Of a stretch of 64,000 nt of DNA, positions 1-64,000 are shown in pieces (within the stretch, counting starts at the first letter, position 1; each line of letters opens with the position of its first letter). The DNA lies in NCBI GenBank assembly GCA_958295975.1, contig OY282446.1, forward strand, positions 1,899,289-1,963,288. The letters are read 5' to 3'. This DNA is from Tepidiformaceae bacterium (GTDB lineage: Bacteria; Chloroflexota; Dehalococcoidia; Tepidiformales; Tepidiformaceae). Position numbers and translations under genes: made by a program. The notes beneath the pieces are model-generated. The model saw nothing but the letters and a program-made list of their open reading frames with translations. It did no database searches and was not told where the DNA came from.

Positions 1-633
1 ACGGGCCGCCTCGGCGGGGTCGTCGGTGAGCAGGAAGGCGCCGCCGCTCGCCTGCGCGCGCGCGCCCGTCTCGGCCAGCACGGTCTCGTCCGGGCGGTAG
101 CCGCGGGGCGTGGCCAGACGCACGTCCATGCCCAGCGAGGCCGCCGTCACGATGAGGCTGCTGGACACGTTGTTGCCGTCGCCGATGAAGGCCAGCGAGC
201 GGCCCCGCGGGTCGCCCAGCCGCTCGCGCAGCGTGAGCAGGTCGGCGAGCGCCTGGCAGGGGTGCTCGGCGTCGGTGAGGGCGTTCACGACGGGGATGCC
301 GGAGTGGCGCGCGTACTCCTCCACGATGCCCTGGCCGTAGGTGCGCACGGCCACCACGTCGACGTAGCGGGCGAGCACGCGGGCCACGTCCTGGATCGCC
401 TCGCGCTCGCCCAGCCCCACCTCCTGCGGCGCGAGGTAGATGGTTTCGCCGCCGAGGTGGCGCATGCCCACCTGGAAGCTGACGCGCGTGCGCAGCGAGG
501 GCTTTTCGAAGAGGAGCGCGAGCGTGCGCCCCTCCAGCAGGCGGCGCGGCGCGCGCTTCAGCCCCTCGGCGGTCTCCAGCAGGAACCCGATTTCGGACGG
601 CGTGAGGTCGGCGGCGGCGAGCAGATGGCGCAT
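1..633 (-). CDS. argF: Ornithine carbamoyltransferase, C-terminus cut by window edge
   Basis: Transfers the carbamoyl group from carbamoyl phosphate to ornithine to make citrulline (arginine biosynthesis, cytoplasm). The minus-strand translation starts MRHLLAAADLTPSEI at the ATG ending at 633. It shows the carbamoyl-phosphate loop FEKPSLRTRVSF (Leu in the usual STRTR Thr position), the HPCQALADL motif and FIGDGNNVSSSL at the start of the ornithine-binding domain. About 211 residues are present; family members have about 310, so the C-terminal third lies outside the window. It is divergent from the tRNA cluster. Aspartate carbamoyltransferase is less likely given the FIGDGNN segment. Confidence 0.92.
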   Translation of the reverse strand, partial: MRHLLAAADLTPSEIGFLLETAEGLKRAPRRLLEGRTLALLFEKPSLRTRVSFQVGMRHLGGETIYLAPQEVGLGEREAIQDVARVLARYVDVVAVRTYGQGIVEEYARHSGIPVVNALTDAEHPCQALADLLTLRERLGDPRGRSLAFIGDGNNVSSSLIVTAASLGMDVRLATPRGYRPDETVLAETGARAQASGGAFLLTDDPAEAAR

Positions 634-711
634 CCTTCGAGTCTTGGGGACGCCCCCGCAACGGGCAACGCGCGCCCCTTCCGCGCGCGTTTGGTACGAT
701 CGGGGCGGCGC

Positions 712-787
712 AGGGGTGTAGCTCAGCTGGTAGAGCATCGGCCTCCAAATCCGAGTGTCGCGGGTTCGAGTCCTGCCACCCCTGCCA
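712..787 (+). tRNA. tRNA-Trp (anticodon CCA)
   Basis: Cloverleaf with acceptor arm AGGGGTG (712-718) pairing CACCCCT (777-783), D arm GCTCAGCTGGTAGAGC, anticodon loop CTCCAAA, T arm GCGGGTTCGAGTCCTGC and an encoded 3' CCA. First of three tandem tRNAs. A TACGAT -10-like hexamer at 695-700 is 11 nt upstream; no convincing -35 is seen. Confidence 0.95.
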
Positions 788-842
788 GCCGCGTTCCTTC
801 GCACTTGCCGCAGGGGCGCGCGCTCCCCTACGATCAACGCGG

Positions 843-929
843 GCCCAGGTGGTGGAACCGGCAGACACGCTGTCTTGAGGGGGCAGTGCCCGATTGGGCG
901 TGTGAGTTCAAATCTCACCCTGGGCACCA
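843..929 (+). tRNA. tRNA-Leu (anticodon GAG)
   Basis: Class II tRNA: acceptor GCCCAGG/CCTGGGC, anticodon stem CTGTC/GGCAG around loop TTGAGGG (anticodon GAG), long variable arm TGCCC-GATT-GGGCG, T arm GTGAG-TTCAAAT-CTCAC and an encoded CCA at 927-929. The long variable arm and the anticodon agree on leucine. It sits between tRNA-Trp and tRNA-Cys, probably co-transcribed. Confidence 0.95.
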
Positions 930-932
930 AGC

Positions 933-1006
<74 letters not shown>

Positions 1007-1041
1007 GCCGCCATTCGCCCCTCCCCCACGGAGCATCGCCC

Positions 1042-1740
1042 ATGACCTTCGCCGACACCGTCGCCCGCGCCCGCGCCGCCAACCGCGCCCTGCTTTCGGA
1101 GGTGGAATCGAAGGCGGCGCTGGCCGCGGCGGGCGTGCGCGTGACCGCCACGGAGCTGGCGCGCTCGCGCGAGGAGGTGGCGGCGCTGGCCGAGGCCATG
1201 GGCTTCCCCGTGGCCCTCAAGGTGGTCTCCGCCGACGTGCCCCACAAGAGCGACGTGGGCGGCGTGCGCCTGGGCCTCGCCGGCCGCGCGGACGTGCTCG
1301 CGGCCCACGACGCCATCATGGCCGCCGTCGGCGCCGCCCGCCCCGATGCGGTCGTCGAGGGCGTGGCCGTGCAGGAGATGGCCGCCCCCGGCGTGGAGGT
1401 GATCGTGGGCGTGACGGCGGACCCGCAGTTCGGCCCGGTCATGATGTTCGGCCTCGGCGGCATCATGGTGGAGGTGATGGGCGATGTGGCCTTCCGCCTG
1501 GCCCCCCTCGGCGCGGGCGACGCGCGCGACATGATCGACGAGATCCGGGGGCGTCCGGCGCTCGACGGCGCGCGCGGGCGGCCCCCCGCCGACCTCGACG
1601 CGCTCGCGGACGTGCTGGAGCGCGTCTCCGCCTTCGCGGCGGCCCACCCGGAGGTGCGTGAGCTGGACCTGAACCCCGTCATCGCCTCGCCCGACGGCGC
1701 CGTCGCCGCCGACGCGCGCATCGTGCTCGCGGAGGGCTGA
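1042..1740 (+). CDS. ADP-forming acyl/acetate-CoA ligase, beta (ATP-grasp) subunit
   Basis: Nucleotide-binding half of an ADP-forming acyl-CoA synthetase, which couples acyl-CoA hydrolysis to ATP synthesis or activates the acid in reverse. The 232-residue product from ATG 1042 is an ATP-grasp_5 domain: FPVALKV (about residues 53-59), HKSDVGGV just after it, the glycine-rich MMFGLGGIMVEVMGD and a C-terminal ELDLNPV motif. The reading frame is open back to 262, but that extension crosses the tRNAs and is not coding. The alpha-subunit gene starts 1 nt after the stop, so they form one transcription unit. Substrate (acetate, branched-chain or aryl acid) cannot be told. Confidence 0.9.
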   Translation: MTFADTVARARAANRALLSEVESKAALAAAGVRVTATELARSREEVAALAEAMGFPVALKVVSADVPHKSDVGGVRLGLAGRADVLAAHDAIMAAVGAARPDAVVEGVAVQEMAAPGVEVIVGVTADPQFGPVMMFGLGGIMVEVMGDVAFRLAPLGAGDARDMIDEIRGRPALDGARGRPPADLDALADVLERVSAFAAAHPEVRELDLNPVIASPDGAVAADARIVLAEG

Positions 1741-1741
1741 G

Positions 1742-3160
1742 ATGGGCGTGCCCGGCCATCCGCTGGACCGCATGTTCAACCCGCGCACGGTCGCGGTGGT
1801 CGGCGACAAGGGGCCGAACTACATGTGGCTTCGCAACAACCAGCCCTTCCGCGAACGGGGCGGCAACCTCTATTCCGTGCAGATCGACGAGAAGGAGATC
1901 GCGGGCATCGAGGAATTGGGCGTGCCCAACTACCCGTCCGTCGCGGCCATCCCCGATGCGGTCGACTACGCCGTCGTGGCCGTGCCGCGGCACGTCGCGC
2001 CCCACGTGCTGCGGGACCTGATCGCGGCGAAGGCGGGGGGCGCGGCCTTCTTCACCTCCGGCTTCGCGGAGACGGGCGAGGAGCTGGGCATCGAGCTGCA
2101 GGAGCGGCTCACGGTCATGGCGCGCGAGTCCGGCTTCAACGTCGTCGGCCCCAACTGCATGGGGCTCTATCTGCCGAAGGTCGGCGTGCGCTTCCACCCA
2201 GAGGTTCCCGTGGCCGGAGACGGGCGCACGGGCTTCCTCTCGCAGTCGGGCACGCACGGCATCATGTTCAGCCTCGTGATGGGCGCGCACGGGCTGCGCC
2301 TGAGCCGCTGCGCCAGCTTCGGCAACGCCATCGCGCTCGACATCCCCGACTACCTCGACTACCTGACGCGCGACCCGGAGACGGACGTCATCGCCATGTA
2401 CGCGGAGGGCGTGCGCGACGGCCCGCGCTTCGCGCGCGCCCTGCGCGAGGCCACGGCGCGCAAGCCGGTGGTGGTGTGGAAGGGCGGGCAGACGGAGGCG
2501 GGCGCGCGCGCCACCATGTCGCACACGGCCTCGCTGGCCGCGCCCCACGCCGTCTGGCGCGGCATCATGCGCCAGTGCGGCGCCATCCCCACGGACGGCC
2601 TCGACGAGACGGTCGACGTGGTGAAAACGCTGCTCGACGCGAAACCGGCGACGGGCAAGCGTTTCGCCCTCATGGCCATGACGGGCGGGCAGTCGGTCTC
2701 CATGACGGACGCCTTCGCGCGCGAGGGCTTCGAGGTGGGGCCGCTGGCGGAGCGCTCCTCCGACGAGCTGGCGAGCTTCTTCAACACCGTCGGCGGCAGC
2801 TTCCGCAACCCGCTCGACATGGCGGGCACGGTGCAGGGCAAGGTCGAGGTGCTGGAGCGCATCCTCGCCATCCTCGAGGCGGACGAGACGGTGGACGCCA
2901 TGGCGATGGAGCAGTCGGCCATGTTCGGGGCGCGGCAGTGGAAGGAGCACCCGGAGCGGCTGGACGCCCTGCTGGACGCGCTGGCGGCCCACGCCGAACG
3001 CTCGGCCAAGCCCTTCCTGATGGTGATGCATCCGGCGCACGAGGAGGCCTACGTGGCGGAGCTGCGGCTGCGCTTCGCGGAGCGGCGCATCCCCCTCTTC
3101 CCCAGCTTCGAGCGCGCCGCCGCCGCCGCGCGGGCGCTCCCCCACGCCATCCGCGCCTAA
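1742..3160 (+). CDS. ADP-forming acyl/acetate-CoA ligase, alpha (CoA-binding) subunit
   Basis: Partner of the preceding ATP-grasp subunit. The 472-residue product has an N-terminal CoA-binding Rossmann domain (RTVAVVGDKG), a succinyl-CoA-ligase-like segment with SQSGTHGIMFS, and MSHTASLAAP, in which His261 aligns with the family's phosphorylated histidine (family knowledge). The order beta then alpha as separate genes is less common than a single fused 700-residue chain. The start ATG 1742 leaves a 1-nt gap to the beta stop, implying translational coupling. Convergent with maf: the two stops lie within 4 nt of each other. Confidence 0.88.
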   Translation: MGVPGHPLDRMFNPRTVAVVGDKGPNYMWLRNNQPFRERGGNLYSVQIDEKEIAGIEELGVPNYPSVAAIPDAVDYAVVAVPRHVAPHVLRDLIAAKAGGAAFFTSGFAETGEELGIELQERLTVMARESGFNVVGPNCMGLYLPKVGVRFHPEVPVAGDGRTGFLSQSGTHGIMFSLVMGAHGLRLSRCASFGNAIALDIPDYLDYLTRDPETDVIAMYAEGVRDGPRFARALREATARKPVVVWKGGQTEAGARATMSHTASLAAPHAVWRGIMRQCGAIPTDGLDETVDVVKTLLDAKPATGKRFALMAMTGGQSVSMTDAFAREGFEVGPLAERSSDELASFFNTVGGSFRNPLDMAGTVQGKVEVLERILAILEADETVDAMAMEQSAMFGARQWKEHPERLDALLDALAAHAERSAKPFLMVMHPAHEEAYVAELRLRFAERRIPLFPSFERAAAAARALPHAIRA

Positions 3161-3762
3161 CGCTCGGGGCAGGCGGCGCAGCGCGCGAGGGCGCGGTGGG
3201 GTTCGGAGGCGGTCGCGCCCGCGCGCGCGAGCATGGCGCGCAACCGCCACAGGGGCAGCCCCATGACCGCGCAGTAGCAGCCGTTGAGCGCCGCCACCGC
3301 GCCCGCGTCCTCGTCCTGGATGGCGTAGGCCCCGGCCTTGTCGAGCGGGCGTCCGCTGGCCACGTAGGCGGCGATGGCCCCGTCGGCGAGGTCCGCCAGC
3401 CGCACCGTGGCGACGCTGACATCGCTGGCCGCGCCGTGCGGCCACGCGAGCGCCACGCCCGTCGCGACCAGATGCGACCGGCCCCGCAGCGCCCGCAGCA
3501 TGGCGACGGCGTCGGCGGCGTCGCGGGGCTTGCCGTAGGTGCGCGAGCCGTCGTGCACGATGGTGTCCGCGCCGACGACGATCGCGCGCGGATGGCGGCG
3601 CGCGACCGCCTGCGCCTTCCCGCGCGCGAGCCGCCGCGCGTCGTCGCGGGGGTCGCCGCCCGCGCGTTCGTCGATATTGGCGGGGTCCACGGCGAATTCG
3701 TCGAGGAGGGCGCGCAGCAGCTCATGGCGGCGGGGCGAGGCGGAGGCCAGCGCCACGCGCAC
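3157..3762 (-). CDS. maf: Maf-like nucleoside-triphosphate pyrophosphatase
   Basis: House-cleaning pyrophosphatase of the Maf/YhdE family, which hydrolyses non-canonical or canonical dTTP/UTP-type nucleotides. About 201 residues. The N-terminal substrate loop is LASASPRRHELL, followed by VVGADTIVHDG with the catalytic Asp and DKAGAYAIQDEDAGAV; all are family hallmarks. The likely start is GTG 3762, 8 nt after the TGA of the rRNA methyltransferase gene; an in-frame GTG at 3756 is an alternative. The tail past residue 190 (CAACPER) is cysteine-bearing and unconserved. It overlaps the last bases of the convergent acyl-CoA ligase alpha gene. Confidence 0.9.
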   Translation of the reverse strand: MRVALASASPRRHELLRALLDEFAVDPANIDERAGGDPRDDARRLARGKAQAVARRHPRAIVVGADTIVHDGSRTYGKPRDAADAVAMLRALRGRSHLVATGVALAWPHGAASDVSVATVRLADLADGAIAAYVASGRPLDKAGAYAIQDEDAGAVAALNGCYCAVMGLPLWRLRAMLARAGATASEPHRALARCAACPER

Positions 3763-3770
3763 GGGCGGGC

Positions 3771-4982
3771 TCAGGCGGGAACGCGCGCGAGCCGCGCCAC
3801 GCACTCGACGTGCGCCGTCTGCGGGAACATGTCGATGGGCGTGACCCGTTCGAGGGCGTAGCCCCCGGCGACGAGGCGGCGCAGGTCGCGCGCCAGCGTG
3901 GTGGGGTTGCAGGACACGTAGACGATGACGGGGGGCGCGAGTTCCGCCAGCGCCTCCAGCGCCTCGGGGGCGCAGCCCGCGCGCGGCGGGTCGAGCAACA
4001 CCACGGAGGGGGACGCGCCCAGTTCGGGCAGCAGCGCCTCCACCTTGCCGCGGCGGAACTCGACGTTCTCCAGCCCGGCCAGGTTGACCTCGGCGTCGCG
4101 CAGGGCGGAGGGCGATTCCTCGATGGCGATGACGCGCCCGAAGCGCGCGGCGAAGAGCGCGGCGAAGACGCCCACGCCCGCGTAGGCGTCGACCAGCAGC
4201 TCGCCGCGCGGGGGCAGCTCGGCCCCGGCGAGGGCCGCGAGCCGTTCCGCCTGGGCGCTGTTCACCTGGAAGAAGGAGGAGGCGCTCACCTGGAAGCGCC
4301 GCCCGCCGAGCTCCTCGACGTAGCGGTCCGCCGCGCCCTCCCCGGCGAGCGCCTCGACGGCGGGCGCGACCAGCGCGGCGCCGGTGGCGGCGTTGTGGCG
4401 CAGCTGAATCTGGTGGAAGCCGCGGGCGTGGCCCTGCACGCGCGGCAGGACGCCGTTCACCCACGGGTCCGCGATGGGGCAGTCCGTGACGCGCAGCAGG
4501 CCGCGCCCGCGGCGGTGGATGAAGCCGGCGTCGCCGAAGCGGCGTCCCGTGGAGAGGCGCACGTGGTTGCGGTAGGCCCAGGGATCGTCGGCCCCGACCA
4601 CGGGCCGCACGGGCGCGTCCGCGAGGCCGCCGATGCGCGCCAGCTGCTCGCGCACGATGCCTTCCTTGGCGGCCAGCTGGGCGGGATAGTCGAGGTGCTG
4701 CAGCTGGCAGCCGCCGCATTCGCCGAAGAGGGCGCAGCGCGGCTCGACGCGGCTGCGCGAGGGTTCGAGCACGCGCGCGACCACGCCCTCCGCGTAGTCG
4801 GAATGGACGCGCTCGACGGTGACCTCGACCAGTTCGCCCGGGGCGGCGAAGTCGACCATGAGCGCCCTGCCGTCGGGCAGGCGCGCCAGCCCGCGCCCGC
4901 CCGCCACCAGGCGCTCGACGCGCACGGTGCGGAGGCGCTCCTCCTCGGGGATCTCCTGACGGCGACGGCGGCGGCGGGTCAT
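3771..4982 (-). CDS. TrmA/RlmD-family class I SAM-dependent RNA uracil-5-methyltransferase
   Basis: Methylates a uridine C5 in 23S rRNA or tRNA. The 403-residue protein begins with a basic patch MTRRRRRRQE, then a TRAM-like beta domain. The 4Fe-4S cysteines are CALFGECGGCQLQH plus a later VTDCP. The SAM site is VDAYAGVGVFAALF and LLDPPRAG, and the catalytic nucleophile is in VSCNPTTLARD. RlmD (RumA) and RlmCD both fit. A TACGCT box at 4989-4994 lies 6 nt before the ATG with no Shine-Dalgarno sequence, predicting a leaderless mRNA. maf follows and is probably co-transcribed. Confidence 0.88.
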   Translation of the reverse strand: MTRRRRRRQEIPEEERLRTVRVERLVAGGRGLARLPDGRALMVDFAAPGELVEVTVERVHSDYAEGVVARVLEPSRSRVEPRCALFGECGGCQLQHLDYPAQLAAKEGIVREQLARIGGLADAPVRPVVGADDPWAYRNHVRLSTGRRFGDAGFIHRRGRGLLRVTDCPIADPWVNGVLPRVQGHARGFHQIQLRHNAATGAALVAPAVEALAGEGAADRYVEELGGRRFQVSASSFFQVNSAQAERLAALAGAELPPRGELLVDAYAGVGVFAALFAARFGRVIAIEESPSALRDAEVNLAGLENVEFRRGKVEALLPELGASPSVVLLDPPRAGCAPEALEALAELAPPVIVYVSCNPTTLARDLRRLVAGGYALERVTPIDMFPQTAHVECVARLARVPA

Positions 4983-4988
4983 GCCGCC

Positions 4989-4994
4989 AGCGTA
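4989..4994 (-). promoter_or_regulatory. -10 box TACGCT, leaderless start
   Basis: TACGCT on the minus strand ends 6 nt before the ATG at 4982, so transcription would start at or within 1 nt of the start codon. Confidence 0.5.
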
Positions 4995-5022
4995 CGCGCG
5001 AACCCGCGTAGGCGGCGAACCG

Positions 5023-7455
5023 TCAGTCGAAGGCGCCCGCGGCGGCGAGGTCGGCGATGCGGTCGGCGTCGTAGCCGAGCAGCTCGCGCAGGACGCGCTC
5101 GGTGTCCGCGCCCACCACGGGCGGCGCGCCCACGCGCGCGGGCGTGCGCGAGAGGCGGAAGCGGGAGCCTTCCACCACGCTCTCGCCGTGGAGGGCGTGA
5201 GGGGCGCGCGCGAAGTGGCCGCGGTGCGCGAGCTGCGCGTCGCGTTCGGCGTCGCGCGAGCGCAGGACGGCGTGGGCGGGCACGCCCGCGGCCTGCAGGA
5301 CGCGCTCGGCCTCGTGCGGCGGGCGTTGCTCCGTCCAGGCGGCGATGGCGGCGTCGATTTCGTCCTGCCGCGCGAGCCGCCCGGCGAGGTCCGCGTGCCG
5401 TTCGTCGCGGGCCAGGTCGGGCCGTTCGATGGCCGCGCAGAGGCGCGCCCAGTCGCCGTCGCCGCGCACGGCCACGGCCACCCAGTCGTCGTCGCCGCGG
5501 GCGGGGTAGACGCCGTGTGGGGCCATGTACGGGTCGCGGTTGCCGAGGCGGCTGGCCACGCGCCCCGTGAGCTGGCAGTCGAGCAGCCAGGGCGTGAGGA
5601 AGTGGAGGGCGCTCTCCACCTGCGAGTGGTCGAGGTAGCAGCCCTCGCCCGTGCGGCGGCGATGGTCGAGCGCGGCCAGCAGCGCCGCCAGCGCGAAGCG
5701 GGGCGCGACCGTGTCGGTGTAGGCGCCGAAGGGGCCCGCGGGCGCGCGGTCGGGGTCGCCGGTCAGGTCGATGAAGCCGGAGATGGCCGCGCCCATCGTG
5801 CCGAAGCCGGAGACGTCGGAGAGCGGGCCGTTCTGGCCGAAGAGGCTGCTGCTGAGCATGATCAGGTCGGGTTTGCGGGCGCGCAGCGACTCGTAGTCGA
5901 GGCCCCAGGCGCGGAAGGCGCGGGGCGCGAACGATTCGGCCACCACGTCCACGCGGGCCGCGAGTTCGCGCGCCAGCCCGCGGCCCGCCTCGCTGGAGAG
6001 GTTGAGTGCGAGGCCGAGCTTGCCCGCGTTCATGTTGTCGAAGAAGAGCGAGTTCTGGGGCGCGAACACGCCGCCGTGGAAGGGCGCCATGGAGCGCCCC
6101 GTGCCCGGGCGCGAGGGCGATTCCACGCGGATCACGGTGGCCCCGTAGTCGGCCAGCACGCGCGTCGTCACCGGGCCCGCCATCACCCACGTGAAGTCGA
6201 GCACGCGCAGCCCCTCCAGCGGCGGGGCGGCCTCCGGCGCGGACGGCGGCGCGGGCCGCGGGCGGGGAGGCTCGGCGAGCACGTCCGCCGTGTGCTCGCC
6301 GAGGCGGGGCGTGGGGCGTTCCGCGCGCGCGGGCGCGTTCGACAGGCGCACGGCGGGGCCGGGGTGGCGCGCCTCGCGGCTGGCCACGGGCAGGGCGCGC
6401 CAGTAGCCGCGCGCCTCCAGCTGCGGGTTCTCCAGCGTCTCGGGGACGGTGGCCACGGGCAGGATGAGCAGACGGCGGCGCAGCGCCTCCGCCAGCAGCT
6501 CCGCCTTCGTCTTCGTCTTCAGGAAGGCGTCCACGATGCCGAGCACGCGCTCCAGCTCGGACTGCGGCTCCTCGCCGCGCTGCAGCAGGGCGGCGTAGCC
6601 GATCCAGTCCTTGTCGCGCGTGGCCGCGTCGCAGCCGCCCTCCTCGTGAATCCACTGCATGAGGCGCGCGGTGAAGGGGCCGACGGAGTGGCCGAAGAAG
6701 AAGGTGAGGGAGACGCAGCCGTCCTTCGCCTCCCAGACGAGCTTGAGCAGGACGGGGCCGACGACGGCGCCGCCCGCCACGCGCACCGTCTCCGGCGCGC
6801 CCCCGACGGCGTTCACGAGCTGCCCCATGGCGCCCAGGTTGGCCGACTGCTGGGCGGAGACGTCGACGTGCTGGCCGAGGCCCGAGCGCTCCCGTTCGGC
6901 CAGCGCCACGAGGGCCGCGCCCGCCGCCTCCGCCCCCGCGTGTGCGAACGACTGGGGCACGCTCACGCGCACGGGGGGCCGGTCCGCCGAACCGGCGATG
7001 TGCACCGAGCCCGAAGCCGCGGCCACGGTGAGGTCGGTGGCCGCGTTGCGCGCCTTCGGCCCGTCCCCCCCGAAGGCGCTGATGGAGACGTACACGAGCG
7101 CCGGATTGACGGCGGCGAGGTCGTCGTGGCCGAGGCCGCGCGCGGCCATCGCGCCGGGGTCGGCGGACTCGACGAGGACGTCGGCGGATGCGGCCAGCCG
7201 CAGCAACGCCGCGCGCCCGTCGGGAGCGTCGAGGTCGAGCGCGACGCCGCGGCGGTTGCGCGCGTACGCCGCCCAGAAGAGCGAGCGCTCGCCCGCGGGC
7301 GCGGCGTCCGGCGGCAGCAGGGGCGGGACGTGGCGCGCGCTCGACCCGCCGGGCGGCTCGACGAGGATCACGTCCGCGCCGAGCTCCGCCAGCACGTGGC
7401 CGCAGAGCAGGCCGCGCTCGTCCGTCAGGTCGAGCACGCGGTACGGGCTGAGCAT
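5023..7455 (-). CDS. Fused tandem CaiB/BaiF (class III) CoA-transferase
   Basis: An 810-residue chain with two complete family III CoA-transferase modules. Module 1 (about residues 1-400) opens with YRVLDLTDERGLLCGHVLAE; module 2 (from about residue 420) opens with LRVLDFTWVMAGPVTTRVLA. Each has a GRADVVVE/YVS-type core. Single-domain members are about 400 residues. Family III enzymes move CoA between acyl-CoA and a free acid. The N-module resembles the truncated gene at 62748, and the split pair at 49777-52313 has the same two-module content. A TACCAT box at 7463-7468 is 7 nt before the ATG. Substrate unknown. Confidence 0.87.
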   Translation of the reverse strand: MLSPYRVLDLTDERGLLCGHVLAELGADVILVEPPGGSSARHVPPLLPPDAAPAGERSLFWAAYARNRRGVALDLDAPDGRAALLRLAASADVLVESADPGAMAARGLGHDDLAAVNPALVYVSISAFGGDGPKARNAATDLTVAAASGSVHIAGSADRPPVRVSVPQSFAHAGAEAAGAALVALAERERSGLGQHVDVSAQQSANLGAMGQLVNAVGGAPETVRVAGGAVVGPVLLKLVWEAKDGCVSLTFFFGHSVGPFTARLMQWIHEEGGCDAATRDKDWIGYAALLQRGEEPQSELERVLGIVDAFLKTKTKAELLAEALRRRLLILPVATVPETLENPQLEARGYWRALPVASREARHPGPAVRLSNAPARAERPTPRLGEHTADVLAEPPRPRPAPPSAPEAAPPLEGLRVLDFTWVMAGPVTTRVLADYGATVIRVESPSRPGTGRSMAPFHGGVFAPQNSLFFDNMNAGKLGLALNLSSEAGRGLARELAARVDVVAESFAPRAFRAWGLDYESLRARKPDLIMLSSSLFGQNGPLSDVSGFGTMGAAISGFIDLTGDPDRAPAGPFGAYTDTVAPRFALAALLAALDHRRRTGEGCYLDHSQVESALHFLTPWLLDCQLTGRVASRLGNRDPYMAPHGVYPARGDDDWVAVAVRGDGDWARLCAAIERPDLARDERHADLAGRLARQDEIDAAIAAWTEQRPPHEAERVLQAAGVPAHAVLRSRDAERDAQLAHRGHFARAPHALHGESVVEGSRFRLSRTPARVGAPPVVGADTERVLRELLGYDADRIADLAAAGAFD

Positions 7456-7462
7456 GGCGCGG

Positions 7463-7468
7463 ATGGTA
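7463..7468 (-). promoter_or_regulatory. -10 box TACCAT, leaderless start
   Basis: TACCAT on the minus strand, 7 nt before the ATG at 7455; no Shine-Dalgarno sequence fits in between. Confidence 0.5.
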
Positions 7469-7489
7469 GCAGGAGCGTTCCGGCGGCGG

Positions 7490-7903
7490 TCAGCCGCGGC
7501 AGGAGGCGCAGCGGCCGTACAGCTCGGCGCTGTGGGCGTCGAGCGCGAACCCGGCGGCGGCGGCGTTGCGCTCGATGGCGTCGTCGAGCGCGGGGTCGCT
7601 GAACTCGGCGACGGCGCCGCAGCCGCCGCAGATGAGGTGGTGGTGGTGCTCGCCGCTGCCGGCGCGCTGGTAGCGCACGCCGCCGTCCTCCAGGGGCAGG
7701 CGGCAGACGAGCTCGAGCTCGGACAGCAGCTTGACCGTGCGGAAGACGGTGGCGCGCCCGATGTCGGGCAGGCGCGCGCTCAGCTGCTCGATGGTGAAGG
7801 GGCGCGGGCTGTGCGCGATGGCGTCGAGCACGGCGCGCCGCGTGGCGGTGAGGCGGTGGCCCGTGTCCTCGAGGCGCGTGGCGGAATCCGTGGCCGTGCT
7901 CAC
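7490..7903 (-). CDS. zur: Fur-family metalloregulator, probably Zur
   Basis: 137-residue Fur-superfamily repressor. It has an N-terminal winged helix (TATRRAVLDAIAH, then GRATVFRTVKLLSEL as recognition helix), a metal-sensing HHHHLICGGCG segment and a second CxxC in the C-terminal GRCASCRG; the two CxxC pairs form the structural zinc site. The start is taken as GTG 7903 (VSTATDSATRLEDTG). Its divergent neighbour is a zinc ABC importer (znuA-C-B), and a 6-bp inverted repeat lies in the shared 123-nt intergenic region, so zinc sensing (Zur) fits better than iron. A Fur or PerR function cannot be excluded. Confidence 0.85.
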   Translation of the reverse strand: MSTATDSATRLEDTGHRLTATRRAVLDAIAHSPRPFTIEQLSARLPDIGRATVFRTVKLLSELELVCRLPLEDGGVRYQRAGSGEHHHHLICGGCGAVAEFSDPALDDAIERNAAAAGFALDAHSAELYGRCASCRG

Positions 7904-7955
7904 CGGTTCAGTCTGCTTTCGCGCGAAGGGGCTGTCAACGGCCCGCCAGCGTGAT

Positions 7956-7984
7956 TTGACACAAAGTATCACCATCCCCATGAT
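7956..7984 (+). promoter_or_regulatory. Promoter of znuA
   Basis: -35 TTGACA (7956-7961), 17-nt spacer, -10 CATGAT (7979-7984), followed by an AGGAG Shine-Dalgarno sequence at about 8016-8020 ahead of the znuA ATG at 8027. One of the few consensus -35 boxes in the window. Confidence 0.55.
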
Positions 7985-7986
7985 AC
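7966..7986 (+). promoter_or_regulatory. Candidate Zur operator
   Basis: Perfect inverted repeat GTATCA-(9 nt)-TGATAC. It spans the spacer and -10 of the znuA promoter, between the Fur-family gene and znuA. This placement suits zinc-dependent repression by Zur. The identity of the bound regulator is inferred from position. Confidence 0.55.
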
Positions 7987-8026
7987 GCAGTCGCAGTTGA
8001 GACTCTGAATCAACGAGGAGCCCACG

Positions 8027-9280
8027 ATGAACCGCATCCGTGTCCCGAAGCCCGCGCTCGCCGCGATCCTGATCGGCGCGCTGGCGCTGGCCGCCCTCGC
8101 CTGCGGGAGCGACAGCACCAACAGCGACAGCGCCAACAACGACGACGGTGGCGACGAGCGCCTCACCATCGTCGCCACCACCAGCATCGTGGCCGACCTC
8201 GTGGAGCGGGTCGGGGGCGAGCGCGTGGACGTGACCTCCGCCGTCCCCGCCGGGGCCGACGCGCACACCTTCGCGGTCACGCCCAGCCTCATCGCCCGTG
8301 CGAGCGAGGCGGACCTGCTGGTCGTCGTGGGAACCAACTTCAGCGGCGTCGAGGACCAGCTCGCGGAGCACGCGGGCGGCGCGGTGCTCACGCTCACCGA
8401 CGGCATGGCCCTGGGCCCCTTCGCCCTCGCGCACGCGGACGAAGAGGACGAGCACGATGACGGGGATGAGCACGGGCACGAGGAGGAGGACGGCGAGCAC
8501 GACGACGGGGACGAGCATGGGCATGAGGAGGAGGAGGACGGCGAGCACGACGACGGGGACGAGCATGGGCATGAGGAGGAGGAGGACGGCGAGCACGACG
8601 ACGGGGACGAGCATGGGCATGAGGAGGAGGAGGACGGCGAGCACGACGACGGGGATGAGCACGGGCACGAGGAGGAGGACGGCGAGCACGACGACGGGGA
8701 CGAGCATGGGCATGAGGAGGAGGACGGCGAGCACGATGACGGGGACGAGCATGGGCATGATGCACACGACCACGGGAGCGTCGACCCGCACTTCTGGATG
8801 AACATCGATTTCGTCATCGAGGCCGTGGACGCCATCCGCGGGCAGCTGGCGCGGCTCGACCCGGCGGGCGCGGACGCCTACCGCGAACGCGCGGATGCGT
8901 ACGCGGCGGAGCTGCGCGCGCTCGACGCCGAAATCGCGGCCACGCTGGCGGACCTGCCGGAGGAGCGGCGCTACCTCGTTACCTTCCACGACGCCTACGG
9001 CTACTTCGCCGCGCGCTACGGGCTGACCATCCTCGGCTTCGTGGTGGAGGGGCCGGAGGAGGAGCCCGCGGCGGGCGCCCTCGCCACGCTGGTGGAGCGC
9101 ATCGGGGCGCTGGGCGTACCCTTCATCTTCACCGAGCCGCAGTTCAGCGCGCGCGCCATCGAACAGGTGGCACGCGACAGCGGGGCCACGGTGCGGACCA
9201 TCCCGTCGGGGTCGCTGGCCGAGGAGTATCCGAGCTATGTCGAGTTCCTTCGCGCCATCGCCCGCGGCATTGCCGAGTAG
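8027..9280 (+). CDS. znuA: Zinc ABC transporter substrate-binding lipoprotein with seven His/Asp/Glu repeats
   Basis: Captures extracytoplasmic zinc for ZnuBC. 417 residues: signal peptide with lipobox ALAC (Cys26), then a cluster A-I solute-binding fold with metal-ligand positions in DAHTFAVTPS, DPHFWMN and FHDAYGYFAARYG. Between the first two ligands, about residues 140-246, sits an acidic His-rich loop of seven near-identical DGEHDDGDEHGHEEE-type units ending HDAHDHG. ZnuA proteins usually carry one short His-rich loop, so this one is greatly expanded. First gene of znuA-znuC-znuB, under a promoter with a Zur-type palindrome. Manganese specificity is less likely given the His loop. Confidence 0.92.
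   Translation: MNRIRVPKPALAAILIGALALAALACGSDSTNSDSANNDDGGDERLTIVATTSIVADLVERVGGERVDVTSAVPAGADAHTFAVTPSLIARASEADLLVVVGTNFSGVEDQLAEHAGGAVLTLTDGMALGPFALAHADEEDEHDDGDEHGHEEEDGEHDDGDEHGHEEEEDGEHDDGDEHGHEEEEDGEHDDGDEHGHEEEEDGEHDDGDEHGHEEEDGEHDDGDEHGHEEEDGEHDDGDEHGHDAHDHGSVDPHFWMNIDFVIEAVDAIRGQLARLDPAGADAYRERADAYAAELRALDAEIAATLADLPEERRYLVTFHDAYGYFAARYGLTILGFVVEGPEEEPAAGALATLVERIGALGVPFIFTEPQFSARAIEQVARDSGATVRTIPSGSLAEEYPSYVEFLRAIARGIAE
8444..8764 (+). repeat. Seven-unit 42-48 bp tandem repeat inside znuA
   Basis: Seven in-frame copies of a unit reading DGEHDDGDEHGH plus 3-4 Glu. Units differ mainly in the number of GAG codons and in C/T third positions (gacgacggggacgagcatgg versus gatgacggggatgagcacgg). 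Length changes stay in frame because units are multiples of 3, so the copy number can vary without breaking the gene. Confidence 0.95.
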
Positions 9281-10076
9281 CGCCGCGCCCGCCGTCGCGG
9301 TCGAGCGCCTGACCACGGGCTACCGCGGCGCGGCGGCCATTGAGGACGTGTCGTTCGCGCTGCCGCGGGGCGCGTTCCTCGGGCTGCTCGGCCCCAACGG
9401 CTCCGGCAAGAGCACGCTGATCAAGGCCCTCGCCGGGCTGCTGCCCGCGTGGGCGGGGAGCGTGCGCGTGCTGGGCGGCCCCCCGCGCGAGGCGCGCGCG
9501 CGCACCGGCTACATGCCCCAGACCGAGGACGTGGACTGGCATTTCCCCGTGACCGCGCGCGAGGTGGTGGCCATGGGCCTCTACCGGCGCTCCCTCGGGC
9601 CCGGGCGGCTGCGGCGGCGCGGGCGCGAGCGCGAGCGCGTCATGGCGGCCCTCGAACGGCTCTCCGCGGCGGACCTCGCGGACCGCCAGATCGACGAGCT
9701 GAGCGGCGGCCAGCAGCGCCGCGTGCTGCTCGCCCGCGCGATCGTGAAGGCGCCCGACGTGCTGCTGCTGGACGAGCCCACGGCGGGCCTCGATCCCCCC
9801 GCCGAACGGGAGCTGCTCGACCTGCTCGGCGAGCTCGCCGCGGGGGGCGCGACCGTCGTCCTCTCCACCCACGACATCACCTGCGTGAACGAGCGCTGCG
9901 ACTGCGCGCTCTGCCTGAACCGCACGGTCACGGCCTTCGGGCCGCCCGACGAGGCGATCACGGAGGAATCGCTCGGCCGCACCTTCGCCGGGCACGTGCT
10001 CGTGCTGGGCCGCGACGGGCGGCGGCTGGCGGTCGCGCCCCACGATTCCCACGAGCCGCCGGAGGGCGAGCGATGA
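9237..10076 (+). CDS. znuC: Zinc ABC transporter ATP-binding protein
   Basis: ATPase of the zinc importer. 279 residues from ATG 9237, overlapping the 3' end of znuA by 44 nt; TTG 9270 is a shorter alternative start. Walker A GPNGSGKST, Q-loop YMPQTEDVDW, signature LSGGQQRRVLLAR, Walker B VLLLDEPTAGL and switch His STHD are all present. The residues before AVAVERLTTGYRG are low-complexity and may not be translated. Its stop overlaps the permease start (ATGA). Confidence 0.92.
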   Translation: MSSSFAPSPAALPSSAAPAVAVERLTTGYRGAAAIEDVSFALPRGAFLGLLGPNGSGKSTLIKALAGLLPAWAGSVRVLGGPPREARARTGYMPQTEDVDWHFPVTAREVVAMGLYRRSLGPGRLRRRGRERERVMAALERLSAADLADRQIDELSGGQQRRVLLARAIVKAPDVLLLDEPTAGLDPPAERELLDLLGELAAGGATVVLSTHDITCVNERCDCALCLNRTVTAFGPPDEAITEESLGRTFAGHVLVLGRDGRRLAVAPHDSHEPPEGER

Positions 10077-10924
10077 TCGACTGGCTGGCCGATCCCTGGC
10101 AGTTCGAGTTCATGCGCCGCGCCCTGCTGGCGGGGGCGCTGGTGGCGATGGCGGCCTCCGTGGTGGGCGCGTTCGTGGTGGCCAAGGGGCTGGCCTTCCT
10201 CGCCGACGCCGTGGCCCACACCTCGCTGGCGGGGGCGGCCATCGCCTTCCTCGCGGGCGGCGGCTCCGTGGTCATCAGCCTGGGGGCGGCGGGGGCGGCG
10301 GGGGCGACCGCCGTGGGCGTCTCCTTCCTCACGCGGCGGGCGCGGCTGCGCGAGGACACCGCCATCGCCCTCCTCTTCGTCGCCCTCTTCGCCCTCGGCA
10401 TCCTGCTCATCAGCCGCGCGCGCAACTACACGCTCGAACTCACATCGTTCCTCGTGGGGGGCATCCTCACCACGCCCGTGGAGGACATCGTGGTCATGGG
10501 CGCGCTCGCGGGCGTGGTCGCCATCGTCACGCTCGTGTTCTACCGTGAGCTGCTGTTCACGGCCCACGACCCGACCATGGCGGCGGCGGCGGGCGTGCCC
10601 GTGGCCGTCGTGCAGACGGGGCTCATGGCGCTGGTGGCGATCGCCGCCGTGGCCGCCTTCCGGCTGGTGGGCGTGGCCCTCGTGATGGCCATGCTGGTGG
10701 CCCCCGCGGCCACGGCGGCGCTGCTCGTGCGGCGCATCCCCCTGATCATGGCCGGGGGCGCGCTCTTCGGCCTCGCCGCCGTGGTCGTCGGGCTCTACGC
10801 CTCCTTCCACGCCGACGTGGCCGCCGGGCCGGCCATCGTGGTCGCATCCGTCGCGTTCTTCGCCATCGCCTTCATGTGCTCGCCGCGCGGGCTGGGGCTG
10901 GCGCGATTCCCACGCCGCCGCTGA
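10073..10924 (+). CDS. znuB: Zinc ABC transporter permease
   Basis: ABC-3 family membrane subunit, 283 residues, with about eight hydrophobic segments beginning MRRALLAGALVAMAASVVGA. It contains the family motif FLADAVAHTSLAGAAIAFL and FRLVGVALVMAMLVAPAATA. The ATG overlaps the znuC stop by 4 nt, so the three genes are translationally coupled. It ends with a basic cytoplasmic tail FPRRR. Confidence 0.92.
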   Translation: MIDWLADPWQFEFMRRALLAGALVAMAASVVGAFVVAKGLAFLADAVAHTSLAGAAIAFLAGGGSVVISLGAAGAAGATAVGVSFLTRRARLREDTAIALLFVALFALGILLISRARNYTLELTSFLVGGILTTPVEDIVVMGALAGVVAIVTLVFYRELLFTAHDPTMAAAAGVPVAVVQTGLMALVAIAAVAAFRLVGVALVMAMLVAPAATAALLVRRIPLIMAGGALFGLAAVVVGLYASFHADVAAGPAIVVASVAFFAIAFMCSPRGLGLARFPRRR

Positions 10925-10976
10925 CCCGCCGCGGCGTGGTAGGCTGCGGCGCCGCAACGATGGCAGGAGGTCCGCC

Positions 10977-11498
10977 ATGGCATCGACGAAGGCGCCCACG
11001 ATCGAGGAACTGCTGGAGACGGAGGCGATCAAGCGCGTCCGCATCCTCTATTCGCACTACCTCGACATGGGCAAAATCGACGAGCTCGTCGACCTGTTCA
11101 CGGATGACGGCGTCTGCGAGTTCGGCCCCAACTACGGCGGCGACTGGGTGGGCAAGGAGCGCATCCGCACGGGCTTCGAGGAGTTCCAGGGCGGGGACGG
11201 CCCCTTCACCGGGGCCATGCACGCCAACACCAACCCGTGGATCGAGATCACCGGCCCGGACACGGCCACGGCCCGCTGGTACCTGCTCGGGCTGTCCATC
11301 GAGGGTCGTCGCGCGGAGACGCTCTGGGGCCCCGCGCTCGGCCACTCCCCGGGCGACCCCGCCGAACCGAACCCGCTCATGCTCATGGGCATCTGCGACG
11401 ACGTCTACCGCAAGGTGGACGGGGCGTGGAAGATCGCGCGCACCTACATCGATTTCGTCTGGCCCAACCGCAACTACCACGCCCCGCGCGACGGCTAG
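10977..11498 (+). CDS. SnoaL-like / NTF2-fold protein, copy 1
   Basis: 173-residue SnoaL_4-type protein. This fold is shared by polyketide cyclases, ketosteroid isomerases and ring-hydroxylating dioxygenase beta subunits; the function is not identifiable. An N-terminal helix (IEELLETEAIKRVRILYSHYLD) is followed by DLFTDDGVCEFGPNYGG and a C-terminal beta sheet ending AWKIARTYIDFVWPN. It is followed by a near-identical second copy. This copy has about 17 extra residues around GRRAETLWGPALGHS, between the AMHANTNPW and MLMGICDD strands. A TAGGCT -10-like box at 10940-10945 and an AGGAGG Shine-Dalgarno sequence precede the ATG. Confidence 0.8.
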   Translation: MASTKAPTIEELLETEAIKRVRILYSHYLDMGKIDELVDLFTDDGVCEFGPNYGGDWVGKERIRTGFEEFQGGDGPFTGAMHANTNPWIEITGPDTATARWYLLGLSIEGRRAETLWGPALGHSPGDPAEPNPLMLMGICDDVYRKVDGAWKIARTYIDFVWPNRNYHAPRDG

Positions 11499-11611
11499 CC
11501 GCTGACCGCCGGGCCCGGACGTTCGGGCGCGAGCCGCTCCGGGCAGGTGGGGCATGGCCCCATCGCGGCGTGGTAGGCTGCGGCGACGCAACGACGGCAA
11601 GGAGGCCCGCC

Positions 11612-12082
11612 ATGGCATCGACGAAGGCGCCCACGATCGAGGAACTGCTGGAGATGGAGGCGATCAAGCGCGTCCGCATCCTCTACTCGCACTACTTCGA
11701 CATGGGCGAGATCGACGAGCTCGTCGACCTGTTCACGGACGACGCCGTCTGCGAGTTCGGCCCCAACTACGGCGGCGACTGGGTGGGCAAGGAGCGCATC
11801 CGCAAGGGCTACGAGGAGTTCCAGGGCGGGGGCGGCCCCTTCACCGGGGCCATGCACGCCAACACCAACCCCTGGATCGAGATCACCGGCCCGGACACGG
11901 CCACGGCCCGCTGGTACCTGCTCGACCTCTCCCTGAGCGGCCCCCCCGAGCAGAACCCGCTCATGCTCATGGGCGTCTACGACGACGTCTACCGCAAGGT
12001 GGACGGGGCGTGGAAGATCGCGCGCACCTACATCGATTTCGTCTGGCCCAACCGCGACTACCGTGGCCCGCGCGACGGCTAG
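11612..12082 (+). CDS. SnoaL-like / NTF2-fold protein, copy 2
   Basis: 156-residue paralogue of the preceding gene, nearly identical over the first 100 residues and again from MLMGVYDDVYRKVDGAWK to the end. It lacks the central insertion of copy 1 (LSLSGPPEQNPLML here). The start ATG 11612 follows AAGGAGG and a TAGGCT box at 11574-11579, all inside the duplicated segment, so both copies have their own promoter. Function unknown; a bile-acid or steroid-type dehydratase/isomerase is one possibility within the fold. Confidence 0.8.
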   Translation: MASTKAPTIEELLEMEAIKRVRILYSHYFDMGEIDELVDLFTDDAVCEFGPNYGGDWVGKERIRKGYEEFQGGGGPFTGAMHANTNPWIEITGPDTATARWYLLDLSLSGPPEQNPLMLMGVYDDVYRKVDGAWKIARTYIDFVWPNRDYRGPRDG

Positions 12083-12099
12083 CCGCTAGCCGCCGTGGG

Positions 12100-12140
12100 C
12101 GGAGCGGCTCAACCCCGAGCGTCGGGCGCGAGCCGCTCCG
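12100..12140 (+). terminator. Branched hairpin between convergent genes
   Basis: 11-bp stem (12100-12110 with 12130-12140) around a 19-nt loop that contains an inner CCCGA/TCGGG stem. It lies just after SnoaL copy 2 and overlaps the 3' end of the convergent nuclease gene. There is no T tract, so terminator function is uncertain. Confidence 0.4.
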
Positions 12141-12762
12141 GGCAGTATGCGCTGCTGATGGGGCAATACCGGCACTCTTCGTAGCTCGGGACGCGGTGCA
12201 CGTCCGCATCGGGGCCAGCAAGGACGTTCAGGAAGTAGGGAAGCCGCTCATAAAGCTCGTCAGCCTCCCGGGGGCTGAAATCCCTGTCCGGCCCGTCCTT
12301 GTAGATGAGGCGTCCCCGGAAGCGCACATCCTCGTACTCAGCGCGATTGGAGCGGGGCAGGAGCGCCATGGGCAGGAGCACCTGGTGACTGTGCCAGGCA
12401 CGCGGCTTGCCCGTCTTCAACTCGAGCACGATGGCGTCGTCGTCGCGGAAGGCGAGCAGGTCGGGCGTTCCGCCGATCACGACGGCGGGGGAATCCTCGT
12501 GACGAGCGCTGAACTTGTTCTGGTTCTCGATTTTGACGCGGTATCCATCGGCGTTCAGGGCCTGATGCGTCTCACGCCGAAGTTTCGTGTGATCGGCCCT
12601 CCACGTCGTGAAGTCGCCGCCTTCCAGTTTCTCGAAGCGGTAGTAGTTGGTCTGGAACCAGACCGCCCAGTCGCAGCTATTCTCGCCGCTCACCCACGGA
12701 GCGAGCCACGTCAGCCAGACATAGGGTTCGTCACGGGGGATGGCTTCGGCGGGCGCGGACAC
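12109..12762 (-). CDS. Orphan Cas4-like PD-(D/E)XK nuclease with Fe-S cysteine cluster
   Basis: 217-residue PD-(D/E)XK superfamily protein. The catalytic core is visible: GGTPDLLAF (Asp), then IVLELKTGKP (E-x-K), then HSHQVLLPMALL (the Q-motif helix). One cysteine near the N-terminus (NSCDWAVWF) and the C-terminal CRYCPISSAYC fit the four-Cys 4Fe-4S cluster of Cas4/AddB-type nucleases. No cas gene or repeat array is near. The GTG start at 12762 is 1 nt after the stop of the upstream LLM oxidoreductase gene, but GC content is lower than its neighbours, suggesting acquisition. Probable DNA end-processing exonuclease; its role is not known. Confidence 0.75.
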   Translation of the reverse strand: MSAPAEAIPRDEPYVWLTWLAPWVSGENSCDWAVWFQTNYYRFEKLEGGDFTTWRADHTKLRRETHQALNADGYRVKIENQNKFSARHEDSPAVVIGGTPDLLAFRDDDAIVLELKTGKPRAWHSHQVLLPMALLPRSNRAEYEDVRFRGRLIYKDGPDRDFSPREADELYERLPYFLNVLAGPDADVHRVPSYEECRYCPISSAYCPERLAPDARG

Positions 12763-12763
12763 C

Positions 12764-13846
12764 TCAGGACGCCGCCGCCGGGGCGACCGCGTCCTCCAGC
12801 CCGCGGGGCACGCGCGGCGTCTCCACCCGCTGCAGCTCGGCCAGCACGTGGTCGAAGCGCTCGCGCCGCTCGGGCGTGTCCACGGGCATGCCGAAACCGA
12901 TGCGGCTGGCGTACTCGCGGTGTTCGCGCACGAACTCCGGCAGGCGCTCGTAGGTCGAGGTCTGGGCGAAGCCGCGCAGCACGTCCTCGGGGATGACGCG
13001 GCGCATCTCGTCCCACTTGCCCTGCAGCGAGAGGGAGTGGAGCTGCATGCCGAGGTCCTTCCAGCCGTGGATCTCGAAGACGTCGTGGTAGCTGCGCGTG
13101 GAGCCGTAGAAGGAGATGGGCTGGCGCAGGGCCTCGAGGCCGCGCTCGATCTCCGATTCGTCCTCGCCGAAAACGGTGAAGCCGCCGCCCGACACCTCGA
13201 TGTCGCGCCAGCCGCGGCCCGAGCGGCGCAGGCCGATGGCGATGTTGGGCAGCACCACCTCGCGCATGTACTTGTCGGTCATGAAGCCGTGGGGCAGGAC
13301 GCCGTCGGCCACCTCGCCGGCGGCGCGCGCCATGCCCTCCCCCACGCAGGCGAGCAGCACCTTCGGCGCGGGATGGTCGATGGGGCCGGGGCTGAAGGTC
13401 GGGTTGATCAGCGTGAACTGGTAGTGCTCGCTCACGTGGTCGGGCTTCTCGCCCGTCGCGAACGTGTTCCAGATGGCCTGCAGCGTGCGGATGTAGTCCT
13501 TCATGCGCGGGGCGGGCGGCACCCAGGGGACGCTGAAGCGGCGCTGGTTGTGGCCCTTCACCTGGCTGCCGAGGCCGAGCGCGAAGCGGCCCCCGCTCAG
13601 CTGCTGCAGGTCCCACGCTTGCATGGCCAGGATCATGGGTGCGCGCGGGAAGGCGATGGTGACGGAGGTGCCGATCTCCACGCGCTCCGTGGCCGCCACC
13701 GCCAGCGTGGCCGCCAGCATGGAATCGTGCGCGGTCTCGGCCACGCCCGCGAAATCGTAGCCGAGCTCCTCCGCGCGGCGCGCGTGCGCCTCCGCCTCCC
13801 CGAGCCAGCCGCCGCCGAAACTGGTGCCAACCTTCATCGCGTCCAT
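12764..13846 (-). CDS. LLM-class F420-dependent oxidoreductase
   Basis: 360-residue luciferase-like TIM-barrel protein, TIGR03617-like. N-terminal KVGTSFGGGWL, central MQAWDLQQLSGGRFALGLGSQ and a C-terminal helix region. LLM proteins use F420 or FMN to oxidise or reduce small organics; the substrate is not predictable. ATG 13846 is used, with MKV at 13837 as alternative. A TACAAT -10 box at 13880-13885 leaves a leader of about 27 nt with GAAAGGAT before the start. The downstream nuclease gene starts 1 nt after the stop. Confidence 0.85.
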   Translation of the reverse strand: MDAMKVGTSFGGGWLGEAEAHARRAEELGYDFAGVAETAHDSMLAATLAVAATERVEIGTSVTIAFPRAPMILAMQAWDLQQLSGGRFALGLGSQVKGHNQRRFSVPWVPPAPRMKDYIRTLQAIWNTFATGEKPDHVSEHYQFTLINPTFSPGPIDHPAPKVLLACVGEGMARAAGEVADGVLPHGFMTDKYMREVVLPNIAIGLRRSGRGWRDIEVSGGGFTVFGEDESEIERGLEALRQPISFYGSTRSYHDVFEIHGWKDLGMQLHSLSLQGKWDEMRRVIPEDVLRGFAQTSTYERLPEFVREHREYASRIGFGMPVDTPERRERFDHVLAELQRVETPRVPRGLEDAVAPAAAS

Positions 13847-13897
13847 CCTTTCGCCGCGCCCGAACCGACGCGCGCGCCGATTGTACGCGACGGGCGG

Positions 13898-14566
13898 CTA
13901 GCGGCGGCGGCCACGCTTCGCGCGCGGGCGGGCGCGGGTGCGGCGGCGAGCGGCGGGCGTCGGCGCATCCAGCAGGGCGGCGATGGCGGCCAGCTCCTCT
14001 GGCGCGTTCGCGTTGCGGAAGCCGCGCAGGTCGGGATCGACGCGCGCCAGCGCCTCCTCGCCGAGCAGGAGCGCATCCAGCCCGGCGAAGGCGTCGGCGA
14101 CCTTGTTCACGCCCGCCGCGAGGGCGGCCTCGGCGGCGGCCAGACACGGCTCGCGGCGGTAGGCGGCGGCGAGCGGCTGGCGGAAGCCGCCCACCTCCGG
14201 CAGCACGGCGTCGCGCTCGCCCAGCGCCCCCACGACGCGCTCCACCACGGCCGGGCCGAGCAGGGGCGCGTCGCAGGAGGCGACGAAGCAGACGGGCGCG
14301 GACGCCGCCGCCAGCCCCGCGGCGATGCCCGCGAGCGGCCCGCGCTGCGGCTCGCGATCCTCGACGACGGCCACGGGCAGGGCGGGGTGCATGGGGGGCA
14401 GCGCCCGCCCCGCCGCCGTCACGATCACGATCTCGTCCACGACCGGCGCGAGGGCGTCGCGCACCCACTGCAGGAGGGGGCGTCCACGCAGCGCGGCGGA
14501 GGCCTTGTCGGAGCCGAAGCGCGCGCTCCGCCCGCCCGCCACGATGATCCCCGCGAGCGCGCCCAT
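13898..14566 (-). CDS. mobA: MobA-like molybdenum cofactor guanylyltransferase
   Basis: 222-residue nucleotidyltransferase expected to convert Mo-molybdopterin plus GTP to the guanine dinucleotide form. The N-terminal GIIVAGGRSARFGSDKA is the nucleotide-binding loop (LxGGxSxRxGxDK family pattern), followed by VVEDREPQRGPLAGIAAGL and FVASCDAPLL. It ends with an Arg/Lys-rich tail. The start ATG 14566 (MGALAGIIV) is chosen because the upstream 33 codons are low-complexity and a TACCCT box sits 6 nt before this ATG. A related MobA-like or CTP-dependent transferase cannot be excluded. Confidence 0.85.
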   Translation of the reverse strand: MGALAGIIVAGGRSARFGSDKASAALRGRPLLQWVRDALAPVVDEIVIVTAAGRALPPMHPALPVAVVEDREPQRGPLAGIAAGLAAASAPVCFVASCDAPLLGPAVVERVVGALGERDAVLPEVGGFRQPLAAAYRREPCLAAAEAALAAGVNKVADAFAGLDALLLGEEALARVDPDLRGFRNANAPEELAAIAALLDAPTPAARRRTRARPRAKRGRRR

Positions 14567-14572
14567 GCCCGC

Positions 14573-14578
14573 AGGGTA
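14573..14578 (-). promoter_or_regulatory. -10 box TACCCT, leaderless start of mobA
   Basis: Minus-strand TACCCT, 6 nt before the mobA ATG. Confidence 0.45.
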
Positions 14579-14628
14579 CGCCACAGCATCGGGTGCGATG
14601 GGGCTCGGCGAGGCGGGGGGCGGCGGCG

Positions 14629-14862
14629 TCAGTCCTGTTTCCGCAGGATGCCCACGCCACGGCACACATCGCCGTCGATCATGTACAGCACGATCCAGCC
14701 CCGGGGGCGGCTCTCGTGGCGCTCATGGACGCCCCCGGCGATCTGCTTGCCGGCATGGGGTGCGTGGCAGATGGCGAGGACGAGGTTCTCAACGCGCCGT
14801 TTGTCTCCCCCGGACAAATTCCTGAACCCGGAGTCGATGGCGCTCCAGTCGAACGTGTACAT
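14629..14862 (-). CDS. Small protein, possible RelE/ParE-like toxin
   Basis: 77 residues: an N-terminal helix pair (SGGDKRRVENLVLAICHAP), then GKQIAGGVHERHESRPRG and a beta hairpin WIVLYMIDGDVCRGVGILR. That order (helices, a Lys/Arg-containing loop, R/W-x-x-Y-x-I-D-G-D strands) resembles RelE/ParE-superfamily toxins, but no cognate antitoxin gene is adjacent, so this is tentative. ATG 14862 is preferred over an in-frame GTG at 14865. GC is lower than flanking genes. It lies in the lower-GC patch shared with the lipoprotein and Panacea-domain genes. Confidence 0.5.
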   Translation of the reverse strand: MYTFDWSAIDSGFRNLSGGDKRRVENLVLAICHAPHAGKQIAGGVHERHESRPRGWIVLYMIDGDVCRGVGILRKQD

Positions 14863-14936
14863 CACGCACTATGGACGCTTTCACCTCGCTCTATCTGGGC
14901 GCTGTCTAGCAGTGTTCAAACAGCCTGAGGGGGCTG

Positions 14937-14971
14937 AAGGGGCGCATCCTGTCCCGTGGGATGCGCCCCTT
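14937..14971. terminator. Strong hairpin terminator
   Basis: 13-bp perfect stem (AAGGGGCGCATCC at 14937-14949 with its complement at 14959-14971) around a 9-nt loop, followed on the plus strand by CTTCAT. It lies just past the stop of the minus-strand lipoprotein gene (14980) and most likely terminates it. Confidence 0.65.
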
Positions 14972-14979
14972 CTTCATGC

Positions 14980-15849
14980 CTAGTCGCCGCAGTGGTGGAC
15001 GATATTCCGCCATGCAGAAGAATTTTTGAGTTCTCTTACATCGAACGTATATTCTTCGATGTGGAATTCACGCGTCGATTTGTCGGAGATTGCGGTGACG
15101 ATTGCTTCCACATTTTTCCCCGTCACTACGGCAATCTTGAACCCATTACTAATCTTCGTAGTTCGCCACTCGACCTGCTTTTCCTCATCTTCCCGTTGAT
15201 TTATCCACCATATTCTGTAGTTCCTATCATTGATCACGTTGTTGATGTATCCGAATGCGAAGCTGGGATTTCCAGCTTCGCATTCGAACTCCATAAATGC
15301 GGAACGTTCTGCCACCATGTCTACTGTGATGCTGTTGCGGTCTTCCTCAATCACGATTTTATTTCGTGCGTCGATTCGATTGCCGATCGAAATACGTATT
15401 CGCGTGTGCCCGTTTCTTTGTGCTTCGTACATCAGACCGTTCGTGTGCCTTGGAACGTCCGACCATACAATAGTCGTAGGACCATCGGAGCTCATCCCCA
15501 TGAAGGGCGTCGGAGGGACACAGCCATATTCCTGAAGGTCCCACGTTGTGATAGTTGTTCCATCATCAGCGTGGTCATGGTACGTGTAGGGATCGTGGGT
15601 TCCTTTGTGTGTTTCATTGGGATCGTGGTTACAAGTCCATTCGTCCAGCGCGCGTGATTGGGCAACCATTCTTTCCCATCGATTGGATTTCGTGATGGTG
15701 GGGGTGGCTGTAGGGGCAACCGTAGGGACAGCCGTGGGAGTGGGAGTGGGAGTGGGAGTGGCCATGGGAGTGGTCGTGGTAGAACAGGCGAGAGCCATGA
15801 GGCTCAGCAGGCCCATGAAGAATGCGACGAGATTTCGTTCCCTAGTCAT
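14980..15849 (-). CDS. Lipoprotein with Thr-Pro linker, unknown function
   Basis: 289 residues. The signal peptide MTRERNLVAFFMGLLSLMALAC ends in a lipobox (Cys22), then comes a [20 protein letters not shown] linker to about residue 52 and a 235-residue globular domain with paired cysteines and many charged and aromatic residues (MEFECEAGNPSFAFGYINN). No family recognised. GC is far below the window average. The ATG lies 3 nt after the stop of the out-of-frame Panacea tail (TGA-ACA-ATG), implying an operon with that gene. Confidence 0.8.
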   Translation of the reverse strand: MTRERNLVAFFMGLLSLMALACSTTTTPMATPTPTPTPTAVPTVAPTATPTITKSNRWERMVAQSRALDEWTCNHDPNETHKGTHDPYTYHDHADDGTTITTWDLQEYGCVPPTPFMGMSSDGPTTIVWSDVPRHTNGLMYEAQRNGHTRIRISIGNRIDARNKIVIEEDRNSITVDMVAERSAFMEFECEAGNPSFAFGYINNVINDRNYRIWWINQREDEEKQVEWRTTKISNGFKIAVVTGKNVEAIVTAISDKSTREFHIEEYTFDVRELKNSSAWRNIVHHCGD

Positions 15850-15852
15850 TGT

Positions 15853-16013
15853 TCATCCTTCTTCGATGCTGGTGAGCCTCTTTTCAACGTCAACGAAGCG
15901 GCTAAGGCCCGCATCGTAGACATTGCGTTCGAGGTCGCTGGTGCGCTGCTTCAAGCGAACCAACTCGCCCGTAAAGGCGCTGCCGGACTTCTGCTGCTCC
16001 AGCGCACGCCATG
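15853..16013 (-). pseudogene. Out-of-frame C-terminal tail of the Panacea-domain gene
   Basis: In the frame one base off the upstream gene, the sequence continues as WRALEQQKSGSAFTGELVRL, then a heptad-like coiled-coil stretch ending KRLTSIEEG before a TGA at 15853-15855. Adding one base near 16009-16013 joins it to the Panacea domain. The following lipoprotein ATG is only 3 nt after this stop, which supports this tail being the real 3' end. Confidence 0.6.
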
Positions 16014-16508
16014 CGCCGCAATCTCCCTCGCCCGCGCGATGTCGGCGGCGCTGAGTTCGTCGTCGGAGACGCCCGCGAAACAGTAGGGAATCTCCTCGCC
16101 GTATTCGACGGCGTTCCATCCGGCCCCGTACGACCATTCGGAACCCGCGCCCAGCTGTCCGATGACTTCATCGACGAGCCTGAGTTCGGGGACGGTGAAC
16201 ATGGAAACGTCGGCGCCGCTCACGGGAACGAGGCACGCCCGGTCCCGCTCGCTTTCGACGACGGCGCGCCCCTCTTCGACGAGGGCGTCGAACGCTTCGT
16301 CGAACCCCGCCGGAACGGGTCCGCGCGGACCCTTGACGTACGAACTGCCGGTGATCGAGCGGCCGAGCCGGTCGTAGGCGCCGAAGTCGCTGAGGTACAG
16401 CGCCGTGGCGAGCGCATCCCCCCCGAACGACGGGCGCTGGAGGCACGCCCCGGCGACGTACAGCATGAGATCGCGAAGGCGCGCGGGGTCGCGCCGTTCC
16501 CCGGACAT
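15951..16508 (-). CDS. Panacea-domain (DUF4065/SocA-like) protein, apparently frameshifted near its end
   Basis: Reads 185 residues as sequenced. The Panacea core is clear: LRDLMLYVAGACLQ, DALATALYLSDFGAYDRLGRS and SITGSSYVKGPRGPVPAGF, matching the K-L-x-K-L-x-Y-x-x-D / G-x-x-Y-x-x-x-x-x-G-P-V pattern of the SocA/GepA family, in which members act as antitoxins or proteolysis adaptors. After AREIAAHG the frame degenerates. The alternative frame gives a better coiled-coil tail. Start ATG 16508 (MSGERRD) is chosen because a TACCAT box lies 7 nt upstream; ATG 16517 is also possible. No obvious toxin partner is adjacent apart from the downstream lipoprotein. Confidence 0.75.
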   Translation of the reverse strand: MSGERRDPARLRDLMLYVAGACLQRPSFGGDALATALYLSDFGAYDRLGRSITGSSYVKGPRGPVPAGFDEAFDALVEEGRAVVESERDRACLVPVSGADVSMFTVPELRLVDEVIGQLGAGSEWSYGAGWNAVEYGEEIPYCFAGVSDDELSAADIARAREIAAHGVRWSSRSPAAPLRASWFA

Positions 16509-16515
16509 GGCGGTC

Positions 16516-16521
16516 ATGGTA
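16516..16521 (-). promoter_or_regulatory. -10 box TACCAT, leaderless start
   Basis: Minus-strand TACCAT, 7 nt before ATG 16508. It overlaps the alternative ATG at 16517, which therefore is unlikely to be the start. Confidence 0.45.
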
Positions 16522-16546
16522 GCACGGCCCGCGCCGGGGCCGCGCG

Positions 16547-17626
16547 CTACTTCGGGGCGACGACGGCGCCGGTCTCCACGCCGATGCCCGCGAGCAGGGC
16601 ATGGATGGCGCGCGCCTTGTCCACGATGCGGCCCGCCTCCTCGCGCACGGCCTGGCGCCCGTCGCACAGCGCCTCCGCGGGGTTGCTGTGGACGTCGAAC
16701 TCGAGGCCGTTCGCGCCCGCCGCCACGAAGCCGTAGGAGACGCGCTCCACGAGGGCGCGGTCGCCGGAGCTGTGCGAGGGGTCGGCGATGAGGGGCAGGT
16801 GCGACTTGCTGCGCACGAGCGGGATCATGGAGATGTCGGCGGCGAAGCGCGTCTCCGCCTCGAACGACTTGATGCCGCGGTAGCAGAGAATGACGTTGGG
16901 GTTGCCGGAGCCGCCGGAGCGCCCCTCGCGGTCGATGCCGGACATGATGTAGGCAGCGGCGCAGAGCCACTCGTTCATGTCGTTGCCGAAGCCGTGCTTG
17001 AGCACGACGGGCGTGCGGATGCGGGCCAGCTCCTCCAGCAGGGGCGAGTACTGGGCGCTGCGCGCGCCGATCTGGATGACGTCCACGCCCGCCGAGAGGA
17101 AGGCGTCGAGGTGGCGCAGGTCGATCAGTTCGGAGACGACGGGCAGGCCCGTGGCCGCCTTCATGGCGCGCACGATCTCGAGGCCGCGCGCGATTTCGAG
17201 GCCGCGGTAGTCGTAGGGGCTGGTGCGCGACTTGTCCACGAAGGCGCGCAGGATGTCCACGCCCGCGTCGCGCGCCGTGTGGGCGGACTCGACGGCCTGC
17301 GCCTCGCTCTCGATGGCGCAGGGGCCGCCGAAGATGGTGAGGTTGCCGCCGCCCACGGGCACGCCCGCCACGTTCACGACGGTGTCCTCGTGGTGGAAGC
17401 TGCGGCTGGCGTCCTTGTACTTCTCCGTGATGCGGATGACGCGATCGACGCCGGGCAGTTCGCTCACGCGGCCCTCGTCCACGATTCCGGCGACGCCCTT
17501 GACCCCGATCACGATGCTCCCCGTTCCCACGATCGTCTCGCACTGGAGGCCATAGTCGGCGCCGATGCGCTCGATGACGCGGTCGGCCTGCTCGGCCGTG
17601 GCCCCTTCGGCCATGTGGATAATCAT
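16547..17626 (-). CDS. aroF: 3-deoxy-7-phosphoheptulonate (DAHP) synthase
   Basis: First step of the shikimate pathway: PEP + erythrose-4-phosphate to DAHP. 359 residues: an N-terminal ferredoxin-like regulatory domain (MIIHMAEGATAEQADRVIER to about residue 75), then the type I-beta barrel with FGGPCAIES, RAFVDKSRTSPYDYRG, IGARSAQY, VVLKHGFGND, ILCYRGIKSFE and IADPSHSSGDR (metal and PEP ligands). The start is set at ATG 17626; the in-frame extension to TTG 17677 adds a low-complexity leader. Stands alone in a short operon. Confidence 0.92.
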   Translation of the reverse strand: MIIHMAEGATAEQADRVIERIGADYGLQCETIVGTGSIVIGVKGVAGIVDEGRVSELPGVDRVIRITEKYKDASRSFHHEDTVVNVAGVPVGGGNLTIFGGPCAIESEAQAVESAHTARDAGVDILRAFVDKSRTSPYDYRGLEIARGLEIVRAMKAATGLPVVSELIDLRHLDAFLSAGVDVIQIGARSAQYSPLLEELARIRTPVVLKHGFGNDMNEWLCAAAYIMSGIDREGRSGGSGNPNVILCYRGIKSFEAETRFAADISMIPLVRSKSHLPLIADPSHSSGDRALVERVSYGFVAAGANGLEFDVHSNPAEALCDGRQAVREEAGRIVDKARAIHALLAGIGVETGAVVAPK

Positions 17627-17710
17627 GTGGCGGCTACTCCGTCGGCTTCGCGACGATCTTGCTACGTCTTCCGTCAACGGGCCAGCGCGCGCGCCCGCGG
17701 GGCGGACGTT

Positions 17711-18555
17711 TCAGAACAGCAGCTGCGTGAGGCGGCGCTGGTATTCGCGCACGAGCGCGCTTTCGAGGCCGAGCAGGTCGAACACGGCGAGCGTCGCCTT
17801 GCGCGCCGCGTCGCCGCCGAAATGGCGGTCGAGGCGCACCGATTCGAGCAGCTCGTCGAGCGCCTCCTCGTAGCGCGCGTGGGCGGCCAGCATGACGCCC
17901 CAGCGGTAGCGGGCGCGCGGGTCGCCGGGCTCGTGGCGCGCCTCCTGTTCCAGCTCGGCGGCGTCGTGTTTGGCGGAGAACTCCTCGAGGAAGAGGTGGT
18001 GGCGCAGGGCCTTGGCGCGGCGGTTGGAGCCCGCGCGCTCGATCAGCTCCTCGGCCTCCTTGCGCTCGCCGCGTTCGAGCAGGACGGCGGCCAGCCCGGC
18101 GAGCGCGTCGCCGTTGTCGTCGTCCTCGGCCAGCAGCTCGCGGTAGCGGGCCTCGGCGGCGGCGAGGTCGCCGGTGGCGGCCAGCTCGTCCGCCTCGGCG
18201 GCGGCCAGCTCCGCGGGCGTGGCCGTGAGTTCGGCGAAGAAGGCGCGCACCTGCTCCTCCGGCAGGGCGCCCGTGAACTCGCTCGCCACCTCGCCGTCGA
18301 TGAACGCCTTGACCGCGGGGATGGCCTGGATGTCACAGGCCATGGCGGTGTTCGGGTTGCGGTCGGTGTCGAGCGTGGCCAGCAGCACGTCCTCGCCGAA
18401 CTCGGCGGCCACCTTCTCGATGACGGGGCTGAGCACGCGGCAGGGGCCGCACCAGTCGGCCCAGAAATCGACGACCACGGGGCGGTTCCGCGATTCCGCG
18501 ACGACGGCCTCGGCGAAGGTGGCGTCGGTCACTTCGAGGACGGGCGAGGGAGCGG

Positions 18556-18559
<4 letters not shown>
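17711..18559 (-). CDS. Thioredoxin-TPR protein (CnoX/YbbN-like)
   Basis: 282 residues: an N-terminal thioredoxin fold with active site WCGPC (residues 36-40), then helical TPR-like repeats from about residue 115 ([34 protein letters not shown]). CnoX proteins combine chaperone and redox protection; unlike E. coli CnoX, this one keeps both active-site cysteines, so disulfide reductase activity is likely. Its ATG overlaps the stop of the upstream yyaL gene (ATGA), so the two are co-translated. Confidence 0.88.
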
Positions 18560-20616
<2,057 letters not shown>

Positions 20617-20622
20617 GGCCCC

Positions 20623-20628
20623 AGTGTA
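20623..20628 (-). promoter_or_regulatory. -10 box TACACT, leaderless start of yyaL-type gene
   Basis: Minus-strand TACACT, 6 nt before ATG 20616. Confidence 0.5.
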
Positions 20629-20641
20629 CGGCGGCGCGGCC

Positions 20642-20998
20642 TTACGGCGCGGGCGGGAGCAGGTCGCGCAGTTCGGCGGCGTAGGCGCGCTCGACCTCGC
20701 GCTCGACGCGCGCCTGGAAGCGGCGGTAGGCGGCCACGAGGGTCTCGGCGGCGGGCGTGAGGGCCGTGCGCCCGCCGCCCGCCCCGCCCACCTCGGAGCG
20801 CACGAGCGCGCCCCCCATGTTCGCCTCCAGCTCCTTCACCTTGCCCCAGGCGCGGCGGTAGCTCAGCCCCAGCGCGGCGGCGGCCTCCGCCAGCGAGCCC
20901 GTCTCCCCCACCAGCTCCAGCAGGCGCACGCGGTAGTCCGACATGACCAGCCGTCCGTCCGCCTCCAGCCACAGCTTCTGGCGGGGCGCCGGAGTCAT
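20642..20998 (-). CDS. ModE-like winged-helix regulator lacking the molybdate-binding domain
   Basis: 118 residues consisting only of the ModE N-terminal [41 protein letters not shown] and [14 protein letters not shown]. The TOBE/Mop molybdate-binding domains of full ModE (about 260 residues) are absent. Short forms occur in many genomes. Regulation of molybdenum genes is plausible given mobA and a sulfite-oxidase-like enzyme in the window, but unproven. It overlaps a longer frame of the histidine phosphatase region by 4 nt. Confidence 0.8.
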
Positions 20999-21017
20999 CG
21001 TCGCACCCCCGCGGGGC

Positions 21018-21734
21018 CTAGCCGTTGAGGTCGTTGCGGGCGGTCTGCACGGCGTGCACGTGGGCGAAATCGTTGACCGTGAGCACGGCCTGCCGCTCCC
21101 CGGCCACGCGCACGGTGGTGATGGACGTGTGGTGCAGGGGCAGCACGTGGTCGATGCGCGCGTCGAGGGCCTCGGCGAGGAAGTTGTTGATCACGCCCGC
21201 GTGGCAGGCGACGGCCACGCGACGGCCCTCGCTGGCCGCCGCGATCTCGCGGATGGCCGCGATCACGCGGCGGCGGAAGGCGGGCACGTCCTCGGAATCG
21301 GGCCAGGTGGCGTAGAGGCGCGTGCGGTTCTGCTCGCGCATGAGCGCCACGAAGCGCTCCTCGCCGTAGTGGTCGATCACGCCGAGGTGGTCGGGCACGC
21401 CGCGGAACTGGTCGATCTCGCACAGCCCCTCGTGCGTCACCGGCTCGAGGCCGTGGTGGGCGGCCACGGCGCGGGCGGTCTCGCGCGCGCGGCTGAGGGG
21501 GCTGCACCAGACGGCGTCGAGGGCGGTCCCCGCGAGCCGCTCGCCCAGCGCGCGCGCCTGCTCCCGCCCCAGCGCCGAGAGGGGCGCGTCCAGCACCTCG
21601 CCCACGGGCATGTTGGCCGACAGCCGCTGTTCGCCGTGGCGCAGCAGCAGCAGCTCCGCCATGCCCTCCAGCGGGGCGAAGGGGTTGGCGAGATCGACCG
21701 CGCGCACGCGGCGCGGCTTCGCGGCGTCGGGCAT
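21018..21734 (-). CDS. Histidine phosphatase (phosphoglycerate mutase-like) family protein
   Basis: 238 residues. The catalytic motif LLLRHGEQ (His about residue 31) follows a 20-residue leader; then SPLSRARETARAVA, and a second histidine in VAVACHAGVINNFLAEAL. Branch-1 histidine phosphatases act on phosphosugars, cofactor intermediates or proteins; the substrate is unclear. ATG 21734 is chosen over earlier in-frame starts that read through low-complexity sequence; a CAGCAT box lies 6 nt upstream. It is divergent from the surface-protein gene promoter. Confidence 0.82.
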   Translation of the reverse strand: MPDAAKPRRVRAVDLANPFAPLEGMAELLLLRHGEQRLSANMPVGEVLDAPLSALGREQARALGERLAGTALDAVWCSPLSRARETARAVAAHHGLEPVTHEGLCEIDQFRGVPDHLGVIDHYGEERFVALMREQNRTRLYATWPDSEDVPAFRRRVIAAIREIAAASEGRRVAVACHAGVINNFLAEALDARIDHVLPLHHTSITTVRVAGERQAVLTVNDFAHVHAVQTARNDLNG

Positions 21735-21775
21735 GGCCCCATGCTGGCATCGCCGCCCCCTACGGGCCAGCGCCG

Positions 21776-21804
21776 TTGACGCTCGCGCGCTCCTTCCGTA
21801 AACT
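21776..21804 (+). promoter_or_regulatory. Sigma70-type promoter of the surface-protein gene
   Basis: TTGACG (21776-21781), 17-nt spacer, TAAACT (21799-21804). The predicted transcript starts near 21811, leaving a leader of about 25 nt with a GGAG Shine-Dalgarno sequence before GTG 21836. Confidence 0.6.
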
Positions 21805-21835
21805 CCGGCCAGCGCCGCCGCGCCCGGAGCCTCCA

Positions 21836-24399
21836 GTGAAGCTCGCCCCATCCCCGCTTAGGGCAAGTTATGCCCTGTGGCTCGTCGCGCTCGCACTGCT
21901 GGGCGCGACGCTCCTCGCGGTTGGGAACGACGCCGCCGCGCAGTCCACCGGGCCGTCCTTCGGCGCCGCCCAGGTCACCGTGGCGGTGGACAGCGCCACG
22001 AACCAGCAGGGCGAGGGCAGGGTCACCTGGATCGCCGGCACGGCCCTCGACGCCACCGGCGTCAACCGCCTGCCCACCTTCCCCACGGCCACGGGCGGCA
22101 CGGGGACCATCACCTACACGCTCACGGCGGATACCACCCGCGGCGTGGGCACGATCCCCCCCGGCCTCACCTTCAACGGGAGCGCCACGCCGCGCCCCAC
22201 GCTCACGGGCATGCCACCGCCCCCGCGGGCTTCTCCGACACGCACGTGCTCACCTACACCGCCACGGACGCGAACGGCATGACCGCCCAGCTCCCCTTCG
22301 TCGTCACCATTGAGGCCGACAGCATGCCGGCCTTCGCGCAAGGCACGTATTCCAAAACCTTCTACGTGGACCGCTACGAAGTCTGGGGCACGCCGCTGGT
22401 CGCGGGCGGCAACCATCGCTGGAGCCGCAACCAGTACTCGCTCTCGGGGACCCTGCCAACCAGCCTGTATTACCGGGGGAACGGCCAGCATCTGACCGCC
22501 ATGACCCCCGCGGCAAGCGGCATGTCCCGGATTTCGACGTTCGCGACGGTGGCGGAGGCGGACTACACCCTCACCTTCACGGACGCCAACGGCGACGAAG
22601 ACACCACGACGCTCAGGATCACGGTGGCGGACGCAACCAGTCCGGAATTCTTTGAGGACTCCGTCAGGATTCACTGGATCCTCAACGGGAAGGCCCGGAA
22701 CGCAGCCGTCCCCGCCCTCTCAACCAGCCCACCCATCCCGGTCGTCCTGTCGGGCGCGGGCGGGCCGGGCACGACCTACACGCTCAGCGGAGCGCTGCCG
22801 GCCGGGCTCAGCTGGACCGCGGCCACGCGCGTCATCAGCGGCACACCCACCGTGTCCGGCACGTTCCCGCTCACGCTCACGGCCACGGACACCAACGGCG
22901 CCAGCGACACGCAGGCCGTCACCATCATCGTGTCGCCGACGACCGCCCCCCGGAGCCTGAGGCGGAGCGCGGCTGACTGCACCACGATCACGATCCGCTG
23001 GGCGGCCCCGCGCGGGGGCAACCCGCCATCCGTCGGCTGGACGAACCCGACGATCACCGGCTACCGCATCGAGAGCAGGCAGCGCGGCGCCGCTGGCGGC
23101 TGGAGTTTCCTCTCGCAGGTCGCGGGCGCCACGACCAGCTACACCCACTCCAACCTCCCACCCGGCTCGCAGTGGTCCTACCGCGTCCGGGCGCTCACGG
23201 CGGGCGGCGTGAACCCGTGGTCCGCCGAGATCCTCGCCTCCACGGACTACAACGCCGCCAGCCCCTTCCGCACGGCGGAGGTGGGCACGGTCATCGCGCT
23301 CTTCGCCGAGGGACCCGACGGAGGCGACATCGCGCGCTACCAGTGGTACCGCTCGCCCGATCAGGCGTCGCTGGCCTGGACGCCCATCGCGGGCGCCACC
23401 GAGGGGTTCTACGAGGTCACCGCCGCCGACGTCGGGCAGCTCTTCGCATTCGAATTCCGCATCAATCAGTTCTACGATTCGTCGTCGGGCGCACGATTCA
23501 ACACCGAAGGGGAACCGTTCCGGCTGACGGACCGCTTCGATCCGGTCGTCGCCGACGACTCCCCGTCCTTCGCCACGAGCGGCGAACGCATCCTGGACCC
23601 GGGCAGTCCCGTCAACATCCAGCTGCCCACGCCCACGGGCGGCACTGGAACCGTCGTCCACACGCTCACCCCCGACCTGCCCGCCGGGCTCGTCTTCGAC
23701 GACACCGCCTTCACCATCACGGGCACGCCCCCGCCCGACTGGGCGGGCGACTACGCCTTCACCGCCCGCGACGAGGACTGCGACGCGGCCACCTACGCGC
23801 TCGCCATCGGCCCCGAGCCGATCATCCGGGAACCCGAACCGGAGTCGCCCGCGCCGTTCGTCCCGGCGACGCGCTACGGCGCCGTCACCGTCACCGTGGC
23901 CGCGGAGGGGAACGCGCCGGAGGACGCGGTCTACGGCGTCCGTCTCGCCTGCGGGCCGTCCGCCTTCACGCCCTCACTGGCCGCCGGGGAGAGCTATACC
24001 GCCTCGGTCGTGGCGGGCAGCCTCTGCGCGCTCAGCGTGACCGACCGGCAGGGCGCGTCCGAGGTGCGGGGCGAGTTCAGCGGCCGCCTCATCGGGGAGG
24101 GAAGCAGCGCCGCCACCGTCACGCTGGTCCACGAGGCCCCGGAAGAGCGGCTGGAAGCGACGCTCGTGGCGGGCCTGACCTTCGTGCGCTGGCGTGGCCC
24201 GGAGACGCCCGTGGCGGAGGCCGTGGCCGCGCTCACGCTGCGCGTCACCGCCGTACACCAGTGGGCCGTGGCCACGCAGTCGTGGCGCTCCTGGTCCCCC
24301 GGCGGCGAGGCCATCCCCGGCATGAACACGCTCGCCACGTTCGAGCCGGGCGGCATCTACTTCATCTTCGCCGAAGAGCGGGAGGACGCCGCGAACTGA
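21836..24399 (+). pseudogene. Secreted surface protein with putative-Ig (He_PIG) and Fn3 domains, single-base frameshift
   Basis: About 854 residues if repaired. The signal sequence ALWLVALALLGATLLAVG precedes a He_PIG-type module (FPTATGGTGTITYTLTAD, PPGLTF). The frame then breaks: the first frame stops at 22282, while homologous sequence (GFSDTHVLTYTATDANG) continues in the +1 frame from about 22215. One missing C near 22211-22216 would restore ATG-CCC-ACC. Later parts hold further Ig-like modules, an Fn3 domain (ITIRWAAPRGGNPP to PWSAEILAST, about residues 365-465) and GGTGTVVHTLTPDLPAGLVF. Likely an exported adhesin or structural protein. The break may be an assembly error. Confidence 0.75.
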
Positions 24400-24441
24400 A
24401 GGGCGCGCCGGGATGCGGCCCGTGTGCGCGCGCTGGCGGCG

Positions 24442-24924
24442 TCAGGCCCGGGCGATGGGCGCGCGCTGGGCGCGGCAGGCGGCCAGCAGCGCGTCGGTGT
24501 CCACGGCGAACACGGCGTCGCCCGCGCCCGCCGCCGCCCACACGCGCGGGAAGCGCCCGAGGCTGTCGTCGGCCACCACGTCCCAGCCGTCGGGCAGGCC
24601 CAGGGGCGGGACGCCGCCCACGGCGAAGCCCGTGCGCTCCAGCACCTCCGCGGGCGGGGCCAGCCGCAGCCGCTTGCGGGAGACGCCCAGCAGCCGCGCG
24701 AGGGCGGCCACGTCGATGCGGCGGTCGCCCGCCGCCAGCGCCGCCGTGGGCCGTCCCTCGGCGAGGAACACGAGCGTCTTCACGATCTGGCCGGGCTCGC
24801 AGCCCACGGCGGCGGCGGCCTCCGCGGCGGTGGCGGTGCCCGCGGGGAAGCGCTCGACGCGGCTGGCGATGCCGTGCGCGCGCAGGGCCGCCTCCACGCG
24901 CGCCACGCCGTCCGGCGCGCTCAC
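24442..24924 (-). CDS. YbaK/EbsC-type aminoacyl-tRNA deacylase
   Basis: 160-residue YbaK/aa-tRNA editing domain: RVERFPAGTATAAEAAAAVG, then QIVKTLVFLAEGRPTAALAAG with the conserved editing Lys, and AGAGDAVFAVDTDALLAA at the C-terminus. Family members hydrolyse mischarged tRNAs (Cys-tRNA-Pro and similar). The start is GTG 24924, overlapping the methyltransferase TGA (GTGA). The in-frame upstream extension only shadows the methyltransferase gene. Confidence 0.88.
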   Translation of the reverse strand: MSAPDGVARVEAALRAHGIASRVERFPAGTATAAEAAAAVGCEPGQIVKTLVFLAEGRPTAALAAGDRRIDVAALARLLGVSRKRLRLAPPAEVLERTGFAVGGVPPLGLPDGWDVVADDSLGRFPRVWAAAGAGDAVFAVDTDALLAACRAQRAPIARA

Positions 24925-25661
24925 GCCTCCGCCGCCGGGCGCTGGCAGAGGAAGAGGCGCTGGCCCGCGGCGGCGTCCTCCGGCAGCGCGGGCCAGGGGC
25001 GCGCCGCGAATCCCGCCCCGCGCAGCGCCGCCAGCCACTCGGCCTCCGTGAACAGCCCCTCCTCGCAGTGGTCGTGCACGCTGCGCACGGCCCCGTCGGG
25101 CGTCCGCAGCAGGTAGACCATGTCGACCTCGTAGCGCGAGTCGTCGGGGTCGGCGTCGCGCACCCATTCGAGGTAGCGCAGGGCGCGCCCGTCGGGACCG
25201 TCGTGCCCGCCGTGGTCCGTCGAGGGCCGGAAGCTCTCGCGCGTGTAGTCGGGCGCGAAGAGGGCGGCCCCGCCCGGGCGCAGGTGGGTGAAGGCCGTGG
25301 CCGCCGTCGCCCGCAGGTCGTCGAGCGTCGTCAGATAGGAGACGGCGTCGTGGACGAACACGAGGTCGAAGGCGCGCCCCAGCCGCAGCGTGCGCATGTC
25401 GCCCCGCACGTGCTCGCATTCGGGGTTGATGGCGCGGCTCTGCGCCAGCATCTCCGGCGAACGGTCGGTGAGCGTGCAGGCGAACCAGCGCTTCAGGTGG
25501 GAGGCGTTGTTGCCGCCGCCCGCGCCCAGTTCGAGCAGCGTGGCGGCGTCTCCCGCGCAGGCCGACGCCAGCGCCTCGCGGCAATTGGCCGCCTCGTCCG
25601 CGTAGTCCGCGGGCGCGGTAAGCAGGTGGAACCAGCCGGCGAGGTCGCGATAGAGGCGCAT
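24921..25661 (-). CDS. Class I SAM-dependent methyltransferase
   Basis: 246 residues. SAM-binding motif I is LLELGAGGGNNASHL, with the acidic post-I loop LTDRSPEML, motif II DLVFVHDAVSYL and a post-II strand GGAALFAPDY. The C-terminal part has a beta insertion with VHDHCEEGLFTEAEWLA. The substrate is unknown; the fold resembles small-molecule methyltransferases. The TAGGAT box at 25697-25702 is 35 nt upstream. It is followed directly by the tRNA deacylase gene (GTGA overlap). Confidence 0.85.
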   Translation of the reverse strand: MRLYRDLAGWFHLLTAPADYADEAANCREALASACAGDAATLLELGAGGGNNASHLKRWFACTLTDRSPEMLAQSRAINPECEHVRGDMRTLRLGRAFDLVFVHDAVSYLTTLDDLRATAATAFTHLRPGGAALFAPDYTRESFRPSTDHGGHDGPDGRALRYLEWVRDADPDDSRYEVDMVYLLRTPDGAVRSVHDHCEEGLFTEAEWLAALRGAGFAARPWPALPEDAAAGQRLFLCQRPAAEA

Positions 25662-25723
25662 GTCGGACCATCCCGCGCCGCTCCGGCGGGGCCGCCATCC
25701 TACCGCGCGCGCGGCTGGCGGCG

Positions 25724-25729
25724 TAGCCT
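25724..25729 (+). promoter_or_regulatory. -10 box TAGCCT, leaderless start of tlyA
   Basis: TAGCCT ends 6 nt before the tlyA ATG at 25736. Back-to-back with the TAGGAT box (25697-25702, minus strand) of the divergent methyltransferase. Confidence 0.45.
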
Positions 25730-25735
25730 TTGGGC

Positions 25736-26476
25736 ATGGCCCGCGTTCGCGCCGACCAGCTCCTCGTTCGCCGCGGCCTCGCCGCTTCCCGCGAGAGCGC
25801 GCAGCGGCTGATCATGGCCGGGCGCGCGCGCAGCGGCACGCGCACGCTGGTGAAGCCCGCCACCCTGCTCGACGATGCCGCCCCCCTCGACCTGCGCGAG
25901 AGCGAGCGCTACGTGAGCCGTGGGGGGCGCAAGCTGGAGGCCGCGCTCGACGCCTTCGCCATCGACGTGCGCGGCCTGCGCTGCCTCGACGTCGGGGCCT
26001 CCACGGGCGGCTTCACGGACTGCCTGCTGCAGCGCGGCGCGGCCTCCGTGCTGGCCGTGGACGTGGGTCGCGGGCAGCTCCACCAGCGCCTGCGCGAGGA
26101 CGCGCGCGTGACCGTCATGGAGCGCACCAACGCGCGCGCGCTGCCGCCGCTGCCGCCGCTCGATTTCCTCGTCGCCGACGTCTCCTTCATCTCCCTGCGC
26201 AAGGTGCTGCCGGCGGCGGCGGCGCGCCTGCCCGCGGGCACGCCCGGCCTGGTCCTGCTGAAGCCGCAGTTCGAGGCGGGACCGGGGCGCGCCCCGGGCG
26301 GTGTCGTGCGCGACGAGGCCGTGCGCGCCGAGGTGCGCGAGGCGTTCCGCGCGTGGGCGCTGGGCGAGGGCTGGGAGGTGGGCGGCGCGCTCGATTCGGC
26401 GCTCCCCGGCGTGAGCGGGAACCGCGAGATCTTCGTGCGCCTGGCCACGCCCGCCCGCGCGGCGGCGCCGTGCTGA
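25736..26476 (+). CDS. tlyA: TlyA-family rRNA 2'-O-ribose methyltransferase
   Basis: 246 residues: an N-terminal S4 RNA-binding domain (RADQLLVRRGLAASRESAQRL), the linker YVSRGGRKLEAALDAF and an RrmJ/FtsJ domain (CLDVGASTGGFTDCLLQRGA, VLAVDVGRGQL, DFLVADVSFISL, LLKPQFEAG), with the K-D-K-E type catalytic set consistent with the family. It methylates 16S/23S rRNA (capreomycin-sensitivity determinant in mycobacteria). First gene of tlyA-nadK-recN, each overlapping the next. Confidence 0.93.
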   Translation: MARVRADQLLVRRGLAASRESAQRLIMAGRARSGTRTLVKPATLLDDAAPLDLRESERYVSRGGRKLEAALDAFAIDVRGLRCLDVGASTGGFTDCLLQRGAASVLAVDVGRGQLHQRLREDARVTVMERTNARALPPLPPLDFLVADVSFISLRKVLPAAAARLPAGTPGLVLLKPQFEAGPGRAPGGVVRDEAVRAEVREAFRAWALGEGWEVGGALDSALPGVSGNREIFVRLATPARAAAPC

Positions 26477-27318
26477 AGCGCGCGCTCGTGCTGCGGCCCG
26501 GGGGCATGGGTCCCGCGCTCGCCCTCGCCGATCGCATCGCGGAGGCGTTCGCCCGCGCGGACGTCGAGGTCGCCGTGGCCGACGTCTGGGGTTCCGCGCC
26601 GGACGCCCTCGCGCGCGCCGAGCTCATCGTCTGCGCGGGCGGCGACGGCACCGTCCTGCGCACGGCGCGTCTGGCCGTGTCCCACGACGCGCCCATCCTC
26701 GGCGTGAACATGGGGCGGCTCGGCTTCCTCACCGGCCTCAGCCCCGACGGCTTCTTCCGCCAGCTCGACCGCATCCTCGCGCGCGACTGGGAGGTCGAGC
26801 GGCGGCTCATGGTGGCGGGCACGGTCGTCGGGGGCGCGGAGGCGGGGCTCGCCTTCCACGGCCTCAACGACATCGTGCTCAGCCGCCGCTCGCCCGGCCG
26901 CCCCGTCTACGTGGAGCTCGACGTGGACGGCGAGCGCGTGGCCCGCTACCGCTGCGACGGCATGATCGTGGCCACGCCCACGGGCAGCACGGGCTACTCG
27001 CTGAGCGCGGGCGGGCCCATCCTCGCGCCCGTCGAGCGCCACCTCGTGGTCACGCCCGTCTCCGCCCACCTCGCCATCGGGCGCTCGCTCGTGCTCGAAC
27101 CGTCCGCCGTCGTGACGCTCAGCGTGGGTTCGGAGGAGGGCGCCATCCTCACCGTGGACGGGCAGGAGGACGCGCCCCTCGCGGGCGGCGCGCGCGTGGC
27201 CGTGCGCGCCAGCGAGCACGTGGCCCGCTTCGCACTGCTGGACCCGTCCTCGTCGTTCTACGGCCACCTCGCCGAGCGCCTCGAGGTGCAGCTCAGCAGC
27301 GCCATGAACGACGGGTGA
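26470..27318 (+). CDS. nadK: NAD kinase
   Basis: Phosphorylates NAD to NADP using ATP or polyphosphate. 282 residues from GTG 26470, which overlaps the tlyA stop. Motifs GGDGTVLRTARL (catalytic Asp), VNMGRLGFLTGL, GLNDIVLSRRSPGRP and the NAD-binding ATPTGSTGYSLSAGG are all present, with SVGSEEGAILTVDGQE near the C-terminus. Its stop overlaps the recN GTG. The tlyA-nadK-recN order is conserved in many bacteria. Confidence 0.95.
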   Translation: MLKRALVLRPGGMGPALALADRIAEAFARADVEVAVADVWGSAPDALARAELIVCAGGDGTVLRTARLAVSHDAPILGVNMGRLGFLTGLSPDGFFRQLDRILARDWEVERRLMVAGTVVGGAEAGLAFHGLNDIVLSRRSPGRPVYVELDVDGERVARYRCDGMIVATPTGSTGYSLSAGGPILAPVERHLVVTPVSAHLAIGRSLVLEPSAVVTLSVGSEEGAILTVDGQEDAPLAGGARVAVRASEHVARFALLDPSSSFYGHLAERLEVQLSSAMNDG

Positions 27319-29009
27319 TCGAGCGGCTCGCCGTCGCCGATTTCGCCGTGGCGCGCGAGCTCTCCCTCGCGCCCGGCCCGGGCCTGAACGTGATCACGGG
27401 CGAGACGGGCGCGGGCAAGTCCCTCGTCGTCGATGCGCTCGACTTCCTCTTCGGCGGGCGGCACGGGCGCGACGTGGTGGCCGCGGGCGCGGAGCGCGCC
27501 CTCGTGCGCGCGGAGGTGCGCGCGGGCGGCGAGCGGCTGACCGTGGAGCGCACGGTGCGCCGCTCGGGACGCACGGCGGGCCGCATCGACGGCGAACCCG
27601 CGTCCGTCGAGCGGCTGCGGGAGCTCGGCGCGCGCGTCGTCGACATCCACGGGCAGGCCGAACAGCTCACGCTGCTGCGCCCGCCGGTGCAGCTGGCCGC
27701 GCTCGACGCCTTCGCCGGGCTGGACGAGCGCCGCGCGCGGCTGTCCGCCCGCGTCCGCGAGCTGCGCGCGGCGCGGCGCGAGCTGGAGGCCGTCAGCGTC
27801 GATTCGCGCGAGCGCGAGCGGCTGCTCGACCAGCTGCGCCACGAGGCCGCGGAGATCGAGGACGCCGCCCTCGCGCCCGACGAGGACGAGGCCCTGCGCG
27901 ACGAGCGCAGCCGTCTGGCCAGCGCCGGGCGGTTGCTGGAGGCCTCGGCGGCGGCGCTGGAGGCGCTTGATGCGCCGCCCCTCGGCGAGGCCGCCGCCGC
28001 CCTGCGGGAGATCGGCGAACGCGATCCGTCCGCCGCCGAGCTGGCCGCGCAGGGCGCGCTGCTCGAAGCCACCGCCGCCGACCTCGCCCGTTCCCTGCGC
28101 GCCTACCGCGAGACGGTCGCGGACGACCCCGCGCGGCTGGCGGCCATCGCCGAGCGGCTCGACCTGATCGCGCGCCTGCGCCGCAAGTACGGCGAACGCG
28201 TGGCCGACATCCTCGCCCACGGCGCGCGGGCGCGGCGGCGGCTGGAGGGGCTGGAAACGGCGGGCGCCTCGCTGGAGGCGCTGCGCGAGCGCGCGGATCG
28301 CCTGGCGGAAACGGCGGCGGCGGAGGCCGTCGCGCTCTCGCTGGACCGGCGCGAAGCCGCCGCGCGGCTCATCGCGGCGGTCGCCGCGGAGCTGGCGCGG
28401 CTGGAGATGGACGGCGCCTCGCTGGCGGCGGGCTTCGCCTGCGAGGAGGCTCCCGATGGCCTCGTCGCCGCCCTGCCCGACTACGAGGCGGTGACGCCCG
28501 ACGCGCCGCCCCGCGCGGACGGCGCCGAGCCCTGCCCGCGCGCCTTCACCGAATCGGGCCTCGACCGGCTGGAGCTGCTGGCCTCGTTCAACGCGGGCGC
28601 GCCGCCGCGGCCCCTCGCCAGCGTGGCCAGCGGCGGTGAGGCCTCGCGCTTCCTGCTCGCCCTCGCCGTCGTGCTGGGGGCCGCCGCCGGGCCGCGCCTC
28701 GTCGTGCTCGACGAAGTCGACGAGGGCGTGGGCGGACGCGCGGGCGCGGTCGTGGGGGAGGCGCTCCGCCGTCTCGCCGCCCGCCATCAGGTGCTGTGCG
28801 TCACGCATCTGCCCCAGGTGGCCGCCTTTGGCGAGCGCCACTTCGTGGTCGAGAAGCGCGACGACGGCGCGCGCGCCGCCAGCGGCGTCCGCGAGGCGCG
28901 CGGCGGGGAGCGGCTGGAGGAGATCGCGCTCATGCTCGGCGGGGCCACGCCCGCCAACCGCGCCGCCGCCGCCGCGCTGCTGGCGGCCGCGCGCGCGTCT
29001 CAGGAGTAG
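27315..29009 (+). CDS. recN: DNA repair protein RecN
   Basis: SMC-like ATPase for double-strand-break repair. 564 residues from GTG 27315 (GTGA overlap with nadK). Walker A GETGAGKS (residues 29-36), VVDIHGQAEQLTLL, a central coiled coil rich in Arg/Glu (about 150-370), signature SGGEASRFLLAL, Walker B RLVVLDEVDEGVGG and HQVLCVTHLPQVAAFG. Full length for the family. The 3' end overlaps the convergent oxidoreductase gene by 10 nt. Confidence 0.95.
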   Translation: MIERLAVADFAVARELSLAPGPGLNVITGETGAGKSLVVDALDFLFGGRHGRDVVAAGAERALVRAEVRAGGERLTVERTVRRSGRTAGRIDGEPASVERLRELGARVVDIHGQAEQLTLLRPPVQLAALDAFAGLDERRARLSARVRELRAARRELEAVSVDSRERERLLDQLRHEAAEIEDAALAPDEDEALRDERSRLASAGRLLEASAAALEALDAPPLGEAAAALREIGERDPSAAELAAQGALLEATAADLARSLRAYRETVADDPARLAAIAERLDLIARLRRKYGERVADILAHGARARRRLEGLETAGASLEALRERADRLAETAAAEAVALSLDRREAAARLIAAVAAELARLEMDGASLAAGFACEEAPDGLVAALPDYEAVTPDAPPRADGAEPCPRAFTESGLDRLELLASFNAGAPPRPLASVASGGEASRFLLALAVVLGAAAGPRLVVLDEVDEGVGGRAGAVVGEALRRLAARHQVLCVTHLPQVAAFGERHFVVEKRDDGARAASGVREARGGERLEEIALMLGGATPANRAAAAALLAAARASQE

Positions 29010-29593
29010 CGCTGCTCCCTCCAGGGGTCGCCGTACATGTGGTAGCCGTACATCTCCCAGAAGCCGGGGCGGTCCTCGGCGATGTACTGGATGCCGCCCA
29101 CCCATTTCGCGCTCTTCCAGAAGTAGAGGTGGGGCACGACGAGGCGCATGGGCCAGCCGTGCTCCTTCTCCAGCGGCTGGCCGTTGTGCGTGCGCGCGAA
29201 GAGCACGCCCTCCGCGAGCAGGTCGTCGATGGGCACGTTGGTGGTGTAGCCGCCGTAGCTGTGCACCATCGCCACCTTCGCCCCGGGCGTCGGGGCGATG
29301 GCCTCGTGCAGGGCGCGGTAGGGCACGCCCGTCCACTCGTTGTCGAACTTGCTCCACGTGGTCACGCAGTGGATGTCGCTGGTGTCCGCGGCCTCGCCGA
29401 GGGCGTTGAATTCGTCCCACGTGAAGGAGCGCTCCGCCTCCACCAGCCCCCACACGTGGAAGCGCCAGGCGTCCGTGTCCAGCCGCGGGATGCCGCCGTA
29501 GTGGAGCACCGGCCAGCCGCTGGTGAGGCGTTGGCCGGGCGGGAGCCGGAGCTTGCCGTCGGGCCGCGTTTCGCGCGTCGCGCTCTGGGTCAT
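29000..29593 (-). CDS. Sulfite oxidase-like molybdopterin-dependent oxidoreductase
   Basis: 197 residues forming only the oxidoreductase molybdopterin-binding domain. Cys76 in DIHCVTTWSKFDNEWTGV is the expected Mo ligand; GWPMRLVVPHLYFWKSAKWV is the family's substrate/cofactor loop. There is no dimerisation domain and no signal peptide, like many short cytoplasmic SUOX-family proteins. It pairs with mobA and the ModE-like regulator as evidence for molybdenum-cofactor use. Overlaps the recN 3' end. Confidence 0.87.
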   Translation of the reverse strand: MTQSATRETRPDGKLRLPPGQRLTSGWPVLHYGGIPRLDTDAWRFHVWGLVEAERSFTWDEFNALGEAADTSDIHCVTTWSKFDNEWTGVPYRALHEAIAPTPGAKVAMVHSYGGYTTNVPIDDLLAEGVLFARTHNGQPLEKEHGWPMRLVVPHLYFWKSAKWVGGIQYIAEDRPGFWEMYGYHMYGDPWREQRYS

Positions 29594-29626
29594 GCGTGCA
29601 CTCCGGAGAAGGGATCGCCCTCCAGC

Positions 29627-30829
29627 CTACGGGCGCGCGCGCCTTCGCGGCAAGGCCGCCGCCCGTTCGCGCGCGTCGCGGCGGCGCAGGACGGCGGCGG
29701 CCACGGCGGCCAGCGGCCCCGTCCGCTGCGCCTCGCGCGCGTAGCTCGATTCGCCCCGCTGCACGGCGAAGAGCGAGGACCAGAGGAAGGGCGTGCGTTC
29801 GGCGGCGAACAGCCAGGGGCCGGGCGCGCGCCGCAGGACGCCGTAGAACATGCAGGCGATGATGCGCGCCGCCGTCAGTTCCGGCTGGATTTCGGCCTCC
29901 ACGCTGGCCTGGTAGCGGCGCAGGTCGCCGTCGCCGCCGAGGGCGCGCAGGGCGGCGCGGGCGGCGAGCCTGCCGGAATGGATGGCGTAGGAGATGCCCT
30001 CCTCCGTGAACTCGTCGGCGAGCCCGGCGGCGTCGCCCGCGAGCGCCGTGCGTTCGCCCGCGATCGGCTCCCCGCCGCGGCGCAGGCGGATCTTGTGGCC
30101 CCGCGCGATGGCCGTCTCCGCGTCCGCCAGCCCCAGCCGCGCGCGGTAGCGCTCCACCAGCGCCTTCATGTCGCCCGCCCGCTCGCGCGGCAGCACGATG
30201 CCGATGGAGAGCCGCTCGGCCTTGGGGAAGAGCCAGGCGTAGCCGCGCGGCTCGTAGCCGAAGTCGATGAGCGCGGTGGCCTCGGCCACGCCGCGCGCGC
30301 GCGGGCGGCCCCGCAGCTCCACCTCCCACGCGGCGCATTCGGCGATGCCCGCCCCCAGCCCCGCCATGCGCCCCACGGGCGAGTGCGCGCCGTCGGCGCA
30401 GATGAGCGTCTCCGCCTCCGCCTCGAAGCCGTCCGCGCGGATGCGCACGCGCCCGTCGAGGTCGAGGCCGCGCACCTGCGTGCCCGTGCGCAGCTCCGCG
30501 CCCGCGCGTTCGGCGTGTTCGGCGAGCAGCGCGTCGAAGCGGTCGCGCATGACCATGCGCGCGAAGGGGCCGCGCGGCGAGCGTTTGGCGAAGGCCGCGC
30601 CGCCGCCCGCCGAGACCTCGATGCGCGAGACCGAGGCCTCCACCACGCCATCGATGGGGAAGGCCAGCATCCGCTCCGCGCGCAGGGGGATGCCGCCGCC
30701 GCAGGCCTTGTAGCGCGGCCAGGCGGCGCGTTCCACCACGAGCGTGCGCGCGCCCGCGGCGGCCAGCTCCCGCGCCGCCGTGCTCCCCGCCGGGCCAGCG
30801 CCCACCACGATCGCGTCGAACGCGCGCAT
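29627..30829 (-). CDS. Geranylgeranyl reductase-family flavoprotein
   Basis: 400 residues. N-terminal FAD motif AIVVGAGPAGSTAARELA (residues 6-23), CGGGIPLRAERML, LICADGAHSPVGR and a second FAD motif ALAGDAAGLADEFTEEGISYAIHSGRLA. Family members reduce prenyl chains (menaquinone side chain, lipids) or act on other isoprenoids. menA/menG elsewhere in the window make a quinone-side-chain role possible. A TAGAAT box at 30836-30841 lies 6 nt before the ATG. The tail RRRDARERAAALPRRRARP is basic. Confidence 0.85.
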   Translation of the reverse strand: MRAFDAIVVGAGPAGSTAARELAAAGARTLVVERAAWPRYKACGGGIPLRAERMLAFPIDGVVEASVSRIEVSAGGGAAFAKRSPRGPFARMVMRDRFDALLAEHAERAGAELRTGTQVRGLDLDGRVRIRADGFEAEAETLICADGAHSPVGRMAGLGAGIAECAAWEVELRGRPRARGVAEATALIDFGYEPRGYAWLFPKAERLSIGIVLPRERAGDMKALVERYRARLGLADAETAIARGHKIRLRRGGEPIAGERTALAGDAAGLADEFTEEGISYAIHSGRLAARAALRALGGDGDLRRYQASVEAEIQPELTAARIIACMFYGVLRRAPGPWLFAAERTPFLWSSLFAVQRGESSYAREAQRTGPLAAVAAAVLRRRDARERAAALPRRRARP

Positions 30830-30835
30830 GGCCCG

Positions 30836-30841
30836 ATTCTA
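30836..30841 (-). promoter_or_regulatory. -10 box TAGAAT, leaderless start
   Basis: Minus-strand TAGAAT, 6 nt before ATG 30829. Confidence 0.5.
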
Positions 30842-30891
30842 CGGGCGCGCGCGCCGATGGCCCGCCCTCTGCTATCATGGGGCGGCGAGGG

Positions 30892-30984
30892 ATGCCCGTG
30901 CCGCTCAAGTACTTCCTGCTCAACATCATCCCCGTGACCGCCATCGCGGCGTCGCTCGGCTGGATCATCGGCGACCTGGTCTAG
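30892..30984 (+). CDS. 30-residue membrane microprotein
   Basis: ATG 30892 encodes MPVPLKYFLLNIIPVTAIAA and a further 10 residues ending GWIIGDLV, a single hydrophobic helix. A GAGG Shine-Dalgarno sequence (30887-30890) and a TATCAT -10 box (30873-30878) precede it, and the next gene starts 2-17 nt after its stop. No homologue is recognised. The amino-acid pattern is coherent for a one-pass membrane peptide, but coding status is not proven. Confidence 0.5.
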   Translation: MPVPLKYFLLNIIPVTAIAASLGWIIGDLV

Positions 30985-31001
30985 CCGTGAGCGCCATCGG
31001 G

Positions 31002-31193
31002 ATGAGCGCCAGCCACCTGCGCGTGGCCGTGCTCAAGGCGAACAGCGCGGATGCGCTCCAGCGCGCCGCCGACGAGTGGCTCGACGCCAACGTCGCCGTC
31101 GAGGTGGTCTCCATGCAGCTGGCGTCGGCGGACGGTGAGCGCCTCCACCTGCTCATCGTCTACAAGGGCGAGCGGCGGGTGCGGCGCGCGTGA
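31002..31193 (+). CDS. Small protein of unknown function, alpha/beta fold
   Basis: 63 residues from ATG 31002 (or 68 from GTG 30987): a strand-helix-strand-strand pattern (LRVAVLKANSADALQRAADEWL, then VEVVSMQLASADGERLHLLIVY). The layout resembles Cse60-like small sporulation proteins, but similarity is only structural guesswork. Its TGA overlaps the cupin GTG start (GTGA), and it follows the 30-residue microprotein, suggesting one three-gene transcript. Confidence 0.6.
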   Translation: MSASHLRVAVLKANSADALQRAADEWLDANVAVEVVSMQLASADGERLHLLIVYKGERRVRRA

Positions 31194-31540
31194 GCCGTCT
31201 CGTCCGCACGCGCAAGGACGCCGCCGGCAAGGCCGTCATCGCCGAGGACCGCGAGCTCCCGCCGGACCGCGCCCGCCAGTTCGACGTGCCCGCGGGCATG
31301 GGCGGGCGCTGGCTGGTCGTCGAATTCGCGCCCGGCCAGTCCACCGGCTGGCACGCCGTCCACTGCGACGTCTACGTCTACGTGGCGAAGGGCAGCCTCG
31401 AGTTCGCGCTCGACGGCGGCGAATGCGTGACCGTGCGCGAGGGCGACCTCGTCATCGAGGGCGACGACACGCTCCATTCCTGGACGAACGCGGGCGACGG
31501 CCCCGCCATCGTCTCCGCCGTCGAGATCGACCTGCCGTAG
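31190..31540 (+). CDS. Cupin-domain protein
   Basis: 116 residues, GTG start at 31190. Single cupin barrel: motif 1 GQSTGWHAVHCDVYVYVAKGSLEF and motif 2 EGDLVIEGDDTLHSWTNAGD. The metal-binding His/Glu pattern is degenerate (H-x-x-x-C-D rather than H-x-H), so enzymatic activity is uncertain. Last gene of the small cluster. Confidence 0.75.
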   Translation: MSRLVRTRKDAAGKAVIAEDRELPPDRARQFDVPAGMGGRWLVVEFAPGQSTGWHAVHCDVYVYVAKGSLEFALDGGECVTVREGDLVIEGDDTLHSWTNAGDGPAIVSAVEIDLP

Positions 31541-31549
31541 GGCGGGGAT

Positions 31550-31987
31550 TCAGTCCGCGGGCGCGCGCGAGAGCAGCTCGATGGTGTTGCCGTCGGGGTC
31601 CCAGCCGTAGACCACGCGGATGCCGCCCGCGTAGTCGAGCACGGGCGACTTGAACTCCATGCCCGCCGCCTTCAGGCGCGCGTACTCCTCGTCGGCGGAG
31701 TCCACGCTCAGGCAGAGGTGGAAGCCGCCCACGTCGGAGGTTCGCAGGGGATTGCGCGCGTAGCCCGCGGGCGCGTGGTACTGGATGACCTCCAGCGCGT
31801 AGTCGCCGAGCGCGAGCACCGCCGCCGTGATGTCCGCGCCGGGGATGGCCTGCAGCGTCTCGATGAACTCGTCGGCGAGGTGCAACCGCGTGCCCGTGTC
31901 CTCGAAGCCGAGCAGCGCGTAGAAGGCGACGGCGCGGTCGAGGTCGCGCACCGTAATCGACGTATGCCCCACGCCGCGAATGGCCAT
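31550..31987 (-). CDS. VOC (glyoxalase/dioxygenase) family protein
   Basis: 145 residues with two beta-alpha-beta-beta-beta modules: GVGHTSITVRDLDRAVAFYALLGFE and GFHLCLSVDSADEEYARLKAAG, ending VVYGWDPDGNTIELLSR. His8 and the C-terminal Glu are candidate metal ligands. Specific chemistry unknown. It lies 9 nt downstream of an AttH-like gene and may be co-transcribed. Confidence 0.8.
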   Translation of the reverse strand: MAIRGVGHTSITVRDLDRAVAFYALLGFEDTGTRLHLADEFIETLQAIPGADITAAVLALGDYALEVIQYHAPAGYARNPLRTSDVGGFHLCLSVDSADEEYARLKAAGMEFKSPVLDYAGGIRVVYGWDPDGNTIELLSRAPAD

Positions 31988-31996
31988 GTTCCGCGC

Positions 31997-33175
31997 CTAG
32001 CCCGGGAAGCCCCACTGGGGGAGGGGCGGGGCGCCGCTCATCTCCATGTGGCCGATGCCCTCGCGGTCGCCGAAGCGGCAGCGCACGGCGTGCTCGCCGT
32101 CCCACAGCTGGGGCGCGAAGGCCTTGTAGCCGGAGAAGTCGGCCAGGTCGTACTTGTCGTGCTCCTCGTGCCAGTCGCCCTGCCAGCCGCCGAGGAAGCG
32201 GGGCTGGCCGTAGCCCTCGCCGCGGATGTGGCGCGTGGCGTTGGGCGCGAGGATCTCAAACTCCAGCGGATAGGCCTCGCCGAACTCGTCGATGAGGGTG
32301 ATGCGCGCGCCCTGGAACTTGGTCGTGCCCGGCTGCGTCTCGATGTCGATGTCGTCGAAGTCGACGATGCGGATCTCCTTGCGGAGGTCGTCGATGGGCC
32401 AGGTGACGGCGCCGTCGAAGTGGCCGCCGCGGTTGTCGGCGAGGGTGCCGCCGAGGCGGGGCTTGTCCATGAACTCGTCCATCCACCACCAGAAGCCGAT
32501 GTCCTCGAACTGGATGTGGCTGTGCCAGTGGATGCGCCCGCCGCCGCGCGGGGAGACGCCCGTGCCGCCGGGCATGGGGCCCACCCAGCCGTGCCAGCGC
32601 TCGCCGCCGAGGCTGGCCCAGCAGCGGTCGCGCTGGCCCCAGGTGTTCTCGTGGTTCACCTCGTAGGTCTGGCCGTCCACGCGCAGCTCGCCCCGCCAGC
32701 GGCCCATGATCTCGAAGTAGGGCAGCAGGCCGGGCAGGCTGGGGGAACCGGCGAAGGCGATGGGCGTGCGCGTCTGCACGGGCTGCAGGAAGGTGTCGAG
32801 CGTGAGGTCGTAGCTGATGCCCCAGGGGTTGTCCGCCGCCAGCGTGAAGCGCGCCTCGCGCAGCGGCTCGACCACCTCCATGGCCGCCGGTCCCACGCGC
32901 AGGTTCGTGCGCGTCGAGCGGTAGCCGTCCCGCTGGATCGAGCGCGAATAGCGCAGGTTGTACTGCGTATCGCCGTGCACGATGATCTGGCCGTTCTCGA
33001 TGATCCCGCTGTTGGGCCAGACCGGCCAGTTGGCCCCCACGATCCAGCGCCCCTCCACGTCCATGCACTGGAACCAGTGCTGGTCCACGAAGCGCGGGTC
33101 CGTATCGCGGGTGGCGTCCACGGGCGCGGGCGTCTGGTGGTAGAAATGCTCGTCGAGCTCGGTCAGCGCCGTCAT
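31997..33175 (-). CDS. AttH/CrtC-like (lipocalin-type) protein, paralogue A
   Basis: 392 residues, beta-rich with many Trp/His. The motif EVNHENTWGQRDRCWASLGG and GRIHWHSHIQFEDIGFWWWMDEF suggest the two-lipocalin fold of AttH and hydroxyneurosporene synthase (CrtC), but catalytic assignment is not possible. No signal peptide is seen. The upstream gene at 33189-34307 is a diverged paralogue, 13 nt away. Placed between a VOC gene and beta-oxidation-type genes; a hydratase role on a lipid or terpenoid is conceivable. Confidence 0.6.
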   Translation of the reverse strand: MTALTELDEHFYHQTPAPVDATRDTDPRFVDQHWFQCMDVEGRWIVGANWPVWPNSGIIENGQIIVHGDTQYNLRYSRSIQRDGYRSTRTNLRVGPAAMEVVEPLREARFTLAADNPWGISYDLTLDTFLQPVQTRTPIAFAGSPSLPGLLPYFEIMGRWRGELRVDGQTYEVNHENTWGQRDRCWASLGGERWHGWVGPMPGGTGVSPRGGGRIHWHSHIQFEDIGFWWWMDEFMDKPRLGGTLADNRGGHFDGAVTWPIDDLRKEIRIVDFDDIDIETQPGTTKFQGARITLIDEFGEAYPLEFEILAPNATRHIRGEGYGQPRFLGGWQGDWHEEHDKYDLADFSGYKAFAPQLWDGEHAVRCRFGDREGIGHMEMSGAPPLPQWGFPG

Positions 33176-33188
33176 CGGTTTCCTCCCG

Positions 33189-34307
33189 CTAGCTGCCCAG
33201 GCGGATCACGCCGTGGGTGTTGAGCGCGCCGCCGCCCGCCACGACCTCGCAGAAATGCTCGATCGCGAAGGGGTTGATGTGGCCGGAATCGTTGTCCAGC
33301 AGGCGCGCGACCGTGGACCCGTCCGCGAGGTCGTGCGTCTCCGTCTGGGCCACGCCGTCCTTGTACTCCATGTGGCGGAAGTCGGGGTGGCCGTAGCCCA
33401 GCCCCTTCGCGTAGAGGGTGGTGAGCGGCTTGAGCGTGACGCCGTGCATGCCGCCGTCCCAGTCGCGGAAGGCGAGTTCGCCGCTCCGCAGGCGCTTGCC
33501 GTCGCTCTCGAAGCGCAGGTCGCATTCGGTCAGCTCGACGAAGCGCACGCCCTCGCCCTCGCCGTGGCGGGGGCCGGTGCAGCCGTCGAAGCGCGTGCGC
33601 CCGGTGTCGTCGCCGAGCCCGCCGGTGGCGGCGGGATGGCCGCCCTCCGGCGCGATGCGCCAGAGCCAGCCGGAGAGCGCGTCGGTGTGCACGGCCATCC
33701 ACAGCGAGTGCCGCCCGATGGAGCTCGGCGGGCGGCCCAGCACGGGGACCTGGCCGAAGACGGGGCGCACGCCCCAGGAGCGTTCGCGCGCGCCCACGCC
33801 CCCCTCCAGCGCGAGGGTCTCGCCCTCCACCACGACCGTGCCGCTGGCCGTGCCCGTCTGCGCGTAGTGGTAGAGGTCCCAGATCAGCTGGCGTCCGTCG
33901 CGCCTGTGCCGCACCGGTCCCGCCACCTCCATCGGCTGCGTGGGGGAAACGAACTCGAGGTCGAAGCTGATCGGCTGGCCCTCGGCGGGGGCCAGCGCGA
34001 AGCGCCAGCGGCGGAAGGGATCGACGATGTCCGCGCGGATGCCGCCCACCTGGCGGCGGTCGCGGTCGCCGTCCACGCGCCGCCCGAAGCGCACGTCGTA
34101 CTGCCTGCCGCCGTGCACGATGCTGACGGCGGCGTCCATGGTGGCGGTGGCGGGGTAGACGCCCAGATGGCCCGCCACGCTGAGCGAGCCGTCGGGCGCG
34201 CCCGCGTGGAACCAGAGCTCGTCGACCCAGCGCGCGTTGCGCCCCTCGACGCGCTCCATGTTCTCCACGATCTGGTGGATGGCGTAGTCGTCCAGCGCGG
34301 TGGCCAC
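33189..34307 (-). CDS. AttH/CrtC-like (lipocalin-type) protein, paralogue B
   Basis: 372 residues from GTG 34307, preceded by AAAGGGGG 8 nt upstream. It shares the layout of paralogue A: FVDQHW/WVDELWFHAG opening, an EGGVGARERSWGVRP segment matching HENTWGQRDRCW, then SLWMAVHTD and a C-terminal LKPLTTLYAKGLGYGHPDF. The His/Asn of the A motif are replaced (GVGARERSW), so active sites differ. Function unknown. Confidence 0.6.
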   Translation of the reverse strand: MATALDDYAIHQIVENMERVEGRNARWVDELWFHAGAPDGSLSVAGHLGVYPATATMDAAVSIVHGGRQYDVRFGRRVDGDRDRRQVGGIRADIVDPFRRWRFALAPAEGQPISFDLEFVSPTQPMEVAGPVRHRRDGRQLIWDLYHYAQTGTASGTVVVEGETLALEGGVGARERSWGVRPVFGQVPVLGRPPSSIGRHSLWMAVHTDALSGWLWRIAPEGGHPAATGGLGDDTGRTRFDGCTGPRHGEGEGVRFVELTECDLRFESDGKRLRSGELAFRDWDGGMHGVTLKPLTTLYAKGLGYGHPDFRHMEYKDGVAQTETHDLADGSTVARLLDNDSGHINPFAIEHFCEVVAGGGALNTHGVIRLGS

Positions 34308-34393
34308 GGCCGCCCCCTTTCGCCGCGGGTTCCGGCGCGCGACGCGCGCGGAACCGCGATCCCCGCGAGTCTAGCGCCGCGGCGGGCGCCTTG

Positions 34394-35167
34394 CTAGCGG
34401 CCCCGGAAGGCGGCGGCGCGGCGCTCCTGGAAGGCGGCCACGCCCTCCTTCGCGTCCTCCGTGTAGGCGAGGTCGTCGAAGAGGCGGTGTTCGAGCGCGA
34501 GCCCCTCGTCGAGCGGCAGCTCGACGCCCTCGATCATGGCCCGTTTGGCGGCGCGCAGGGCGAGCGGCCCGCGCGAGCAGAGCTTGCCCGCCAGCTGGCG
34601 GGCGGCGGCCTGCAGGCGGTCGGCGGGCACGACCTCGTTGACGAGCCCGGCGCGCAGGGCCTCGTCCGCGCCCAGCTGGTCGCCGGTGAGGGCGATGCGC
34701 GCGGCCATGGCCCAGGGCAGCTGGCGCGGCAGGCGCTGCGTGGCCCCCCAGCCCGGGATCAGCCCCAGGTTCACCTCGGGCGAGCCGAAGCGCGCGCCCT
34801 CGGCGGCGATGCGCAGGTCGCAGGCGAGCGCGATCTCGAGGCCGCCGCCGAGCGCGAGGCCGTTGACGGCGGCGATCAGCGGCTTCGTCACCGTCTGCCC
34901 GCGCATGATCGTGGGCGGCTCGTCGCAGGGGTTCCCGCGCGGGTCGTCGATCAGCGCCGGGATCGTCTCGCGCAGGTCCGCCCCGGCGCAGAAGGCGCGG
35001 TCCCCCGCGCCCGTGACGATGCCCACCCACACGTCGTCGTCGGCCTCCAGGCGGGCGCACGCCTCGGAGAATTCGCGCCACGTCTCCAGGTCGATGGAGT
35101 TGAGCGCCTGGGGGCGGTTGATGGTGATGGTGGCGATGTGATCGCCGGTCTCGTAAAGCAGGGCCAC
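34394..35167 (-). CDS. Enoyl-CoA hydratase/isomerase
   Basis: 257 residues. Crotonase fold with ITINRPQALNSIDLETW, the oxyanion-hole segment AFCAGADLRETIPAL, NGLALGGGLEIALACDLRI and FGSPEVNLGLIPGWGATQRLPR, with Glu positions suitable for hydratase chemistry. The GTG 35167 start has GGAGG about 6 nt upstream; the apparent longer frame is a shadow of the neighbours. It lies 17 nt after the 3-hydroxyacyl-CoA dehydrogenase gene, giving consecutive beta-oxidation steps. Confidence 0.9.
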   Translation of the reverse strand: MALLYETGDHIATITINRPQALNSIDLETWREFSEACARLEADDDVWVGIVTGAGDRAFCAGADLRETIPALIDDPRGNPCDEPPTIMRGQTVTKPLIAAVNGLALGGGLEIALACDLRIAAEGARFGSPEVNLGLIPGWGATQRLPRQLPWAMAARIALTGDQLGADEALRAGLVNEVVPADRLQAAARQLAGKLCSRGPLALRAAKRAMIEGVELPLDEGLALEHRLFDDLAYTEDAKEGVAAFQERRAAAFRGR

Positions 35168-35184
35168 GGCAGCCTCCGGATGGG

Positions 35185-36036
35185 TCAGTCGTATTCGAAG
35201 AAGCCGCGGCCGCTCTTGCGGCCCAGGTGGCCGAGCGAGACGAGCCGCCGCAGCATGGAGGGGGCCTTGAAGCGCGCCTCGCCGTACTCCTCGAACATGG
35301 CGTCGCTGATGTGGATCATCGTGTCCAGCCCGATGAGGTCGGCGGTGGCCAGCGGCCCCAGCGCGTGGTTGAGCCCCACCTTGCAGCCCTGGTCCACGTC
35401 CGCGGCGGTGGCGATGCCGCTCTCCACCATGCGGATGGCGTCGAAGATGAAGGGCACCAGCAGGCGGTTCACGATGAAGCCGGGCGAGTCCTTCACCCGC
35501 ACCGTGAGCCGGTCGATCGAATCGCAGAAGGCCATGATCTCGTCGATCGTTTCGGTGGACGTGCTCTCCGAGGAGATCACCTCCACCAGCGGCAGCACGG
35601 TGGGGGGGTTGAAGAAGTGGATGCCGATGGCCCGCTCGGGGCGCCCCGAGGAGGCCGCCATCTCGCTGAGGGAGAGCGAGGAGGTGTTGCTGGCGAGGAT
35701 GGCCTCCGGCTTGCAGACCGCCCCCAATTGCTCGAAGAGGCGCTTCTTCAGGGGCAGGTCCTCGACCACGGCCTCGATGACGAGGTCGCTGCGGGCGAAG
35801 CCGTCGAGCGTGGCCGCGCCGTCCAGGCGGGAGAGGGTGCGGTCGTGGCGCTCGCGGCTGAGGCGCCCGCGCTCCACCTCGCGCGCGAGCCGCCGCCGGA
35901 TGGTGGCGATGCCCCGCGCCAGCCGCTCCGGGTCCTCCTCGCTCACGCGCACGCGGTAGCCGTGGGCGGCGCACACCTGGGCGATGCCCGCGCCCATGAT
36001 GCCGCAGCCCACCACGCCCACGTCCCGAATCGTCAT
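35185..36036 (-). CDS. 3-hydroxybutyryl/3-hydroxyacyl-CoA dehydrogenase
   Basis: 283 residues, family length. Rossmann motif GVVGCGIMGAGIAQVCAAHG, the catalytic segment AIGIHFFNPPTVLPLVEVI (His), LASNTSSLSLSEM and GFIVNRLLVPFIFDAIRMVESG. Oxidises 3-hydroxyacyl-CoA with NAD. ATG 36036 is used. Precedes the enoyl-CoA hydratase gene. Confidence 0.92.
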   Translation of the reverse strand: MTIRDVGVVGCGIMGAGIAQVCAAHGYRVRVSEEDPERLARGIATIRRRLAREVERGRLSRERHDRTLSRLDGAATLDGFARSDLVIEAVVEDLPLKKRLFEQLGAVCKPEAILASNTSSLSLSEMAASSGRPERAIGIHFFNPPTVLPLVEVISSESTSTETIDEIMAFCDSIDRLTVRVKDSPGFIVNRLLVPFIFDAIRMVESGIATAADVDQGCKVGLNHALGPLATADLIGLDTMIHISDAMFEEYGEARFKAPSMLRRLVSLGHLGRKSGRGFFEYD

Positions 36037-36120
36037 CGTCGTTCCTTCTCCGTCGGGGCCGCGCCGGAGCGGCGCGCCGCGCCGCGCGCATTGTCGCACA
36101 CGCGCCGCGAACGCTCGCGC

Positions 36121-37005
36121 TCAGGCGATCTCGTGCCCGGCGAGCGTCTCCAGCGCCTTCACGAGGGCGGAGTGGTCGAGGTCCTCCCAGCCGTGCGCGG
36201 CGCAGGCGTTCATCAGCTCCTGCGCGGCGGCCGCGTTCGGCAGGCTGACGCCCAGCGCGCGCGCCCCCTCGAGGGCGAGGCCGAGGTCCTTGCGGTGCAG
36301 GGCGATGCGGAAGCCGGGCTCGAAAGTCCGCTCGATCATGCGCGCGCCGTGCACCTCGAGGATGCGCGATCCGGCGAAGCCGCCCATGAGCGCCTCGCGC
36401 ACGCGCGCCGGATCGACGCCCGCTTTCGAGGCGAAGAGCAGGGCCTCGCCCACGGCCTCGATGGTGAGGGCCACGATGATCTGGTTCGCCACCTTGCAGG
36501 TCTGGCCCGCGCCCACCCCGCCCACCAGCGTGACGTTCGCGCCCATGAGGTCGAACAGGGGGCGCACGCGCTCGAAGGTCTCGCCCGCGCCGCCGGCCAT
36601 GATCGTGAGGCTGCCCGCCTTCGCGCCCACCTCGCCGCCGGAGACGGGCGCGTCCAGGTAGTCGCAGCCGCGTTCGGCGATGCGCGCCGCGAACTCCTTC
36701 GTGGCGATGGGCGAGATCGAGCTCATGTCCACCACCGTCGCGCCCGCGCGCAGGCCCTCGGCCACGCCGCCGGGGGCGAACAGCGCCTCCTCCACGTCGG
36801 GCGTGTCGGGGACCATGGTGATGACGACCTCGCCGCGCGCGGCGGCCTCCGCGCCCGTGGCGCACTCCACCGCGCCGCCCGCCAGCAGCTCCTGCGGCAG
36901 CGGCGAGACGTGGCGCACGACGGACAGCTCGTGCCCGGCGGCCTGCAGGTGTCCGGCCATGGGCCGCCCCATGATCCCCAGCCCGATGAAGGCGATGCGC
37001 GTCAT
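36121..37005 (-). CDS. garR: 2-hydroxy-3-oxopropionate (tartronate semialdehyde) reductase
   Basis: 294-residue beta-hydroxyacid dehydrogenase: IAFIGLGIMGRPMAGHLQAAG, DAPVSGGEVGAKAGSLTIM and catalytic Lys in GAGQTCKVANQIIV. It reduces tartronate semialdehyde to glycerate. Its ATG overlaps the stop of the hydroxypyruvate isomerase gene, the usual glyoxylate-utilisation pairing, which favours GarR/GlxR over 3-hydroxyisobutyrate dehydrogenase. Confidence 0.88.
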   Translation of the reverse strand: MTRIAFIGLGIMGRPMAGHLQAAGHELSVVRHVSPLPQELLAGGAVECATGAEAAARGEVVITMVPDTPDVEEALFAPGGVAEGLRAGATVVDMSSISPIATKEFAARIAERGCDYLDAPVSGGEVGAKAGSLTIMAGGAGETFERVRPLFDLMGANVTLVGGVGAGQTCKVANQIIVALTIEAVGEALLFASKAGVDPARVREALMGGFAGSRILEVHGARMIERTFEPGFRIALHRKDLGLALEGARALGVSLPNAAAAQELMNACAAHGWEDLDHSALVKALETLAGHEIA

Positions 37006-37790
37006 GCCGTGCCCTCCGCCAGCCGCTCGCGCCAGCCCAGCCCCTCGGCGGTCGTGGTCGCGGGCGCGTACTCGCAGCCCACCCAGCCCCCGTAGCCGAT
37101 GGCGTCCAGGTGGCGCAGGAAGAAGCCGTAGTTGATCTCGCCCGTGCCCGGCTCATGGCGGCCCGGGTTGTCCGCGATCTGGACGTGGCCGATGACGTCC
37201 AGATGCTCCTCCACCGTGCGCGCGAGGTCCCCTTCCATGATCTGCAGGTGGTAGGCGTCGTACTGGAGCCCCACCAGCTCCTCGCCGACCTCGGCGATGA
37301 GCGCGAGCGCCCCCGCGCTGGTGTTCACGAAGAAGCCGGGCATGTCGCGCGTGTTGATGGGCTCGATCAGCAGGCGCAGCCCGGCCTCGCGGAACGCCTC
37401 CCCGGCGTGGCGCAGGTTGGCCACGAGCGTGCGCCGCGCCTCCCCGGGGGGAAGGCCCGGCGGCGGAATGCCCGCGAGGCAGTTCGCGCGCGGACAGTCC
37501 AGCGCCCGCGCGTAGCGGATGGCGGCGGCCACGCCCGCGCGGAACTCGTCCGTGCGCCGCGGGTCGCAGGCGATGCCGCGCTCGCCTGCCGCCCAGTCGC
37601 CCGCGGGCAGGTTGATGAGCGCCTGCGTCAGCCCGTGTTCGCGCAGGCGCGCGGCCAGCTCCTCCGCCGGATGGTCGTAGGGAAAGGGATACTCGACCGC
37701 CTCGAAGCCGTGCGCCCGCGCCAGCGCGAAGCGCTCGGGGAAGGGCGCCTCCGTGAAGAGGAAGTTCAGGTTCGCCGCCAGCCGCGTCAT
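37002..37790 (-). CDS. hyi: Hydroxypyruvate isomerase
   Basis: 262-residue AP-endonuclease-2/xylose-isomerase-type TIM barrel: NLNFLFTEAPFPERFALARA, LINLPAGDWAAGERGIACDP, LLIEPINTRDMPGFFVNT (metal Glu) and LQYDAYHLQIMEGDLART, with HVQIADNPGRHEPGTGEINY. Interconverts hydroxypyruvate and tartronate semialdehyde. The TATCAT box at 37799-37804 lies 8 nt before the ATG. Operon hyi-garR. Confidence 0.9.
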   Translation of the reverse strand: MTRLAANLNFLFTEAPFPERFALARAHGFEAVEYPFPYDHPAEELAARLREHGLTQALINLPAGDWAAGERGIACDPRRTDEFRAGVAAAIRYARALDCPRANCLAGIPPPGLPPGEARRTLVANLRHAGEAFREAGLRLLIEPINTRDMPGFFVNTSAGALALIAEVGEELVGLQYDAYHLQIMEGDLARTVEEHLDVIGHVQIADNPGRHEPGTGEINYGFFLRHLDAIGYGGWVGCEYAPATTTAEGLGWRERLAEGTA

Positions 37791-37798
37791 GGCCGCGC

Positions 37799-37804
37799 AT
37801 GATA
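37799..37804 (-). promoter_or_regulatory. -10 box TATCAT, leaderless start of hyi
   Basis: Minus-strand TATCAT, 8 nt before the hyi ATG. Near the divergent TAGACT box (37836-37841) of the VOC gene. Confidence 0.5.
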
Positions 37805-37861
37805 CGGGGCCGCGGGCGCACGCGGCGGCATGGCGTAGACTGCGCCCCGAAGGAGCGCCCC

Positions 37862-38323
37862 ATGATCCGCCATGAGGACATCCACCACATCGCCTTCGTC
37901 GCCCCCGACCTGCAGCAGGGCATGGAAGAGGTCGGCGAGGTCTACGGCGTCGAATGGACCACGCCGCGCCACCTGGAGCTGCAGGTGCGGGACCATCGCG
38001 GCGTGCGCGCGCTCAACCTCTCCGTCGTCTACTCGCGCCAGGGCCCGCTCTTCCTGGAAGTGCTGCAGGCCGTGCCGGACTCCGTCTGGGCGGCGCAGCC
38101 GGGCTCGCGGCTCCACCACGTGGGCGTCCACGTCGACGACGTCGAGGCCGAGATCGAGCGGCTGGAGGGGCTGGGGCAGGCGCTGGAGGCCGCGGGCGTC
38201 GGCCCCGACGGGCGCTCTGGCGGCTGGGCCTACCTGCAAGGCCCGCTGGCCCTGCGCGTCGAGATCATGGACATCAGCGGCCGCGAGGGCACCGCCCGCT
38301 GGGCGAGCGGCGAAATCGCCTAG
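37862..38323 (+). CDS. VOC-family protein
   Basis: 153 residues with [26 protein letters not shown] and a second module [19 protein letters not shown], ending [14 protein letters not shown]. His7/His8 and the C-terminal Glu may bind a metal. It resembles glyoxalase-like/methylmalonyl-CoA epimerase-type proteins; the substrate is unknown. ATG 37862 has AAGGAG 6 nt upstream and a TAGACT box at 37836-37841. Convergent with the giant stalk protein; the two stops overlap. Confidence 0.8.
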
Positions 38324-41196
38324 CGCCGCGTTCGGCGCGCGAGCGCGCGGACCTGATGGAGCGCGAAGGCGGTGACGCCCGCGCCCACCTGGAACGACAG
38401 CATCGACAGCGCGATCGTCATCACGAGGTCGTCCCCGCCCCCGGCGTCGTAGACGTAGAGCACGGGCTGCCGCGCCCGTGGCGGGCTGGTCGCGGCTGCT
38501 GGCGTCGCGGCTGGCGCGGGCTCCGCGCTGGCGGGCACGAGGCGCGCATACGGCGTCGCGGCTGGCGTGGGCGGCGCGGGCGGTTCGATCGCCGTCGGGC
38601 TGGCCTCCGGCGTTGGGGTCGGGGGCGACGTGGGCGCCGGAGTGGGCACGGGTTCGGGTTCGGGCGTAGCGGTTGGCGACGGCGACGCGTCCGGCGTGGG
38701 CGTCGGCGTGGGAGTGGGGGCTGGTTCAGGCGTCGGGGTGGGAGCGGGATCAGGCGTTGGAGTGGGCGTCGGAGCGGGCGTCGGAGTGGGCGTCGGAGTG
38801 GGCGTTGGAGTGGGCGTCGGAGTCGGAGACATGGGCGGCGCGGGCGTGGGCGTGCCTTCCTCCTCGGCATCGCGCGTCACCGGATCCTGGAAATCCCGCG
38901 AGATCGGACCTTGTGGTCCGGGCGTTGGAACTGCCGTCGGGGTTGGCGCGGGCGTGTCTTCCCGCCCAGGATCGGGGTCTTGGGGATCCTGCGTGATTGG
39001 GTTCCGTGTGTCTGGCGTGGGAGTTGGAGTTGGCGTCGTGGGGTCAGGAGTAGGAGTGGGCGTAGGCGTGGGAGTAGGCGTAGGCGTAGGCGTAGGCGTA
39101 GGCGTAGGCGTAGGGGTAGGCGTAGGCGTGGGAGTAGGAGTAGGCGTAGGGGTAGGCGTAGGCGTGGGGGTAGGAGAAGGCGTAGCGGTGGGGGCAGGAG
39201 TCGGCGTGGGCGCTGGAAGCGGTGGGTTGATGACGAGCGTGACGGCGCGCCAGTCCCGCGCCGCCGTCTCCTCAATGTCGAAGGCGGCGGCGCCGCTCGC
39301 GCCCGCGCCGGGAAGGATGCCGTCGGCGGCGCCCGCGCTCACGCCGGTGCCGCCGCGGGACATGAGCGCGAAACGGCTGGCCTGGCCGGCGGGGCCGGTG
39401 GCCGTGCGGTCGCCATCGGCCACCGCGTAGACGCGCAGGATGCGCGCGTCCGCCGCCGTCGTAGTGACGGACGGCGCGGACAGCTCGTTGCTCTTCCCGG
39501 TGGCGGACGCGGATGCGCCGATGGGCGTGTTCGCATCGGTGTCCCGGTAGCGGAGGATGGCGGCGACCGCCTCCCCCGGTCCGCCGTCCCAGGTGAAGGT
39601 TTGCCCGGCTGGCTCGGCGTCTCCGGCGATGCGGTGCCAGATGCCGAGCGTGGTCGCGTTCGCATCGGTCGCGCCGTGGTCGATCATGTCCCAGCCCGCC
39701 GGCGTGGAGAGGTCGCGCGGGTCCGAGGACGCCAGCCTGGCAGCCCTGACGGCCACGACGGCGATGAGCAGATCGCCCGTCTCGCCCGGCGGCACATCGA
39801 TGGTGATCTCCGAAGCGCCTTGACTCGTCGCCTTGACCGCAATGCGCGCGGCGACGAAATCGGGCCCGGGCCCGTCTGCTGGCGTGGGGGTAGGCGTAGG
39901 CGATGGCGTAGGCGATGGCGTAGGCGATGGCGATGGCGTAGGGGTAGGCGTAGGCGATGGCGATGGCGTAGGCGTAGGCGTAGGCGTAGGCGATGGCGTA
40001 GGCGATGGCGTAGGCGATGGCGATGGCGTAGGCGTAGGCGATGGCGATGGCGTAGGGGTAGGCGTAGGCGATGGCGTGGGGGTGGGCGTGGGCGTGGGCG
40101 TGGGAGTAGGCGTGGGCGTGGGCGTGGGCGTAGGCGTAGGCGATGGCGTAGGCGTAGGCGTAGGCGATGGCGTAGGCGATGGCGATGGCGTAGGCGTAGG
40201 CGTAGGCGTAGGCGATGGCGTAGGCGATGGCGATGGCGTAGGCGTAGGCGATGGCGATGGCGATGGCGTAGGCGATGGCGATGGCGTAGGCGTAGGCGAT
40301 GGCGTAGGCGATGGCGATGGCGTAGGCGATGGCGTAGGCGTAGGCGATGGCGATGGCGTGGTGGTAGGCGTAGGCGAGGGCGTAGGGGTGGGCGATGGCG
40401 ATGGCGATGGCGTTGGCGATGGCGTAGGGGTGGGCGTGGGGGCTGGCGCGGGATTGAGGGCGATCGTGACCGCGCGCCAGTGCCGCCGCACGATGTCGAT
40501 GGAGGCCGTGCCGCTCGCACCCGCGCTGGCGAGGACGCCGTCCGCGAGCAGCGCGCCCACGCCCGTGGAGCCGCCGCTGTCCAGCTGGAAGCGCCCGGTC
40601 GAGCCCGTCGGGTACGTGGTGGATTCGTCGAAGCCGCTGCCGTCCACGACGTAGATGCGCAGGACGCGCGCGTTCGCCGCCGTCGTGTCGACCGATGGCG
40701 CGATCGACTGCTTGCTCCTGTCGGTGGCGGTGTTGGCGGGACCGATGGGGCTGGCCGGATCGACGCCGCGGTAGCGGACGATGGCCGCCGCGGCCTCCTC
40801 CTTGCCCGACCAGGTGAAGGCAAGGCTGGCCGCTTCGCTCCCGTCCGCGAGCCGGTACCAGAGGCCGAGCGTGGCCTTGTCGCTGGCCGCCGTGCCGCTG
40901 GCGGCGATGGGCGTCCAGCCGGCGGGCGCGACGATCGTGCGGTCGCCGTCGGTGGCGACGATGGCGATGAGCAGGTCGCCCGCCTGCCCCGCCGGTACGG
41001 CGACGGCGATGGTCTGCGGGTTGCCGCTCCCGACTTTCAGCGCCGTTTCGCCGCCGATCCAGGCGGGCGCGTTGCCGGTCGCGTACGCGAAGGGCGGGGC
41101 CTGCGGCTGGCGTGTGACGACGGCGAAGAGGACGAACGCCAGCGTGAGCGGCGAGGTGGCGGCGACGACGCGAAGGACCGCGCGCTCAACGGGCAT
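38320..41196 (-). CDS. Giant surface protein with two homologous domains on Thr/Ser-Pro stalks
   Basis: 958 residues. An N-terminal hydrophobic signal ([11 protein letters not shown]) is followed by domain 1 (about 35-250), a (TP/SP)n stalk (about 251-437), domain 2 (about 440-660), a second stalk (660-727), a charged spacer with [13 protein letters not shown], a third stalk, and a C-terminal hydrophobic segment ([22 protein letters not shown]) with basic tail RALARRTRR. The two domains share GDLLIAIVA, WGxIASG-type and [24 protein letters not shown] motifs, so they arose by duplication. Probably exported and membrane-anchored; no enzymatic signature. Confidence 0.75.
38600..38835 (-). repeat. 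Thr/Pro stalk repeat 3
   Basis: Low-complexity hexamer-type repeats (gtgggcgtcggagtgggcgt on the plus strand) encoding TPTPTP with Ala/Glu variants in the surface protein. Confidence 0.9.
39015..39215 (-). repeat. Thr/Pro stalk repeat 2
   Basis: Nearly pure ggcgta repeats on the plus strand (ggcgtaggcgtaggcgtagg), encoding uninterrupted (TP)n. Confidence 0.92.
39885..40445 (-). repeat. Thr/Ser-Pro stalk repeat 1
   Basis: About 560 bp of interspersed ggcgta and ggcgat hexamers encoding TP and SP dipeptides. The pattern of TP versus SP units is irregular, as expected from slippage and unequal exchange. Confidence 0.93.
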
Positions 41197-41208
41197 GGCG
41201 GGGCGGGC

Positions 41209-41283
41209 TGGTACCCCCGGCAGGAGTCGAACCTGCGCACATGGTTTAGGAAACCACTGCTCTGTCCACTGAGCTACGGGGGC
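41209..41283 (-). tRNA. tRNA-Arg (anticodon CCT)
   Basis: Minus-strand cloverleaf: GCCCCCG acceptor, D arm GCTCAGTGGACAGAGC, anticodon loop TTCCTAA in TGGTTTCCTAAACCA, T arm GCAGGTTCGACTCCTGC and an encoded ACCA end. The acceptor has a G-U first pair. It sits between the giant surface protein and the OppC-like permease. Confidence 0.93.
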
Positions 41284-41349
41284 GGGGGCTGGTCATATGG
41301 GAACCCGCTTTCGGCGAAGCGTCCACCGTGGCGCGTCCGCGCGCGCAGC

Positions 41350-42321
41350 CTACACGCCGCGCAGGCGCGGATCGAGCACGTCGCGCAGGGCGTCGCCGAA
41401 GACGTTGAAGGCCAGCACCGTGATCGTGATCGCGCTCCCGCCGACGGCCACGAGGATCGGCTTCGACTCGAAGAACTGGCGGCCATTGTTCACCATCGCG
41501 CCCCAGCTGGGGCCGGGCGGCGCCAGCCCGAGGAAGGCGAGCGTCGATTCCGCGAGGATGGCCCCGCCGATCGTGGTCGAGAAGATGATGATGATCGGCG
41601 CGAACACGTTGGGCAGCACGTGCCGGAAGATGATGCGCGGCGGCTGCGCGCCGACCACGCGCGCGGCCTCCACGTACACGTCGTTGCGCGCCGCCAGCGT
41701 GGCCGAGCGCACGACGCGCGAGACGCTGAAGATGTTGAGGAATGAGAGCGCTATGATCGTGCGTGGGAGTGATGGCTCGCCGGTTTGCAACAGCAGCAGG
41801 AGAAAGAGAAGCGGCGGGAAGGCGATGAAGGAGTCGACCAGCCGCTGCACGGTCAGGTCGGCGACTCCGCCGAAATAGCCGGAGACGACGCCGAGGATGG
41901 CGCCGAAGATGGTGGCGATGGCCGCCGCCCCGAAGCCGAGCAGCATGGAGCGGCGCGCGCCGTGGAGCACGCGCGTGAGCAGGTCGCGGCCCCGTTCGTC
42001 CGTGCCCAGCAGATGGTCCCAGGACGGGTTGGCGAGGTCCAGCAGGGGGATCTGGGTCCAGTCGTCGGGGTTGTCGGAGTTGATGTCGTAGGTCGGGTTG
42101 TTGATCCGGATGGGTTCATCCTTGCCATAGGGAGCGATCCAGGGGCCGATGATGCCCAGCACGAGGATGATGAAGGCGATCACGAAGGAGACGCCGCCCA
42201 CCTTCTTCTGCGCGAAGAAGCGCCCGAAGGCCCGCAGGGCCCGAATCGGGCGCGACGGCTCGTTGGGCGGGGCGAACCCGGCGGCCATGTCCGGGGCCGC
42301 TTGCGCGGAAAGGCCGCTCAT
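41350..42321 (-). CDS. Peptide/nickel-type ABC transporter permease (DppC/OppC)
   Basis: 323 residues. A cytoplasmic N-terminus leads to a TM segment (FVIAFIILVLGIIGPWIAP), HLLGTDERGRDLLTRVLHGARRS (the OppC-C signature) and the EAA loop EAARVVGAQPPRIIFRHVLPN with more membrane segments. The ATG 42321 overlaps the upstream permease stop. It forms the transporter with the preceding DppB-like permease and binding protein; no ATPase genes (dppD/F) lie in the window, so a shared ATPase elsewhere is needed. Confidence 0.9.
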   Translation of the reverse strand: MSGLSAQAAPDMAAGFAPPNEPSRPIRALRAFGRFFAQKKVGGVSFVIAFIILVLGIIGPWIAPYGKDEPIRINNPTYDINSDNPDDWTQIPLLDLANPSWDHLLGTDERGRDLLTRVLHGARRSMLLGFGAAAIATIFGAILGVVSGYFGGVADLTVQRLVDSFIAFPPLLFLLLLLQTGEPSLPRTIIALSFLNIFSVSRVVRSATLAARNDVYVEAARVVGAQPPRIIFRHVLPNVFAPIIIIFSTTIGGAILAESTLAFLGLAPPGPSWGAMVNNGRQFFESKPILVAVGGSAITITVLAFNVFGDALRDVLDPRLRGV

Positions 42322-43307
42322 GCGTCCGCCCCCGAAACCGTGACGCGCGGATCGATGAGGAAGTAGCTCAGATCCACCAGCAGGTTCACGAAGACGACCG
42401 CCCCCACCAGCAGCAGCGTGAACGTCTGCGTGACGGGGATGTCGCGGATGCGGATGGCGACCAGAATCTCGTTCCCCATGCCGGGGATGGCGAACATCGA
42501 CTCCAGCACGACGTTGCCCGCCACCAGCGCCGCGATCAGGAAGCCGAGGATCGTCACGACGGGGATGAGGGCGTTCCGCAGGACGTGGCGGGCGATGACG
42601 ACCGATCCCGCCAGCCCTTTCGCCCGCGCCGTGCGCACGTAGTCCTGCCGCAGCACCTCGAGCATCCCCGACCGCAGGAAGCGCATCAGGATCGCCCCCA
42701 CGGCCAGCCCCCCGGCGAGCGCGGGCACGATGAAGAGCTGGAAGCTCGGCCAGGGATCCTCCCAGAACAGGGATTGCGAGGTTACGCCGATGGTGAGGAC
42801 GCCGTGCTTGACCGCGTAGGCCGAGGCGATCGCCGCCGTGAGGAAGGCCGGCGCCGCCAGGAAGAAGATGGCGAAGGTGCGCAGCCCGGCGTCGAGGAAG
42901 CCGTCCGGACGCACGGCGGAGAGCGTCCCCACCGGCAGGGCGAGCAGCACGGCGATGATGAGCGACATGACGCCCAGCTGGAGCGTGTAGGGCAGGGAGT
43001 CGGCGGCCACGCTGAAGGCCGGGCGGTTGTACTGGAACGAATCCTGGGAACGACCGCGCAGAATGTCCCACCAGAAGCGGGCGTACTGCTCATAGAGGGC
43101 CTTGTCCGTGCCCAGACGGGCGCGCGCCAAGGCCAGCTGCTCCTCGCGCTGCTCCTCCGTGCGCGCCGCCATGGCGAAAAACTGGTTGGCCAGCTGCCGT
43201 TCGGCGTAGTCGCCCGGCAGGACGCGCAGCACGAAGAAGACGAAGGTCAGCACGATCCAGATCGTGACCAGCGCCAGCAGGAAGCGACGGATGACGTACT
43301 CGGTCAT
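42318..43307 (-). CDS. Peptide/nickel-type ABC transporter permease (DppB/OppB)
   Basis: 329 residues. The N-terminal TM MTEYVIRRFLLALVTIWIVL is typical for DppB, followed by a large periplasmic-side region (about residues 40-95), PYTLQLGVMSLIIAVLLALP and the EAA loop YVRTARAKGLAGSVVIARHVLRNALIP. Second gene after the solute-binding protein, with a 95-nt gap, and overlaps dppC-like by 4 nt. Confidence 0.9.
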   Translation of the reverse strand: MTEYVIRRFLLALVTIWIVLTFVFFVLRVLPGDYAERQLANQFFAMAARTEEQREEQLALARARLGTDKALYEQYARFWWDILRGRSQDSFQYNRPAFSVAADSLPYTLQLGVMSLIIAVLLALPVGTLSAVRPDGFLDAGLRTFAIFFLAAPAFLTAAIASAYAVKHGVLTIGVTSQSLFWEDPWPSFQLFIVPALAGGLAVGAILMRFLRSGMLEVLRQDYVRTARAKGLAGSVVIARHVLRNALIPVVTILGFLIAALVAGNVVLESMFAIPGMGNEILVAIRIRDIPVTQTFTLLLVGAVVFVNLLVDLSYFLIDPRVTVSGADA

Positions 43308-43402
43308 GGACGACCGTCACCGTTCCGGTTCGGGATGGGCGCACCGCCCCCGCGTCCCCCGGCGATGGCGCGGGGAGACGCGGGGGGCGGGCGCCCTCGG
43401 GG

Positions 43403-45265
43403 TCAGGCGGGGCGCTGTTTCCCCTGGAAGGTGGGATGGGTCTGGTCGATCCAGAGCTCCTGGCTGATGGTCGTGCCGTAGGTGATGAAGAACGGCCCCT
43501 TGCGGCGCAGGTAGGGCCACTTCACCCAGCTGGTGAGGCCGCACACCATCTGCAGATGCCCTGCCCCCGCGTCCGTGAGGGCGAAGCGCTGGGCGTCCTT
43601 GACGATCTCCTGCGCCCGCTCGTTGTCGAACTCGGCGAACATGTCCTCGATGTACGCCTCCATGGTCGGGGTCGTGTACTTCCAGAAGTTGATGGTGCCG
43701 CGCCCGCCGTCCTCGGGGTGGGCCGAGTAAACCTGCGCGAAGCGGGTGCGCGGGTCGGGGCTGTTCCACTGATCCCAGCCGCCGAGGTACCCCACCGAGG
43801 CCTGCCCGGAGTTGTTGTACTCCAGCAGCGAGGTGACGGGGATGGCCTGCGCGGTCCACTTCTCCGTGCCCAGGTTCGCGTTCAGCATCGCCGGGAACCA
43901 CTCCAGCAGGGGCACGTACTGGGGAAAGTCCACGGTGGTCACGCGGAAGTCGACGTCTTCGTGGCTTTCCGCGTCGGCCTGCTCCCAGAGGGCGCGGGCG
44001 TCGGCGATGTCCTCGTCCTTGGGCTGGCGGTAGCCCGGCGCCTGCGAGAGCTCCTCCTGCGAAAGCGCCCACGCCGTGAAGGGCCAGTTGACCGCCGGGT
44101 TCGGGCGGCCCAAGCCCCCGAAGTGCTGCTCCGCCACCAACGCGCGGTCGGTGGCGAGGAACATGGCCGTGCGGATGCGCTCGTCGGAGAGCGCGCGGTT
44201 GGTCGTGTAGTTGTAGGCGAACTCGAGGTTGTTGTTCGGGTCGCCGATGCGGAAGGACTCCACGTCAGGGTTGTTGGACGCGATCTCCTCCATCACCACA
44301 CGGTCGCGCGAGGCCAGCTCGTCGATCTGCTTCTGCTCGAAGGCGAGCCGCTGCGGGTTGATGTCGCCGCCGAGGTTGACGAAGAACAGCTCGTCCACCA
44401 TCCCCGGGATGGTGCCGTCGCGGCGCAGGAAGTAGTCGTCGTTGCGCACGCCGTGGGCGCGATCCTGCAGCTCAAACTCGTCGAAGATGAACGGCCCCGT
44501 GCCCAGCACGTTGTCGGCGTTGAAGATGCCGAACTCGTTGTCGTCCTCCAGCTTCTCGCCGATGTCGGGGTAGAGGATCGAGTTGAACTCGTCCGTCATG
44601 TCGCCGAGCCACGTCACCTGCGGCGAGCTCATGGTCACGGTGAAGTTGGTGTCATCGACGTAATCGATGCTCTCGATGTTCTTGTAGATGAGCGGGTGGC
44701 GGAAGAACGTGGTGTCCTCGGTGCCGTCCGCGCGCGTGCTCGTGCGCTGGCGCTCGATGTTCCAGCGGATGTCGTCCATGGTCACGGCGCGCCCGTCGGC
44801 GGGCGGCTTGTTGTGGTAGTTCACGTCGTCGCGGATGGTGAAGGCGTAGGTCAGCTGGTCCGGCTGCTCCGGCAGCCCGCGCGCGATCTCGCCCGAGATC
44901 ACGAAGTTGTCCATGTCCGTGAACTTGAGCAGGTTGTTGTAGGCGTTGCCCGCCGTGTAGGCGATGCCCCGGTACAGCTCGCGGTGCAGGTCCAGCGTGG
45001 TGCCGCTGATGCCCGTGTACTGGCTGAAGAAGCTCCCGTCCGTCGCGCCCATCATGGCCGCCTCGGTGGGGGCGGCGGTGGCCGTCGCGGCCTGCGTGGC
45101 GGCCTCCGTCGGGGGGGGGGCGGCCGTGGGCGTGTCGTCATCGTCGTCGTCGCCGCAGCCCACGGCCACGAGCGCGCCAGCGCCGGCGGCGCCCGCCGCC
45201 GACGCCTTCAGGACCGCCCGCCGGCTGAGCCGCCGCCGGGTCCAGTAGTTTTCGCGCATGTGCAT
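43403..45265 (-). CDS. Peptide/nickel-type ABC transporter substrate-binding lipoprotein
   Basis: 620-residue SBP_bac_5 protein. A Tat-like SRRAVLK motif followed by lipobox LVAVGC (Cys37), then an acidic DDDDDD/PPPTEAATQAAT linker to about residue 70. The mature domain has a GRAVTMDDIRWNIERQ and FAYNYTTNRALSDERIRTAM cluster-C pattern. It binds peptides or other substrates outside the membrane. The first Met is MHM (ATG 45265); ATG 45259 is also possible. It heads the operon with two permease genes. Confidence 0.9.
   Translation of the reverse strand: MHMRENYWTRRRLSRRAVLKASAAGAAGAGALVAVGCGDDDDDDTPTAAPPPTEAATQAATATAAPTEAAMMGATDGSFFSQYTGISGTTLDLHRELYRGIAYTAGNAYNNLLKFTDMDNFVISGEIARGLPEQPDQLTYAFTIRDDVNYHNKPPADGRAVTMDDIRWNIERQRTSTRADGTEDTTFFRHPLIYKNIESIDYVDDTNFTVTMSSPQVTWLGDMTDEFNSILYPDIGEKLEDDNEFGIFNADNVLGTGPFIFDEFELQDRAHGVRNDDYFLRRDGTIPGMVDELFFVNLGGDINPQRLAFEQKQIDELASRDRVVMEEIASNNPDVESFRIGDPNNNLEFAYNYTTNRALSDERIRTAMFLATDRALVAEQHFGGLGRPNPAVNWPFTAWALSQEELSQAPGYRQPKDEDIADARALWEQADAESHEDVDFRVTTVDFPQYVPLLEWFPAMLNANLGTEKWTAQAIPVTSLLEYNNSGQASVGYLGGWDQWNSPDPRTRFAQVYSAHPEDGGRGTINFWKYTTPTMEAYIEDMFAEFDNERAQEIVKDAQRFALTDAGAGHLQMVCGLTSWVKWPYLRRKGPFFITYGTTISQELWIDQTHPTFQGKQRPA
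45111..45120. repeat. G10 homopolymer in the binding-protein linker
   Basis: Ten consecutive G on the plus strand (C10 in the coding strand), encoding part of PPPT at residues about 49-52. It lies just after the lipobox; any change in length would truncate the mature protein. Confidence 0.9.
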
Positions 45266-45351
45266 CCCTCCGTCGCGCAGCGCTGCTGCGGTCGGCGGGA
45301 GTCTACGGAAGGCGTGATCGGCCAGTCAACAAGGGGGGCGCGCAAAAAAGA

Positions 45352-45543
45352 CTAGGCGTCGTGCGTGAGGCCCTGGATGGGCTCGCGCACCTCGCTCCGG
45401 CGGAACTGCTCGACGATGCGCCCGTCCTTCATCAGGCGGATGACGGGCACGCCGTCCTCGTCCACGGTGTCGATGCGCGCGTCCGCCTCGACCACCAGCT
45501 CGCGCCCGTCGGCGAGCGTCACCTTCATGGCCAGCAGGCCCAT
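45352..45543 (-). CDS. Small beta-rich protein of unknown function
   Basis: 63 residues: KVTLADGRELVVEADARIDTV, then IRLMKDGRIVEQFRRSEVRE. Alternating hydrophobic residues suggest a small beta barrel/sheet. ATG 45543 lies 2 nt from the cupin stop, implying co-translation with that gene. No family recognised. Confidence 0.65.
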   Translation of the reverse strand: MGLLAMKVTLADGRELVVEADARIDTVDEDGVPVIRLMKDGRIVEQFRRSEVREPIQGLTHDA

Positions 45544-45545
45544 CG

Positions 45546-45944
45546 CTACGCTCCCTCCGCGCGTCGGGGGTCGGGCACGTTGACCACGATGGCCTCCATC
45601 GTGGTGCGCGCCAGCAGGAGAACGGCCTCGCGCGCGGGGTCGAGGTTCTCCTCGGCATGGACCTCGTGGGGGGGCACGAACACGAAATCGCCCGGCCCGG
45701 CCTCGGCGGCGTGTTCGAGCCGCTCGCCCCAGCGGAAGCGGACGCGCCCCTCGAGCACGTAGATGCCGGATTCGCTCTCGCCGTGGTGGTGCACGGCGGA
45801 GGCGGCGCCGGGATCGTTGCGGGCGATGCCCATCCACAGCCCCGTCGAGCCGCTGAGCGCGCCGGAGACGCCGGCTTCGCGGAACATGCCGGGCGTCTGC
45901 GCCGTGCCCGCGTCGCGTTCGCCGGGCCGCACGATGGCAACCAT
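45546..45944 (-). CDS. Cupin-domain protein
   Basis: 132 residues. Cupin motif 1 ASAVHHHGESESGIYVLEGRV (H-x-H-x-E type metal site is intact) and motif 2 GPGDFVFVPPHEVHAEENLD. Probably a metal-dependent isomerase, dioxygenase or binding protein; not further assignable. ATG 45944 has a TAGAAT box 7 nt upstream. It precedes the small beta-rich gene. Confidence 0.85.
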   Translation of the reverse strand: MVAIVRPGERDAGTAQTPGMFREAGVSGALSGSTGLWMGIARNDPGAASAVHHHGESESGIYVLEGRVRFRWGERLEHAAEAGPGDFVFVPPHEVHAEENLDPAREAVLLLARTTMEAIVVNVPDPRRAEGA

Positions 45945-45951
45945 GCGCCCG

Positions 45952-45957
45952 ATTCTA
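45952..45957 (-). promoter_or_regulatory. -10 box TAGAAT, leaderless start
   Basis: Minus-strand TAGAAT, 7 nt before the cupin ATG. A divergent TAGGAT box (45999-46004) faces the DinB-like gene. Confidence 0.5.
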
Positions 45958-46035
45958 CGGGGAATGCGGCAGCGGGCCAGCGCCGCGCGCGCGTGCGGTA
46001 GGATGCGGGCGCGATTTCGCCCCGGAGGCCCGCCC

Positions 46036-46542
46036 GTGACCATTCCCGAAGGCGCGACCGAGGTCATCCTCAGCTACGTGCGCCGCAAGGCCGCGGAGTG
46101 GACGCCCGAGCAGCTGGCGCAGCGCGTGGAGGCGGCGGTGGCCGAGTTGGAGGCCGTCGCGCGCGCCGTGCCCGCCGACGCGCTCGACGCGCGCCGCGCG
46201 GGCGAGGAGTGGAGCCCGCTCGACTGCATCGGGCACGTGGCCGAGGTGAACGCGGGCACGGCCTCGCGCGTGCGCGGCGTCGTGCTGAACGGCGCGCTGC
46301 CGGAAGCGGCGGCCTCCGCGCCGCCCGTTTCGGCGGGGCGCGAGGCCATCCTCGCGGCGCACGCCGCGGTCGTGGCGGCGGCGACGCGGGCCGTGCGCGT
46401 GGGCGACGGCGATCCCGACGCCGCCATCGCCTGGCTGCATCCCTTCCTCGGCGACCTCAACTGGCGCGAATGGTTCCTCACGCTGCGCGTGCACTCGCTC
46501 GACCACGCGCGCCAGATCGAAGCCCTGCGCGCGGACCGCTAG
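46036..46542 (+). CDS. DinB-superfamily protein
   Basis: 168 residues from GTG 46036 with a CCGGAGG Shine-Dalgarno sequence. Four-helix DinB-like fold with candidate metal-binding histidines in SPLDCIGHVAEVNAG and LRVHSLDHARQIEALR. Members act as thiol-dependent transferases or have unknown roles. Convergent with the PEP-synthase-domain gene. Confidence 0.78.
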   Translation: MTIPEGATEVILSYVRRKAAEWTPEQLAQRVEAAVAELEAVARAVPADALDARRAGEEWSPLDCIGHVAEVNAGTASRVRGVVLNGALPEAAASAPPVSAGREAILAAHAAVVAAATRAVRVGDGDPDAAIAWLHPFLGDLNWREWFLTLRVHSLDHARQIEALRADR

Positions 46543-46548
46543 CGCCGC

Positions 46549-47502
46549 TCAGGCGGTGATGGGGCGCGCCTGCAGCAGGAAGAACGCGCCCGCGTCGTCC
46601 AGCGCGAACTCGATGTCCACGGGCGCGCCGTAGAGGCGCTCCACGGCGCGGGCCGTGGCGGCCACCTCGCGCGCCTGCCCGTCGTCGAGCGAGGGCGCGG
46701 CCACGAGTTCGGGCGGCACGGGCGCGCGTTCCGTGCCGCGCTCGCCGGGAACGACGCGCTCGCGCTTCCCGGCGATGGCGCGCTTGCGCAGCTCGCCGCC
46801 GGGCCCGACGGTGAAGGAATCGGGCGTGACATAACCGGAAACGATGGCCTCGCCCAGCCCCCAGGAGGCGTTGATCAGCACCTCGTCGTCCGCGCCCGTC
46901 ATGGGGTTGCGCGTGAAGGCCACGCCGCTGGCGCGGGCGCGCACCACCTGCATGACGGCGACGGCCATGGCCTCGCCCGCGTGGTCGATGCCGCGGAAGG
47001 CGCGGTAGTGGACGGCGCGCTCGTTCCAGAGGCAGCGATAGCAGTCGAGCGTGGCCGCCGCGATGGCGTCCGCGCCGCGCAGGTTGAGGTAGCTCTCGTA
47101 GAGGCCCGCGAAGGAGCTGGCGGCGCCGTCCTCGTTGAGGCCGCTGGAGCGCACGGCGAAGGTCGCCTGCGGCCCCGTGCGCGCCTCCAGCGCGGCGCAG
47201 GCGCGGGCGATGGCGGCGCGCGTCTCCCCATCGATGGCCGCGCCCGCCAGCCGCCCGGCCACGGGCGCGAGCGCCTCGCGGAAGGCCGCCAGGGGCGCGC
47301 GCGCGGGCAGCTCCGCCAGCGGCGCCGTGAGCGCGGGCAGGTCGTGGGCCGCCGCGAAGGCCTCGTACGCCTCCGCCGCCACGGCGAAGCCCGGCGGCAC
47401 GGGAAAGCCCGCGCCCGCCAGCCGCGCGAGGCTCGCGGCCTTGCCCCCGATGCGCCGCCCGCCCGCGTCGGGGCGGTCCAGCCAGACGATGGGGTCGTCC
47501 AC
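46549..47502 (-). CDS. Stand-alone PEP synthase/PPDK nucleotide-binding domain protein
   Basis: 317 residues covering only the N-terminal ATP-binding domain of PEP synthase/pyruvate phosphate dikinase: GGKAASLARLAGAGFPVPPGF, FAVRSSGLNEDGAASSFAGL, ASGVAFTRNPMTGADDEVLI, NASWGLGEAIVSGYVTPD and LLQARPIT. The swivelling phospho-histidine domain and the PEP-binding barrel are missing, and no partner gene is adjacent. Such stand-alone forms need a partner or have another phosphotransfer role. Start GTG 47502, with a TAGACT box 6 nt upstream. Confidence 0.8.
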   Translation of the reverse strand: MDDPIVWLDRPDAGGRRIGGKAASLARLAGAGFPVPPGFAVAAEAYEAFAAAHDLPALTAPLAELPARAPLAAFREALAPVAGRLAGAAIDGETRAAIARACAALEARTGPQATFAVRSSGLNEDGAASSFAGLYESYLNLRGADAIAAATLDCYRCLWNERAVHYRAFRGIDHAGEAMAVAVMQVVRARASGVAFTRNPMTGADDEVLINASWGLGEAIVSGYVTPDSFTVGPGGELRKRAIAGKRERVVPGERGTERAPVPPELVAAPSLDDGQAREVAATARAVERLYGAPVDIEFALDDAGAFFLLQARPITA

Positions 47503-47508
47503 GGCGCG

Positions 47509-47514
47509 AGTCTA
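47509..47514 (-). promoter_or_regulatory. -10 box TAGACT, leaderless start
   Basis: Minus-strand TAGACT, 6 nt before GTG 47502. It is 34 nt from the divergent TACGAT box at 47549-47554: a compact back-to-back promoter pair. Confidence 0.5.
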
Positions 47515-47548
47515 GCGGATGGCCGCGCATGGGGGCGGCGCGCCCCCG

Positions 47549-47554
47549 TACGAT
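47549..47554 (+). promoter_or_regulatory. -10 box TACGAT, leaderless start of the FGE-like gene
   Basis: TACGAT, 6 nt before GTG 47561. Confidence 0.5.
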
Positions 47555-47560
47555 GGCGCC

Positions 47561-48250
47561 GTGACGGAACTTCCGGAGACGGTGCGGCTGGACGGCGGCG
47601 AGCTGCTCATGGGCGCCGAAGGGGGCCGCCCCGACGAGCGCCCCGTGCACCGCGTCGCCATCGCGCCCCTGCTCGTGGCCGTGACGCCCGTCACGAACGC
47701 GCGCTACGCGCCCTTCGTGGCGGACGGCGGCGCGCCCCCGCGCTTCCGGGACGACGAGCGCTTCAATGCCCCCGAGTGCCCCGTGGTGGGCGTCAGCTGG
47801 CACGAGGCCGCCGCCTACTGCCAGTGGCTGGCGGACGCCACCGGCGTCCCCTGGCGGCTGCCGGACGAGGCCGAGCGCGAGTACGCCGCGCTGGGCGGGC
47901 TCGTCGGGAGCGACTGGCCCTGGCTGGGCGGGGACTGGCGCGGCCATCCCGCCGCCGGAGTTATCGCCGCCGCCGACCGCCCCCACCGTCCCCTGACCGA
48001 ATGCGCGAACGGCTACGGCCTGCGCTGCATGGCCGAGAACGTGCACGAGTGGTGCCGCGACTGGTACCACGCGGACGCCTACGCCCGGGCGGGCGCGGGC
48101 GGATGCGAACCCGCCGCGCGCGCGCGCCGCGTCAGCCGCGGGGGCAGCTGGCGGCACGCGGTCAAATTCACGCGCGTGACGGCGCGCGCCAGCCTCGCCC
48201 CCGAACGGCGCTACAACGACTTCGGCTTCCGCCTCTACGCCAGCGCCTGA
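47561..48250 (+). CDS. Formylglycine-generating enzyme-like (SUMF1/EgtB-type fold) protein
   Basis: 229 residues with the SUMF1 fold: FVADGGAPPRFRDD, PVVGVSWHEAAAYCQWLA, WRLPDEAEREYAA, CMAENVHEWCRDW and RVSRGGSWRH, ending YNDFGFRLYASA. Genuine formylglycine-generating enzymes have two copper-binding cysteines near the C-terminal FRC motif; here it reads GFRL, so sulfatase activation is unlikely. No sulfatase gene is near. GTG 47561 is used; the longer frame shadows the intergenic region. Confidence 0.78.
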   Translation: MTELPETVRLDGGELLMGAEGGRPDERPVHRVAIAPLLVAVTPVTNARYAPFVADGGAPPRFRDDERFNAPECPVVGVSWHEAAAYCQWLADATGVPWRLPDEAEREYAALGGLVGSDWPWLGGDWRGHPAAGVIAAADRPHRPLTECANGYGLRCMAENVHEWCRDWYHADAYARAGAGGCEPAARARRVSRGGSWRHAVKFTRVTARASLAPERRYNDFGFRLYASA

Positions 48251-48660
48251 CCGGCGGACGCCTCGCGGATCTGGGCCGCGTGCTCCACGAGGTGCTGCAC
48301 GTTCATCTCGAAGATGCCCTCGACGTTGCCGAAATGCTCGTGCGGCTTCAGCAGGTCTTCGGCGGTCACGTACTGCAGTTTGCCGTCGCAGCGGTTCACG
48401 ACCGCGTCGAACTCGTCGACCGCCTCGATGGAGGAGGCGCAGTCGGGCGTGCCCGCATCGATGCCCGGGTAGCCGCAGGCCTCGCACACCATGGTGGCGA
48501 TGCGGGCCTCGGTGTCGATGACGTGCTCGGCCACCTCCTGGGCGGTCCAGGCGCCCTCGGCGGGCGAGAGTCGCCAGCCCATCTCCGCCGCCTCGATGGC
48601 GTCGCGCATGGCCGCGCGCGCCTCCGCCAGCGTCGCCCGCAGTTCGTCCGGTGTCGCCAT
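48235..48660 (-). CDS. DinB-like protein
   Basis: 141 residues, helical. DinB_2-type histidine positions in QEVAEHVIDTEARIATMVC and EMNVQHLVEHAAQIREAS, and a mid-segment ACGYPGIDAGTPDCASS. GGGAGGAC precedes ATG 48660. The 3' end overlaps that of the FGE-like gene by 16 nt (convergent). Function unknown. Confidence 0.75.
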   Translation of the reverse strand: MATPDELRATLAEARAAMRDAIEAAEMGWRLSPAEGAWTAQEVAEHVIDTEARIATMVCEACGYPGIDAGTPDCASSIEAVDEFDAVVNRCDGKLQYVTAEDLLKPHEHFGNVEGIFEMNVQHLVEHAAQIREASAGQALA

Positions 48661-48743
48661 TTGCGTCCTCCCGCGTTCGCGTTCCGTTCTACGCCGAACG
48701 CGCGCGTGCGTCGAGGGGCCGTGCGGCGGCGCGGCGGCCTCCG

Positions 48744-48749
48744 TAGAAT
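48744..48749 (+). promoter_or_regulatory. -10 box TAGAAT, leaderless start
   Basis: TAGAAT, 7 nt before ATG 48757. Confidence 0.5.
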
Positions 48750-48756
48750 GGCGCGC

Positions 48757-49761
48757 ATGGAACTGCGGAACCTGGGCCGCACCGGCGTCAAGGTCTCCAG
48801 CCTCTGTCTGGGCTGCATGATGTTCGGGCGGCGCACCGAACCGGAGGAGTCGTACGCCATCATCGACCGCGCCCTCGACGCGGGCGTGAACTTCCTCGAC
48901 ACCGCCAACGTCTACGCCCTGGGCCGCAGCGAGGAGATCACCGGCGAGGCCCTGCGCCGCAACGGGCGCCGCCAGCAGGTCGTGCTCGCCACCAAGGTGC
49001 ACGGCGCCATGGACGCGGACGATCCGAACGCCCGCGGCAACAGCCGCCGCCACGTGATCGAGCAGTGCGAGGCCAGCCTGCGCCGCCTGCAAACGGACTA
49101 CATCGACCTCTACCAGCTCCACCGCCCGCAGCCGGACGTGCCCATCGACGAGACCCTGCGCGCGCTCGACGACCTCGTGCGCGCGGGCAAGGTGCGCTAC
49201 ATCGGCACGAGCACCTTCGCCGCCTGGGAGGTCGTGGAGTCGCTTTGGGCGTCGAAGGAGCTGGGGCTCAACCGCGTGGTCTGCGAGCAGCCGCCCTACA
49301 ACCTGCTCGACCGGCGCGCGGAGCGCGAACTGCTGCCCATGGCGCGCACCTTCGGCATCGGCGTCATCCCCTGGGGGCCGCTCGGCGGCGGGCTGCTGGC
49401 GGGACGCTACCGCCGCGGCCAGCCCCTCCCCGAGGACGGGCGCTACGCCCTCAATCCGCAGCAGCGCCGCCGCCTCACCGACCGCGTCTACGACGTGATC
49501 GAGGGGCTGGAGCTGATCGCGCGGGAGAAGGGCTGCACGCTCTCGCAGCTGGCGCTCGCCTGGTGCGAGGGCCGCCCCGGCGTCACCAGCCCCATCATCG
49601 GCCCGCGCACGCTCGCGCAGCTGGAGGACAACCTGGGCGCGGGCGAGGTCGTCATCACCGAAGAGGACCACGCCCGCATCGACGCCGTGATCGCGCCGGG
49701 CGCCGCCGTTTCGCCCTACTACGAGGCGGACTGGCGCCCCCACGACCACCGCATTCCCTAG
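48757..49761 (+). CDS. Aldo/keto reductase
   Basis: 334 residues, TIM barrel. NFLDTANVYALGRSEEITGEAL (catalytic Asp/Tyr), ATKVHG (Lys), YIDLYQLHRPQPDVPIDETL (His) and an NADPH region GPRTLAQLEDNL. The family reduces aldehydes and ketones. ATG 48757 is chosen since the -10 box overlaps the upstream ATG 48748. It is followed by two CoA-transferase genes 15 nt later. Confidence 0.88.
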   Translation: MELRNLGRTGVKVSSLCLGCMMFGRRTEPEESYAIIDRALDAGVNFLDTANVYALGRSEEITGEALRRNGRRQQVVLATKVHGAMDADDPNARGNSRRHVIEQCEASLRRLQTDYIDLYQLHRPQPDVPIDETLRALDDLVRAGKVRYIGTSTFAAWEVVESLWASKELGLNRVVCEQPPYNLLDRRAERELLPMARTFGIGVIPWGPLGGGLLAGRYRRGQPLPEDGRYALNPQQRRRLTDRVYDVIEGLELIAREKGCTLSQLALAWCEGRPGVTSPIIGPRTLAQLEDNLGAGEVVITEEDHARIDAVIAPGAAVSPYYEADWRPHDHRIP

Positions 49762-49776
49762 GCGGCGGACGCGCGC

Positions 49777-51000
49777 ATGGCGGAGGCGGCGGGCGCGCTC
49801 GACGGCGTGACGGTGGTGGACCTCACGGCGCACGTCGCCGGCCCCTACGCCACCAAGCTGCTCGCCGACCTGGGCGCGCGCGTGGTCAAGATCGAGCGCC
49901 CCGGCGGCGATCCCGCGCGCGCCCTCGGCCCCTGGCTGGACGACGAGCCCGGCCCCGACCGCGGCGGCGCCTGGCAGTTCCTCAACACGAACAAGGAATC
50001 GATCGTGCTCGACCTGAAGACGGCGGGCGGGCGCGGGGCGCTCGAACGCCTGCTGCCGCGCGCCAGCCTCGTCGTCGTCGGGCACGCGCCCGCCGTGGCC
50101 GAGCGGCTGGGCACGGCCCCGGACGCCCTGCGCGCCGTCGCCGACGTGAACGTGCTCTCCATCACCAACTTCGGCTGGAGCGGCCCCTACCGCGATTATG
50201 CCCTCTCCGAGACGGCGCTCTACGCCATGGGCGGGGAGATGTTCTCGCACGGGACCGCCGACCGCGAGCCGCTCAAGCTGGGGGGCACGGTCTCGCTGCT
50301 GCAGTGCGGGGCCATGGCCGCCATCGCCGCCCTCGGCGCGGTCCACGCCGGCGAGGTCCACGGCATCGCCCAGCGCGTCGACGTCTCCCTCTTCGACGTG
50401 CAGCTCAACAGCGTGGACCGGCGCAGCTCGACCATCCTCGCCTGGCGCTTTTCCGGGCGCGTCAACGAGCGTCCGGCGGCGGCCGGGCCCTCCACCGCGG
50501 GCGGGCTGGCGGGCGTCTTCCCCTGCGCCGACGGCTACGTGGAGCTGACCGCCTCGGCGGGCCCCTACTGGCGGCGCTTCGCGGAGATGATCGGACGCCC
50601 CGATTTCCTCGAACCGCCCTGGACCGATCCCGCCTGGCTGGCCACGCCCGAGGCCCGCGCCGAAATCGACCTCGCGCTCGTCCCCTGGCTGCTGGAGCGC
50701 ACGCGCGCCCAGGTCTGGGAGGCCGCGCGCGAATGCCACGCCATCCTCGCGCCCCTCTTCACCGCCGCCGACCTGTACGCGGACCCCGTCTTCCGCGAGC
50801 GCGGCCTCTGGGAGCGCGTGGAGCACGAAACGCTGGGCGCCTTCCCCATGCTGGGCCGCCCCTACCTGCTCGGCGAAACGCCCTGGGCCATCCGCCGCGC
50901 CGCCCCCCGCCTCGGCCAGGACACGGACGCCATCCTCGCCGAACTGGGCTACGACCGCGCGGCCCGCGACGAGCTGCGGCGCACGGGGGCGGCGGCGTGA
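49777..51000 (+). CDS. CaiB/BaiF (class III) CoA-transferase, first of a split pair
   Basis: 407 residues: VTVVDLTAHVAGPYATKLLAD, VVKIERPGGDPARALGPW, NKESIVLDLKTAGGRGALE and VLSITNFGWSGPYRDY. The catalytic Asp region and TAGGLAGVFPCADGYVELTA fit the family. Its stop overlaps the next gene's GTG (GTGA), so the two are expressed together. Substrate unknown. Confidence 0.88.
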   Translation: MAEAAGALDGVTVVDLTAHVAGPYATKLLADLGARVVKIERPGGDPARALGPWLDDEPGPDRGGAWQFLNTNKESIVLDLKTAGGRGALERLLPRASLVVVGHAPAVAERLGTAPDALRAVADVNVLSITNFGWSGPYRDYALSETALYAMGGEMFSHGTADREPLKLGGTVSLLQCGAMAAIAALGAVHAGEVHGIAQRVDVSLFDVQLNSVDRRSSTILAWRFSGRVNERPAAAGPSTAGGLAGVFPCADGYVELTASAGPYWRRFAEMIGRPDFLEPPWTDPAWLATPEARAEIDLALVPWLLERTRAQVWEAARECHAILAPLFTAADLYADPVFRERGLWERVEHETLGAFPMLGRPYLLGETPWAIRRAAPRLGQDTDAILAELGYDRAARDELRRTGAAA

Positions 51001-52313
51001 GCGGCTTCCTGCCGCTGGAGGGCGTGCGCGTCTGCGACTTCGCCTGCGTGTGGGCGGGACAGAGCGCCACCATGTACCTCGCCGACCTCGGCGCGGACTG
51101 CATCCGCGTGGAGAACCCGCACGTCTGGAACCCGGCCACGCGCGCCGCCGCCCCCGTGCTGCCCGCCGCCCTGGCCGCCAGGCTGCCCGCGTGGATGGGG
51201 GGCCATCCGGGCGGCGATCCCGGCTCCCGCCCCTGGAACAACAGCCCCGCCTTCATCCACGTCGTCCGCAACAAGCGCTCCTTCACGGTGGACAGCCGCC
51301 GCCCCGAGGGGCTGGCCATCGTCAAGCGCCTCATCGCCATCAGCGACGTGCTCGCCGAGAACCTCGCGCGCGGCACGCTGGAGAAGCTGGGGCTGGACGA
51401 CGACGCCATCCGCGCCGCGCGCCCCGACATCGTCATCCTGCACATGCCCGCCTACGGGCGCACCGGCGCCTACGTCGAGGGCCGCGGCTACGGCGCCCAC
51501 ATCGACGGCGTGGCCGGCGCCACCGTCCTGCGCGGCTACCGCGATTCCGCCCCCGAGACGAACGTGCAGACCTTCACGGGCGACTTCTTCGTGGGCATGC
51601 ACGGGGCCGTGGCCATGCTCGCCGCCCTGCGCCACCGCCGCCGCACGGGCCGCGGCCAGACCATCGAGCTGGCGCAGGCCGAGTGCTCCGCCTCCATGTT
51701 TCCGCAGGCCGCGCTCGATGCCGCCTGGAACGGGCGCGCCGCCCATACCCTCGGTAACCGCAGCGATCAGGGCTTCGCGCCCAACGGCGTCTTCGCCGCC
51801 CGCGGCGAGGAGCGCTGGCTCGCGCTCAGCTGCCGCAGCGACGCCGAGTGGGCGGCCCTCGTCGAGCACATGGGGCGGCCCGCGTGGGCGCTCGACCCGG
51901 CATACGCCGCCGTCGCCGGACGCCTCGCCGCCGAGGACCGCATCGAGGCCGAACTGGCGGCCTGGATCGCCGCGCGCGACCGCGACGAGCTCTTCCGCGA
52001 CCTGCAGGCGGCGGGCGTCACCGCCGGGCCCGTGCTCAGCGCGCGCGACGCGGCCGAGGATCCGCACGCGCGCCAGTCGCCCGTCTGGCGCCGCCTCGAG
52101 GCCACGGAGGACTACCCCGCCGCCGAGTTCCCCGCGCCCTCCTTCACCTTCTCGCGCTCGGACGTGACGCTGCGCACGCCCCCCGCCCTCCTCGGCGAGC
52201 ACAACGACTACGTCTACCGCGAGCTGCTGGGCCTGGACGACGAGGAATGCGCGCGCCTCGAGGCCGCCGGCCACATCGCCACCACCTACGGCCCGGAGGT
52301 GCTGGGCCGCTAG
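50997..52313 (+). CDS. CaiB/BaiF (class III) CoA-transferase, second of a split pair
   Basis: 438 residues from GTG 50997. Family features EGVRVCDFACVWAGQSATMYL, NKRSFTVDSRRPEGLAIVKR, TFTGDFFVGMHGAVAMLAALR and HRRRTGRGQTIELAQAE. It differs clearly from the preceding gene, and together they have the two-module content of the fused 810-residue enzyme at 5023-7455, suggesting a heteromeric equivalent. Confidence 0.88.
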   Translation: MSGFLPLEGVRVCDFACVWAGQSATMYLADLGADCIRVENPHVWNPATRAAAPVLPAALAARLPAWMGGHPGGDPGSRPWNNSPAFIHVVRNKRSFTVDSRRPEGLAIVKRLIAISDVLAENLARGTLEKLGLDDDAIRAARPDIVILHMPAYGRTGAYVEGRGYGAHIDGVAGATVLRGYRDSAPETNVQTFTGDFFVGMHGAVAMLAALRHRRRTGRGQTIELAQAECSASMFPQAALDAAWNGRAAHTLGNRSDQGFAPNGVFAARGEERWLALSCRSDAEWAALVEHMGRPAWALDPAYAAVAGRLAAEDRIEAELAAWIAARDRDELFRDLQAAGVTAGPVLSARDAAEDPHARQSPVWRRLEATEDYPAAEFPAPSFTFSRSDVTLRTPPALLGEHNDYVYRELLGLDDEECARLEAAGHIATTYGPEVLGR

Positions 52314-52319
52314 GGGGTG

Positions 52320-53081
52320 CTAGAAACCCGGGTCCGTCACTCTTACGCGACAGGTTCGGAGATTAAGAAGCCCCCATGCGATGGTTTTGACGGTGCCACC
52401 GTATAGGTTGCTGGCCTGATATTCCATGGCGAGATATATTTCATCGGCTGCATTCGGGATTGCTCCTTCCAGCCAGTAAGTCCGCAAGGTTTTCATCGAA
52501 TCTTCGTTGTTCAGGAGCGGACGAATCTGGTTCTCAAAACCGGCGTGATTTCCGTCCCAAAAGCTAAGGCATCGTATAACTCTCTGTTCGAGCGGTGGCT
52601 GTTCTCGAGAATCGGCAATTCTCTGTACACCGGTTTCGGTGACAGCAACATGACAGGTCTCGTAATTCAGCACACCACGCGCTGATGTTTTGACAGAGAC
52701 ACCATATGTATTATCCGCCTCATATTCCATTGTAATGGGTATCTCTCCCGGTTTCCCAGGAATTCCGAGGCGAGTGTCCAGTGTACTCATCGATTCCTCA
52801 TCATTTAGCAAAGGACGAACCTGGTCCTCGAAGCCATTGTGGTTGCTGTCCCATGGATCCAGGCAGTCATCCGCTTTCTCCAAGATTTCACTGTTGGAAA
52901 GGGTTGGCGGGAGAGTTGGCGTGGGAGTAGGAGTCGGCGTGGGAGAAGGAGTCGGGCTGGTGGTGGCGACGGCGTTACCTGCAGGGACAGGTTCGGAATT
53001 GTCTTCGCCGCTGCCGCTGAAAGCGAGGATGAGGCTGATAACGAAGATTGCGACGAGCGCGCCGATGATCCAGTTCTTCAC
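52320..53081 (-). CDS. Membrane-anchored protein with duplicated domain, unknown function
   Basis: 253 residues from GTG 53081, set by an AAGGAGG Shine-Dalgarno sequence; the frame upstream of it is probably not coding. The N-terminal TM KNWIIGALVAIFVISLILAF is followed by a [13 protein letters not shown] linker and two homologous about 85-residue units, the first with SNHNGFEDQVRPLLNDEESM, the second with GNHAGFENQIRPLLNNEDSM. Each ends with a T-C-x-V motif. GC is far below the window average, like the lipoprotein at 14980, suggesting recent transfer. No family recognised. Confidence 0.8.
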   Translation of the reverse strand: MKNWIIGALVAIFVISLILAFSGSGEDNSEPVPAGNAVATTSPTPSPTPTPTPTPTLPPTLSNSEILEKADDCLDPWDSNHNGFEDQVRPLLNDEESMSTLDTRLGIPGKPGEIPITMEYEADNTYGVSVKTSARGVLNYETCHVAVTETGVQRIADSREQPPLEQRVIRCLSFWDGNHAGFENQIRPLLNNEDSMKTLRTYWLEGAIPNAADEIYLAMEYQASNLYGGTVKTIAWGLLNLRTCRVRVTDPGF

Positions 53082-53391
53082 GAAGAGCCTCCTTGCGGCA
53101 TGGGAAGGCGTAGTCGACGAACTGCCGCATTCTCCGTGGTCCGACAAGGAGGCGGATGCCACCGCCATGCCCGGGGAACCACAGAACCGGAGACGCAGAG
53201 CGCCTGCGGCAGTTCGTCGCGGGGGAGCATAGGGGGAGGTCGCGGGCCGGTCAACGGGAGTTGTCTAAAGTTGGGACGGGAGGGGCTTGACAGCGGGCTG
53301 GCGACATCGGAGGATCGGACCAGCACCGATCCGGGCCGCTGCCCGTGATGTGCGGAAACCAGACCCCACGGGGTCGGGAAGGAGGAATCAC
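53082..53391. other. 310-bp intergenic region with inverted repeat
   Basis: No credible gene. It holds a 15-bp perfect inverted repeat (53115-53129 and 53205-53219, spacer 75 nt) extended inward by imperfect pairing (TCTCCG...GTGGT), a TTGACA hexamer at 53287-53292 without a clear -10, and a GACCCC-ACG-GGGTC hairpin (53362-53376) just before the Shine-Dalgarno sequence of the next small gene. Confidence 0.7.
53115..53219. repeat. 105-bp inverted repeat (15-bp arms)
   Basis: Arms CGACGAACTGCCGCA and TGCGGCAGTTCGTCG, with no target-site duplication outside them (TAGT versus CGGG). It could be a MITE-like remnant or a transcript hairpin. Confidence 0.75.
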
Positions 53392-53523
53392 ATGACCGAA
53401 GTCAATGTACGGCTCCGCCGTCTTGCATGCGTAGCGTGCAAGGTCAGCGGGGGAGTCGTTTTCCGCGAATTCGTACGCTTGGGCGTACGCTTGGGCTTGT
53501 CAGCATTGGGATTCTCGATCTAG
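53392..53523 (+). CDS. Small CxxC peptide gene with its own Shine-Dalgarno sequence and terminator
   Basis: 43 residues: MTEVNVRLRRLACVACKVSG, then VVFREF and a tandem VRLGVRLG produced by a perfect 12-nt repeat (53473-53496). An AAGGAGG sequence 8 nt before the ATG is the best Shine-Dalgarno sequence seen in the window. A 9-bp hairpin lies inside the frame (53422-53442) and a strong terminator follows. It may be a translated peptide, a small RNA, or both. Lower GC than neighbours; no homologue recognised. Confidence 0.5.
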   Translation: MTEVNVRLRRLACVACKVSGGVVFREFVRLGVRLGLSALGFSI

Positions 53524-53533
53524 AGGTTCCTAC

Positions 53534-53566
53534 TGTCCGCGATGGGCGTTCAGCCCATCGCGGACA
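53534..53566 (+). terminator. Intrinsic terminator of the small CxxC gene
   Basis: 14-bp perfect stem (TGTCCGCGATGGGC, loop GTTCA) followed by TTTACGTTT. The T-rich side is on the plus strand, so it serves the small gene rather than menA. Confidence 0.75.
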
Positions 53567-53587
53567 TTTACGTTTCGCCAGTGCCGC

Positions 53588-54472
53588 TCAGGGCAGCCAG
53601 CCGCTCAGCGCGAGCGCCAGCAGCGCCCCGAAGGCCAGGTGGAAGCGCGCCGTCTGCCGCAGCGTGGCGTTGAGGGCGCGCCCGCTGCCGCCGCCCAGCA
53701 TGGCGCGCAGCGGTCCCGCGGCGAGGGGCAGGGCCGCCAGCGTGAGCAGCGCCCAGGGGCCTGCGTCCGAGGCGGGCCAGAGCGCGAGGGCGCAGCCCCA
53801 GGCGGCCAGCAGCAGCAGTCCGAACCAGAGGCGCGTCGCCCGTTCGCCCGTAACCACGGCCAGCGTGCGTTTGTGCGCGGCGCGGTCGCTGGCGAGGTCG
53901 CGCAGGTTGTTGACCACGAGGATGGCGGTGACGGTGCAGCCCACGGGGATCGAGGCCAGCCACACGAAGGCGGGCGCGTTCCCGGCCTGTACGAAGTACG
54001 TGCCGACGACGGCGGCGACGCCGAAGAAAGCGAAGGCGAAGGCGTCGCCGAGGGCGTGGTAGCCGAGCGGCCAGGGGCCGCCCGTGTAGGCGATGCCCGC
54101 GGCGATGCCGCCGGTGCCGACGGCGGCCACGATCCAGCCCGCCTCCGCCACCAGATAGACGCCCGCGGCGAAGGCGAGGGCGAAGGCGACCGCCATGCCG
54201 CGCTTCACCTCGGCGGGCGCGAGCAGCCCCGATTGCGTGGCGCGCGGCGGGCCCAGACGGTCGCCCGCGTCCGCGCCGCGCTCGTGGTCGAACACGTCGT
54301 TGGCGAGGTTCGCGCCGATCTGCAGGCAGAGCGCGCCGAAGAGCGCCGCCAGCGCCGGGCCCGGCGCGAAGGCGTCCGCGCCCGCGGCGGCGGCGCTGCC
54401 CACGAGCACGGGCGCGACCGCCGCCGTCAGCGTGGGCGGGCGCGCGGCCATGCGCCACGCCGCGAGGTTCAC
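53588..54472 (-). CDS. menA: 1,4-dihydroxy-2-naphthoate polyprenyltransferase (MenA-like)
   Basis: 294-residue UbiA-family membrane prenyltransferase with about eight TM segments. Asp-rich motif 1 NLANDVFDHERGADAGD and motif 2 NNLRDLASDRAAHKRTLAV bind Mg-prenyl diphosphate. Attaches the isoprenoid chain to DHNA in menaquinone synthesis. The GTG 54472 start overlaps the menG TGA, an operon with the terminal methylase. An alternative UbiA-type activity is possible but the context favours MenA. Confidence 0.9.
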   Translation of the reverse strand: MNLAAWRMAARPPTLTAAVAPVLVGSAAAAGADAFAPGPALAALFGALCLQIGANLANDVFDHERGADAGDRLGPPRATQSGLLAPAEVKRGMAVAFALAFAAGVYLVAEAGWIVAAVGTGGIAAGIAYTGGPWPLGYHALGDAFAFAFFGVAAVVGTYFVQAGNAPAFVWLASIPVGCTVTAILVVNNLRDLASDRAAHKRTLAVVTGERATRLWFGLLLLAAWGCALALWPASDAGPWALLTLAALPLAAGPLRAMLGGGSGRALNATLRQTARFHLAFGALLALALSGWLP

Positions 54473-55164
54473 GCGCGCACCGCCGTCAGCGACTGCGCCG
54501 CGCCGCCGAGGTGGACGCGCCTGCGGACATGCGTGAAGCCCGCCTCCTCCAGCATGGCGCGCAGCTCCTCCGGCGGGGGCAGGTAGGCCGCGGAGGCGGG
54601 CAGGTAGCGGTAGGCGGGCCCGTCGCTGAGCAGCGCGCCGAGGGCGGGCACGACGCGCCGGAACCAGAGCGCGTGCCCGATGCGCGGGAGGCGCGCGCGC
54701 GGCTCGTCCACCTCCAGCAGCCCCAGCCGCCCGCCCGCGCGCAGCACGCGCGCCAGCTCGGCCAGCACGGGCGGGATGGCCGTGAAGTTGCGCAGGGCGA
54801 ACCCCGACACGGCCACGGAGAAGGCGCCGTCGGCGAGGGGCAGGCGCATGGCGTCGCCGCGCGCGAGGGCGACCTCCGCGGGGCAGCGGGCGCGTGCGGC
54901 GGCGAGCATCGCCCCGGCGAAATCGACGCCCGTCACGCGCGCCCCCCGTTCCCGCGCGAGCAGGGCGAAATCGCCCGTGCCGCAGGCGAGGTCGAGCACG
55001 GCGTCCCCTCCGTCCACGCCCAGCGCCGCGATCAGCGAGCGCCGCCAGCGCTGGTCGAGGCCCAGCGTGATGAGGCGGTTCATGCGGTCGTAGGAGGGGG
55101 CGATGCGGTCGAACATGGCGCGCACGGAGGCGGCCTTGGCGCCCGCCTCGGGCAGCGCGCTCAT
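54469..55164 (-). CDS. menG: Demethylmenaquinone methyltransferase (UbiE/MenG)
   Basis: 231 residues: FDRIAPSYDRMNRLITLGLD (UbiE signature), VLDLACGTGDFALLARERGA, GVDFAGAML and VAVSGFALRNFTAIPPVLAELARVLRAGG. Methylates demethylmenaquinone to menaquinone with SAM. It precedes menA and overlaps it by 4 nt; the enoyl-CoA hydratase-like gene is 13 nt upstream on the same strand. Confidence 0.92.
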   Translation of the reverse strand: MSALPEAGAKAASVRAMFDRIAPSYDRMNRLITLGLDQRWRRSLIAALGVDGGDAVLDLACGTGDFALLARERGARVTGVDFAGAMLAAARARCPAEVALARGDAMRLPLADGAFSVAVSGFALRNFTAIPPVLAELARVLRAGGRLGLLEVDEPRARLPRIGHALWFRRVVPALGALLSDGPAYRYLPASAAYLPPPEELRAMLEEAGFTHVRRRVHLGGAAQSLTAVRA

Positions 55165-55177
55165 GCGCCCGTCGCCG

Positions 55178-56065
55178 CTAGCCGTCCGTGGCCGCGCCGT
55201 GGTCCCACAGTTCGGTGCCGCGCCATTCGCGGTCGCGCCACCTGAGCGCCTCGCGCAGGCCGTCCTGCTCGACGCGCTCGCGGAAGCCGGGCCGTCCGTC
55301 GATGAAGGCCGTGTACACGTCGAACTCGGCGGCGGAGTGCATGGCCGGGTGGAGGCCCTGGATCTCCATCCAGCGGTTCACCGAGTGCTTGTGCAGGATG
55401 TTGACCTCGAGGGGGATGCGCATGATCTTGCGGGCGAGGTGCAGGGCCGCGTCCTCCAGCTCCTCCTCGGGCACGGCCTTGTTCACCAGCCCCCACTGCT
55501 CCGCCGTGGCGCCGTCGATCAGCTCGCCCGTCATGAACAGCTCCTTGGCGCGGCGGTAGCCGACGGTCCAGGGCCAGAGGGAGAGCGTGCGCAGCGTGCC
55601 CATGTGCCGCCCGGCGATGTGGCCGAACCTGGCCGTCTCCGTGCAGACCACGAAGTCGAACATGGAGATCAGCTCGGTGCCGCCGGAGATGCAGTGGCCG
55701 TGCACCTGGGCGATGGTGGGCTTGCGCGTGTTGAAGAGGCGCAGGTAGCGGTCCACGGAGTCGAGCATGGTGCGGCGCGAGCGGCCCACGCTCTGTTCGC
55801 GCAGCATGTCGCCGGGCGAGCCGGGCTCGACCGTGCGGCTGGCGGCGAGGTCGTAGCCCGCGCAGAAGGAGCGCCCCGCGCCGCGCAGCAGCAGCACGTA
55901 GGCGTGCGGGTCGTCCTCGAAGCGGTCGAGGAAATCGAAGAACTCGTCGAGCAGCTCGGCGGAGAGGGCGTTGAGCGCGCGCGGGCGGTTCAGCGTCACG
56001 CGCACCACGCCTTCCGCCTCGGCCAGCGGCTCGACGATGAGGGTTTCGTACTCCGGGTAGCTCAT
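55178..56065 (-). CDS. Enoyl-CoA hydratase/isomerase family protein
   Basis: 295 residues: VRVTLNRPRALNALSAELLDE, SFCAGYDLAASRTVEPG, QVHGHCISGGTELISMFDFVV and ARFGHIAGRHMGTLRTLSLW. The second catalytic acid position is not clearly Glu, so hydratase, isomerase or other crotonase chemistry remain open. A long C-terminal tail (WRDREWRGTELWDHGAATDG) is unusual. TATACT (56085-56090) and GAGGAGG precede the ATG. Close to menG-menA; MenB (naphthoate synthase) is not indicated. Confidence 0.8.
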   Translation of the reverse strand: MSYPEYETLIVEPLAEAEGVVRVTLNRPRALNALSAELLDEFFDFLDRFEDDPHAYVLLLRGAGRSFCAGYDLAASRTVEPGSPGDMLREQSVGRSRRTMLDSVDRYLRLFNTRKPTIAQVHGHCISGGTELISMFDFVVCTETARFGHIAGRHMGTLRTLSLWPWTVGYRRAKELFMTGELIDGATAEQWGLVNKAVPEEELEDAALHLARKIMRIPLEVNILHKHSVNRWMEIQGLHPAMHSAAEFDVYTAFIDGRPGFRERVEQDGLREALRWRDREWRGTELWDHGAATDG

Positions 56066-56120
56066 GGCGTCCTCCTCGCGCGCGAGTATAGACGCCGCCG
56101 CCGGAGACGGCCCGCGGGCG

Positions 56121-56510
56121 CTACCAGTCGCGCCTGCGGCCGCCGCCCCCGCCCCCGCCGCCGCCCCCGCGCTGGGGCGCGCGCGAGCGGAAGCAGTCGC
56201 TGCAGTAGACGGGGCGGTCGCCGCGCGGCTGGAAGGGCACGCGCGCCTCGCGCCCGCATTCGGCGCAGACGGCGCTGAACATCTCGCGGTCGGCGCCGTA
56301 GCCGCCGCCCCCGCCCCCGCCGTAGCTGCCGCCGCCCCCGCCGCCGCCGCCCTCGCCGCGGGCGTTCTTGCGCGCGGTCCGGCACTCGGGGCAGCGACGC
56401 GGCTCGTTGGTGAACCCGCGCGACTGGTAGAACTCCTGCTCCCCGACCGTGAACGTGAACTGCGCGTTGCAGTCCGAGCAGGTCAGGGTGCGATCGACAA
56501 AGGACGTCAT
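56121..56510 (-). CDS. Zinc-ribbon protein with Gly-rich linkers
   Basis: 129 residues with four CxxC pairs: TCSDCNAQFTFTVGEQEFY, RRCPECRTARKN, CAECGREARVPF and YCSDCFRSR, i.e. two zinc ribbons separated and ended by poly-Gly stretches. The first half matches the probable zinc-ribbon (zf-trcl) family seen with CspA-type or stress proteins; the function is unknown. RNA or protein binding is plausible. Confidence 0.82.
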   Translation of the reverse strand: MTSFVDRTLTCSDCNAQFTFTVGEQEFYQSRGFTNEPRRCPECRTARKNARGEGGGGGGGGSYGGGGGGGYGADREMFSAVCAECGREARVPFQPRGDRPVYCSDCFRSRAPQRGGGGGGGGGGRRRDW

Positions 56511-56752
56511 CTTTCATGCCTCCGGGGCGTGTCCAGTTTTCCGGCGGCAATCGGGAAGGAGTGCGGAATGCTCTCTGGGAACGATCGAACGCCAGGACTC
56601 TGCGCGAAGCATACCACGACTTTCGCTACGCGCCCGCGCGGCCCGCCGCTTGCGCCCGCGCGGGCGACCTGCGACCGTAGCCGCGCGCCGGCCCGCCGCA
56701 TCCGCGCGGCCCCCGGCACGGCGCAAGGCTGAACCGCGAATGGAGGCGACCC

Positions 56753-57331
56753 ATGCCCGGCGTTGAAGACCACGAAACCGTTTCGATCTACCCGCTCGAC
56801 GACCAGCAGCTGGAATCGCTGCTCACGAACGCCGCCGAGTGCACCTTCAACTGGGGCACGCGCGACGGCTGGCCCATGGGCGTCATCATGTCGTTCCTGT
56901 GGAAGGACGGGCGCTTCTGGGTCACGGCGGGCGCGCACCGCCACCGCATCTCCGCCGTGCGCCGCGACCCGCGCGTCTCCGTGATCGTGAGCGGGGCCTC
57001 CGCGGCGCCCGGTTCGGGCGCGCCCAGCGGCGCCGCCACGGCCAAGGGCCGCTGCGTCATCCACGAGGACCGCGAGACGAAGGACTGGTTCTACCCCGAG
57101 TTCGCGGCCAAGCTGAGCCCCGACCCCGCCGCCGCCGCCGCCTTCGTGAAGACGCTCGATTCGCCCCTGCGCGTCGTCCTCGAGGTCATCCCCGAGAAGT
57201 GGATCCTGTTCGACGGCGCCAAGTTCGGCGCGGACGCCATGGGCGCGCTGCCCGATGATCAGAAGGGCCCGCCCCTGAGCGCCGACACCGAGCGCATGCC
57301 GCGCGAGCTCGCCCGCCGCGGCATCTCCTAG
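56753..57331 (+). CDS. Pyridoxamine 5'-phosphate oxidase-like flavin/F420-binding protein
   Basis: 192 residues, split-barrel fold: WGTRDGWPMGVIMSFLWKDG, WVTAGAHRHRISAVRRDPRV, GRCVIHEDRETKDWFYP and a C-terminal VLEVIPEKWILFDGAKFG. Possible F420- or FMN-dependent reductase. It lies 9 nt upstream of an LLM oxidoreductase gene on the same strand, which supports F420 chemistry. GGAGG precedes ATG 56753. Confidence 0.82.
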   Translation: MPGVEDHETVSIYPLDDQQLESLLTNAAECTFNWGTRDGWPMGVIMSFLWKDGRFWVTAGAHRHRISAVRRDPRVSVIVSGASAAPGSGAPSGAATAKGRCVIHEDRETKDWFYPEFAAKLSPDPAAAAAFVKTLDSPLRVVLEVIPEKWILFDGAKFGADAMGALPDDQKGPPLSADTERMPRELARRGIS

Positions 57332-57340
57332 CACTCGCCC

Positions 57341-58210
57341 GTGCGCACCGGCGTGCACGTCGCCAACTTCACCTGGCGGGGCGGCCCCGCCGCGCTGGGG
57401 CCGCGCCTCGCCGAGCTGGCCGTCGCCGCCGAGGAGATCGGCTGCGAGCGCCTCTCCTTCATGGACCACCTCTTCCAGATCGGCTGGATCGGCCCCCGCG
57501 AGCTGGACATGCTGGAGGGCTACACCGCCCTCGGCTTCGTCGCGGGCGTGACTTCCCGCATCCGTCTGGGGCTGCTGGTCACGGGCGTCACCTACCGCCA
57601 TCCGGGCGTGCTGGCCAAGCAGGTGAGCACGCTCGACGCGCTCTCCGGCGGGCGCGCCTGGCTGGGCATCGGCGCGGCCTGGAACGAGGACGAGCACCTC
57701 GGCCTGGGCGTGCCCTTCCCGCCCCTGGCCGAGCGTTTCGAGCGGCTGGAGGAGGCCATCCGCATCTGCCTGCAGATGTGGAGCGACGACGACGGCCCCT
57801 TCGAGGGCAAGCACTACCGGCTGGCGGCCACGCTCAACGCGCCCCGGCCCGTCAACCGCCCCGAGCTGCTCATCGGCGGGCGCGGCGAGCGCAAGACGCT
57901 GCGGCTCGTGGCCCGCTACGCCGACGCCTGCAACCTCACCAGCGGCACGGCGGAGGAGGTGCGCCACAAGCTCGCCGTGCTGCGCGCCCACTGCGAGCGC
58001 GAGGGCACGGACTACGACGCCATCGCCAAGACCGTCGCCTGGACCGGCCCCGCGCTCGATTCGGAGGAGGAGCGGGCGCGCTTCCTCGACCGCATGGCGG
58101 AGTTCGCCGCCGAGGGCGTCAGCCTCGTCACGATCACGCCCTACGGCGACGACCCGGCGGCGGAGGCGCGGGGCTGGGAACCGCTCGTGCGGCGGCTGGA
58201 GGCGCTGTAG
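57341..58210 (+). CDS. LLM-class F420-dependent oxidoreductase (TIGR03560-like)
   Basis: 289 residues from GTG 57341: LSFMDHLFQIGWIGPRELDM, TSRIRLGLLVTGVTYRHPGV, STLDALSGGRAWLGIGAAWN and PELLIGGRGERKTLRLVARY. Typical bacterial-luciferase-like barrel using F420. Follows the PNPOx-like gene closely. Substrate unknown. Confidence 0.87.
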   Translation: MRTGVHVANFTWRGGPAALGPRLAELAVAAEEIGCERLSFMDHLFQIGWIGPRELDMLEGYTALGFVAGVTSRIRLGLLVTGVTYRHPGVLAKQVSTLDALSGGRAWLGIGAAWNEDEHLGLGVPFPPLAERFERLEEAIRICLQMWSDDDGPFEGKHYRLAATLNAPRPVNRPELLIGGRGERKTLRLVARYADACNLTSGTAEEVRHKLAVLRAHCEREGTDYDAIAKTVAWTGPALDSEEERARFLDRMAEFAAEGVSLVTITPYGDDPAAEARGWEPLVRRLEAL

Positions 58211-58268
58211 CGGCTGCGCGCGGCGGCGCGGCGCGCTACGATCCGCGCACGCCGCCGCCGGAGGAACC

Positions 58269-59441
58269 ATGAAGCTGGCCAAACGGGTGGAGGAGCTGCC
58301 GCCCTACCTCTTCGCCCAGATCTCGAAGGTGATCGCCGCCAAGAAGGCGCAGGGCATCGATGTCGTGACCTTCGGCATCGGCGACCCCGACCTGCCCACG
58401 CCCCCCCACATCCTCGCCGCCCTGCACCGCGCCGCCGACGATCCGGCCAACCACCGCTACCCCGAATCGGAGGGCCTGCCGCGGCTGCGCCAGGCGATCG
58501 CGGACTGGTACGAACGCCGCTTCGAGGTCGCCTTCGACGCCGAACGCGAGGCGCTGGCGCTCATCGGCTCGAAGGAGGGCATCGCCCACATGGCGCTCAC
58601 CCTCATCGATCCGGGCGACGTGGCGCTGGTCACCGATCCGGGCTATCCCGTCTACGAGATCGGCACCATGTTCGCGGGGGGCGTGGCCGTGAAGCTGCCG
58701 CTCACGCGCGAGAACGGCTGGCTGCCCGACCTCGACGCCATCCCCGAGGATCTTGCCGCCCGCGCGCGCGTGCTCTGGCTCAACTACCCGAACAACCCGA
58801 CCGCCGCCGTGGCCGACCTCGCCTTCTTCGAAAAGGCCGTGGCCTGGGCGAGGGAGTACGACGTCTCCATCTGCCACGACAACCCCTACTGCGACGTGGC
58901 CTTCGACGGCTACCGCCCGCTCTCCATCTTCCAGGCGCCGGGCGCGCGCGAGGTGGCCATCGAGTTCAACTCCTTCTCCAAGATCTACAACATGACCGGC
59001 TGGCGCATCGGCATGGCCGTGGGCAACGCCGAGCTGGTGGACGCCCTCATGCGCGTGAAGTCGAACATCGACAGCGGCATCCCCCAGGCCATCCAGGAGA
59101 TGGCCATCGAGGCCGTGAACGGGCCCCAGGGCGTGATCGCCGACCACAACGCCATCTACCAGCGCCGCCGCGACCGCATCGTGGAGACGCTGCGCGCCAT
59201 CGGCCTCGACGCGGACCCGCCCAAAGCCTCGCTCTACGTCTGGGCGAAGCTGCCCGACGGCGTGACCAGCGGCGACTTCGCCGCCCGCCTCATCGAGGAG
59301 TGCGCCGTGGTGGTGACCCCCGGGCGCGGCTACGGCGTCAACGGCGAGGGCTACGTGCGCCTCTCCGTCACCATCGCCGACGACCGCATGGAGGAGGGCC
59401 TGCGCCGCCTGCGCGACTGGGGCGGCCTCGGGGGGGCCTGA
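58269..59441 (+). CDS. dapL: LL-diaminopimelate aminotransferase-like class I/II aminotransferase
   Basis: 390 residues. GIGDPDLPTPPHILAALHR, NHRYPESEGLPRLRQAIADWY, VLWLNYPNNPTAAVADL, EFNSFSKIYNMTGWRIGMAV (PLP Lys238) and YVRLSVTIADDRMEEGLRRL. The DapL-like pattern suggests transfer of an amino group to tetrahydrodipicolinate for lysine/peptidoglycan precursors; a related aspartate- or alanine-type aminotransferase is the main alternative. GGAGGAACC precedes ATG 58269, with a TACGAT box at 58237-58242. Confidence 0.87.
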   Translation: MKLAKRVEELPPYLFAQISKVIAAKKAQGIDVVTFGIGDPDLPTPPHILAALHRAADDPANHRYPESEGLPRLRQAIADWYERRFEVAFDAEREALALIGSKEGIAHMALTLIDPGDVALVTDPGYPVYEIGTMFAGGVAVKLPLTRENGWLPDLDAIPEDLAARARVLWLNYPNNPTAAVADLAFFEKAVAWAREYDVSICHDNPYCDVAFDGYRPLSIFQAPGAREVAIEFNSFSKIYNMTGWRIGMAVGNAELVDALMRVKSNIDSGIPQAIQEMAIEAVNGPQGVIADHNAIYQRRRDRIVETLRAIGLDADPPKASLYVWAKLPDGVTSGDFAARLIEECAVVVTPGRGYGVNGEGYVRLSVTIADDRMEEGLRRLRDWGGLGGA

Positions 59442-59446
59442 TCCCC

Positions 59447-60601
59447 GTGGCCCGGCGACGCCTCCACGCCACCGCCCCCGCGCGCGAGCGCGCCTGGCTC
59501 GTGGCCGTGGACGCCCCCGGCGCGCCCCTGCCCGCCGCCGACTCCCTCACCGAGCTGGCCGAGCTGGCGCGCACGGCGGGCGCGGTGGTGGCGGGGCGCT
59601 CCACGCAGCGCCGCGACCGTCCCCGGCCCGCCACCTACATCGGCGCGGGCAAGCTGCGCGAGGTGGCCGACGCCTGCGCCGCCCATCGCGCACGGACCGT
59701 CATCTTCGACGACGAGCTCTCGCCCGCGCAGCAGCGCAACCTCGAGGAGGCGCTGGGGCTGAAGGTGCTCGACCGCACCGCCCTCATCCTCGACATCTTC
59801 GCCCTGCGCGCCAGCACGCGGGAGGGCCGCCTGCAGGTCGAGCTGGCGCAGACCGAGTACCTGCTGCCCCGCCTGCGCGGCCAGTGGAGCCACCTCGAAC
59901 GCATGGAGGGCGCCATCGGCCTGCGCGGCCCCGGCGAGACCCAGATCGAGAGCGACCGCCGCCTCGTGCGCCGCCGCATGGCCAAACTGCGGCGCGACCT
60001 CGACCAAGTGCGCACGCAGCGCGAGCTGTACCGCCGCCAGCGCCGTCGCGCGGGCGCGCCCGTGGTGGCCCTCGTCGGCTACACCAACGCGGGCAAGACG
60101 ACGCTCATGCGCGCCCTCTGCGGCGCCTCCGTGCGCCCCGAGGACAAGCTCTTCGCCACGCTCGATCCGGTCACGCGCAAGCTGGCGCTGCCCTCCGGGC
60201 GCACGGCCCTGCTCACGGACACCGTCGGCTTCATCCAGAAGCTGCCCCTGCAGCTGGTGGCCGCCTTCCGCGCCACGCTGGAGGAGCTGGAGGACGCCGA
60301 GGCGCTCCTGCACGTCGTCGACGCCTCCCACCCCCACGCCGCCGTCCACGCCGCCACCGTGGAGGACGCGCTGCGCGAGCTGAGCGTGCTCGGGCGCCCC
60401 ATGATCGTGGCCCGCAACAAGATCGACGCGCTCGCCCGCGCCGACGGCGCCGAACCCGCGGACGAGCGCGAGGCCCGCGCGCTGGCCGCCGCCGCCGCTC
60501 CCGCCTCCGACGGCCAGCGCCCCGTCTCCGCCGCGCGCGGCTGGGGCGTCGAGGGCCTGCGCGCGGCCATCGACGAGACCCTGGCGGCGACGCCCGCCTG
60601 A
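59447..60601 (+). CDS. hflX: GTPase HflX
   Basis: 384 residues from GTG 59447, 5 nt after the aminotransferase stop. N-terminal HflX domain (PATYIGAGKLREVADACAA, VIFDDELSPAQQRNLEEALG, VLDRTALILDIFALRASTRE), a coiled linker (IGLRGPGETQIESDRRLVRR) and a G domain with GYTNAGKTTLMRAL, DTVGFIQKLP and NKIDAL. Ribosome-associated GTPase for stalled or stressed 50S subunits. Confidence 0.93.
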   Translation: MARRRLHATAPARERAWLVAVDAPGAPLPAADSLTELAELARTAGAVVAGRSTQRRDRPRPATYIGAGKLREVADACAAHRARTVIFDDELSPAQQRNLEEALGLKVLDRTALILDIFALRASTREGRLQVELAQTEYLLPRLRGQWSHLERMEGAIGLRGPGETQIESDRRLVRRRMAKLRRDLDQVRTQRELYRRQRRRAGAPVVALVGYTNAGKTTLMRALCGASVRPEDKLFATLDPVTRKLALPSGRTALLTDTVGFIQKLPLQLVAAFRATLEELEDAEALLHVVDASHPHAAVHAATVEDALRELSVLGRPMIVARNKIDALARADGAEPADEREARALAAAAAPASDGQRPVSAARGWGVEGLRAAIDETLAATPA

Positions 60602-60640
60602 GGCGCGCTGCGTATCATGCGCCCGACCGGAGGATGGACC

Positions 60641-61333
60641 ATGAGCCGCTGGATCATCGCCGTGCAGGCCCTCGTCATCGCCGCCCTCGCGGGTCTCGCC
60701 ATCGCCGCCGCGCAGGGCGCCTTCACGAGCGTCGAGGTGCGCGTCTGGCAGGACACGCGGGACGATCGCAACCTCTACCTCTCCGCCCGCTACGAGGGCG
60801 GCAGCTGGCGCACGCTGGGCACCGTGCCCGTGGACGTGAGCCGCGTGAGCGCCTCCGGGCGCTGGCGCTACGGGGACATCGTCCTCACCGTGCCCGTGCC
60901 CGACTCGCCCCTGCCTCCCGGCGAAGCGGACGCCGCCCGCCGCCGCTGCGAGAACGCGGCGCTGACCGCGCTGCAGGCCTCGGACGCGGTCTACGAGCAG
61001 GCGATCGCCGCCTACGTCGCGCGCGTCGGGGAGCTGGATCGCGCGGGACAGGCCGCGCTGGACGTCATGCTGGCCGCGCAGGCCGAGGCCGAGCGCGTGC
61101 GCGACGCGGCCCTCGACGCCGCCGGCGAGGACGGCGACGTGATCGAGGCCGCGGACGCCGCCTACCAGCGCGCGCAGGACGAAGCGCAGCGCGTGTTCGA
61201 GGAGGGCGAGACGGAGCGCGTGAGCGAGCGCGCGGAGCTGGATCGGACCCACGAGGCCGCGGGCGCCGCCCGCGAGAAGGCCGCCGCGGACTACGCGACG
61301 ACGGTGGCGCGCTGCGACGGCGCCGATCAATAG
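60641..61333 (+). CDS. Exported/membrane-anchored coiled-coil protein of unknown function
   Basis: 230 residues. N-terminal signal anchor WIIAVQALVIAALAGLAIAA, a short beta-rich domain (VEVRVWQDTRDDRNLYLSAR, GTVPVDVSRVSASGRWRYG) and a long helical, Ala/Glu-rich C-terminus (about residues 100-225) with predicted coiled-coil character. GGAGG and a TATCAT box (60613-60618) precede ATG 60641. No family recognised. Confidence 0.78.
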   Translation: MSRWIIAVQALVIAALAGLAIAAAQGAFTSVEVRVWQDTRDDRNLYLSARYEGGSWRTLGTVPVDVSRVSASGRWRYGDIVLTVPVPDSPLPPGEADAARRRCENAALTALQASDAVYEQAIAAYVARVGELDRAGQAALDVMLAAQAEAERVRDAALDAAGEDGDVIEAADAAYQRAQDEAQRVFEEGETERVSERAELDRTHEAAGAAREKAAADYATTVARCDGADQ

Positions 61334-61387
61334 GGCTCACTCCCCGTGTGCTACACTCCCGCCGAATCGGGACGGGAGGAAGAGCGC

Positions 61388-61943
61388 ATGGCCGGGAGGC
61401 TGGCCCCCACGACCACGGACGCCGTCCGCGCGTACGGGTACGACGGCGAGGAGCTGGAGCGGCAGCTCGCGGCGGCGCGGCGTCTGGACGCCGAGTGCCC
61501 GCGCGCCGTGTTCCACTCCGCCGAAGGCCGCGGCAAGGCCATCCAGCTGCTGGACGCGGGCTACAACCCGGAGTCGATGATGGGCGCCACCTGGACCGAG
61601 GGGCGGACGCTCGCGGTCACGCGGGACTGGGAGTTCGCCCCTTACGCCCCCCCCCCCCCACAACTCCATCCTGTTCGCCTTCCACACGAACTACCCCTTC
61701 GCCGGTGAGAGCTGGGGGCTGGCCGTGGGCGACGAGCTGGACTTCGCGGTGCTCGATTCGCACGGCATGGGGCAGTGCTCGCCGGTGGACGCCTGGGAGT
61801 GGTTCGGGCCGGACGGCCTGAACGCGGTCGTCTACCGCGCGCCCGACTTCGCCCCGCCCACCATCGCCGACCGCATCGCCTTCTACCTGGACAAGGGCTG
61901 GGACGCCTCCGAACTGCTCGAGCGCGAGCTCCGGGCGGTGTGA
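61388..61943 (+). pseudogene. Unknown protein, frame broken at a C13 tract
   Basis: A 184-residue protein if the poly-C run (61647-61659) held 12 rather than 13 C. Part 1 (residues 1-86) includes RLDAECPRAVFHSAEGRGKA and NPESMMGATW; after APPP the second frame gives NSILFAFHTNYPFAGESWGL, AVGDELDFAVLDSHGMGQ and a helical end ELLERELRAV. As sequenced, the first frame ends after about 106 codons. A TACACT box at 61352-61357 and GGGAGGAAGAG precede ATG 61388. Function unknown. Confidence 0.7.
61647..61659 (+). repeat. C13 homopolymer at the frame break
   Basis: Thirteen consecutive C. Twelve (or any length 3n) would keep the frame. It sits in the middle of a gene that otherwise encodes one continuous protein. 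Confidence 0.95.
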
Positions 61944-62107
61944 CGGCCCCTCCGCCCGTCGGAGTGTGGGAGGGTTAGGGTTGCCGACCGTTTCCCGATG
62001 TACTAAGCTGCCCGCGACGGCGTTGATCGCGCTTCGCGTTCGAGCATCGCCCGGTGGATAACCAGCGCTGGAACGACGACTACAGGATGGGCCGGAAGGA
62101 AAGAGAC
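61944..62107. other. Intergenic region with promoter-like repeat R1
   Basis: Holds repeat R1 (61974-62008): TTGCCG (61981-61986), 17-nt spacer, TAAGCT (62004-62009), which could be the promoter of the small membrane zinc-ribbon gene. A GTG-started 18-codon extension of that gene (62054) is also here. Confidence 0.55.
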
Positions 62108-62523
62108 ATGGAAATCGCTATTATCAGTGCTATGGGAGTGATCATCGCAGCGCTACTCGGAGTCTTCGCTTTCAGGATCGATATGGTCGGTCTGTTGAAG
62201 CGGAACGACGAACGCAAGATCATGCGCGCCCGGATGGCTTGTCCGCACATGACCATGCAGTCGCGTGAAGACGGTATCGCGTATCAGATCATGCCGACGT
62301 CTCCGCCGATGACTCATCAGGCCGTCTGCCCGATGTGTCAGAAGATATTCCCGACGCTCGACGATGCGGTGGCGGAAGTCAAAACTTGGTTTCGCGAGGA
62401 CGACGTTGCCGCGTCTGTGGAAGTGTGGGCCCGAAAGATGAACGAATTTAACAAGGCTGTTCGTCGCCTCTGACCAGCTAACGCCGAAAGTTAGGTTGCC
62501 GAACGTTTCTTGGCTTCCTAAGC
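61974..62523 (+). repeat. Direct repeats R1/R2 flanking the small membrane zinc-ribbon gene
   Basis: R1 61974-62008 and R2 62490-62523 match at 27 of 35 aligned positions, including GTTAGG, TTGCCGA, CGTTTC and CTAAGC. Both carry TTGCCG-N17-TAAGC(T/A). Confidence 0.7.
62108..62473 (+). CDS. Small membrane protein with a zinc-ribbon-like CxxC region
   Basis: 121 residues from ATG 62108, chosen for GGAAGGA 8 nt upstream; GTG 62054 or ATG 62087 would add an N-terminal extension. N-terminal TM IAIISAMGVIIAALLGVFAF, then a cytoplasmic part with ACPHM and AVCPMCQKIF that may bind a metal, and a helical C-terminus (FREDDVAASVEVWARKMNEF). GC is low compared with neighbours. Flanked by R1 and R2. Unknown function. 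Confidence 0.7.
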   Translation: MEIAIISAMGVIIAALLGVFAFRIDMVGLLKRNDERKIMRARMACPHMTMQSREDGIAYQIMPTSPPMTHQAVCPMCQKIFPTLDDAVAEVKTWFREDDVAASVEVWARKMNEFNKAVRRL

Positions 62524-62747
62524 ACTACATAAATGCACGGCTCCTCAGCGCAGCACCAGCTGGCAGCGCTGGACACGGCCCGTCTCCTTGATCCCGCCCG
62601 TGTAGACGCGCCACACGGCTGTGCAGATTCAGGCTCCGTCCGTGTGATGTATGTTCAGTGCAGGGGGTGTCGAAACGGTAGGCAACCCAAACCCCCTCCA
62701 CGCCGCCCCGCTTGCGCGCCCGCGCCCCGCGCGCGTACAACTCCCGC
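62474..62747. other. Intergenic region with repeat R2 and a possible gene remnant
   Basis: Holds R2 (62490-62523) and, on the minus strand (62545 to about 62630), a stop-bounded 29-codon fragment containing VYTGGIKETGRVQRCQLVLR that ends in TGA; it may be a degraded 3' end of a gene. Nothing else is recognised before GTG 62748. Confidence 0.45.
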
Positions 62748-64000
62748 GTGAGCGTCAGCGTCCCCCTGCCCCATCCCCGCGGCCCCCTCAGCGGCTACCG
62801 CGTGCTCGACCTCGCCGACGAGAAGGGGCAGCTCTGCGCGCGCCTGCTGGGCGAGCTGGGCGCGGACGTGATCAAGGTCGAGCCGCGCGAGGGCCACGCC
62901 ACGCGCGCCAACGGCCCCTTCTACCGCGACGAGGCCGGGCGCGAGTCCAGCCTCTGGTGGTGGGCCATGAACGCGGGCAAGCGCTCCGTCACCTGCGAGC
63001 CGCGCGTGGCCGCGGGCCGCGAGCTGCTCCACCGCCTCGCGGCCGCCGCCGACGCCGTGATCGAGACGAGCGCGCCCGGCTCGGAAGAGGCGAAGGCGCA
63101 GGGCGCGGACCCGCGTGCGCTCATGCGCGCCAATCCGGGGGCCGTGGTCGTGAGCGTCACCAACTTCGGCCAGAGCGGCCCCCTGCGCGCGCTGCCCGCC
63201 ACCGACATCGTGGCCTCGGCGATGGGCGGGCACATGCACCTGAACGGCAGCGACGAGTGCGGCCCCGTGCGCACGACCGTGCCCCAGGCGTACGCCCAGG
63301 TGAACGCGCAGGCGGCGGTGGGGACGGTGATCGCGCTCTACGCGCGCGGCGCCAACGGGGGCCTCGGCCAGCACGTCGACGTCTCCATGCAGGAGGCCAT
63401 GACGAACGCCATGGACAACGCGCAGCAGACGTGGGACCTGCTCGGCGTGAACAACCGCGGGCCCGGTTCGGGGCGCATGATCGCGGGGCGGCAGGGGCCG
63501 CGCTACATCTACGAGACGGCGGACGGCTGGGTGGCGGCGCTCTCCTTCGGCGGGCTCATGGGGCCGAGCGCGAACGCCATGATCGACTGGCTCGACGAGG
63601 CGGGCGAGGCGGGACCGCTGGCCGCGCCCCACTGGCGCGCGCGGCTGGAGACGGTGCAGCCGCTGGAAGCGGACGAGCAGGCCCTGCTGGTGGGGGCGAT
63701 GGAGCGCTTCTGCCGCCCGCGCCGCAAGGACGAGCTGGTGGCCGGGGCGCAGGCGCGCGGCGCGGGCTGGGCGCCCGTCTACGGCCCGCGCGAGATCGTG
63801 GAGTGCGGGCAGCTGGCCGCGCGCGACTACTGGGTGCGCGTGCCCCACGACGACATCGGCGAGTCCTTCGTCTATCCGGGCGCGCCCTTCATCCTCTCGC
63901 GCACGCCCTGGAAGCAGCGCGGGCGCGCCCCCCACGTGGGCGAACACAACGACGACGTGTACGGCGGGCTGCTGGGGCTCGCCGACGATGAACGCGCCCG
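62748..64000 (+). CDS. CaiB/BaiF (class III) CoA-transferase, 3' end cut by window edge
   Basis: Starts at GTG 62748 and runs off the window after 417 codons. LSGYRVLDLADEKGQLCARL, GADVIKVEPREGHATRANGP, NAGKRSVTCEPRVAAGRELL and SVTNFGQSGPLRALPATD are the family signature. The N-terminus is closely like module 1 of the fused enzyme at 5023-7455, so this gene may also continue into a second CoA-transferase module beyond the window. Confidence 0.88.
   Translation, partial: MSVSVPLPHPRGPLSGYRVLDLADEKGQLCARLLGELGADVIKVEPREGHATRANGPFYRDEAGRESSLWWWAMNAGKRSVTCEPRVAAGRELLHRLAAAADAVIETSAPGSEEAKAQGADPRALMRANPGAVVVSVTNFGQSGPLRALPATDIVASAMGGHMHLNGSDECGPVRTTVPQAYAQVNAQAAVGTVIALYARGANGGLGQHVDVSMQEAMTNAMDNAQQTWDLLGVNNRGPGSGRMIAGRQGPRYIYETADGWVAALSFGGLMGPSANAMIDWLDEAGEAGPLAAPHWRARLETVQPLEADEQALLVGAMERFCRPRRKDELVAGAQARGAGWAPVYGPREIVECGQLAARDYWVRVPHDDIGESFVYPGAPFILSRTPWKQRGRAPHVGEHNDDVYGGLLGLADDERA

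Follow-up and report, generated by a model that had tools for sequence, protein, structure and literature searches.

Phase-variable homopolymers in other bacteria

The closest described parallels to the locus reported here are the G/C contingency loci of the high-GC Bordetella. As in the genome that we studied, the homopolymers at those loci are longer than expected by chance, and a change of one base in their length shifts the reading frame (PMC1891110). According to the same paper, many of the Bordetella tracts fall in genes whose products are possible host-interaction targets. A second parallel is the simple-sequence-repeat phase variation of Neisseria, where homopolymers also lie inside the coding sequences of surface proteins (PMC3723659). 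Most phase-variation targets elsewhere are described as exposed to the environment of the cell (PMC3711429), and phage predation is named as one pressure tied to such switching (PMC6625227).

The present locus is a run of 13 C (positions 61647-61659, plus strand) within a gene that we refer to as X. It lies in a 64-kb stretch of DNA, hereafter the window (G000:C1:1899289-1963288), from a genome that is assembled as one contig of 2,401,284 bases and is 96% complete. Length polymorphism in Bordetella was measured across strains and within cultures, whereas here tract length is known from one assembly, and the C6-C8 and G10 examples given for Bordetella (PMC1891110) are shorter than the present tracts. 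For Neisseria, a host-adapted pathogen, both strain and expression data exist; the bacterium considered here is uncultured, and in it X is an orphan. The phase-variation clusters of GeneTack, as defined in PMC3711429, pair a characteristic repeat close to the frame shift with a function already tied to phase variation. X has only the repeat, and its sibling tract genes for sugar and surface proteins come nearer to having both. The portion of the literature available to us on phase variation in Chloroflexota/Chloroflexi, Dehalococcoidia, SAR202 and sponge symbionts held no earlier report. The mechanism is known, and its setting (Chloroflexota, probably Dehalococcoidia) is apparently new.

A frame change at the C13 tract of gene X

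Counting both of its coding frames, gene X occupies positions 61388-61943 of the plus strand, and the C13 tract sits exactly at the junction of these frames. As assembled, X runs from an ATG to a premature stop past the tract (61388-61708, plus strand; 106 codons and a stop codon). The C-terminal half (61662-61943, plus strand) is in a frame that is one base off and ends at a TGA of its own. On the 5' side of the ATG we read a GGGAGGA that could serve as a Shine-Dalgarno sequence (61374-61380, plus strand), and further upstream a possible extended -10 element, TGTGCTACACT, was picked by eye (61347-61357, plus strand). The tract is the only C/G run longer than 10 in the window, where the next longest is a G10 at 45111.

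We trained a codon model on 61 long ORFs (26,323 codons) from the same genome. It assigned plus-strand frames to the two flanks of the tract by margins of 38 and 39 bits, and these frames are offset by one base. Third-position GC is 0.96 in both 150-base flanks, and its phase differs from one flank to the other. Both halves of X are coding, and the frame change sits at the C13 tract. These results bear out the original prediction, which had placed the tract at the meeting point of two frames of one protein. Its second claim, that 12 C would give a continuous protein of 184 residues, was likewise correct: removing one base yields an X of 184 codons, and any other tract length divisible by three would serve as well. 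X shows no second lesion besides the frameshift at the tract, which lies in the middle of the gene, at codon 87.

Searches of X against Pfam, NCBIfam, PADLOC and PHROG gave no family match, and inspection by eye for a signal peptide found none that was recognisable. The fold model of X (mean pLDDT 39) was too poor for a structure search. A match to the PDB sequence 2ytv, with an E-value of 0.07, was set aside as chance.

Long C/G runs across the genome

The whole genome contains 28 C/G runs of at least 8 bases, counting both strands, and no run of A10 or T10. Ten of these C/G runs have a length of 8, four of 9 and six of 10, none has a length of 11 or 12, three have a length of 13, one of 14, one of 15, two of 17 and one of 18. 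The lengths therefore fall into a class of 20 runs at 8-10 and a class of eight runs at 13-18, to which the tract in X belongs. Markov models of orders 2-5, fitted to 278 kb of the genome from which long runs had been excised, predict 0.08-0.38 runs of at least 13, so that the eight observed represent an over twentyfold excess. The same models predict about 95-189 runs of at least 8, and hence the 28 observed are rarer than predicted. In a dinucleotide shuffle of the window, which is a much less strict test than the Markov models, runs of 9 had a mean of 1.83, compared with seven matches in the actual sequence.

According to PMC9262707, only 18 genomes among 1,598 genera exceed one homopolymer longer than 10 per 100 kb, and the present genome, with eight long runs in 2.4 Mb, lies under that line. 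The argument made here therefore rests on the gap in length and on the bias in gene content, and not on density.

Genes that carry the long tracts

The other seven long tracts are found in three secreted Ig/fn3 paralogs (family A), two PMT-type glycosyltransferases (family B), one sugar transferase and one unassigned gene. Long G/C tracts in this genome are biased to genes for surface proteins and envelope sugars.

The three family A paralogs, at genome positions 250535 (C13), 303260 (C14) and 2087661 (C17), are 71-76% identical over 1.6 kb and encode proteins with He_PIG and fn3 domains. All three have the C tract at a homologous site just past the start codon, at lengths of 13, 14 and 17. 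Ahead of the tract stand, in this order, TTGAC(A/G), 17-18 bases on a -10-like TA(C/A)AA(C/T) or TAAATT that was picked by eye, GGAG, an ATG or GTG and two further codons; a hydrophobic leader follows it. Read from this start, the C13 copy alone is in frame. Family A proteins were also sought in the genus mates, where they were not found.

A fourth family A copy, an Ig-repeat gene, lies within the window (21836-22596, plus strand) and is probably a pseudogene, its tract having decayed to CCCCATCCCC. It has AGG where the other three have an ATG following the tract, yet its GTG frame is open through the leader, to be broken near 22210, at a short C run. This suggests that the true start of family A is the one before the tract, although the fourth copy breaks further on. 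The fourth copy looks like a tract gene that was first locked and then lost.

The two family B glycosyltransferases, at 785691 (tract length 18) and 1323981 (17), are 85.6% identical, and in both the frames 5' and 3' of the tract disagree. A homolog in OY282355.1 ('uncultured Dehalococcoidia bacterium, chromosome 1') is 55% identical and intact at the tract site, where it has an ordinary loop instead of a tract; two further matches, from Bacteroidetes, are 26-27% identical. The OY282355.1 homolog is the one close named relative that we found for any gene of this genome, and by this single gene the lineage would be Dehalococcoidia (Chloroflexota). Both PMT paralogs (L012 and L013) also possess an ATG right before the G tract that is in frame with the downstream part. 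A shorter product from this ATG is possible, and tract length might select between the two starts.

The tract at 87800 (length 15) follows MPDAD at the N-terminal end of a Bac_transf sugar transferase (PF02397, 8.5e-55), which it leaves out of frame. This gene and a GT2 gene overlap at the ATG of the former and the stop of the latter, a gene for UDP-glucose dehydrogenase comes next, and the arrangement forms an exopolysaccharide cluster. The tract at 2360491 (length 13) lies at the end of the unassigned gene, whose C-terminal tail would vary with tract length.

Frame states and reliability of the assembly

We judged the frame of seven tract genes, a set that includes X and leaves out the decayed family A copy and the gene at 2360491. 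Six of these are out of frame and one is in frame, where random lengths would put about two thirds out. As a control for assembly quality, we compared short and long runs with clear coding on both sides, defined as the same strand, both scores above 0 and both margins above 5 bits. Nine short and five long runs were excluded by a strand switch or by lack of clear coding on one side. Runs of 8-10 were in frame in 10 of 11 cases and long runs in none of three (hypergeometric 4/364 = 0.011), and the sole exception among the short runs, at 2399365, had a low margin. The frame kept by 10 of the 11 intragenic runs of 8-10 speaks against a general fault of the assembly at shorter homopolymers, and the assembly looks reliable at runs up to 10. 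At runs of at least 13 the assembly count may be off by one; nanopore consensus is described as resolving homopolymers well only below 11 (PMC9262707).

The tract could accordingly be real and its length miscounted by one in the assembly, X being intact and stable in the organism. This is in keeping with PMC9262707, which describes the resolution of homopolymers above about 10 as unreliable, and the genome, being one 2.4-Mb contig, probably derives from long reads. Miscounts would also produce the out-of-frame state found in six of the seven judged genes. However, a miscount leaves unexplained why runs of 13-18 occur without runs of 11-12, why they fall in one gene class and why paralogs retain them, and a real C12 within a gene would itself be expected to be unstable. 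We therefore consider a stable, miscounted tract unlikely.

The original prediction had offered a phase-variable locus and a homopolymer error as its two readings. The former is strongly, if indirectly, supported by the class of eight long tracts, by the differing lengths at homologous sites of paralogs and by the bias to surface and sugar genes. Against the latter, in the sense of a pure artefact, it speaks that a sequencer would not put tracts into one gene class and that runs of 8-10 keep their frame; as a one-base miscount it keeps the standing given above.

Relatives of X and its insertion site

Relatives of X were sought with its two halves separately and with one read-through protein. 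With the whole of X as query, no relative came up in 392 further genomes from the class or in viral contigs, plasmids or phages, and the C-terminal half gave none in 59 other relatives or in the genome contigs. With the N-terminal half, searched in 60 genomes, there were matches in G006 (39% over 59 residues, E-value 0.004) and G017 (E-value 0.008) that were too weak to use; they were absent when the full X was the query at an E-value of 0.001. A search for the same tract in related genomes had been proposed as a check on the original prediction, and gene X was in none of the genomes searched.

The stretch between hflX and a CoA-transferase gene, in which X is located, measures about 2.2 kb here (60602-62789) versus 113-992 bp in all eight genus mates. 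Nothing similar to X or its two neighbours in the insert is found in the corresponding stretches of these eight genomes. In five of the eight (L133, L134, L135, L137 and L138), direct repeats of 14-26 bp that include the 3' end of hflX bracket a variable gap of 0.3-1.0 kb, which suggests that the junction is a site gaining and losing DNA. Considering that X has no relatives in the genomes searched and that the insert is absent at this place from the mates, we regard X as a lineage-specific gene at a variable site.

The upstream neighbour in the insert (60617-61333, plus strand) is a predicted secreted protein with a domain, VEVRVWQDTRDDRNLYLSARYEGG, and without a match in Pfam, NCBIfam, PADLOC or PHROG. 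This domain has 40 matches in the present genome and 3-46 in each of the eight genus mates, often in large ORFs, and 0 matches in the 15 other family members and 16 class members searched. It is apparently expanded and genus-specific. The downstream neighbour (62108-62473, plus strand) is an orphan ORF with a low GC of 0.557 and an N-terminal hydrophobic segment recognised by eye. An imperfect direct repeat (61974-62010 and 62490-62525; GTTAGGGTTGCCGACCGTTTC and GTTAGGTTGCCGAACGTTTC) flanks this ORF, and the two copies may mark the borders of a small mobile piece.

These surroundings raise the question of decay, in which X would be a young or foreign gene falling apart at a variable site and the tract would be the mutation that broke it. 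X is indeed an orphan, the stretch around it is absent at the same place in the eight genus mates, the GC of the neighbouring ORF is deviant, and the family A copy in the window is already broken. Yet both flanks of the tract show strong codon bias, no second lesion is seen in X, and a one-base break needs no run of 13 bases, which together make decay quite improbable. Programmed slippage of RNA polymerase or the ribosome on the C run, yielding short and full-length X from one sequence, is very improbable: PMC3711429 describes homopolymers of at least 8 as able to mediate programmed transcriptional realignment, but names adenine or thymine runs as the motifs typical of it, and the sibling tracts here fall in several frame classes without a single conserved shift.

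X as a candidate slipped-strand switch

We conclude that the C13 tract in X is probably a slipped-strand locus of the contingency type that was recorded in its OFF frame. The tract is longer than composition predicts, and a unit change in its length alters the frame. Differences in length are seen between paralogous tracts in the same genome (13, 14 and 17 in family A; 18 and 17 in family B). At such a locus, the C run would gain or lose one C during replication. At lengths that are a multiple of three, X would be translated into a single protein of about 184 residues. At other lengths the frame would be lost at the tract, after codon 86, and in the recorded state a stop would follow after 106 residues, giving an OFF or short form. 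Such a switch would entail a tract of changing length in living cells, production of X from the in-frame state and selection for switching. By analogy with its sibling tract genes, X could conceivably act in envelope or surface biology.

Several observations count against switching. Whereas most of its sibling tract genes encode surface proteins or envelope-sugar enzymes, X is not recognisable as a surface protein, and its tract lies mid-gene, whereas those of family A and the Bac_transf gene lie near the start. In addition, because X has no relatives in the genomes and contigs searched, there is neither an in-frame copy of it elsewhere nor conservation of its tract.

Tracts in genus mates

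Matches to C12 or longer number 3, 29, 23, 6, 26, 0, 2 and 0 in the eight genus mates, and eight of 27 other family members have any C12 run. The zeros, G006 and G008, are two of the eight mates and also count against switching. The high counts in G002, G003 and G005 (29, 23 and 26) were rejected as support, as many of these runs are near contig ends and clustered. In G002, G003, G005 and G007, poly-C and poly-G up to 60 long occur at or near contig ends, often in clusters. Most of the G005 runs that we retrieved, and a C60 in G007, resemble low-complexity contig ends, and such contig-end runs in the draft mates are probably short-read artefacts.

We fetched 20 tract places, 15 from genus mates, one from G020 and four from G055, and obtained the gene context for nine. 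The argument uses L103, L106, L107 and L108, which are isolated runs away from contig ends. It leaves out L111, L112 and L114 (G005, away from ends), as well as L117-L121 (G020 and G055), which showed no clear pattern. The isolated C15-C16 runs, found in G001, G004 (two) and G007, all coincide with the beginning of a long ORF that encodes a hydrophobic leader or precede it by up to about 80 bases (4/4). Fn3 domains were present in all three of the genus-mate tract proteins scanned, and in the G007 gene the C15 falls within the N-terminal codons, in frame. Isolated C15-C16 runs at genes for secreted fn3 proteins thus indicate that such tracts recur in the genus.

Taking this genome and its mates together, we lean narrowly towards a genus-wide arrangement, in which a genome-wide set of poly-C/G contingency loci would shuffle secreted Ig/fn3 proteins, glycosyltransferases, the first exopolysaccharide sugar transfer and orphans such as X in a combinatorial switching of the surface. 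If true, at least six surface or sugar tract genes in a small-genome uncultured bacterium imply a fluctuating antagonist, be it phage, grazer or host. Annotators should be warned that such tract genes get called broken in these genomes.

At three of the isolated tracts in G001 and G004 (L103, L107 and L108), upstream of the secreted-protein genes, the C15-C16 run is directly followed by a shared near-palindrome (GAATACATGTTC, GAATTTATGTTC and GAATATTTGTTC), which we take to resemble LexA-type boxes.
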